27,367 bases of DNA. Origin: a virus. The stretch lies in IMG/VR virus record IMGVR_UViG_3300037808_000735, positions 1 to 27,367 of that record. One strand, 5' to 3'. The translations under genes and the position numbers were made by a program. The notes under the pieces are model-generated. The model worked only from the letters and a program-made list of their open reading frames with translations. It had not been told where the DNA came from and made no database searches. Below are positions 1-27,367 of this stretch, piece after piece (the first letter of the stretch is position 1; every line of letters begins with the position of its first letter).

Positions 1-20
1 ATTAAAACAGAGAGATCATA

Positions 21-227
21 ATGAAGGTTAATCTAACACAAGAATATTATACTAGCCGAGTTCAGTTCGGAAATTATCACTCAATCACAACTCCATTTGC
101 ATCTGATACAGATAAAGCTGCAGGAAGAGAGTGGACACTTCCTGGAACGAAAAAACTTTTCCTTGCATCTGAGATTCAAACGTTTGCAACTAAACTCGGT
201 TACGGTGGTATATTTGAGAGTGTATGA
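21..227 (+). CDS. Small hypothetical protein upstream of topoisomerase
   Basis: A 68-residue ORF starts at an ATG preceded by a purine-rich AGAGAG ribosome-binding site. I do not recognise a family. The protein is soluble and mixed in composition, with no membrane segment or signal peptide. Its last codons overlap the ATG of the topoisomerase large subunit by 4 nt, so it is translationally coupled to that gene and probably belongs to the same operon. Sequence upstream of the window may contain the rest of the operon. Existence as a gene is likely from spacing and start signal; function unknown. Confidence 0.7.
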   Translation: MKVNLTQEYYTSRVQFGNYHSITTPFASDTDKAAGREWTLPGTKKLFLASEIQTFATKLGYGGIFESV

Positions 228-2047
228 AAGATAATCAAATTAAAGTGTTGAGTGATAGAGATCACGTACTATTGCGACCAGCGATGTATTTGGGATCGGT
301 TAACACTAAACTCCACGAAGACTTTTTTCTTGAGGATGATTCTATATCACATCAAGGTAAAGAGTATGTCCCTGCATTGGTTAAGATGTTTGGGGAGGTA
401 TTTGATAATGCTGTGGATGAAGCTATTCGTACCAACTTTGAATACGCTACGGATATCCGTGTAAAGATAACTTCTGATAGTATCACTATCAAGGATACTG
501 GAAGAGGTATACCAGTTGAATTAGAAGAATCTACAGGAGAATATGGTCCAGTATTAGCTTGGGGACAAATGAAAGCTGGTTCTAACTTTGAAGATGATGA
601 TACTAGAATGACAGCTGGTATGAATGGTGTTGGGGCGTCTGTTGTAAATATATTCTCAACCAAATTTAAAGGTGAAACTTCAGATGGTCAACAGAAATTA
701 GTTTACACCTCAAAAGATAATATGGATAGTAATTATGTAAAGGTTACTAATTCATCTCTCAATTACACTCAAGTTACATTCCATCCAGATTTTTCTAGAT
801 TGGAGTGTGATGTTATAGATGATGTAACGTTGAATGTTATGAAACAGAGAGTATTAATAGCATCTATTATGTTTCCTGATATCTCTTTCAGATTTAATAA
901 TAAAAAAATACATTCTAAGAGTCCTAAACATTTTATCAATTTATTTGGGAAAGGAGCAGACGTTTTAACTGGAGGGGATGGTAAGTGGTTTGTTGGTGTT
1001 ATTCCTAATGATAATGATGATTTCAGATTCTTCTCTTATGTTAACGCTCTACATATGAAGGATGGAGGAACTCATATTGATAATATTTCATATAATATAG
1101 TAAACCGTCTTAAAGATAAACTCATTAGAAAGCATAAAGGTATTAAACCAGGAGACATTAGAAATAAGATGCAATTAGTTGTATTCTTTAGAGATTTTCC
1201 TAAATTTGAAACAAACTCACAGACCAAAGAGAGTTTGAGTAACTCAGCATCATTCATTAGGGAGTATATGGGAGATGTTGATTGGGATAGTTTTGTATAT
1301 AAGTTAGCGAAGAATAAATTATTAATTGATCCTATCACAGAAGTGTTTAGAATTAAGGAAGAGTTTAAGAAAAGGCAAGAGCTTAAAAAATTAGATAAAG
1401 TCACTAAAAGGATTAAGTCAGAGAAATATTTTCCTGCTATTGGGGGAGTTGATAAGTTATATATCTGTGAAGGGACAAGTGCTCGAGTTGGTTTAATGAA
1501 AATACTCGGGAGGAGAGGAAATTCCTTTTATGAACTTAAAGGGGTACCGTTGAATGCAGTGAACGCGTCGCAACAAAAATTCACAGCAAATAAAGAGTTA
1601 TCAGAATTGTATAAAATTATTAATAATGTAGATTTTAATCGGATTGTGATTGCAACAGATGCTGATCTTGACGGTAATAAAATTACTGGTCTTTTGTTTG
1701 GATTCTTTATAACATACATGCCTGATGTAAGTGTATCAAGATTAAGAACTCCATTGATGGTCCTTAAAAAAGGAGATAAGGTTATTAAGTGGGCTTATGA
1801 TATGACAGAAATTAATTCATGGACTGAAGTAGATATGAAGGGTTGTGAAGCTTTTTACGTAAAAGGATTAGGATCTTGGAGAGCAGATCAATTAAGACAT
1901 GTTATTAATATTGATGGTCTAGATAATATGATTGATAATGTAATTTTTGATGATAACACTATTATCACTAGTTGGCTATCATCTAATACATCTGACATCA
2001 GAAAAGAATATGTATTAGCTAATGAATTTTCTATTGCTAAATTGTAA
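224..2047 (+). CDS. Type II DNA topoisomerase large (ATPase + TOPRIM) subunit, T4 gp39/gp60-like
   Basis: A 607-residue protein with the order expected of a GyrB/ParE-type subunit. The GHKL ATPase is at the N terminus: E58-V-F-D-N62 is the catalytic Glu/Mg-binding Asn motif, D91-T-G-R-G95 the second nucleotide loop, and a glycine-rich GMNGVGAS stretch near residue 130-137 forms the lid. A transducer domain follows. The TOPRIM domain has the catalytic Glu in CEGTSA (E416) and the metal-binding D479-A-D-L-D483. Most bacterial GyrB proteins have EGDSA at the first motif, so Asp to Thr is a small deviation. In T4 the ATPase and TOPRIM parts are separate genes (39 and 60); here they are one polypeptide, as in several T4 relatives. 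It lies 9 nt before the medium subunit. Expected role: ATP-driven strand passage and unlinking of replicating phage DNA. Confidence 0.93.
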   Translation: MKDNQIKVLSDRDHVLLRPAMYLGSVNTKLHEDFFLEDDSISHQGKEYVPALVKMFGEVFDNAVDEAIRTNFEYATDIRVKITSDSITIKDTGRGIPVELEESTGEYGPVLAWGQMKAGSNFEDDDTRMTAGMNGVGASVVNIFSTKFKGETSDGQQKLVYTSKDNMDSNYVKVTNSSLNYTQVTFHPDFSRLECDVIDDVTLNVMKQRVLIASIMFPDISFRFNNKKIHSKSPKHFINLFGKGADVLTGGDGKWFVGVIPNDNDDFRFFSYVNALHMKDGGTHIDNISYNIVNRLKDKLIRKHKGIKPGDIRNKMQLVVFFRDFPKFETNSQTKESLSNSASFIREYMGDVDWDSFVYKLAKNKLLIDPITEVFRIKEEFKKRQELKKLDKVTKRIKSEKYFPAIGGVDKLYICEGTSARVGLMKILGRRGNSFYELKGVPLNAVNASQQKFTANKELSELYKIINNVDFNRIVIATDADLDGNKITGLLFGFFITYMPDVSVSRLRTPLMVLKKGDKVIKWAYDMTEINSWTEVDMKGCEAFYVKGLGSWRADQLRHVINIDGLDNMIDNVIFDDNTIITSWLSSNTSDIRKEYVLANEFSIAKL

Positions 2048-2056
2048 AGGTATATT

Positions 2057-3373
2057 ATGACAACAACGACTGAATTCTTCTCAACTGATTATGTTGATTA
2101 TGCATCATATGACAATTTACGTAAAATCTGTAGTTATGTTGATGGATTAAAAAACACATCTCGGAAGATTATTGCTACAATCATTCGAAATAATATTAAT
2201 AAAGAACATAAAGTGTTACAGCTTGCTAGTAAGATGTCTGAGCAATATCAATACTTACACGGGGATGCAAGTGGTGTGATTGTTACATTAGCTCAACATC
2301 ACATCGGTTCAAATAATCTACCACTGTTAAAAGATGCAGGAGAATTTGGATCTCGTTTCGAGCCTATTGCAGCAGCTCCAAGATACATATTTACTCACAA
2401 GGAGAGTTATTTCAACTCTTTATTCAATGATGATGATTCACCTGTATTGAAACATCAAACATTTGAAGGAGAGGTTATTGAACCTATATTCTTTATACCA
2501 ACACTACCTCTTATATTAGTTAATGGATCTGAAGGTATATCACCTGGATTTGCTCAGAAAATACTTCCTCGGAAGGTAGATGGAATTAAGAAGTCTTTGA
2601 TTAATTTTATTAATGGAAAGAGTATCCGAGCCCAGAAACCACATTACAACGGCTTCAGAGGAACTATCTCTAAAGGGGATGGAGATAGTAAGTGGTTAAT
2701 TTCAGGGAGTATTAAGTTACTGTCTATGAATAAAGTAGAGATTACTGAATTACCTATTGGATATACTCTTAAATCATATGTTAACATTCTTAATGGTCTT
2801 GAAGATAGTAAAGTGTTAAAATCATTTGAAGATCGAAGTGACAATGATCAATTTAATTTTATTGTAGATTTCTCTAGAGGGGTTATCAGAGATCGAGATG
2901 AGGGTTTTATTCTCGATACGTTAAAATTGGTTAAGAAAGTGTCGGAGAACTTCACTACAATAGATCAAGATAATAAAATTAAAGTGTTTAATAATGATGT
3001 TGATCTGCTGAAAGCGTGGGTTGATATTAAACTTACATATACTTTGAAACGAAAAAAATATATGTTATCACAAATGCAACATGAAGGAGAACTGTTGACA
3101 TCGAGATATATCTTCATTAAATCTGTAATAGATGGAGATATAATAGTTACAAACACTAAAAAATGTGATATAATAAAACAAATTAAAAAAGTCAATGGGG
3201 TAATCGAGAAAGATGGGTTATATGATTACTTATTGAATATGCCGATTCACTCCCTAACAAAAGAGAAGGTTACTATGTTGAAAAGTAAAATTAAAGTGTT
3301 GATGGTTGATATAAAATCACTGAAACGTAAGACTGAACAAGAGTTGTATATGGAGGATCTGGATCAATTATGA
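2057..3373 (+). CDS. Type II DNA topoisomerase medium (cleavage) subunit, T4 gp52-like
   Basis: A 438-residue protein, close to the 442 of T4 gp52. It has the GyrA/ParC winged-helix breakage-reunion domain: the N-terminal segment with GLKNTSRKI, the QYLHGDASGV stretch, the PLLKDAGEFGSR motif, and the AAPRY motif whose Tyr110 is the expected DNA-cleaving residue. The C-terminal third is a lysine-rich coiled-coil-like arm, with no GyrA-type beta-pinwheel, as in gp52. It forms the active enzyme with the preceding gene product. Its stop overlaps the ATG of the RNase H gene by 4 nt, so the three are one transcription and translation unit. Confidence 0.93.
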   Translation: MTTTTEFFSTDYVDYASYDNLRKICSYVDGLKNTSRKIIATIIRNNINKEHKVLQLASKMSEQYQYLHGDASGVIVTLAQHHIGSNNLPLLKDAGEFGSRFEPIAAAPRYIFTHKESYFNSLFNDDDSPVLKHQTFEGEVIEPIFFIPTLPLILVNGSEGISPGFAQKILPRKVDGIKKSLINFINGKSIRAQKPHYNGFRGTISKGDGDSKWLISGSIKLLSMNKVEITELPIGYTLKSYVNILNGLEDSKVLKSFEDRSDNDQFNFIVDFSRGVIRDRDEGFILDTLKLVKKVSENFTTIDQDNKIKVFNNDVDLLKAWVDIKLTYTLKRKKYMLSQMQHEGELLTSRYIFIKSVIDGDIIVTNTKKCDIIKQIKKVNGVIEKDGLYDYLLNMPIHSLTKEKVTMLKSKIKVLMVDIKSLKRKTEQELYMEDLDQL

Positions 3374-4218
3374 GTACGTTAATGCTAGTTGATCAGAATC
3401 AGATTCTGCTTGGAGCTATATTTGCTACTACTAGAAAACAAGATGATGTTGATATAAGTCTCATTCGTCATGTGTTTTTTAGATCTATTATTGCATTAAA
3501 TAAAAAGTTTAAACCAGATGATATTGTGATATGTGGGGAGGGACGATCTTGGCGGAAGGATGTGTATCCTCATTACAAAGCTCATCGTAAGAAGGGTAGA
3601 GATAAATCACCTTATGATTTTGATAAGATATTTCCAATGATCAATCAAATTATAGATGAGATTAATGAGTTTATGCCGTGGAAAGCTGTTAGTCATAAAA
3701 GGGCAGAGGCTGATGATATTATAGGTCAGTTAGGGCGACGACATGCTATGAGTGGAGGTAAAGTTGTTATCGTAAGTTCAGATCATGATTTCAAACAGCT
3801 TCACGAGTTTGGGAATGTAGTGCAATGGAATCCAACTATGAAGAAGTTGGTTAGAGGGGAACCCGGATATCTGAAGACTCATATCATCAAAGGAGATTCA
3901 GGTGACGGTATCGAGAATATATTGACTGATGGAGGAACGCTTATAACCGAAGGGAAGAGACAGACTCCGATCAGAAAGATGTTCTTAGATGCGTGTATGG
4001 CTATGCATGAGGATGAGTTAATTGCTCATCCAGATTTATCAGAAAATTATCAACGGAATAGGGAATTGATTGATTTGAGTTACACTCCTCAAGATATTAA
4101 ATTAGATATCAATAAGATGTATGATGAATATGATGGACAAGGGGATCGGAAAAAAGTGTTTAACTATTTCATTAAGAATAAGTTGAAGAATTTAATGGGA
4201 GATATTAATAATGTGTGA
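3370..4218 (+). CDS. rnh: RNase H / 5'-3' flap exonuclease, T4 Rnh-like
   Basis: A 282-residue FEN-family (PIN-like) nuclease; T4 RNase H has 305. Visible metal-binding acidic residues: D8 in MLVDQ, the E113-A-D115-D116 cluster, D138 and D140 in SSDHDF, and D176/D179 in KGDSGDG at the start of the helix-hairpin-helix-type region. The segment around residues 60-75 rich in Arg/Lys (SWRKDVYPHYKAHRKK) fits the helical arch that binds single-stranded flaps. The family removes RNA primers from lagging-strand fragments, working with DNA ligase, which is also in this window. It overlaps the topoisomerase gene by 4 nt. Confidence 0.9.
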   Translation: MSTLMLVDQNQILLGAIFATTRKQDDVDISLIRHVFFRSIIALNKKFKPDDIVICGEGRSWRKDVYPHYKAHRKKGRDKSPYDFDKIFPMINQIIDEINEFMPWKAVSHKRAEADDIIGQLGRRHAMSGGKVVIVSSDHDFKQLHEFGNVVQWNPTMKKLVRGEPGYLKTHIIKGDSGDGIENILTDGGTLITEGKRQTPIRKMFLDACMAMHEDELIAHPDLSENYQRNRELIDLSYTPQDIKLDINKMYDEYDGQGDRKKVFNYFIKNKLKNLMGDINNV

Positions 4219-4224
4219 TTACCG

Positions 4225-4419
4225 ATGAATATGTACTCTCCTTGCTTAGAATGTTTATTCAAGCAACGTTATCAGTATGGGTTAATATATTGTACCCATC
4301 AGAATACAGATTCAATGAGAGTAGAGGTTAAGGTTGATGAGAAACATTGGCCTAACATGTACGATCAATATAATATAATTGAATGTCGAGAAGGTCGATA
4401 TTCTATAAAAAAGGATTAA
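4225..4419 (+). CDS. Small Cys-containing hypothetical protein
   Basis: A 64-residue ORF six bases after the RNase H stop and one base before the exonuclease gene. C7-x-x-C10 followed by C23-x-H25 could bind one zinc ion, and there is a further C54. No family recognised. The Shine-Dalgarno signal is weak; a second in-frame ATG lies two codons downstream and could be the true start. Its tight packing between two convincing genes is the main reason to accept it. Function unknown; a metal-stabilised small protein is the most I would infer. Confidence 0.65.
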   Translation: MNMYSPCLECLFKQRYQYGLIYCTHQNTDSMRVEVKVDEKHWPNMYDQYNIIECREGRYSIKKD

Positions 4420-4420
4420 T

Positions 4421-4987
4421 ATGAAAAGTTTTTTAATTATAGATTTCGAGACCTTAGATACTCGTCCATCAGCCGTTGTGTTATCTTTAGGAGCTTACTA
4501 CGTGGATCTAGATAAAGATTTACCTAGTTATCAAGATATCATTGATACTGGATATTACAAAACGTTTGATGTTGAGGAGCAAGTACAGGATGGTCGCACC
4601 ATCAGCAAAGATACATTAGATTGGTGGAAAGATGTTGGAGAAGAAGCTCAGCATATTCTTAAACCGTCAAATGATGATGTATCATATAAGAGTTTGATTC
4701 CATCACTTCGTGAATATATATCAGATTATTCTGATTTTTTTGTATTCGCTCGATCTCCGTCATTTGATTTTAGTATCATTGATGATATTATATACTCTCA
4801 AAAAGAAGAGGTATTGTACCCTCAGTGGATGCAGAGAGATACCCGTACTTGGATTGAATGTATGTCTGATTATAAGATTTATAACGGATTTAATATACCA
4901 GATCAAGGAGTTTCTATTATAAAACATCACGCTCTCCATGATATTGCTATAGATATTATTAGAATGAAAATGATAGTGGAGGCTTAA
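4421..4987 (+). CDS. DEDDh 3'-5' exonuclease, DexA/Rv2179c-like
   Basis: A 188-residue exonuclease of the DEDDh superfamily. ExoI is D8-F-E10 in LIIDFETLD; the ExoII Asp is in the SPSFDFSII stretch (around residue 113); ExoIII is H169-x-A-x-x-D174. The TISKDTLDWW segment after the first motif is typical of the phage and mycobacterial Rv2179c-like 3'-5' exoribonuclease family and of T4 DexA, which is somewhat longer (227 residues). Substrate may be RNA or DNA; sequence alone does not decide. It is followed two bases later by the next ORF and belongs to the same operon as the topoisomerase genes. Confidence 0.85.
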   Translation: MKSFLIIDFETLDTRPSAVVLSLGAYYVDLDKDLPSYQDIIDTGYYKTFDVEEQVQDGRTISKDTLDWWKDVGEEAQHILKPSNDDVSYKSLIPSLREYISDYSDFFVFARSPSFDFSIIDDIIYSQKEEVLYPQWMQRDTRTWIECMSDYKIYNGFNIPDQGVSIIKHHALHDIAIDIIRMKMIVEA

Positions 4988-4988
4988 T

Positions 4989-5300
4989 ATGGAAATTGAA
5001 AATATAACCAATCCTATTAACTATATCATCACTTATTGTTTAGATGAAGATAAAGAATCATGTGTTGAGTATGATATTGTAGTTGATGGAGAGATTTCTA
5101 ATAAACCAGCAATGGTATTTGAACATTTGGAATCCATCCCTTATATAGTGGAGATGCCTGACGGAACTATGATTAATCTTAAACAATTTAAATATGCTTA
5201 TATTGATACTGTTTCTAATGAGATTCCTAAACCTGATATTAATAATTCTACTTCTGGTGGTAATGTTGTAAATATATTTAGTAGATTGAAACCTGAATGA
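4989..5300 (+). CDS. Hypothetical protein, last gene of the replication operon
   Basis: A 103-residue acidic soluble protein starting one base after the exonuclease stop, with GGAGG about nine bases before its ATG. I do not recognise a family. The middle (PYIVEMPDGTMINLKQFKYA) looks like a small beta-barrel or OB-like strand pattern, but that is only an impression. The C terminus is a flexible Asn/Ser/Gly linker ending in NVVNIFSRLKPE, a short amphipathic tail of the sort used for partner binding. It is the final gene before a 300-base untranslated stretch. Confidence 0.75.
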   Translation: MEIENITNPINYIITYCLDEDKESCVEYDIVVDGEISNKPAMVFEHLESIPYIVEMPDGTMINLKQFKYAYIDTVSNEIPKPDINNSTSGGNVVNIFSRLKPE

Positions 5301-5566
5301 TACATTTACAACATTCCAATAACTTGTCTTGTGTAGAATACTTTCAGCTGATTGTGTAATTTTAATCCAGATATCATAACTTTCATTAATAAGCGTGTTT
5401 TTTGATTTGAGGTGGAAGTTAGGTATGAGAGTACAGTAACCTTAATAAACACGGTTATTTAAACATTTCTTGTATTTTGGGCACTTAAACCCCCTGTGTT
5501 TATGTGGTTTATATTTTAAGGGATATGTGTATATTTGCTGATTATTAAATTTTATTAAAATAACTG
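5301..5566. other. Intergenic stretch with a long inverted repeat, no gene seen
   Basis: No ORF with a start signal is visible. Two structured segments stand out. The arms at 5388-5400 and 5447-5459 are complementary over 12 of 13 positions (AATAA, a G-G mismatch, then CGTGTTT), enclosing about 46 nt that contain a weaker GTTA/TAAC pairing. A second hairpin pairs CTTAAACC at 5484-5491 with GGTTT...TTTAAG at 5516-5530. Neither ends in a clear U-tract after a GC-rich stem, so they are not textbook terminators. They could end the replication operon in another way or be a small RNA. The last 30 bases are an AT-rich lead-in to the promoter. Confidence 0.5.
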
Positions 5567-5594
5567 TTGACTTTTTTTTCAAATCCTGTATAAT
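5567..5594 (+). promoter_or_regulatory. Strong sigma70-type early promoter
   Basis: TTGACT (5567-5572), 16-nt spacer, TATAAT (5589-5594), with an AT-rich UP-like tract just upstream. About 60 bases from here are repeated almost identically at 9256-9322, including the untranslated leader and the AAGGAAA ribosome-binding site. It drives the block of small genes that follows. Confidence 0.88.
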
Positions 5595-5625
5595 AGACCT
5601 CACTGAAGCAAGAAAGGAAAGTAAT

Positions 5626-5715
5626 ATGAGTATAATTGAATTGATGTTTGTAGGGTTAGTTGCTGGACCTGTTATAGGTCGTTTAATTGAATTATGGGAG
5701 AATTATAATGTTTAA
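5626..5715 (+). CDS. 29-residue one-helix membrane peptide
   Basis: The first ORF after the early promoter, with AGGAAAG about eight bases before the ATG. The product is 29 residues: a hydrophobic stretch (ELMFVGLVAGPVIGRLIEL) of membrane-spanning length, then a short charged tail. Its stop overlaps the start of the next gene (ATGTTTAA). It resembles the many tiny single-helix peptides of early phage operons; two similar ones occur at 17184 and 17884. Function unknown; gene status rests on promoter, ribosome-binding site and overlap. Confidence 0.6.
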   Translation: MSIIELMFVGLVAGPVIGRLIELWENYNV

Positions 5716-5875
5716 AGTATTCACAATTGATGCGTATCATTCATGTATTGTTGATGTCGCTGATGATCTCAAATTAATGATTACCGAAGCAAGGGAGCTA
5801 TTTAAGATGGGGTTTCCTGATACAGAGGTAATGGTATTGGATCAGGATGATAATATATTATGGTCGGGGGGTTAG
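5708..5875 (+). CDS. Small acidic hypothetical protein
   Basis: A 55-residue protein. I chose the ATG at 5708 over an in-frame TTG at 5687 because GGGAG lies at proper distance before it and it overlaps the preceding stop. Sequence is acidic with a VFTIDAYH strand at the start, a central helix, and a TEVMVLDQDDNILWSG ending. That last segment is a common small phage beta-hairpin pattern, but I know no named family. It is followed directly by the next ATG. Confidence 0.7.
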   Translation: MFKVFTIDAYHSCIVDVADDLKLMITEARELFKMGFPDTEVMVLDQDDNILWSGG

Positions 5876-6151
5876 ATGGTTAAGCAAGATGGGTATAAGG
5901 GGTTGGGATTTAATCCTGCAATGAGTCTCAGAGAAGTAGCAGAGCAACTTCAATTTGAAGAAGGAGCTGAAAAACCTCTTACAATTCAACGAATTCTCGC
6001 TATTGAAAAGTCAGCGCTCGCTAAGTTATCTAAGAATCCTACATTAAAGAAGATGTTTGATACATATGTAACCGGAAATTCATCAGATGAGTATTTCGGT
6101 GAAGGTCAAGGGGCGGGTGGTAATATTAGACCAGATAAAACAATGATGTAG
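5876..6151 (+). CDS. Small protein with sigma-region-4-like helix-turn-helix
   Basis: A 91-residue protein starting immediately after the preceding TAG, with a GGGGGG ribosome-binding site. Residues 17-25 (SLREVAEQL) and 36-51 (TIQRILAIEKSALAKL) closely match the two helices of sigma70 region 4 (LREVAEELG ... RVRQIEKKALRKL), with a longer, acidic connecting loop between them. This part of a sigma factor contacts the -35 element. No other sigma regions are present. The tail is Gly/Asp rich and flexible. Inference: a DNA-binding or RNA-polymerase-binding regulator made early in infection. It could also be a plain HTH regulator that converged on the same sequence. Confidence 0.72.
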   Translation: MVKQDGYKGLGFNPAMSLREVAEQLQFEEGAEKPLTIQRILAIEKSALAKLSKNPTLKKMFDTYVTGNSSDEYFGEGQGAGGNIRPDKTMM

Positions 6152-6165
6152 ATTTGGAGATCAAC

Positions 6166-6381
6166 GTGTTTAAACGTGCAGAAATTGAAGGTGGATGGGA
6201 ATTCATCGATAAAACCCCTGCTGGTGGAATGACTTATTATGATCTAAATTTAGATCAAGTTGCAGTGGTTTATGACGACATCATCAAAGTGTTTAATAGG
6301 AAACGAAGATTACCTATTGAGCACTCGAATGGAAAATATCCTTGTGCTTATGATGTAGATGGTCAGGATTTTTTGCTTTGA
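6166..6381 (+). CDS. Small hypothetical protein
   Basis: A 71-residue protein if it starts at GTG 6166, which has GGAG six bases upstream; a TTG at 6154 would add four residues. Contains WEFIDKTPAGGMTYYDLNLDQVAVVYDD, a beta-strand-rich pattern, then a basic KVFNRKRR stretch. No family recognised and no membrane segment. It closes the operon begun at 5626; the next 190 bases have no convincing gene. Confidence 0.65.
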   Translation: MFKRAEIEGGWEFIDKTPAGGMTYYDLNLDQVAVVYDDIIKVFNRKRRLPIEHSNGKYPCAYDVDGQDFLL

Positions 6382-6440
6382 ATATTTGTAATATGAACTG
6401 GAGTTACTAATTGAAATTATATATAATAATCACCAGGAAG

Positions 6441-6473
6441 TCTTGATAGCAGATGGTAAATAGGTTATCAAGA
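6441..6473 (+). other. Hairpin followed by an A-tract
   Basis: TCTTGATA (6441-6448) pairs exactly with TATCAAGA (6466-6473), and the 3' side runs into an A8 tract. On the plus strand this is not a terminator, because A rather than T follows. It could be a processing or folding element in the leader of the downstream small ORF. Confidence 0.4.
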
Positions 6474-6484
6474 AAAAAAATGAA

Positions 6485-6556
6485 CAAAAGAGATAAATAA
6501 TAGTATAATATAGAAATATACAAAAGAGATAAATAATAGTATAATATAGAAATATA
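6485..6556 (+). repeat. Perfect 36-nt tandem duplication with promoter-like core
   Basis: Units 6485-6520 and 6521-6556 are identical. Each contains GATAAATAATAGTATAATATAG, so each carries a TATAAT-like element, and the second ends 16 bases before the ATG of the leader ORF. No good -35 element is seen. It may be a duplicated promoter or protein-binding site for the downstream leader. Confidence 0.8.
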
Positions 6557-6572
6557 CAAACAAAAGGATTTT

Positions 6573-6695
6573 ATGAAAACATTTACACAACCACTTAGAC
6601 AGGAACAAGATCACGGCACAATTACGCCCGTGTTCAGTCCTGCCATAGTATGTTGGTTAAATGGATCGAATTATAAGGGAGGGGTCCCTGAATGA
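6573..6695 (+). CDS. 40-residue ORF, possible leader peptide
   Basis: Starts at an ATG preceded by AAAAGGA at good distance. The product has 40 residues (N terminus MKTFTQPLRQ, C terminus YKGGVPE) and no recognised family. Its last codons and stop lie inside the 5' arm of a long hairpin (6677-6731) whose 3' arm can instead pair with the ribosome-binding site of the next gene. That geometry is typical of leader peptides in attenuators: whether a ribosome reaches the stop decides which hairpin forms. It could also be an ordinary small gene with a terminator after it. Confidence 0.55.
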   Translation: MKTFTQPLRQEQDHGTITPVFSPAIVCWLNGSNYKGGVPE

Positions 6696-6749
6696 AGTAG
6701 CTCAATACACTCATTCAAGAAGGACCCTCCCAGTATGAACTTGGAGGGT
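6677..6749 (+). promoter_or_regulatory. Mutually exclusive hairpins controlling the gene at 6756
   Basis: Segment 1 (6677-6687, GGGAGGGGTCC, plus TGAATGA 6689-6695) pairs with segment 2 (TCATTCA 6711-6717 and GGACCCTCCC 6722-6731). Segment 2 can alternatively pair, through ACCCTCC 6724-6730, with segment 3 (GGAGGGT 6743-6749). Segment 3 is both the 3' arm of a U-tract terminator and the Shine-Dalgarno of the next gene. So pairing 1-2 would leave the downstream gene on, and pairing 2-3 would turn it off. Complementarity is read directly; regulation is inferred. Confidence 0.65.
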
Positions 6750-6755
6750 TTTTTT
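6724..6755 (+). terminator. Rho-independent terminator or attenuator
   Basis: ACCCTCC (6724-6730), a 12-nt loop, GGAGGGT (6743-6749), and a run of seven T to 6755. The stem is seven base pairs and GC-rich for this genome. It ends directly at the ATG of the following ORF, which argues for conditional rather than constitutive termination. Confidence 0.75.
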
Positions 6756-6899
6756 ATGCAAACAATTAAACAAGAGAAAAAGAATGTGTCTCGTAATTTT
6801 GTTGCGAAACATTCAAGTGAATATAATCATTCTCGAGTCTTTCGAGATAGGAAGAATGATTATAAACGGAAGTCTAAACACGTAACAACTGTTTATTGA
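6756..6899 (+). CDS. Small basic phage protein
   Basis: A 47-residue, strongly basic protein whose ATG lies immediately after the terminator U-tract; its only ribosome-binding site, GGAGGG, is the 3' arm of that terminator. The core SRNFVAKHS...F-RDRK-DYKR--KH matches a very common pattern of short basic phage proteins (RNPVAK...FN...DRKK..KR..KH). These are widespread but, as far as I know, uncharacterised. The net charge suggests RNA or nucleoprotein binding. It lies just before the tRNA region. Confidence 0.65.
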   Translation: MQTIKQEKKNVSRNFVAKHSSEYNHSRVFRDRKNDYKRKSKHVTTVY

Positions 6900-6987
6900 T
6901 ATATAGGATACCTAGATCCATAAGCTAGGGTATTGTAGAGGGAACAAGTCTTTTAAGATGGTAACCAACACAATTGCATAGAGACAT

Positions 6988-7050
6988 GAGGAATTTTGTA
7001 TTCCTCGTTTCTTTAAGGGTATTCGTTAGAGTATCTTTAAAGAAATTTTT
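6988..7050 (+). terminator. Two tandem hairpins before the tRNA cluster, second with U-tract
   Basis: GAGGAAT (6988-6994) pairs with ATTCCTC (7000-7006) over a five-base loop. TTTCTTTAAG (7008-7017) pairs with CTTTAAAGAAA (7035-7045) with one bulge, followed by TTTTT (7046-7050). The second looks like a weak terminator. It ends exactly where tRNA-Asp begins, so it may equally be part of 5'-end processing of the tRNA transcript. Between 6900 and 6987 I see a further imperfect hairpin (ATACC..TAG / CTAG.GGTAT near 6907-6932) and no gene. Confidence 0.5.
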
Positions 7051-7125
7051 GCCTTGGTCGTATAATGGTTAGTACAGAAGATTGTCGATCTTCATATAGG
7101 GTTTCGATTACCCTCCAAGGCGCCA
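7051..7125 (+). tRNA. tRNA-Asp(GUC)
   Basis: Acceptor GCCTTGG pairs fully with CCAAGGC. The anticodon loop TTGTCGA gives GTC, and the T arm has the loop TTCGATT. GCCA is encoded at the 3' end. Standard cloverleaf; first tRNA of the cluster. Confidence 0.95.
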
Positions 7126-7403
7126 AATAACCGATTGATGTGAAATGAAGATATTTCACTAAGTCTAGCGCTGCGGTATCGTTAATACATTAGCAAGTAT
7201 AATTTGGAACCTTAGTTGAGATGTATATTATCATATTCAGTAATAGCAGTGATTAAATCACTATATGATATTGTTGATTTTGTTTTCTTGGTATTGTTCT
7301 CTGTTTGTAACATTAATTCACAATTTAACATGTGTTTAATAGTAAAACATCTCTCTTACAAAGAGGAGCCAAAGGAGCGTTACCTTTATTGGATACCAAA
7401 AAT
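7126..7403 (+). other. Spacer between tRNAs with a strong composite stem-loop
   Basis: No convincing gene. GTGAAAT (7140-7146) pairs with ATTTCAC (7153-7159). A larger structure pairs TATCATAT (7229-7236) with ATATGATA (7263-7270), enclosing AGTGATT/AATCACT (7248-7254 and 7256-7262). An unpaired 11-nt segment on one side makes it look like a bulged small-RNA fold. A 65-codon open frame runs through 7216-7413 into tRNA-Trp, but it has no ribosome-binding site and is best ignored. Some of this spacer may be the remains of further tRNAs. Confidence 0.45.
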
Positions 7404-7477
7404 GTCGTGTTAGCTCCAATTGGCAGAGCAGGAGTTTCCAACACTCATGGTTCGGGGTTCGAATCCCTGGCACGGCG
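7404..7477 (+). tRNA. tRNA-Trp(CCA)
   Basis: Acceptor GTCGTGT pairs with GCACGGC using two G-U pairs. The anticodon loop TTCCAAC gives CCA and the T loop is TTCGAAT. The outermost anticodon-stem pair is a G-A mismatch. The 3' CCA is not encoded (GCCC follows). The next RNA element starts only two bases later. Confidence 0.85.
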
Positions 7478-7479
7478 CC

Positions 7480-7551
7480 CGTAATCGATCAAGAGATCAT
7501 TCATCTTTCATAAAGAAGAATAGCTTGGGGCAGTACCAAGGATTACGACCA
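7480..7551 (+). ncRNA. tRNA-like element with CAU anticodon loop and non-canonical D and T loops
   Basis: Acceptor CGTAATC (7480-7486) pairs perfectly with GATTACG (7541-7547), followed by ACCA (7548-7551). The anticodon-type loop TTCATAA (7507-7513) holds CAT. In place of the T arm, CTTGG/CCAAG (7524-7528, 7536-7540) closes a seven-base loop GGCAGTA rather than TTCRANY. The D-arm equivalent is GATC-AAGA-GATC, with no GG in its loop. It sits in line between tRNA-Trp and tRNA-Ala and has a proper 3' end, so it is likely transcribed and processed with them. A second element of the same design lies at 12597-12667. Could be a divergent tRNA-Met/Ile2 or a tRNA mimic. Confidence 0.65.
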
Positions 7552-7568
7552 TATAATGTTATAAAATA

Positions 7569-7644
7569 GGGGAATGGGCTTGGGTACCCAGGATTCTTTT
7601 GCAAGGAGTCAGCTTGATCAGTTCAATTCTGATATTCTCTACCA
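7569..7644 (+). tRNA. tRNA-Ala(UGC)
   Basis: Acceptor GGGGAAT pairs with ATTCTCT, and the third pair is G3-U70, the main alanine identity element. The anticodon loop TTTGCAA gives TGC. The T arm ATCAG-TTCAATT-CTGAT is regular. ACCA is encoded. The D loop GGGTACCC is on a short three-pair stem. Confidence 0.88.
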
Positions 7645-7651
7645 GTTATAT

Positions 7652-7724
7652 GCCTGTGAGCTAATGGATAGACGCCAGCCTTCCAAGCTGTGCTGAGAGG
7701 TTTCGATCACCTCCACAGGCTCCA
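7652..7724 (+). tRNA. tRNA-Gly(UCC)
   Basis: Acceptor GCCTGTG pairs fully with CACAGGC, then TCCA. The anticodon loop CTTCCAA gives TCC. The D arm contains the usual AATGG stretch, and the T loop is TTCGATC. Confidence 0.93.
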
Positions 7725-7749
7725 TTTAATGATTGATGTAATATATTTA

Positions 7750-7833
7750 GTCTTTTGTTCCTGACATCAGTCTTCTAAACTGATCCAAGAGTTAGGTGGA
7801 TGGCGTGAGGTTCGATTCCTCCAGAGGACACCA
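7750..7833 (+). tRNA. Atypical tRNA-Arg(UCU) lacking a normal D arm
   Basis: Acceptor GTCTTTT pairs with AGAGGAC using two G-U pairs, then ACCA. The anticodon stem-loop TCAGT-CTTCTAA-ACTGA gives TCT. The T arm has a TTCGATT loop. Only about ten bases separate the acceptor from the anticodon stem, too few for a D arm, while about 21 bases lie between the anticodon stem and the T arm. These can form a TCCA/TGGA variable hairpin, or even resemble a displaced D arm (TTAGGTGGATGG). It may be non-functional or structurally unusual. Confidence 0.65.
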
Positions 7834-7839
7834 ACAAAC

Positions 7840-7925
7840 GGAAGATAAACTAGTCAGGGACTAGACTTGTTTGCTAAACAATGTGAACCGCAAGGTTTGA
7901 ATTTCGAATATTCTGTCTTCCACCA
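7840..7925 (+). tRNA. tRNA-Ser(GCU)
   Basis: Class II tRNA. Acceptor GGAAGAT pairs with GTCTTCC, followed by ACCA. The anticodon loop TTGCTAA gives GCT. A long variable arm AACC-GCAA-GGTT fits serine. Confidence 0.92.
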
Positions 7926-7930
7926 ATAAA

Positions 7931-8005
7931 GGGCCTTTAGCTTAAAGGTAAAGCACTCCACTCATAATGGATTGAGTCTAGGTTCGATTCCTGGAAGGCC
8001 CACCA
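7931..8005 (+). tRNA. tRNA with CAU anticodon (Met, or Ile2 after lysidine modification)
   Basis: Acceptor GGGCCTT pairs fully with AAGGCCC, then ACCA. The anticodon loop CTCATAA gives CAT and the T loop is TTCGATT. The acceptor has C4-G69 and C5-G68, as in the bacterial tRNA-Ile2 recognised by TilS, so Ile2 is slightly favoured over elongator Met. Canonical throughout, unlike the CAU elements at 7480 and 12597. Confidence 0.92.
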
Positions 8006-8016
8006 TGTTACATAAT

Positions 8017-8088
8017 GCCCTTGTAGTCTAATGGAAAGGCTACAGTCTTCGAAACTGTTATATAGAGGTTCGAATCCTCTCAAGGGTA
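8017..8088 (+). tRNA. tRNA-Arg(UCG)
   Basis: Acceptor GCCCTTG pairs with CAAGGGT through one terminal G-U pair. The anticodon loop CTTCGAA gives TCG. The T arm AGAGG-TTCGAAT-CCTCT is perfect. CCA is not encoded (ACTA follows). Confidence 0.9.
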
Positions 8089-8095
8089 CTAAATT

Positions 8096-8188
8096 GGAAG
8101 TCCCATCCGATGGTTGGCGACGGATGCTGTCTTGAAAACAGTTAGCTCTGAAACGGGCGTTAGGGTTCGATCCCCTAGGCTTCCGCCA
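8096..8188 (+). tRNA. tRNA-Ser(UGA)
   Basis: Class II tRNA of 93 bases. Acceptor GGAAGTC pairs with GGCTTCC (six Watson-Crick pairs and one weak inner pair), then GCCA. The anticodon loop CTTGAAA gives TGA, and there is a long variable arm after the anticodon stem. Confidence 0.92.
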
Positions 8189-8218
8189 TTTTATATACAG
8201 TTGAATAGTTATTCGCTA

Positions 8219-8247
8219 TTGACTTTCATTATTTTATATGGTATACT
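8219..8247 (+). promoter_or_regulatory. Sigma70-type promoter
   Basis: TTGACT (8219-8224), 17-nt spacer, TATACT (8242-8247). It lies 30 bases after the last tRNA of the first group and serves the two genes that follow, and possibly the Gln/Cys tRNAs. Confidence 0.8.
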
Positions 8248-8325
8248 AAAGTTAAATACTATTTCATGAAATGTTATAGTGTAATATTAATAACTGTGGT
8301 AATTAATTTCAGGAGAAATGTAGAT

Positions 8326-8583
8326 ATGACAGAAGCAGAATACGATTTATTTGAACAGTTAACGGTAGTTGATGATCAACAAGCTAAACGAATTACTGAA
8401 TTAGAAGCTAGATTGGAAGAATTAGAGAATAATAACAATATACCTCTGTATTATCCGACTCCACCAACTTTTAAATCTGAATCCCCAGTGTGCAATCTAT
8501 GTGGAATGGATTTTAACGGCACTACTGGATATGTATGTACTAATATGAATTGTCCAATGGGTCGTGGGCCAATAATATCCTAA
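8326..8583 (+). CDS. Small protein with coiled coil and Cys4 zinc-ribbon-like end
   Basis: An 85-residue protein from the ATG at 8326, which has AGGAG upstream; the frame is open further 5' but without a start signal. Residues about 18-37 (QQAKRITELEARLEELENNN) form a short coiled coil suitable for dimerisation. The C-terminal part has C56-x-x-C59 and C71-x4-C76, a likely single zinc site. This is a common design among small phage proteins of unknown role. It is followed after 15 bases by the phosphatase gene, with which it is presumably co-transcribed. Confidence 0.78.
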   Translation: MTEAEYDLFEQLTVVDDQQAKRITELEARLEELENNNNIPLYYPTPPTFKSESPVCNLCGMDFNGTTGYVCTNMNCPMGRGPIIS

Positions 8584-8598
8584 CAATAGAGAAATAAA

Positions 8599-9039
8599 AT
8601 GAAAATACAAAATGTTTCATATGCTGATATTGTTACAGGAGTTCACGTGAATCCAGGAACAAACTCAATGCTTATACAGATTGTTGATCCTGGTATGGAA
8701 TTTCCGTTGCCTAATCATCAGTTCAAAAGTATGCATCAGTTTGAATTTACAGATGTTGAATGTTCTGATGATGTTGGTTGGGAGTCTAGAATAACAAAAG
8801 CACAAACACGAGACATCGCAAATTTAATTAGAAAAGCGAAGCACGGTGATATGAATATAGTAGTTCATTGTGTTGCAGGCGTATGCCGTTCTGGTGCTGT
8901 GGTTGAAGTAGCAACGATGGCAGGTTTTGATGATATTCCTGGAATATTCAGACTTCCAAATATATATGTTAAAAGGATGTTGATGGAAGAATTTGGATAT
9001 TATGTAACAAAATCTGACTTTGATAATATATTTAAATAA
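8599..9039 (+). CDS. Dual-specificity / tyrosine-phosphatase-like protein
   Basis: A 146-residue protein with the cysteine-phosphatase signature H90-C91-V-A-G-V-C96-R97-S98, that is HCX5RS, preceded by a hydrophobic beta strand (NIVVH). Upstream residues including D73 and the SDDVGWESRI loop could supply the general acid. The size fits a minimal DSP or PTP-like domain. Proteins of this kind occur in large phages and may act on host phosphoproteins, RNA 5' ends or nucleotides; the sequence does not show which. A second Cys (C96) inside the loop could form a redox pair with the nucleophile. It is flanked by tRNA genes on both sides, with the tRNA-Gln four bases downstream of its stop. Confidence 0.82.
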   Translation: MKIQNVSYADIVTGVHVNPGTNSMLIQIVDPGMEFPLPNHQFKSMHQFEFTDVECSDDVGWESRITKAQTRDIANLIRKAKHGDMNIVVHCVAGVCRSGAVVEVATMAGFDDIPGIFRLPNIYVKRMLMEEFGYYVTKSDFDNIFK

Positions 9040-9043
9040 CATT

Positions 9044-9117
9044 TCTCCTGTCGTCTAATGGTCGGACAATAGACTTTGAATCTGTTTATGAAGGTTCGAA
9101 TCCTTCCAGGAGATCCA
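9044..9117 (+). tRNA. tRNA-Gln(UUG)
   Basis: Acceptor TCTCCTG pairs fully with CAGGAGA, then TCCA. The anticodon loop CTTTGAA gives TTG and the T loop is TTCGAAT. It starts four bases after the phosphatase stop. Confidence 0.95.
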
Positions 9118-9123
9118 ATTAAT

Positions 9124-9201
9124 GCACATGTACCAAAGTGGTTTAATGGAACAGATTGCAAATCTGTATAGTCGTTGGTTCGAATCCAATCATGTGCTCC
9201 A
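9124..9201 (+). tRNA. tRNA-Cys(GCA)
   Basis: Acceptor GCACATG pairs fully with CATGTGC, then TCCA. The anticodon loop TTGCAAA gives GCA. The T arm TTGG-TTCGAAT-CCAA is regular, with a slightly long D region. Confidence 0.94.
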
Positions 9202-9263
9202 AACATCTAGAATTTAATTTAACATTTTATTTAAATTCAAAGAGTTAAATGAGTAAATAACTG

Positions 9264-9291
9264 TTGACTTTTTCTTCAAATCCTGTATAAT
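9264..9291 (+). promoter_or_regulatory. Strong sigma70-type early promoter, near-copy of the one at 5567
   Basis: TTGACT (9264-9269), 16-nt spacer, TATAAT (9286-9291). The 60-odd bases 9256-9322 differ from 5559-5625 at only a few positions, including the leader and the AAGCAAGAAAGGAAA segment, although the genes that follow are unrelated. Confidence 0.88.
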
Positions 9292-9322
9292 AGACCTTAC
9301 TAAAGCAAGAAAGGAAACTAAA

Positions 9323-9517
9323 ATGAATATAATATACGAAGAGATGTTACATAATATTAAAGAGCATATTGATATTAATTATGACTCAACGGAAGTTGAT
9401 CCAGAAACTGCGTATGATTTAATTAGAGGAGTTGCTATTGCTATAGCAATGGATCAAGATGATATTTATGATGATTACATTGAATTGTGTAAAGAGGAGA
9501 ATTGTTACAATGATTAA
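9323..9517 (+). CDS. Small acidic hypothetical protein
   Basis: A 64-residue acidic protein, first after the early promoter, with AAGGAAA before its ATG. It is helical in character, with GVAIAIAMDQDDIYDDYIEL. No recognised family. Its final eight bases overlap the next gene. Likely an early host-takeover or accessory protein by position only. Confidence 0.72.
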   Translation: MNIIYEEMLHNIKEHIDINYDSTEVDPETAYDLIRGVAIAIAMDQDDIYDDYIELCKEENCYND

Positions 9518-9698
9518 ATTTTTTGATGAACGTGATTTTAGAGAAATGTTAGGTCCAGAGGTGGTTAGAAAATTAACAATCACTGGTACTGATGTATCAG
9601 AGTTGTACGAGTCTTTTAGAGAATGTAAACACTCTCCAGTGAGTATGGATTATCATAATCTAAGCTTAGTTTTCAGATTGTTGGAACCAGAAGAATAA
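9510..9698 (+). CDS. Small hypothetical protein
   Basis: A 62-residue protein. I take the ATG at 9510 (product begins MIKFFDERDF) rather than an upstream in-frame ATG at 9459, because GAGGAG lies before 9510 and the upstream extension is just the shadow of the previous gene. It ends in the acidic sequence RLLEPEE. No domain recognised. Overlap with the preceding gene suggests coupled translation. Confidence 0.7.
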   Translation: MIKFFDERDFREMLGPEVVRKLTITGTDVSELYESFRECKHSPVSMDYHNLSLVFRLLEPEE

Positions 9699-9716
9699 TT
9701 AAATAGGAGAAGTAAA

Positions 9717-9884
9717 ATGAATGAAGTAAAAAATTACAATTACAATTATAATAATGTTGGTTGGGTTATTGTTTTTTTGGTGTTATTATTTCAAAATTTT
9801 GAAGATAGTAATGGAGTGGAGACAGAAAAAGATTTATACGACCATATCTATCTAATCGTGGATAATACAGTGACAGGTAAGTAA
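9717..9884 (+). CDS. Small one-helix membrane protein, possibly 5' part of a split gene
   Basis: A 55-residue ORF with AGGAG ahead of its ATG. After an Asn/Tyr-rich start (NYNYNYNN) comes a hydrophobic helix VGWVIVFLVLLF, then an acidic tail. It ends at a TAA (9882-9884), but the same frame stays open directly after it and continues into the coding-like sequence of the next entry. The two may therefore be one gene with a stop codon in the middle. Confidence 0.6.
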   Translation: MNEVKNYNYNYNNVGWVIVFLVLLFQNFEDSNGVETEKDLYDHIYLIVDNTVTGK

Positions 9885-9917
9885 TATGATAACGGAGTTA
9901 TCGATATATCCGCTGAT

Positions 9918-10100
9918 ATGCGCCTAATGAAAGAAGAGCATCCAAAATTTGAATTTGAGGGTAATGCTAAGAAAGTGGATATTGAAGTATTGCTATGGAA
10001 CGCTATTGCTATAGCTGATAACTTGTCTATTGCTGATGGTATTTCTTTTATGAGAGAAGTTATTATTATTGCATCAGCATATGCTCACAATAAAAAATAA
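9918..10100 (+). CDS. Small hypothetical protein, in frame with the preceding ORF
   Basis: A 60-residue ORF from ATG 9918. There is no good ribosome-binding site before this ATG, and the eleven codons between the upstream TAA and this ATG (beginning YDNGVIDISAD) read like normal protein. This suggests the true gene starts farther upstream and is broken, or that the stop is read through. The rest is helical: VDIEVLLWNAIAIADNLSIADG. No family recognised. Confidence 0.5.
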   Translation: MRLMKEEHPKFEFEGNAKKVDIEVLLWNAIAIADNLSIADGISFMREVIIIASAYAHNKK

Positions 10101-10121
10101 ATTTATTAAAAAAGGTAAAAT

Positions 10122-10304
10122 ATGAAATTACTAATTAAACGGCTGTTAACACCTATATTATTTTTAGGATTTCCTTTCTTCTTTGTTATAAAGTGGTTAT
10201 TCTGGGATGAATTTGATTCTAAATTTTATAAAGATCCTTGGGAATGTACTTGGTATACGTTTTTAATGGTTAGTGGATGGAAAAGTGACAGTTGTATATT
10301 ATAG
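10122..10304 (+). CDS. Small membrane protein
   Basis: A 60-residue protein with AAAAGG upstream. The first 27 residues form a basic-then-hydrophobic segment (KRLLTPILFLGFPFFFVIKWLFW), a likely membrane anchor with the N terminus in the cytoplasm. The remainder is aromatic-rich with two cysteines. Function unknown. The next frame begins inside its 3' end. Confidence 0.62.
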   Translation: MKLLIKRLLTPILFLGFPFFFVIKWLFWDEFDSKFYKDPWECTWYTFLMVSGWKSDSCIL

Positions 10305-10557
10305 ATTAGTAGATGAATGTGAAGATAGTTACTACAAGCTGGAAACACTGTGAGATGTTACATCTCAACAAGATTATATTGCAGGAGACTCTGCTGAAAA
10401 TTACTTTAAGTATTACGATGGCATTGAACATACTGAAGCAGGTGATAGCTTATTAATTTCACTGCATACTGCAAAAACTGAGGAATCGGAGATAGGAATG
10501 TTAATATGTTCAGTAAGTCTAGCTACACTTGTTTTAGTATATTATTTGTCCTTGTAA
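10285..10557 (+). pseudogene. Small membrane protein gene interrupted by an in-frame TGA
   Basis: Reading from GTG 10285 gives 22 codons (VVYYRLVDECEDSYYKLETL), a TGA at 10351-10353, then 67 further open codons in the same frame ending at TAA 10555. The second part reads as ordinary protein (DVTSQQDYIAGDSAENYF...) and ends in a hydrophobic helix (MLICSVSLATLVLVYYL), so the whole looks like one C-terminally anchored membrane protein of 90 residues. TGA for TGG (Trp) would be a single-base change. Either a recent nonsense mutation or stop readthrough. Confidence 0.55.
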
Positions 10558-10870
10558 ATTCCCTTCATAACCATTGAAGTAAAATAGTGGTCTGATCTTA
10601 GAGTATAAGGTGCTTAGCGAGGATAATGACGTTACGGTTTATCTACGATAATTGATACGAGCAGAGCATACTGCTATGTTAGTAAATAAAACACTCACGC
10701 TATCTCATCTAATTGGAACTAGGTGGTGGAAAACCTTAATGGTTTGAAGTAGCCTTGTTATGCTATACGATAGATAGTTCGAATCTATCCGGGGGAAAGG
10801 GCACGCGAATAAGACCCTGTGCCCCGAGGTCATAAGGGGTCAATGCGACAATGACATGTATAGTATTTGA
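10558..10870 (+). other. Non-coding stretch with an orphan tRNA T arm
   Basis: No gene is visible. A T arm GATAG-TTCGAAT-CTATC (10773-10789) is perfect, and the following CGGGGGA could be an acceptor 3' half, but I find no 5' partner within the expected 75 bases. A GC-rich segment after it has two competing hairpins: GGGCAC (10799-10804) with GTGCCC, or GACCC with GGGTC downstream. AGCAG/CTGCT around 10669-10684 forms another small stem. The stretch looks like the decayed end of a tRNA cluster. Confidence 0.45.
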
Positions 10871-10931
10871 CTCCCTGAGTGTGTGGTCACAAATGCATAT
10901 TGGCGGTTCAATTCCGTTGCAGGGAGGCGCA
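10870..10931 (+). ncRNA. Truncated tRNA-like element
   Basis: CTCCCTG near 10871 pairs perfectly with CAGGGAG at 10920-10926. A T arm GGCGG-TTCAATT-CCGTT sits just inside, and GCGCA follows in the place of the 3' end. Only about 25 bases lie between the acceptor and the T arm, with one small hairpin (TGTG-TGGT-CACA), so either the D or anticodon arm is missing. Probably a tRNA remnant. It precedes the next gene by some 45 bases. Confidence 0.5.
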
Positions 10932-10976
10932 TTTGAAGTATTAAGCATGTTAACTTGTTACTGGAGGAGAATATCA

Positions 10977-11312
10977 ATGACATATGATGTTAAATATAAC
11001 TCGATTGATGAAAACAGTCAAATAGAAGTTTTAAGGGTGTATATAGATATTGAATTCTTATCTGATGTACCAGTGATAATAAATATAATAGACGAGTCTG
11101 GTAAAAAATATGGTTCATTAAGTCATATTAACCATCCTAGTTTTGAAGCAACTAGAACTCTACTAGAGGAAAAAGGATATTTGCTAGTAGAAAGGGGATG
11201 GTGTAATGGTGATGTAATATTAAGAGATTTTTATTTCAATGATAAGTTACTTAAAGCAGGCACGAGTTTTTATTCAGCAGTTGCTATGGGTATACGCTCT
11301 CAGTTTAATTGA
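10977..11312 (+). CDS. Hypothetical protein, convergent with the capsid-like gene
   Basis: A 111-residue protein from the ATG at 10977, which has a strong GGAGGAG; the open frame upstream runs through the tRNA-like element and should be ignored. Beta-rich in character (EVLRVYIDIEFLSDVPVIINIIDESG). No family recognised. Its stop overlaps the 3' end of the minus-strand gene by eight bases, and there is no terminator between them, so transcription from the two sides collides here. Confidence 0.72.
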   Translation: MTYDVKYNSIDENSQIEVLRVYIDIEFLSDVPVIINIIDESGKKYGSLSHINHPSFEATRTLLEEKGYLLVERGWCNGDVILRDFYFNDKLLKAGTSFYSAVAMGIRSQFN

Positions 11313-12162
11313 TATCAAATTTCATTAACATTTCGGAACCGACAGAAGATAATGGATTCATTGCTAAAGCATATCTATTGATGATTCCGATGTTATCTTG
11401 CATAGATTTGGAGAATGTGCTTGTTACAATTTCTTGTTGATAAGTTCCCATTATTAAAGATGAAGAAGCACCGAATTCATCATTTTCCTCTTTAAGTCCT
11501 ATGAACGCTTTAGTTGCACTAATGTCTGGATTTACATAGTATAGAGTTTTACCTACACGTCCAACTATTAATCTTTTGCTTCTAGATGTTACATATTCAC
11601 TTCCTCCAATATACGCATTCAATGCTGATATACTAGCAGCTGCTTTATATGGAAGGATAACAAAGGCATCATACGTTCGGAAATTAGGTGTATTCATTTT
11701 CATCACTAATTCTTGTACCCTCTGAGTGATCTCGAATAATGATGTTTCAGAGCTTCCTTTATCTGATAATGTTAAAACTGGTGTAGATAATGAGTTATTA
11801 TCGAGATAATTTAGTAACGTATAATCTTCATTTGATTCTACTATACTCTTCAATAATTTACTTGCATAATTTTGTCCTGTATCTCCATATTGAATAGATA
11901 TATCTTTAATAGCTTCTGTAGATAAACCAGTTTGTAGTGGGTTAGATGTATCGGTATTTACTTGAAGAACACTTTCAACTGCTTCATAAGCATTTGAACC
12001 AGTTTGTTTCTTAATGTTTATTATCTTACCACTTGGTAATTTCATTGGTACTATAGTAGCAATTTCACGCATTAATGATAAAGTTGGAAGCTCCTGAAAA
12101 TTTGTGATTACATCATTAAAATTATATTGAGCTGCATTGTTTACTATTGTATTTTCGTTCAT
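11305..12162 (-). CDS. Capsid-fold protein, diverged T4 gp23/gp24-like
   Basis: A 285-residue minus-strand protein with AAGGAATAAC before its ATG. Residues 28-50 (LSLMREIATIVPMKLPSGKI...) match the gp23 segment RDIVGVQPMTGPTGLIF. Residues 158-180 (NTPNFRTYDAFVILPYKAA) match the gp23 VVASPEVAS region. Residues 205-270 (KTLYYVNPD...IGLKE..DEFGASSSLIMGTYQQE...RYALAMNPL) follow the gp23 C-terminal order: YVDPYA, then VGYKG.NEMDAG, PYVPL and RYGIG.NPF. It is much shorter than gp23 (521 residues) or gp24 (about 427), lacking the N-terminal propeptide and insertion domain. One of two minus-strand genes in the window, and away from structural genes. Could be a minor vertex or decoration protein, or a paralogue with another job. 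Confidence 0.62.
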   Translation of the reverse strand: MNENTIVNNAAQYNFNDVITNFQELPTLSLMREIATIVPMKLPSGKIINIKKQTGSNAYEAVESVLQVNTDTSNPLQTGLSTEAIKDISIQYGDTGQNYASKLLKSIVESNEDYTLLNYLDNNSLSTPVLTLSDKGSSETSLFEITQRVQELVMKMNTPNFRTYDAFVILPYKAAASISALNAYIGGSEYVTSRSKRLIVGRVGKTLYYVNPDISATKAFIGLKEENDEFGASSSLIMGTYQQEIVTSTFSKSMQDNIGIINRYALAMNPLSSVGSEMLMKFDIN

Positions 12163-12227
12163 GTTATTCCTTGTTAATATTGATTATATTTATCTATAAT
12201 ATATGTTAAGATAAATTAAAATAATCG

Positions 12228-12256
12228 TTGACTTTTATCATTATTTAGAGTATAAT
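12228..12256 (+). promoter_or_regulatory. Sigma70-type early promoter
   Basis: TTGACT (12228-12233), 17-nt spacer, TATAAT (12251-12256). It shares AAAATAA..GTTG.CTTTTATCATT with the promoter at 17128. It fires away from the capsid-like gene. A leader of about 100 bases follows, holding a seven-codon ORF at 12283 and a GTAAG/CTTAC hairpin. Confidence 0.85.
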
Positions 12257-12360
12257 ATACATATAGAAAAGGTTGTAAATAAATGATAACGCCTAATCAG
12301 CAGTAAGTTAATTGCTACCTTACCGAAAGTTAGTTCTAAGTAAATTGGATAGATTACTAA

Positions 12361-12591
12361 TTGAACAGACTAGTTAGTAGTGTTAAATACATAGAAGATA
12401 ACGGGTATCAGAGATTCTATCGGATTAATGTTAATAGCGAAAATGTATTTGAAGTGTATGAAGGTGGAGACAATAATCTTGGCTGGAATTTCAATGATGT
12501 GTACTTGATTCCAACATTAATGCAAATAGCATATCACGCTGGTAAGAATGGTGAAGAATTCAAGATATCTAATGCTGAAAGTGATAAATAA
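12361..12591 (+). CDS. Small hypothetical protein with TTG start
   Basis: A 76-residue acidic protein read from TTG 12361; no ATG is available in frame and the ribosome-binding site (GGATAG) is weak. Central part FYRINVNSENVFEVYEGGDNNLGWNF looks like a small antiparallel sheet. No family recognised. It is the only gene between the early promoter and the tRNA-like element that starts five bases after its stop. Confidence 0.55.
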   Translation: MNRLVSSVKYIEDNGYQRFYRINVNSENVFEVYEGGDNNLGWNFNDVYLIPTLMQIAYHAGKNGEEFKISNAESDK

Positions 12592-12596
12592 TCAAT

Positions 12597-12667
12597 AGCG
12601 AGTTAGTCAAGGACTGGATTGGGTTCATATCCCTTTTAGCATGGAGCGTTACCATGGCTCGCTACCA
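12597..12667 (+). ncRNA. Second tRNA-like element with CAU anticodon loop and odd D and T loops
   Basis: Acceptor AGCGAGT (12597-12603) pairs with GCTCGCT (12657-12663), then ACCA to 12667. TA follows the acceptor as in tRNAs. The D-arm equivalent is AGTC-AAG-GACT, a three-base loop with no GG. The loop TTCATAT (12624-12630), closed by GGG/CCC, holds CAT. The T-arm equivalent CATGG/CCATG (12640-12644, 12652-12656) closes AGCGTTA. Spacing from acceptor to anticodon loop (20 bases) is identical to the element at 7480, and both T-type loops fit RGCRKTA. The two acceptors differ completely while still pairing, which argues for selection on the fold. Confidence 0.6.
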
Positions 12668-12670
12668 AAA

Positions 12671-12813
12671 TTCAACGTAGACATCTCTAAATGGAATGTT
12701 TCTATAGTATGAGTGTTATGTTCAAAGGCAGTAAAATTCCAGCAGATTATATTAAGAAACAGTTACCGTACAAAAGAGTAGAGTACGAATATACAAGGAT
12801 GTTAGATTTATGA
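12671..12813 (+). pseudogene. Broken DUF285 repeat gene
   Basis: Starts four bases after the tRNA-like element. FNVDISKWNVS is the middle of a DUF285 repeat, interrupted by a stop. In another frame, MFKGSKIPADYIKKQLPYKR...MLDL is the C-terminal cap of the next gene (MFKGNKIPADS...KKQLPFKR...VLDL). So this is the fused head and tail of a deleted copy. Its terminal TGA overlaps the ATG of the intact gene, as between genes in the array at 24385. Confidence 0.8.
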
Positions 12814-13457
12814 TTAAAATCAGCGACAAGGCACATCTAAAGAGTATTATTAATGAAAGATTAGATGATGCAGATTTAAATGATCTTGATGTTTCTAAAG
12901 TGACTGATATGGATTCTGTGTTTTATGAGTCTCAATTCAATGGGGATATCTCTAAATGGAATGTCTCTAAAGTAACTAATATGAGTTATATGTTCTATAA
13001 TTCTCAATTCAATGGGGACATCTCTAAATGGAATGTTTCTAAAGTAACTGATATGTCTAGTATGTTCCAAGATTCTCAATTCAATGGGGATATATCTAAA
13101 TGGAATGCTTCTAAAGTGAAAAATATGAGTTATATGTTTTATAATTCTCCGTTCAACAGGGACATCTCTAAATGGAAGACTTCTAATGTGACTAGTACAT
13201 ACTCAATGTTTATAAATTCTCCGTTCAACGGAGATATCTCTAAATGGGATACTTCTAAAGTAACTAATATGAGTTATATGTTCTATAATTCTCAATTCAA
13301 TGGAGATATTTCTAAGTGGAATACTTCTAAAGTGATGTATACAACCTCTATGTTCAAAGGTAATAAAATTCCAGCAGATTCAATAGAAGATTATATTAAG
13401 AAACAACTGCCATTTAAAAGAATCGGTAGGAAATTTATGAAGGTGTTAGATTTGTAA
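12810..13457 (+). CDS. DUF285 (BspA-like) leucine-rich-type repeat protein
   Basis: A 215-residue protein made of seven repeats of 24 residues with consensus (D/N)VSKVT(D/N)MSYMF.NSQFNGDISKW. Before them is an N-terminal cap (HLKSIINERLDDADLNDLDVS) and after them a C-terminal cap with KKQLPFKR. There is no signal peptide, so it is probably cytoplasmic or in the virion. DUF285 repeats form an LRR-like solenoid and are known from bacterial surface proteins and some large phages; the phage role is unknown. The same caps and repeats recur in the array at 24385-27367, though this copy uses SKV where most of those use SNV, so it has diverged as a separate lineage. Confidence 0.85.
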   Translation: MIKISDKAHLKSIINERLDDADLNDLDVSKVTDMDSVFYESQFNGDISKWNVSKVTNMSYMFYNSQFNGDISKWNVSKVTDMSSMFQDSQFNGDISKWNASKVKNMSYMFYNSPFNRDISKWKTSNVTSTYSMFINSPFNGDISKWDTSKVTNMSYMFYNSQFNGDISKWNTSKVMYTTSMFKGNKIPADSIEDYIKKQLPFKRIGRKFMKVLDL

Positions 13458-13476
13458 AATAATTATTAAAAATTGA

Positions 13477-13505
13477 TTACCAAACTCCTCTTTTCGTGGT
13501 ATAAT
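13477..13505 (+). promoter_or_regulatory. Probable promoter of the lipoprotein operon
   Basis: TTACCA (13477-13482), 17-nt spacer, TATAAT (13500-13505). The 13-base core GGTATAATTAAAT recurs at 22436-22448 upstream of the VWA gene. The -35 is poor, so it may need a phage factor; it lacks the TATAAATA of T4 late promoters. Confidence 0.5.
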
Positions 13506-13537
13506 TAAATTACAGACAACATAACGGGAGATATATT

Positions 13538-14104
13538 ATGATACACACTAAACTATTATTAGCGGGAGCGATTACTGCATCATTATCTGGATGTGTAACG
13601 AATCCACTAACATCAAATGATTCTGATTTATCTACTATGGGACCAGAAACACAAGTACCGAGTTGGTACTTAAATTTTCCAGAGGATGATGATGTGATTT
13701 ATGCATCAGGTACAGGTATCTCAGATGACCTTCAATTCAGTATGAAAAAGGCTACTCACTCTGCTAAAGTGTCATTAGGAGATAAGATTGCTTCTGATGT
13801 AGGTGCTCAGTTCAAATCTTATACTGCTGATAATAGTTCAGGTGGACAAGGTCGAACAACATCAGAAAGTGAGAGTGTATCGAAATCTGGATTTAAAGAT
13901 GTATCGATTCGTGGATATGATATTATAGAGAAGGCTGCATTCAAAGACTCAACTGGATTTTATAGAACTTACGTTCTTGTATCTCTATCATTAGATGGTC
14001 CTCAATTCACTGAAGGTGATTATAATAAACCACAAGTGATTGAGATTAACACTTATAGTGAAGGGGATCATAATAAAGCTTCTGAAGCGTTTAAGAGATT
14101 TTAA
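13538..14104 (+). CDS. LPP20-family outer-membrane lipoprotein, FlgP-like
   Basis: A 188-residue protein with GGGAG before its ATG. The first 19 residues are a lipoprotein signal: basic start, hydrophobic core, lipobox L16-S-G-C19. Mature sequence has PSWYLNFPEDDDVIYASGTGIS, then helix KKATHSAKVSLGDKIASDV, and later the strand GFYRTYVLVSLSL. This is the LPP20 fold order (PxWY, A.G.g, A...Ar..La..i, ..R.yvL). Vibrio FlgP, an outer-membrane flagellar H-ring component, belongs to this family. Here the lipoprotein would be made in the infected cell and sent to the outer membrane. It is directly followed by another exported small protein. It could instead act in lysis or superinfection exclusion; the flagellar link is an inference from neighbours. 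Confidence 0.82.
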   Translation: MIHTKLLLAGAITASLSGCVTNPLTSNDSDLSTMGPETQVPSWYLNFPEDDDVIYASGTGISDDLQFSMKKATHSAKVSLGDKIASDVGAQFKSYTADNSSGGQGRTTSESESVSKSGFKDVSIRGYDIIEKAAFKDSTGFYRTYVLVSLSLDGPQFTEGDYNKPQVIEINTYSEGDHNKASEAFKRF

Positions 14105-14362
14105 GTGAAAAACGTCATCTTTATGATGTTGGTTGTTGGGAACACACCCGTATATTCATTTGGATTCGGGGATGTTGTGATGGAATTAACTTATATCATA
14201 TCACCTGCTTATAAAGAGTTGTATGGACCTATTGAGGTTGTTAAATCACCTAGATCTGATACATCGATTAAAAGTAACGAAATTGAGTATTGTGTTGATA
14301 ATAAGTGTGTTACAGTATTGAGGGTGGAGACTATAAAAGAAGAACGAGAGATCATAGAATGA
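14105..14362 (+). CDS. Small exported protein coupled to the lipoprotein
   Basis: An 85-residue protein starting at a GTG directly after the lipoprotein stop, so translation must be coupled. Residues 1-20 look like a signal peptide (MKNVIFMMLVVGNTPVYSFG, probable cleavage after the Ser/Phe-Gly area). The mature part has two cysteines in IEYCVDNKCVTVLRVE that could form a disulfide in the periplasm. No family recognised. Likely a partner of the LPP20-like lipoprotein, much as flagellar FlgO, FlgP and FlgT are encoded near each other in Vibrio, though I see no direct resemblance to FlgO or FlgT. Confidence 0.7.
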   Translation: MKNVIFMMLVVGNTPVYSFGFGDVVMELTYIISPAYKELYGPIEVVKSPRSDTSIKSNEIEYCVDNKCVTVLRVETIKEEREIIE

Positions 14363-14648
14363 TCCGAATATCCTGGGCATATGATGTAATCTCCTTGCAT
14401 CGCTTAGCGCTGGGGGATTATTGTGATCCGCGCCAGCTCTAAATTAGGTATAATATGTTAAAAATGTGCAATTTTAACGTTTTAAGATAAATAAAGATAG
14501 GGATTGATCGGATTCCCTTAAAATAACCGGCAGAATAGATGTTGAGTTGTATAGTATACTGTCAAAGAACAGATCTTGCAAACTCCTAAAATAGTAAAAC
14601 AAAGGCCACTTTGGTCATTATTTAATTACAATTCTTAGGAGAATTATT
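14363..14648 (+). other. Structured untranslated leader between lipoprotein and flagellin-like genes
   Basis: No gene is visible. GTAATCTCC (14386-14394) can pair with GGGGGATTAT (14412-14421), enclosing CGC-TTA-GCG. As an alternative, GCTGG (14409-14413) can pair with CCAGC (14433-14437) around GGAT/ATCC. A third structure pairs TTTTAAG (about 14481-14487) with CTTAAAA near 14517-14523, including GGG/CCC. TATAAT at 14449 lacks a -35. Just before the next gene, GGCC-ACTTT-GGTC is a small hairpin upstream of the AGGAGAA ribosome-binding site. I found no sigma54 or sigma28 flagellar promoter. Confidence 0.45.
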
Positions 14649-14888
14649 ATGTTTGGAATTTCCAATCTACAAAGCCCTGTTATGGGTTCTATTGACCGTA
14701 CAGATACTCGTATGAGTCAAGTTGGTAAAATGTTATCAACTGGTAAAAATGATTTAAACGCTGCTCAAACGGGTATGGTGACACGTCTTAATGCATCTAT
14801 TGCTGGATTTGATGCAGCACAAGATAATATTACAAATCTATACACATTCTTAACTCTGCTATCAAAACACGTGACTTCAAAAAATTGA
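14649..14888 (+). CDS. Miniature flagellin-N-terminus-like protein
   Basis: A 79-residue protein with AGGAGAA upstream. Residues 21-62 (RMSQVGKMLSTGKNDLNAAQ...TRLNASIAGFDAAQDNITN) follow the D0/D1 segment of flagellin, where the pattern is SMERLSSGyKINSAkDDAAGLqISNRLnaqsrGLd.A..NanDg. It lacks the rest of flagellin, including the variable domain and C-terminal helix. The gene stops just after an A6 run (14878-14883). A one-base shift there would append LMIVQSTIGTLLNGW and end at a TAA three bases before the FlaG ATG, the normal spacing for coupled genes. So a frameshift, programmed or mutational, is plausible. Followed by a FlaG homologue, which supports the flagellar reading. Confidence 0.6.
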   Translation: MFGISNLQSPVMGSIDRTDTRMSQVGKMLSTGKNDLNAAQTGMVTRLNASIAGFDAAQDNITNLYTFLTLLSKHVTSKN

Positions 14889-14935
14889 TGATCGTTCAAA
14901 GCACTATAGGCACGTTACTAAACGGATGGTAAATA

Positions 14936-15301
14936 ATGGATACTTCAGTAATACAAACTAACATTTCATCATCAATTTCTATTCCAGGAGCAATGGTACC
15001 AGATCGAGATAATTCTAGAGTTATTGAAGTAGATGCATTAGATCTTAAAGCAACTGAGACTGTTGCTAATGTTACTGAAACTGATATCATTAACGTGAAC
15101 AAAGCGTTATATAATCAGAATCACTCAGTTCGATTTGAGATGGTTGAAGATCACTCGGTAATAAAAATAACAGATACTACTACTGATAAAGTCATTCGAG
15201 AAATTCCATCCGAAACATCTAGAGCAATTATCGATGCAATCAAAGAAAAATTAGCTAATAATGAAGATGTTATAGGAACATTAATCAATGAAATTGTCTA
15301 A
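14936..15301 (+). CDS. FlaG-family protein
   Basis: A 121-residue protein. Residues 65-91 (VRFEMVEDHSVIKITDTT...VIREIP) match the FlaG core, whose pattern is LqFsvde...vVkvvD..TgEVIRqIPpEe. An N-terminal disordered region precedes it, as in bacterial FlaG. In Vibrio, flaG lies with the flagellin genes and before the filament cap gene, and loss of FlaG alters filament length in several bacteria. Here it follows the flagellin-like ORF and overlaps an HNH nuclease gene by 14 bases. The C terminus (NNEDVIGTLINEIV) ends with the IGTLINEI motif typical of FlaG, and echoes the IGTLLNGW of the shifted frame upstream. I regard the family assignment as good; function in a phage is unknown. Confidence 0.8.
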   Translation: MDTSVIQTNISSSISIPGAMVPDRDNSRVIEVDALDLKATETVANVTETDIINVNKALYNQNHSVRFEMVEDHSVIKITDTTTDKVIREIPSETSRAIIDAIKEKLANNEDVIGTLINEIV

Positions 15302-15599
15302 GTGTGAATTGTGTGATAGAGATATACCTGATAATGAAATCTCTATGCACCATCTGATACCTAAAACATTTAAAGGTAAACGAGATGATTCTAATTTATT
15401 AACTTTACATAAAGTGTGTCATATGAAGTTACATTCACTTTTCTCTGAGAGAGATATGTTACATTTATACAATACTTTGGATATGATTAAAACTGATAAG
15501 AATATAGAGAAATTTGTAAAATGGATAATCAAGAAGCCGATTGAATTCAATGATAGCAGTAAAGACTCTATATCAAGAAAAGGTAAACGAAGGTATTAA
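15288..15599 (+). CDS. HNH endonuclease
   Basis: A 103-residue protein with a compact HNH domain. C6-x-x-C9 and C44 with H49 or a nearby residue make the structural zinc site, H21-H22 is the catalytic His region (MHHLIPK), N36 is the central Asn, and H41-x-x-C-H45 closes the motif. The C-terminal 50 residues are basic and helical, probably DNA-binding. It overlaps the FlaG gene by 14 bases and its stop overlaps that of the convergent GIY-YIG gene by four. Freestanding HNH genes in T4-like phages are often homing endonucleases. Confidence 0.85.
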   Translation: MKLSKCELCDRDIPDNEISMHHLIPKTFKGKRDDSNLLTLHKVCHMKLHSLFSERDMLHLYNTLDMIKTDKNIEKFVKWIIKKPIEFNDSSKDSISRKGKRRY

Positions 15600-15886
15600 T
15601 TGAATTCTTCTGGGTGAATAGGTTGATCTAAAAACAACTTTAACGCTACTAGAATCTCATGTAATGTAACTTCTTTGAACCACTCACCTTTTAACCGTTT
15701 ATTTGAGAATTTTTGGTGAAGATATTTTTCCGCTTTTTCAGGTTTGTAGCGTTCTTCAATGTGAATGACATTGATTTCATGAGCATTACCAGTTTGTAAC
15801 GATTTCAATCTATTTGTGATATTATTCGTTATTCCTATTTTATAATACCCGTTGCATTCTAATACATATAGTTGATCACTTTTCAT
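15596..15886 (-). CDS. GIY-YIG-type nuclease, T5orf172/MUG113-like
   Basis: A 96-residue minus-strand protein. The N terminus LYVLECNGYYKIGITNNITNRLKSLQTGN is a GIY-YIG domain in the T5orf172 style: YVLE replaces GIY, YYKIG18 is the YIG part, R26 the catalytic Arg. E53 and the EKYLHQKFSNKRLKGEWF segment carry the later conserved Glu, His and GEWF. There is no separate DNA-binding domain. It is convergent with the HNH gene and overlaps its stop. Such proteins occur as freestanding phage nucleases; target unknown. Confidence 0.82.
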   Translation of the reverse strand: MKSDQLYVLECNGYYKIGITNNITNRLKSLQTGNAHEINVIHIEERYKPEKAEKYLHQKFSNKRLKGEWFKEVTLHEILVALKLFLDQPIHPEEFN

Positions 15887-15904
15887 ATGTTTATTTATTA
15901 GCTA

Positions 15905-15946
15905 TTAACATTATCAGATATTCGTGATATACTATACATTCACGAA
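15905..15946 (+). promoter_or_regulatory. Promoter with -10 inside a perfect inverted repeat
   Basis: TTAACA (15905-15910), 17-nt spacer, TATACT (15928-15933). The -10 element lies in the 12-base interval between TTCGTGA (15921-15927) and TCACGAA (15940-15946), a perfect seven-base inverted repeat. This is the usual layout of an operator bound by a dimeric repressor; as RNA the right part would only be in the leader. Confidence 0.65.
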
Positions 15947-15957
15947 AGGAAAATAAT

Positions 15958-16260
15958 ATGAAATATAGAGATTGTTTTGATGATAACACACTACTCAACC
16001 AACTTGAGATTTATAATCTTGAATTTGATGTAAATGATAGAGAATTTCAGATGAGAATACTTGATGTGTATAACACTTTAATTGATGATATTGTAAAATT
16101 AAAAGAATTGGTTGAAATAAATAACGTTGAATCTTATGACAACGGGTTTTATGATGCAGTCGATAATATGACTAGAGATTTTGATGTAACATTAGCAGGA
16201 ACTGATTTTGATGATACTGTTATTGAACTTATTGATGATGTTATTAGCAAGTACAAATGA
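15958..16260 (+). CDS. Acidic hypothetical protein
   Basis: A 100-residue, very acidic, helical protein with AAAGGAAAA upstream. Strong Asp content (DDNTLL, DVNDREF, DDTVIELIDDVI) suggests a DNA mimic or a partner-binding helical bundle, but this is only an inference from charge. No family recognised. Its stop overlaps the next ATG by four bases. Expression should depend on the promoter with the inverted repeat. Confidence 0.72.
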   Translation: MKYRDCFDDNTLLNQLEIYNLEFDVNDREFQMRILDVYNTLIDDIVKLKELVEINNVESYDNGFYDAVDNMTRDFDVTLAGTDFDDTVIELIDDVISKYK

Positions 16261-16781
16261 ATATTAATGAGCTTGAGGGTTGGTTGGTATCATCATACCT
16301 AGATTCAGATGTGGTGTTTTATGATTCACCTGAATCTGAAATAGGGGTTACTATTATAGGGGGATTTTTTGATGGATCTCAGATGATTTGGGATGATGAA
16401 CCAGAAATCACATTCGCAGTTTATATAAATCCTGATACATATGAGATAACTACACCTCATCACCTTATCGAAGAAGATGCGCATACAACTTATCATCATG
16501 AAATGCGTCATGTATATCAATATTCTCGAAAACCTGTTGATATTATACAAAAAGAAATGGGAAGAAGTTTAAAGCAGGGGATTGAGTATAGACAAGATCT
16601 TGATGAAATTGATGCATTTGGGTCGGTTGATTTACCTGTATTCATTCAGATATATGGATGGGATCAAGCTTGGCTTGATGAATTCTCTCCATTGAAACAA
16701 TATGTAGATATATTTGGTAAAGGAAGTGTGGAGGTTAAACGTTTGATTAAAAAAGCAGTTAAAGTTTTGGATAGTGTATGA
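16257..16781 (+). CDS. Putative zinc metallopeptidase-like protein (HExxH)
   Basis: A 174-residue protein with H81-E82-M-R-H85 in TTYHHEMRHVYQYSR, the zinc-binding HExxH signature. A later acidic segment (EYRQDLDEIDAFGSV) could provide the third ligand, as in proteins with HExRHxxQ...E.DA patterns that I recall from phage genomes. The N-terminal half is beta-rich and ends in a strand just before the motif (EITFAVYINPDTYEI). No signal peptide. Possible roles are processing of a phage or host protein, but activity is not shown by sequence alone. Overlaps both neighbours by four bases, so it belongs to a coupled three-gene unit. Confidence 0.7.
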   Translation: MNINELEGWLVSSYLDSDVVFYDSPESEIGVTIIGGFFDGSQMIWDDEPEITFAVYINPDTYEITTPHHLIEEDAHTTYHHEMRHVYQYSRKPVDIIQKEMGRSLKQGIEYRQDLDEIDAFGSVDLPVFIQIYGWDQAWLDEFSPLKQYVDIFGKGSVEVKRLIKKAVKVLDSV

Positions 16782-17020
16782 TGGAATTTTTGACATATAT
16801 TGATATTTTGTTTTTTATTTTAGGTTGTATTATTGGTACAGCTACTGGTTATATTTTCACAGAATTAGAGAACTGGTATTATAGAATAATGTTTATGGTA
16901 TTAAGCTCTTTAGTTGGGGGAATTGTAGGTGTTATTTTGTTGTATAGCTTACTGTTTATTATGATAATGTTGGGTGGTATTATCATTTTTACGATTATTT
17001 TGAGTATATTTAATAGATGA
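16778..17020 (+). CDS. Small integral membrane protein
   Basis: An 80-residue protein, almost wholly hydrophobic. Three helices can be drawn: about residues 5-28 (YIDILFFILGCIIGTATGYIF), 35-56 (IMFMVLSSLVGGIVGVILLY) and 58-78 (LFIMIMLGGIIIFTIILSI). The start overlaps the previous stop; either of two consecutive ATGs could be used. The size and Gly-rich helices would fit a pore-forming or holin-like protein, but no endolysin is next to it, so I leave it as unknown. About 100 bases of non-coding DNA follow. Confidence 0.7.
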   Translation: MMEFLTYIDILFFILGCIIGTATGYIFTELENWYYRIMFMVLSSLVGGIVGVILLYSLLFIMIMLGGIIIFTIILSIFNR

Positions 17021-17127
17021 GTGTTAACATCAAGAAGTTACGATGGATGAAGCTTCTCTGTGATTCTAATCATTATTATACCACATTACTCCACTAGAAA
17101 GAAAATATTTTAAGTTGAAAATAACTG

Positions 17128-17156
17128 TTGTCTTTTATCATTTTCTAGTGTATAAT
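17128..17156 (+). promoter_or_regulatory. Sigma70-type early promoter
   Basis: TTGTCT (17128-17133), 17-nt spacer, TATAAT (17151-17156), preceded by the shared AAAATAACTG lead-in. Closest to the promoter at 12228. Serves the run of small genes ending in DNA ligase. Confidence 0.82.
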
Positions 17157-17183
17157 AGACATACAATAAATGGAGATATTAAT

Positions 17184-17291
17184 ATGTATGATTTTATGGC
17201 GGTGTTTTTAGGTTTGATAATTTTCACTAGTGTTATAGTTATTAGTTTGAAGAGTATTGGTTTCAATAAAATATTAGGAGTACAATTATGA
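17184..17291 (+). CDS. 35-residue one-helix membrane peptide
   Basis: First ORF after the promoter, with TGGAGA upstream. Residues 5-23 (MAVFLGLIIFTSVIVISL) form one membrane helix, followed by a short basic tail. Its stop overlaps the next ATG (ATGA). Similar in style to the peptides at 5626 and 17884, though not alike in sequence. Confidence 0.58.
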   Translation: MYDFMAVFLGLIIFTSVIVISLKSIGFNKILGVQL

Positions 17292-17758
17292 GTACAAATG
17301 CTTTAGTTGGTATTTTGAATGAAGATGGAACTATTGAATCGATATACAATCATTGTGATGGTGATTCACTGTTAGATGTATTAAAAGATGATTATACTGA
17401 TGAAGATAGTGTTCGAAGTATGTTAGCACGAGGAGATGCATCTAGTTTATATGAAACTAAAAGAGGTTGGTTTGATTGGAATAATTATGTTTACTTCTAC
17501 CTTTTTGAACCAGAAGAATGTGAATGGACTATGTATGATTCGCATGGTATCGTTATAAAGTCTATATGGGTTGGTGATTTATCAAAAGAGAGGATATTTT
17601 CAGATGATATATCTTGTAACGTAAATGAAACATTGAAAGAACAGATGATCATCAAAGCAATGGAAGCATTAATTGTTAAAAGTGGGTATTATTGTGATAT
17701 TGGTATAGATGCTGTTAATGCAGTTAATAGAACTTTAGAGGCGATGGCTGATGATTAA
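17288..17758 (+). CDS. Conserved phage protein of unknown function
   Basis: A 156-residue protein with AGGAG before its ATG. The opening MSTNALVGILNEDGTIESIYNHCDG and the following LLDVLKDDYTDEDSVRSMLARGD match a family widespread in tailed phages, whose members start like NALIG..n.DGtv..iY.HwDGYp..vG..L...Y and end near the Asp-rich mid region. No biochemical role is known to me. Here the usual Trp of the HWDG motif is a Cys. The first half is the conserved part and the second half (helical) is variable. Overlaps the preceding and following ORFs. Confidence 0.75.
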   Translation: MSTNALVGILNEDGTIESIYNHCDGDSLLDVLKDDYTDEDSVRSMLARGDASSLYETKRGWFDWNNYVYFYLFEPEECEWTMYDSHGIVIKSIWVGDLSKERIFSDDISCNVNETLKEQMIIKAMEALIVKSGYYCDIGIDAVNAVNRTLEAMADD

Positions 17759-17894
17759 ATTGATGGGATGGTCACTCGTTGTTATGTTTTTAATCGCTGG
17801 ACTTACTAATTATGGGTTTGTTGATTTATCTAATGGAATTTTTAGATTGGAGGTTGATTTTAATTTTATGATGGAGATTTATAATGATATTTGA
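17751..17894 (+). CDS. 47-residue membrane-anchored peptide
   Basis: Starts at an ATG inside the end of the preceding gene (8-base overlap). Residues 3-21 (KLMGWSLVVMFLIAGLTNYG) form a membrane helix; the remainder is acidic and aromatic. Its own stop overlaps the start of the next peptide. No family recognised. Gene status rests on the chain of overlapping starts and stops up to DNA ligase. Confidence 0.52.
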   Translation: MIKLMGWSLVVMFLIAGLTNYGFVDLSNGIFRLEVDFNFMMEIYNDI

Positions 17895-17970
17895 TATGCT
17901 TATATTTGTAATAGTTATGTTGATTATCACTTGGGTATTTCTAGGTTCAAATGGAGGAGGTACAGTATGA
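17884..17970 (+). CDS. 28-residue membrane peptide
   Basis: ATG at 17884 with TGGAGA upstream. Nearly all of it is one hydrophobic helix (MLIFVIVMLIITWVFL) with a GGG tail, whose codons supply the GGAGGAGG ribosome-binding site of DNA ligase. Its stop overlaps the ligase ATG. It may exist partly to couple ligase translation. Confidence 0.5.
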   Translation: MIFDMLIFVIVMLIITWVFLGSNGGGTV

Positions 17971-19262
17971 ATATTAAAGATATACTAAATGCGTTGACAG
18001 TAACAAGTAAGAAAACTGAGAAACTTGCTATTCTAAATGAACACAAAGATAATGAGTTACTTAAACAAGTTTTTAAGTATGCACTCGATCCTATGATTAC
18101 ATTCGGCATTAAAAAAATTCCGTCTTATCTAAATGCAGAAGAATCATATAATCTTGAAGATTCATTTATTACACTCGAATTACTTATTAGTAGAGAGCTT
18201 ACTGGTAATGCTGCTATTGATGCATTGAGTAAAGAGTTATCTGAACAATCTTCTTTAAATGCTCCGATTCTTGAAATGATTATTAAGAAGGATCTTAGAT
18301 GTGGTGTATCATATAAAACAGTAAACAAGGTATGGGGAAATGATTTCATTAAGGAATTCCCTGTTATGTTAGCTTCATCATTTAATGAGAAGAATCTAGC
18401 TAGAATTGATTTTGAAAGGGGTATATTAGCGCAAACGAAAATGGATGGAGGGCGTTTAGAAGTTATCGTAGATGGAGGTGATATAACTTGTTACACTCGT
18501 AATGGTCGTGTTATTGATATAACATCACAATTCTCTGATCTACCTTTTGGACGATACGTTATAGATGGAGAGTTGTTAGCTTACGAAGATAATATAATTC
18601 TTGATAGGAAGACTGGTAATGGTATCATGAATAGTTGTATAGCTTTCACAGCTTCTGATAAAGATAAATTGAAAATGAAAATGGTTGCTTGGGATATTGT
18701 TCCTTTGGATGATTTTTGGAAAGGGAAGTATAATAAAGGAGCAGAGGAACGTCTTGATGATCTAAAGGGTATGGTTGAAGAATGTGTGAATGTATCTACA
18801 ATTGATAATATTATTATTTACACTCATGAACAAGCTCAAGAATTATATAAGATTAAAGTTGCTGAGGGAGAAGAAGGTATAATACTCAAAAATCGAGATT
18901 CTATTTGGGAGAATCGACGAAGTCGTGATTGTGTGAAAATGAAAGAAGTGTTAGATATTGATTTGAAAATTACAGGTCTAAATGAAGGTTCTGGGCGGCA
19001 TAAAGGGCGTTTGGGATCAATATCTGTGACTGATGCTTCTGATACGCTTAGAGTGGATGTTGGAACTGGATTATCAGATGCTCAACGAACGTTATTCTGG
19101 GATCGAAGGGATGAGTTGATTGGGAGTATAATTGAGGTTCAGTATAATGCTATCATCAATAGTAAAGGTAAAAAAGCACCTTCTCTATTCCTTCCAGTGT
19201 TTGTAGAATTGCGAAAGGATAAGAGTTTACCTAATAATATTGGATATAATAGCGATAAATAA
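17967..19262 (+). CDS. ATP-dependent DNA ligase, T4 gp30-like
   Basis: A 431-residue protein if started at ATG 17967, which has an excellent GGAGGAGG; the frame is open 12 codons upstream. Motif I is K158-M-D-G-G-R, Lys158 being the adenylated residue (Lys159 in T4 ligase). Motif III is YVIDGELLAY, motif IV EEGIILKN and motif V KMKEV, followed by the OB-fold domain. T4 ligase has 487 residues, so the N-terminal domain is a little shorter. It seals nicks between lagging-strand fragments after the RNase H encoded at 3370. The last gene of its early operon. Confidence 0.93.
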   Translation: MNIKDILNALTVTSKKTEKLAILNEHKDNELLKQVFKYALDPMITFGIKKIPSYLNAEESYNLEDSFITLELLISRELTGNAAIDALSKELSEQSSLNAPILEMIIKKDLRCGVSYKTVNKVWGNDFIKEFPVMLASSFNEKNLARIDFERGILAQTKMDGGRLEVIVDGGDITCYTRNGRVIDITSQFSDLPFGRYVIDGELLAYEDNIILDRKTGNGIMNSCIAFTASDKDKLKMKMVAWDIVPLDDFWKGKYNKGAEERLDDLKGMVEECVNVSTIDNIIIYTHEQAQELYKIKVAEGEEGIILKNRDSIWENRRSRDCVKMKEVLDIDLKITGLNEGSGRHKGRLGSISVTDASDTLRVDVGTGLSDAQRTLFWDRRDELIGSIIEVQYNAIINSKGKKAPSLFLPVFVELRKDKSLPNNIGYNSDK

Positions 19263-19296
19263 AAGGGTAATATATTAATAACTAAGGATACTATTC

Positions 19297-19533
19297 ATGC
19301 ACAATTTCAGTAACATTATAGACAAAATATTAGAAGATTCAACTGATATTCAAACATTTTCATCACAATCTGATGACTATTACTGGGAGCAATTAGATCC
19401 TACAACAGAACAACGGTTTAGAATTCCGATGCTTAGCACTGATAATTTTGAATATTATGATACTTATATCAAATATATGAAGCTAAGAGAAGCGAATCCA
19501 GAACAATTTGAAAGATTGATGGCGTGGAGTTAA
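19297..19533 (+). CDS. Small hypothetical protein before the MoxR gene
   Basis: A 78-residue acidic and aromatic protein with AAGGA upstream. N-terminal helix HNFSNIIDKILEDST, then a polar middle (DDYYWEQLDPTTEQRFRIP) and a C-terminal helix YIKYMKLREANPEQFERLMAW. No family recognised. It ends one base before the ATG of the AAA+ gene and may be an accessory of that system. Confidence 0.72.
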   Translation: MHNFSNIIDKILEDSTDIQTFSSQSDDYYWEQLDPTTEQRFRIPMLSTDNFEYYDTYIKYMKLREANPEQFERLMAWS

Positions 19534-19534
19534 A

Positions 19535-22423
19535 ATGAAAAAATTTAGAGATTTTAATTCTGCGGATGAAGTATCAGTAAACGAAGTTGTAGTTAAAGGA
19601 ATTTTCAAAAGAAAAAATACAGGACTTAATATAAATAGTAAAAATTTAGTTAAATTCTTCCATTCTATTGCTGGAAAAGAGTTTAGAAGTTTCAGAGATC
19701 CTGAGTTCCATAACGTATTTAATGATTATTTTAAATTAGATCCTAGAATCAAGACATTTTATAAAGATGAAGTTGCTTACTTCTTTAAGCATTTCGCTAC
19801 AAAAATTCATAATAAAAAAATCTCTATTAATGTTATTCCCAGTAAAGTGGATGACAATGTCAAAGTGAAGGTATCACAGTTATCTAAAGGTAAAGTTAAG
19901 AAACTAAAGATCCCATCAGCAATCAAAGGAGATAAAATAGAGAAGTTCGCTAAAACAGTCCTTAAAAATATGATGGGTACCAGCAAAGGTAGATTATTAT
20001 TAACTGGTGATCCTGGCACAGGTAAAACGAGTTCAGTTCAAACTGTTATGTCGTTGTTGCGTATGAATGTGATTACAATTGAAGCTCCTCATGTATCAGA
20101 AGAGCACATCATTAACGTTCCTTATCTCGTTAAACGTGGTGTAGCTGATACTAAACATGAATCATCATTTGAGGAAATTGGGTCATCATTTGAAGTTGTT
20201 AATGCTGATTCAAATCTAATCACAACACTTAGAAAAGCAAAACCAATCAAAGATGTTGAATATGAAAAATTCCTTAAAGCTAATAGAGCATTAGCTCCTT
20301 TAGCAGCACAGTTAAAAAATGTAATTGCTTCGTTAAATTATACTAATGTATTGTTCATTGATGAGTTCTTCCGTTCAGGATCCACTAGGATTCAGAATTT
20401 ATTCAGAACTATATTGAATGGTAAGATTGGTACTACTGCGATCCCAGCTAATACATATATCATTTACTCATCTAATATGGATGATTCTGATGGTTCCTTG
20501 GACGGTATAGCATTAAACCAGCAATTCCAAGAGGTTGAGTTTGATAAACCTGAAGCTGCTGGTTTCATGACATATATGGCTGATAAGTTCACTAATATTG
20601 ATCCAATAACCGGTGAAGAAATAGGTGATAAACAGGATCCCATTACACCTGAAGTGTATAATGCGTTTATTGATGCACTCAAAGATGAAGAAATGGGTGT
20701 TAAAGATAAATCTACAGAAGCTGAAATTAGAGTGTCACCGAGACGTTGGGAAGAAATTATCAAATATGTGAATGCTAATATACCAGCATCAAGTAATATA
20801 GCAGCTAATAGACTGTTGACGTATATTAGAGATAATATGAAAGATTATGAGACTGGAGAATTATCTAGTTTATATCCTAAATATGCTGATCTAGTTAAGA
20901 AATTGATTACTGATTCATCTGATATTAATGCTGAAGATATCGTTGTTATAGAAGATGAAGATTGGAGAGATAATCTTTCTGGTCAGATTGAATCTAAGTT
21001 GAAGATGGGTAACGATCGTAAATATGTTCCTATCATATCTGGAAAACCAGGCTTAGGTAAGACAACGATTATTGATAATATATGTGAAACATACTCACTC
21101 AAGAAGATTGATATTGATTGCTCTGTATTAAATTCAGAAGATGTAATCGGATTAACTACTCCATCAACTAATGGGGGTGTAACAACAACAGAGTTTACAA
21201 CACCTCCTCTACATGCTCAAATCATGGCTGATTATGATGAATCAATAGAGCCTGTAAACGGTTATAAGTATACTCATATACTATTCTTAGATGAGATTAC
21301 TCGTGTTGCTACTCCATCAGTCTTTAATGGTATCAGAGCTTTGATACTAGATAAGAAAGTAGGTCAAGTTGAAATCCCTAAAGATATTATGATTGTAGGA
21401 GCTATGAATCCAGTAGATGTAGGTGCGGAAACCTTAACTGATCATATGAAAGATGTAGTGGATATCGTAACAGCTGAAGCTAATTACATTAAATTATTTC
21501 AATATTTCAAAAGTGTAACTGTATACAAGAATAACAAAGATACAATTGGATTTGATATTAGTCCCGTTGTATCAGAAGTATTCGATGGTATCGTTGATAC
21601 ATTTAAATCAGATGTTGATCCAGATGGAAATACTTTGAATGTTAATGATGGACATTTCTATTGGACTGATGGTTTCAATGTTGTATATGTATCACCTCGT
21701 GAATTTGATGATATGATGATCGGTAGTATTGAGAATGTTGTAAGTGCTTTGATCATTGATGGGTATGATAGCGATGTTAATTACAGTGACGTTGAATCTG
21801 ATGAATATATCAATGTTATAATCGATGCTGTTAAAGAAACAATGGTTGGTGCATTTAAGTTTATTATCAGCAAACACAATTTAGTGGATACTGAGTTTAT
21901 GAGTAAATTTGATTTGTATATTCAAACCACTTTATCTAGTCAATATACTGTTATAGAGGAATTGATGAATAGTATTCAATCTGAAGCTATTGTATCAATG
22001 AGAGGTATATTCAATGATTCTGAGTCTATTGAGGAGTTGCTTAATTATGACGGTGTTAAAGATATTTTAGAGACTATAATCGATACTAATGATGTTGATA
22101 TTATCATCAATGAGATTAGTGATGTTCTCATAGAGAAATCACAAACCAATGATATTGCTGTTATATTTGATAATCTACTCGATATTAGAAAGTTGCTGAT
22201 GAAGGTTGATTGGTCGAAATATAGTGGAGAGATTACAAATGGATTGAGTAATAAATTCATTGAGATGATCTTAAAACCGTTAATGAATAAGATCCTTAAA
22301 AATGATGGTATGTATAATGATATACCGTTCATTGATTATATGACGAATATATACACTCGATACGATGAATTGATATCGATGATTGATATGGCAAAAGAAA
22401 ATAAAAATAATATGTTTATATAA
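19535..22423 (+). CDS. Double AAA+ MoxR-like ATPase
   Basis: A 962-residue protein with two AAA+ modules. Module 1: Walker A G158-D-P-G-T-G-K-T165 and Walker B LFID276-E277. Module 2: Walker A G503-K-P-G-L-G-K-T510 and Walker B LFLD586-E587 followed by ITRVATPSVFNGIR, with sensor GAMNPVD, all typical of MoxR-type ATPases. About 140 N-terminal residues and 280 C-terminal residues are helical and unassigned. MoxR ATPases act with von Willebrand A proteins to remodel or activate target complexes, and such a VWA protein is the next gene. Two fused modules are unusual; most MoxR proteins have one. The target in the infected cell is unknown. Confidence 0.85.
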   Translation: MKKFRDFNSADEVSVNEVVVKGIFKRKNTGLNINSKNLVKFFHSIAGKEFRSFRDPEFHNVFNDYFKLDPRIKTFYKDEVAYFFKHFATKIHNKKISINVIPSKVDDNVKVKVSQLSKGKVKKLKIPSAIKGDKIEKFAKTVLKNMMGTSKGRLLLTGDPGTGKTSSVQTVMSLLRMNVITIEAPHVSEEHIINVPYLVKRGVADTKHESSFEEIGSSFEVVNADSNLITTLRKAKPIKDVEYEKFLKANRALAPLAAQLKNVIASLNYTNVLFIDEFFRSGSTRIQNLFRTILNGKIGTTAIPANTYIIYSSNMDDSDGSLDGIALNQQFQEVEFDKPEAAGFMTYMADKFTNIDPITGEEIGDKQDPITPEVYNAFIDALKDEEMGVKDKSTEAEIRVSPRRWEEIIKYVNANIPASSNIAANRLLTYIRDNMKDYETGELSSLYPKYADLVKKLITDSSDINAEDIVVIEDEDWRDNLSGQIESKLKMGNDRKYVPIISGKPGLGKTTIIDNICETYSLKKIDIDCSVLNSEDVIGLTTPSTNGGVTTTEFTTPPLHAQIMADYDESIEPVNGYKYTHILFLDEITRVATPSVFNGIRALILDKKVGQVEIPKDIMIVGAMNPVDVGAETLTDHMKDVVDIVTAEANYIKLFQYFKSVTVYKNNKDTIGFDISPVVSEVFDGIVDTFKSDVDPDGNTLNVNDGHFYWTDGFNVVYVSPREFDDMMIGSIENVVSALIIDGYDSDVNYSDVESDEYINVIIDAVKETMVGAFKFIISKHNLVDTEFMSKFDLYIQTTLSSQYTVIEELMNSIQSEAIVSMRGIFNDSESIEELLNYDGVKDILETIIDTNDVDIIINEISDVLIEKSQTNDIAVIFDNLLDIRKLLMKVDWSKYSGEITNGLSNKFIEMILKPLMNKILKNDGMYNDIPFIDYMTNIYTRYDELISMIDMAKENKNNMFI

Positions 22424-22443
22424 CACACACGATGCGGTATAAT
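22415..22443 (+). promoter_or_regulatory. Possible promoter before the VWA gene
   Basis: TATAAT (22438-22443) within GGTATAATTAAAT, identical to the core upstream of the lipoprotein gene at 13498-13510. The -35 position has only TTTATA. A separate promoter would let the VWA protein be made without the ATPase. Confidence 0.4.
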
Positions 22444-22466
22444 TAAATGATAATTAAAGGTATTAT

Positions 22467-24392
22467 ATGAAGAATTTTTTAAGTGAGATTGCTGGAAGTG
22501 GTATTAAATCTCAGAAAGGTGTTACATTTTCAACATCAACAATGAGTACACCTTTCGTAGTCAATTTGATCAACAAAATATCAGACACGTCTGGTAAATC
22601 AGTTGCTACGATTAAAGCAGATGTACAATTTCAAAGTGAAATAGCTTTAGAAAAAATGAAAGATGGACCTGATAGATTCTATGCAGATGCTAGAAAGAAT
22701 GTTATTGAAAGCATATTGTTTAGTATGATTAAAGAGATTGATCATACAGAAAAATTCAATGTCGAAGAGTTTAAAATACTCTTTAATTATATTCTAGTTA
22801 AGAATAAGAATTTCCTCAAAATCAAAGATCCTATGACAGGTAAACGTGTTAAACTTAATATCATGTACACTCCTATGCCGTCCTTTGTGAAACAACCTGA
22901 TTGGGTTAAAAACGTTGATACTGCATCAGCGTCTCCTGAGGGTGATATTGTATTTAATATTAACTTTATTAATCAATTAATCACATACGCTTCTTATAAA
23001 GAGATAAAACCGAAAGGTAGCATATACAAATCTAATGGTGGTTTAGTATCAGATAATTTAGCGTACATTGAGTTTCTAATTCTACATGAAATATATCATA
23101 TCATACACGGAGATCATTTCTTTCAATCAAAGAAAGAAGGTATGACACCAATTGTCCAGAATTATTTAGGTGATTTCATCAGCAATGCTAATCTAGTTAA
23201 AGCTGGGTATGAGCAATTACCAATTGGATTATATTCATCTAATTATAACTATGATAATTATACTACAATGAATGATATGCAGGATGATATTATAGAAGAT
23301 ATAGAATCTATGACTGATGTTCAGAAACAGAATGCTGACGATCAGATGGATCATCATATGGATGATAATCATGAGAAGTTAGATTCTACATCTGATGGTC
23401 AAGATGGTCAAGATGGTCAAGATGGTCAAGATGGTCAAGATGGAGAATCGCGAGATGATTTGTTGGATGATGCTATGAAAAAATCATCAGATGATATTGT
23501 TGATGCAGCTGATGAAATGACTGCTGATGAAATTGAAAATGCTATTAAGAAAATGAAAGAAGAACAGCAAAATGAATCTGCTGCAGATAGACGAAAATCA
23601 ATTGACTCTCGAACTAAACGCGCTGAAGAGAGAGATAAAAACATCAAAGATCTTAATCAAAATTCTGATTTTAAACCTATCAACTGGCTTAAACTGCTAC
23701 GAATGATGATTCCTAAAAAGAAAGTTAAAGAAGAGGAGTCTATAACTAAGTTGAGTAGACGTACTAGAGCGTCTCTAGCAACAGCTAGCACTAACAGCAA
23801 GATCAGCATCAAAGCTGGTATAATCAAAGATGAGGAAAATGAACAAAATCTAATGTTTGTACTTGACTCTTCTGGGAGTATGAGTGGTATAATTGAAGAT
23901 ATTAGCATCGATATATTAAAGTTGATTGATAAGAGTAAATCTACAGGTGTGAAAAATGTGTATATTATCAGGTTTGACTCTGATTATGCTATGTATAAGG
24001 TTATTATAGATCCAAGAGGACGGAACCACACGTACATTGAGTTGAAGCGTCCTATGGATATTCTAACAAAAGATGGAAGTAGACTAGATTTTATCGGAAC
24101 TACGAAACCCTTGAAAAATCTATTTAAATTATCATGGGGTGGTGGAACAATTTTCCCTAAGGGAGTAGTTTTAATTATACAGAAACTACTGAAGATGAAA
24201 TTCAATCAAGTTCTTTTCACTGATTCAGATATATTAACTGAAGAAAATATTAAAATGCTGAATATAGCATCAAGAACTGGAACAAAACGACCATACTCAT
24301 TTAATGTATTATTAGATAAAAAAGATACGTATGAACAAGTGTCCAAAGCATTAGGTGGACGATATAAGTATATGAGCTACATTAGTGATTAA
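22467..24392 (+). CDS. Metallopeptidase-like / VWA-domain partner of MoxR (DUF2201-like)
   Basis: A 641-residue protein. The N-terminal half carries H207-E208-I-Y-H211 in ILHEIYHIIHGDH, a zinc HExxH motif in the place where DUF2201-type proteins have their putative metallopeptidase domain. A low-complexity acidic linker follows (residues about 290-400, including five DGQ repeats). The C-terminal third is a VWA-like domain with the MIDAS motif D467-S-S469-G-S471 in FVLDSSGSMSG, and later the FTDSDI strand. The pairing of MoxR ATPase and VWA protein is well known in bacteria; here it is next to the ATPase with only 43 bases between. A proteolytic activity switched by the ATPase is one hypothesis. 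Confidence 0.83.
   Translation: MKNFLSEIAGSGIKSQKGVTFSTSTMSTPFVVNLINKISDTSGKSVATIKADVQFQSEIALEKMKDGPDRFYADARKNVIESILFSMIKEIDHTEKFNVEEFKILFNYILVKNKNFLKIKDPMTGKRVKLNIMYTPMPSFVKQPDWVKNVDTASASPEGDIVFNINFINQLITYASYKEIKPKGSIYKSNGGLVSDNLAYIEFLILHEIYHIIHGDHFFQSKKEGMTPIVQNYLGDFISNANLVKAGYEQLPIGLYSSNYNYDNYTTMNDMQDDIIEDIESMTDVQKQNADDQMDHHMDDNHEKLDSTSDGQDGQDGQDGQDGQDGESRDDLLDDAMKKSSDDIVDAADEMTADEIENAIKKMKEEQQNESAADRRKSIDSRTKRAEERDKNIKDLNQNSDFKPINWLKLLRMMIPKKKVKEEESITKLSRRTRASLATASTNSKISIKAGIIKDEENEQNLMFVLDSSGSMSGIIEDISIDILKLIDKSKSTGVKNVYIIRFDSDYAMYKVIIDPRGRNHTYIELKRPMDILTKDGSRLDFIGTTKPLKNLFKLSWGGGTIFPKGVVLIIQKLLKMKFNQVLFTDSDILTEENIKMLNIASRTGTKRPYSFNVLLDKKDTYEQVSKALGGRYKYMSYISD
23394..23438 (+). repeat. 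Five perfect 9-nt tandem repeats coding DGQ
   Basis: GATGGTCAA is repeated five times without a change, giving (Asp-Gly-Gln)5 in the acidic linker of the VWA protein, followed by a partial GATGGAGAA. The absence of silent differences points to recent slippage expansion. Confidence 0.95.
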
Positions 24393-25176
24393 AATAAATA
24401 GTAAAACACATTTACAGAATATTATCAATGAAAGATCTGATGATGCTGATCTTAATGACCTTGATGTTTCTAATGTTACTGATATGAGTAATGTGTTCAT
24501 GCACTCTAAATTTAATGGTGATATAAGTGAGTGGGACATCTCTAATGTTACTGATATGAGTGATATGTTCAATCAATCACCATTCAATGGTGATATAAGT
24601 GAGTGGAATGTTTCTAATGTTACTGATATGAGTTATATGTTTGGTAGTTCTAAATTCAATGGTGATATAGGTAAGTGGGATGTTTCTAATGTTACTGATA
24701 TGAGATTTATGTTTAATAGTTCTAAATTCAATGGTGATATAAGTAAATGGGATGTGTCTAATGTAACTAATATGAGTTATATGTTTGGTAGTTCTATATT
24801 TAATAATGATATAAGTAAATGGGATGTTTCTAATGTTACTGATATGAGTTATATGTTTGGTAGTTCTATATTTAATAATGATATAAGTAAATGGGATACT
24901 TCTAATGTTACTGATATGAGTTATATGTTTAGTAGTTCTAAATTCAATAGTGATATAAGTGAGTGGAATGTGTCTAATGTTACTGATATGAGTTATATGT
25001 TATATAATAATTCACCATTTAATGGTGATATAAGTAAATGGGATACTTCTAATGTTACTGATATGAGTTATATGTTCCATAATTCCCCTATAAAAGCAAA
25101 ATCTTGGGATGAGTATTTAACTTACGCGATTCCTAGAAAACGTTTAGGTCTCTTTATGGAAATATTGGAATTATGA
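24385..25176 (+). CDS. DUF285 repeat protein, array copy 1
   Basis: A 263-residue protein from GTG 24385, overlapping the VWA stop by eight bases. Nine repeats of about 24 residues (DVSNVTDMSYMFGSSKFNGD..ISKW type) lie between an N cap (HLQNIINERSDDADLNDLDVS) and a C cap (SPIKAKSWDEYLTYAIPRKRLGLFMEILEL split over the end). One repeat carries an extra Asn (MLYNNSPF). No signal peptide. Expected fold is an LRR-like solenoid with variable surface positions at the residues after MS and before FNGD. Role unknown; see the array finding. Confidence 0.85.
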   Translation: MIKINSKTHLQNIINERSDDADLNDLDVSNVTDMSNVFMHSKFNGDISEWDISNVTDMSDMFNQSPFNGDISEWNVSNVTDMSYMFGSSKFNGDIGKWDVSNVTDMRFMFNSSKFNGDISKWDVSNVTNMSYMFGSSIFNNDISKWDVSNVTDMSYMFGSSIFNNDISKWDTSNVTDMSYMFSSSKFNSDISEWNVSNVTDMSYMLYNNSPFNGDISKWDTSNVTDMSYMFHNSPIKAKSWDEYLTYAIPRKRLGLFMEILEL

Positions 25177-25961
25177 TTAAAATAGGTAATAGAACACATT
25201 TACAGAATATTATCAATGAAAGATCTGATGATGCTGATCTTAATGACCTTGATGTTTCTAATGTTACTGATATGAGTTGGGTTTTTAAAGGATCTACTTT
25301 CAATGGTGATATAAGTCAATGGGATATGTCTAATGTTACAGATACAGATTATATGTTCAAAGACTCTGAGTTCAATGGTGATATAAGTAAATGGGATATT
25401 TCTAATGTTACAGATATGGACTTTATGTTCAAAAACTCTAATTTTAATGGTGACATAAGTGAGTGGGACGTCTCCAACGTAACTACTATACGTAACACGT
25501 TCAGTACATCATCATTCAATGGTGATATAAGTAAATGGGATGTGTCTAATGTAACTAATATGAGATTTATGTTCAATAATTCTAAGTTTAATGGTGATAT
25601 AAGTGAGTGGGATGTGTCTAATGTTACTGATATGAGTGATATGTTTGGTGACTCTGAATTCAATGGTGATATAAGTGGCTGGGATGTATCTAATGTTACC
25701 AATATGAGTTTTATGTTCAATGATTCTCGATTTAATGGTGATATAAGTAAATGGGATGTATCTGAAGTTATTAATATGAGTTTTATGTTCAATAATTCAC
25801 CATTCAATGGTGACATAAGTAATTGGGATGTATCTAATGTAATTGATGATAATTATATGTTCAATCATACCCCTATAAAAGCAAAATCTTGGGATGAGTA
25901 TTTAACTTACACGATTCCTAGAAAACGTTTAGGTCTCTTTATAGATATATTGGAATTGTGA
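25173..25961 (+). CDS. DUF285 repeat protein, array copy 2
   Basis: A 262-residue protein whose ATG overlaps the previous stop (ATGA). Nine repeats with the same caps as copy 1; the first 130 bases and last 100 bases of the gene are nearly identical to those of copy 1, whereas internal repeats differ more. Positions differing between copies fall mainly in the MxxMFxxSxF part of the repeat. One repeat departs most (TTIRNTFSTSSF). It has no ribosome-binding site of its own beyond the preceding coding sequence, so translation is coupled. Confidence 0.85.
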   Translation: MIKIGNRTHLQNIINERSDDADLNDLDVSNVTDMSWVFKGSTFNGDISQWDMSNVTDTDYMFKDSEFNGDISKWDISNVTDMDFMFKNSNFNGDISEWDVSNVTTIRNTFSTSSFNGDISKWDVSNVTNMRFMFNNSKFNGDISEWDVSNVTDMSDMFGDSEFNGDISGWDVSNVTNMSFMFNDSRFNGDISKWDVSEVINMSFMFNNSPFNGDISNWDVSNVIDDNYMFNHTPIKAKSWDEYLTYTIPRKRLGLFIDILEL

Positions 25962-26203
25962 TTAAAATAGGTAATGAAACTCATTTACAGAATATTATCA
26001 ACGAAAGATCTGATCTTAACGACTTAGATGTATCTGGTATAACTGATATGAAGGATGTGTTCAAACGTTCAATGGTGATATAAGTAATTAGGATGTAACA
26101 AGTGTGATTAATATGTTCAATTATAATAGATGTTAAGGATTATAATAAACAGCAAGAACCTCATAGAAATATGGGCATTTTCATAGAAATATTAGAGTTG
26201 TGA
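25958..26203 (+). pseudogene. Broken DUF285 copy 3
   Basis: Begins with GTG and the usual N cap but lacks nine bases encoding the DDA of DDADLND. After one repeat it goes out of frame (VFKRSMVI, stop at 26081) where other copies read FNGDIS. Parts of further repeats and the C cap (MGIFIEILEL) follow in other frames. An internal deletion of some seven repeats plus small indels explains it. The start and end junctions still have the array's normal overlaps. Confidence 0.85.
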
Positions 26204-26916
26204 TTAAAGTAAGAGATAAGCATCATTTAAAAGAGATAATTAATATGGGTCCAGATGATGCTGATCTTAATGATTTAGATATATCTAATGTTATTGATAT
26301 GGATTCCATGTTCAAGGATTCTGAATTCAATGGGAATATAAGTGATTGGGATGTATCTAATATATTCAATGCACGGGCGATGTTCAAAAATTCTAAATTT
26401 AATGGTGATATAAGTGGATGGAATATATCGAGATTAACTAGTACAAGATCAATGTTTAGTGGTTCTGAGTTTAACGGTGATATAAGTGGATGGAATGTAT
26501 CTAAAGTTATTGACATGAGTAGAATGTTTAGGGATTCTGAGTTTAATGGTGATATAAGTGGATGGAATGTATCTAAAGTTATTGACATGAGTAGAATGTT
26601 TGAAAATTCTAAGTTTAATGGTGATATAAGTAAATGGGACGTGTCTAATGTCATTAGAATGAGTAGAATGTTTGAAAATTCTAAGTTTAATGGTGATATA
26701 AGTAAATGGGTGACCTCTAAATTAATATACACGAATAGCATGTTTTATGGTTCTGAGTTTAATAGAGATATTACTGAATGGAATGTGTCTGATATTGCTG
26801 ATATGAGTGATATGTTTGGCAATTCGCCTATAAAAGCGGATTCATGGGACGAATATTTAACTTACATGATACCAATGAAACGCATGGGCATTTTTATGGA
26901 GATATTAGAGTTATGA
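26200..26916 (+). CDS. DUF285 repeat protein, array copy 4
   Basis: A 238-residue protein from GTG 26200, overlapping the end of the broken copy. Eight repeats with more divergent sequence than copies 1 and 2 (RLTSTRSMF, KLIYTNSMF); two neighbouring repeats (KVIDMSRMF, twice) are close to identical, as expected from a recent internal duplication. N cap HLKEIINMGPDDADLNDLDIS, C cap with DSWDEYLTYMIPMKRMGIFMEILEL split at its end. Same predicted solenoid, no signal peptide. Confidence 0.85.
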   Translation: MIKVRDKHHLKEIINMGPDDADLNDLDISNVIDMDSMFKDSEFNGNISDWDVSNIFNARAMFKNSKFNGDISGWNISRLTSTRSMFSGSEFNGDISGWNVSKVIDMSRMFRDSEFNGDISGWNVSKVIDMSRMFENSKFNGDISKWDVSNVIRMSRMFENSKFNGDISKWVTSKLIYTNSMFYGSEFNRDITEWNVSDIADMSDMFGNSPIKADSWDEYLTYMIPMKRMGIFMEILEL

Positions 26917-27367
26917 TTAAAGTAAGAGATGGTGGACATTTAAGGAAGATCATTTCAGAGAGGCCTGATGATGCTGATCTTAATGACTTGGATGTATCTA
27001 GTGTTGATAATATGAGTTTTATGTTCAGTAATTCTAAATTCAATGGTGATATAAGTAAATGGGATGTGTCTAATGTAACTAATATGAGTTATATGTTTGG
27101 TAGTTCTATATTTAATAATGATATAAGTAAATGGGATGTTTCTAATGTTACTGATATGAGTTATATGTTTGGTAGTTCTATATTTAATAATGATATAAGT
27201 AAATGGGATACTTCTAATGTTACTGATATGGACTTTATGTTCAAAAACTCTAATTTTAATGGTGACATAAGTGAGTGGGATGTATCTAATGTAATTAATA
27301 TGGATTCAATGTTCGATGGTTCTCGATTTAATGGTGATATAAGTAAGTGGGATGTATCTAATGTTAC
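26913..27367 (+). CDS. DUF285 repeat protein, array copy 5, runs off the window
   Basis: Starts at an ATG overlapping the previous stop and stays open to the window end, giving 151 codons. N cap HLRKIISERPDDADLNDLDVS followed by at least five repeats. A stretch from about 27037 to 27228 is nearly identical in DNA to copy 1 (about 24739-24918, with the FNNDISKW pairs), and the following repeat (DMDFMFKNSNF) matches copy 2. So this gene looks like a mosaic of its neighbours. The array probably continues beyond the window. Confidence 0.85.
   Translation, partial: MIKVRDGGHLRKIISERPDDADLNDLDVSSVDNMSFMFSNSKFNGDISKWDVSNVTNMSYMFGSSIFNNDISKWDVSNVTDMSYMFGSSIFNNDISKWDTSNVTDMDFMFKNSNFNGDISEWDVSNVINMDSMFDGSRFNGDISKWDVSNV

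Follow-up and report, generated by a model that had tools for sequence, protein, structure and literature searches.

A flaG gene beside a recurrent lipoprotein pair in a T4-like phage

Judged from its sequence, flaG is a real and unusual gene of the phage analysed here, and the region in which it stands (13538-15301) looks like the result of one captured flaG rather than like a four-gene flagellum kit; in the same comparisons a lipoprotein pair encoded next to it appears common in phages and FlaG does not. The region is best described as two unrelated modules lying side by side in a T4-like phage: module 1 (13538-14362), with a predicted lipoprotein and its small membrane-anchored partner, and module 2 (14649-15301), with a short ORF and flaG. 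The explanation as a whole, in which FlaG would act at the flagellar export-gate protein FlhA, module 1 at the cell surface and module 2 would be an accessory insertion, is in our judgement about evenly poised between right and wrong, this estimate being a joint one for all its parts.

The phage and the region 13538-15301

The stretch of DNA analysed (the window) is a virus record of 27,367 bases with G+C of 0.324, which appears to belong to a T4-like phage genome: the first large ORF resembles the large subunit of T4-type topoisomerase II, the best matches being those to Vibrio phages (about 40%), with Campylobacter phages at 44% over 77% of the query. The same virus population is represented by two further IMG/VR records, which are longer (53,159 and 65,294 bases): one of them differs from the window at one place (8437) in 20,000 aligned bases, the other at none in 19,552, and over 13538-15301 both are identical to the window in every base. 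Belonging to the same population, they provide no independent evolutionary evidence. The features considered below are collected in Table 1.

Table 1. Features of the window, with their coordinates and the basis of assignment
Feature	Position	Strand	Basis and remarks
tRNA genes, n=7 (Asp, Trp, Met, Arg, Ser, Gln, Cys)	7051-9201		tRNA gene search
tRNA-like places, weaker, n=2	7652-7721 and 7334-7387		Rfam search
Candidate sigma-70 promoter (TTACCA, 17, TATAAT, TG before -10)	13477..13505	+	consensus match only; 32 bases before lipoprotein start
Predicted lipoprotein, 188 aa, LPP20 fold, lipobox cysteine 19	13538..14104	+	module 1; relatives, profile, predicted structure
Partner, 85 aa, GTG start, N-terminal hydrophobic stretch, conserved C-terminal motif around cysteine	14105..14362	+	module 1
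TATAAT hexamer, no matching -35	14449..14454	+	by eye; upstream of module 2; not called as promoter by scan
Terminator-like hairpin	14604..14616	+	directly before module 2; between modules
ORF of 79 aa, marginal flagellin N-terminal resemblance	14649..14888	+	module 2; probably truncated near 14845
flaG, 121 aa	14936..15301	+	module 2; Pfam, NCBIfam and bacterial relatives
HNH endonuclease ORF	15288..15599	+	overlaps flaG end by 14 bases; PF01844 35.2 bits, cut-off 21.4
T5orf172/MUG113-type (GIY-YIG-like) nuclease ORF	15596..15886	-	PF13455 61.4 bits, PF10544 44.6 bits, both above cut-off

Between the two modules lies a gap of 286 bases (14363-14648) with no called gene, which holds the TATAAT hexamer and the terminator-like hairpin. 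Promoter-like sites are not in excess in the scanned stretch (22, compared with 20.1, sd 4.5, in shuffles), while terminator-like hairpins number 2 with 0.8 (sd 0.9) expected; no unusual RNA fold was detected at 14355-14470 (z -0.81). Ten Rfam matches were obtained at E<=0.5, nine of them of tRNA type and one a sub-threshold plastid match overlying a tRNA, and none at this threshold in 13538-15301.

Several other traits of this virus were recorded along the way. A capsid-like ORF at 11305-12162 on the minus strand, isolated among plus-strand genes, matches PHROG 24114 (E 1.2e-29) and the PHROG 138 major head protein (E 1.8e-6), Pfam Gp23 being reached with 22.8 bits, just below the cut-off of 24.4. 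BspA-like DUF285 repeat proteins are encoded at 12810-13457 (scanned, PF03382 E=4.8e-59) and, by similarity seen by eye, at 24385-25176, 25173-25961 and 26200-26916, the last three sharing 79-89% DNA identity among themselves in places. In the first 40 kb of the 65-kb record (loci L015 and L016) inspection by eye revealed, among replication genes, several ORFs on the minus strand, about 294-436 aa long and near-identical in start sequence, and some replication genes appear split, as by introns or inteins. A 74-aa ORF at 10038-10262 of L016, also noted by eye, has a lipobox-like cysteine after a hydrophobic stretch and stands among small membrane ORFs; it may belong to a lysis region.

FlaG and the short ORF upstream of it

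The flaG product matches PF03646 with E=3.7e-11 and 43.5 bits (cut-off 23.8) over residues 42-117, a match repeated in the genome search, so that the FlaG assignment of 14936-15301 made in the sequence-only reading is borne out. Two NCBIfam FlaG models match as well, at E 1.2e-5 and 8.9e-4, both below their strict cut-offs. The closest bacterial relative among 33 loci in bacterial genome contigs, found by a scan that used eight-residue patterns from the query and is therefore biased to those patterns, belongs to Balneatrix alpica (37% over 69 residues), and among 274 genomes drawn from the same class 29 match at E<=0.001, the best being again the Balneatrix genome (35%). With the bacterial FlaG family (PF03646; Campylobacter jejuni, Pseudomonas) the phage protein shares the profile match above cut-off, a similar size and a predicted helix-strands-helix order; it differs in being phage-encoded and in its identity to the bacterial FlaGs found, which in these alignments does not exceed about 37%, and its function is a predicted one. 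The structure model is of low confidence (mean pLDDT 57.9), its best structural match being an unrelated protein (Z 3.6), with the FlaG yvyC (2hc5) at rank 6 (Z 3.2); a profile of 19 FlaGs matches 6jsx and 2hc5, which, 18 of the 19 being bacterial, tells little about the phage member. Codon score (0.475) and G+C (0.317, compared with 0.324 in the window) are phage-like, suggesting an old resident and no fresh capture.

Outside this virus population FlaG was not met: there is none at E<=0.01 in 50,697 phage records and none at E<=1 in 72,556 plasmids. In viral contigs the sole matches of the single-protein scan came from the same virus, and the alignment scan with the motif TD[KE]VIR[EQ]I returned 7 stretches with the motif and 2 relatives, both of the same virus, it being understood that scans of this kind require exact motifs, so that more divergent phage FlaGs could escape, and may omit records of the window genome or of a very close genome. 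No FliS was found in the two longer records of the virus. In Balneatrix the gene order is flagellin, flagellin, flaG and then ORFs read as fliD and fliS, and flagellin often precedes flaG in bacteria: by pattern, a flagellin-like ORF lies near flaG in 9 of the 13 bacterial rows that could be read (of 30 loci; two rows are one gene). A stricter pattern, too strict for spirochaete flagellins, gave 4 of 33 bacterial loci, and a wider one recovered many more flagellin-like ORFs and supplied the 81-sequence profile used below.

The ORF preceding flaG had been described from sequence as a mini-flagellin, a designation that could not be sustained. Flagellin_N (PF00669) is the sole Pfam family at E<=1 (E=0.014), and its 15.9 bits fall short of the cut-off of 26.6, as do the 12.4 bits at the same place in the longer records; in NCBIfam nothing matches at E<=1. 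The Pfam model is matched by none of 20 shuffles of the ORF. With home-made flagellin N-terminal profiles its score was reached by 79 of 2000 shuffles (profile from 9 sequences) and by 10 of 5000 (profile from 81 sequences; 33 of 5000 once the tail is removed), the latter profile giving 6.8 bits to another ORF of the same phage and 8.4 to the short ORF (101 proteins scored). Seven FlaG-bearing bacterial genomes contained nothing better than E 0.19, and Balneatrix flagellins gave no match at E<=1. Since the codon signal, which is strong to about 14840-14845 (0.557 over the first 61 codons), then drops in frame, the ORF looks truncated. From about 14830 the -1 frame meets no stop until four bases ahead of the flaG start; its codon score is borderline (below 98% of in-frame windows and above 96% of out-of-frame windows). 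A core of flagellin N- and C-terminal parts broken by a frame change was considered and rejected: the -1 tail resembled the flagellin C-terminal helix by eye, profile support was lacking, the tail doing no better against a flagellin C-terminal profile than 238 of 5000 shuffles, and Flagellin_C (PF00700) has no match at E<=1 in the two longer records. A resemblance to an “endolysin” of Campylobacter phages (15 tblastn records, Campylobacter phages throughout, E 0.1 to 0.7) and a match to PHROG 38472 at E 0.0059 were taken as chance or a generic helix, the E of 5e-5 for the endolysin in a local search being a small-database artefact. All this points to a shortened ORF with possible flagellin N-terminal origin, not to a demonstrated mini-flagellin.

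The state of both genes bears on whether module 2 works at all. FlaG and the short ORF could be idle passengers, that is, a captured flagellar fragment which is decaying and is kept beside mobile nucleases; we regard this as possible, if somewhat doubtful. The truncated look of the upstream ORF speaks for such a course, as do the HNH and GIY-YIG-like ORFs flanking flaG (the latter scoring 10.9 bits with the GIY-YIG model, below cut-off) and the occurrence of FlaG in one virus population only in searches of phage records and viral contigs. It is opposed by the intact flaG frame, the phage-like codons and the FlaG core kept in spite of strong divergence, which together suggest selection. In the preferred explanation module 2 would instead have been inserted as an accessory element next to homing-type nucleases, long enough ago to diverge strongly from bacterial FlaG.

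The lipoprotein and its partner

Cysteine 19 of the module 1 lipoprotein is invariant in 41 aligned sequences, which confirms the lipobox proposed there from sequence; relatives number at least 422 in IMG/VR viral contigs (alignment scan), and of the 80 loci kept out of these 67 conform to a strict lipobox pattern, the remaining 13 mostly having a near form such as LNAC. Of the good LPP20/FlgP match proposed at the same time, the LPP20 part is seen in the family and in the predicted fold, and not in a profile search with the window protein itself: 28 of the 41 sequences match LPP20 (PF02169) at E<=0.1, with 2.8e-9 as the best value; the window protein falls outside these 28 and has no Pfam match at E<=1. 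The predicted structure (mean pLDDT 65.7) includes a confident beta-alpha-beta-beta core at pLDDT over 90, for which Helicobacter pylori Lpp20 (5ok8) came first among structures with Z 9.2 and rmsd 4.0 over 97 residues, the next having Z 7.1. The profile matches 5ok8 at E 0.0014, and Foldseek with the model gave no match at E<=0.001, 5ok8 being second at E 0.17. On the strength of the model, the protein is one with a lipobox and a predicted LPP20 fold; with LPP20 lipoproteins such as H. pylori Lpp20 it has in common the lipobox, the predicted core and the family-level profile match, and it differs from them in being phage-borne, in having its own conserved partner and in lying itself below Pfam detection.

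The first scan revealed close relatives in five other viral records. Cultured phages contribute seven records (four Melnitz isolates, Mosig and HTVC008M under two accessions), that is, phages of Pelagibacter and Methylophilales, in which the relatives are annotated only as hypothetical. Pelagibacter is a host not known to have flagella, so that membership in LPP20 says nothing about flagella. FlgP is of the LPP20 type, being part of the flagellar disk or ring and found with flagellar genes; an FlgP-type family call for the phage lipoprotein received no NCBIfam match. Other small ORFs with hydrophobic starts flank the lipoprotein gene in Melnitz-3 (locus L024, 5235-7184) and Mosig (locus L025, 5472-6886). 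A link between the lipoprotein and CsgG was considered and dropped, as CsgG occurs in 2 of 13 records searched (Melnitz-3 and HTVC008M) and is absent from the two records of the window's virus.

Sequence comparison of these loci has also shown the lipoprotein and its small, apparently membrane-anchored partner to be a pair recurring in other phages. A partner profile built from twelve partners, all from the loci searched and without the window's own partner, yielded 28 rows at E<=0.1. These come from 26 of the 82 distinct records, and every one of them lies immediately behind the lipoprotein. The window partner was missed at this threshold; on its own it obtained 10.7 bits, and among 5000 shuffles, 4856 of them scored, 2 did as well. 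The partner of locus L031 has no match at E<=0.01 among cultured phages. Partner-less loci mostly have other neighbours, for example a glutaredoxin-like ORF or a cell wall hydrolase.

The arrangement of module 1, with a lipoprotein encoded next to a small anchored protein, brings to mind a lysis pair like a two-component spanin, made of an outer-membrane lipoprotein and an inner-membrane partner, and in Melnitz-3, a Methylophilales phage, the next gene is annotated as a cell wall hydrolase. In two-component spanins, however, an i-spanin with a coiled coil precedes a short o-spanin lipoprotein, whereas here the lipoprotein comes first, has 188 aa and contains a folded LPP20 domain, and other relatives adjoin the glutaredoxin-like ORF instead; a lysis pair is therefore unlikely, and it would be our second guess for module 1 after surface exclusion.

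Two modules and their proposed roles

All four ORFs are where the sequence-only reading had placed them, consecutive on one strand, and it had taken them for one cassette (FlgP-like lipoprotein, exported partner, mini-flagellin and FlaG) that jointly modifies the host flagellum. FlaG is real and the lipoprotein family has the LPP20 fold, which is FlgP's type, but the lipoprotein and partner recur without FlaG, FlaG is in no other virus found, and the flagellin resemblance stays below cut-off. For half of the supposed cassette a finding is on hand that the sequence-only reading had itself named as refuting it, lipoprotein homologues lying in other contexts, Pelagibacter phages included, and a terminator-like hairpin separates the modules. 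FlaG is present in both longer records of this virus; at cut-off it is found in none of 49 lipoprotein-bearing records outside it (0 of the 5 first found and 0 of 44 later ones), most being fragments, so that absence there is no proof. The second of these tests searched 45 records, the 44 lipoprotein-bearing ones and Campylobacter phage CP220, none of which reached the cut-off; out of the 77 later loci (L029-L105) it took in 41. A sub-threshold FlaG match in one lipoprotein-bearing record (L106, record G031, 6326-6391; 14.4 bits over 22 profile positions) is probably due to chance. FlaG co-occurrence, NCBIfam and the host range of relatives reveal no tie between the lipoprotein pair and flagella. 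Modification of the host flagellum thus stays plausible for FlaG, while joint action of four flagellar relatives seems very improbable. Just as improbable is the reuse of FlaG and the helical short ORF as virion parts, for example in a fibre: the codon score of the first part of the short ORF is such as a highly expressed gene might have, but neither ORF matches a structural family (Pfam, PHROG, NCBIfam), both stand among non-structural genes, and the T4 late-promoter motif is absent from the region.

For module 1 we would propose placement in the host envelope during infection with alteration of the surface, most probably for superinfection exclusion, by analogy and not by sequence. Envelope placement agrees with the lipobox and with the anchored partner, and the T5 lipoprotein Llp is a phage surface-exclusion protein. 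Melnitz is described as having an incomplete curli pore and a proposed S-layer-type protein (PMC9004378), so that related phages do appear to place proteins in the host envelope. Llp and the S-layer-type protein resemble module 1 in being phage-encoded and, for module 1 by prediction, envelope-placed.

For FlaG the literature suggests a more definite role. FlaG of Campylobacter jejuni is reported to attach to the export-gate protein FlhA close to where FliS docks, so that less flagellin is delivered and filament length is limited, the mean filament measuring 5.30 micrometres without FlaG and 3.03 with it (PMC12445086); Pseudomonas fluorescens F113 without flaG has longer flagella (PMC8036289), and FlaG is counted as a filament-length protein (PMC7286023). 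By analogy, phage FlaG would be made during infection of a host that would have to be flagellated and would compete with FliS-flagellin for FlhA at the export gate, as Campylobacter FlaG does; filament growth would slow and the balance tip to shorter filaments. The phage might gain by sparing protein synthesis, by reducing motility or by leaving flagellum-using phages less access. A bolder version, to which we lend rather little credence, is that a lytic T4-like phage jams the gate, its FlaG replacing FliS-flagellin at FlhA and the short ORF serving as a decoy export substrate. If so, filaments of infected cells would no longer be extended, the cells would move more slowly and offer flagellum-using phages a poor target, and the phage would encode an inhibitor of a type III secretion gate.

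A search of titles and abstract openings, mostly outside subscription journals, found among the papers listed no published phage FlaG and no description of this lipoprotein family. Change of host flagella by phages is already known, and FlaG in a T4-like phage would be another part with another point of action. The account of FRphi describes a temperate phage with a replacement flagellin, FliCP, and an RNA-guided repressor, TldR, as the first known prophage-encoded flagellin, and states that a superinfection benefit was sought and none found (PMC13418256). As there, a phage gene seems aimed at the host flagellum; FRphi has a whole flagellin with a repressor and is temperate, whereas the window has FlaG in a T4-like phage and no full flagellin was seen. 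FlaGrab of Campylobacter phages, which according to the title of its report binds flagella (PMC7099621), is likewise a phage protein acting on the host flagellum, the name shared with FlaG being a coincidence.

With at least several hundred relatives in viral contigs, the lipoprotein family lends itself clearly, in its two-gene form, to tests of surface exclusion. With FlaG, a T4-like phage would have a further route to flagellum control, one that acts on export and not on the filament subunit and that offers a simple test: one small gene and one measurable length.
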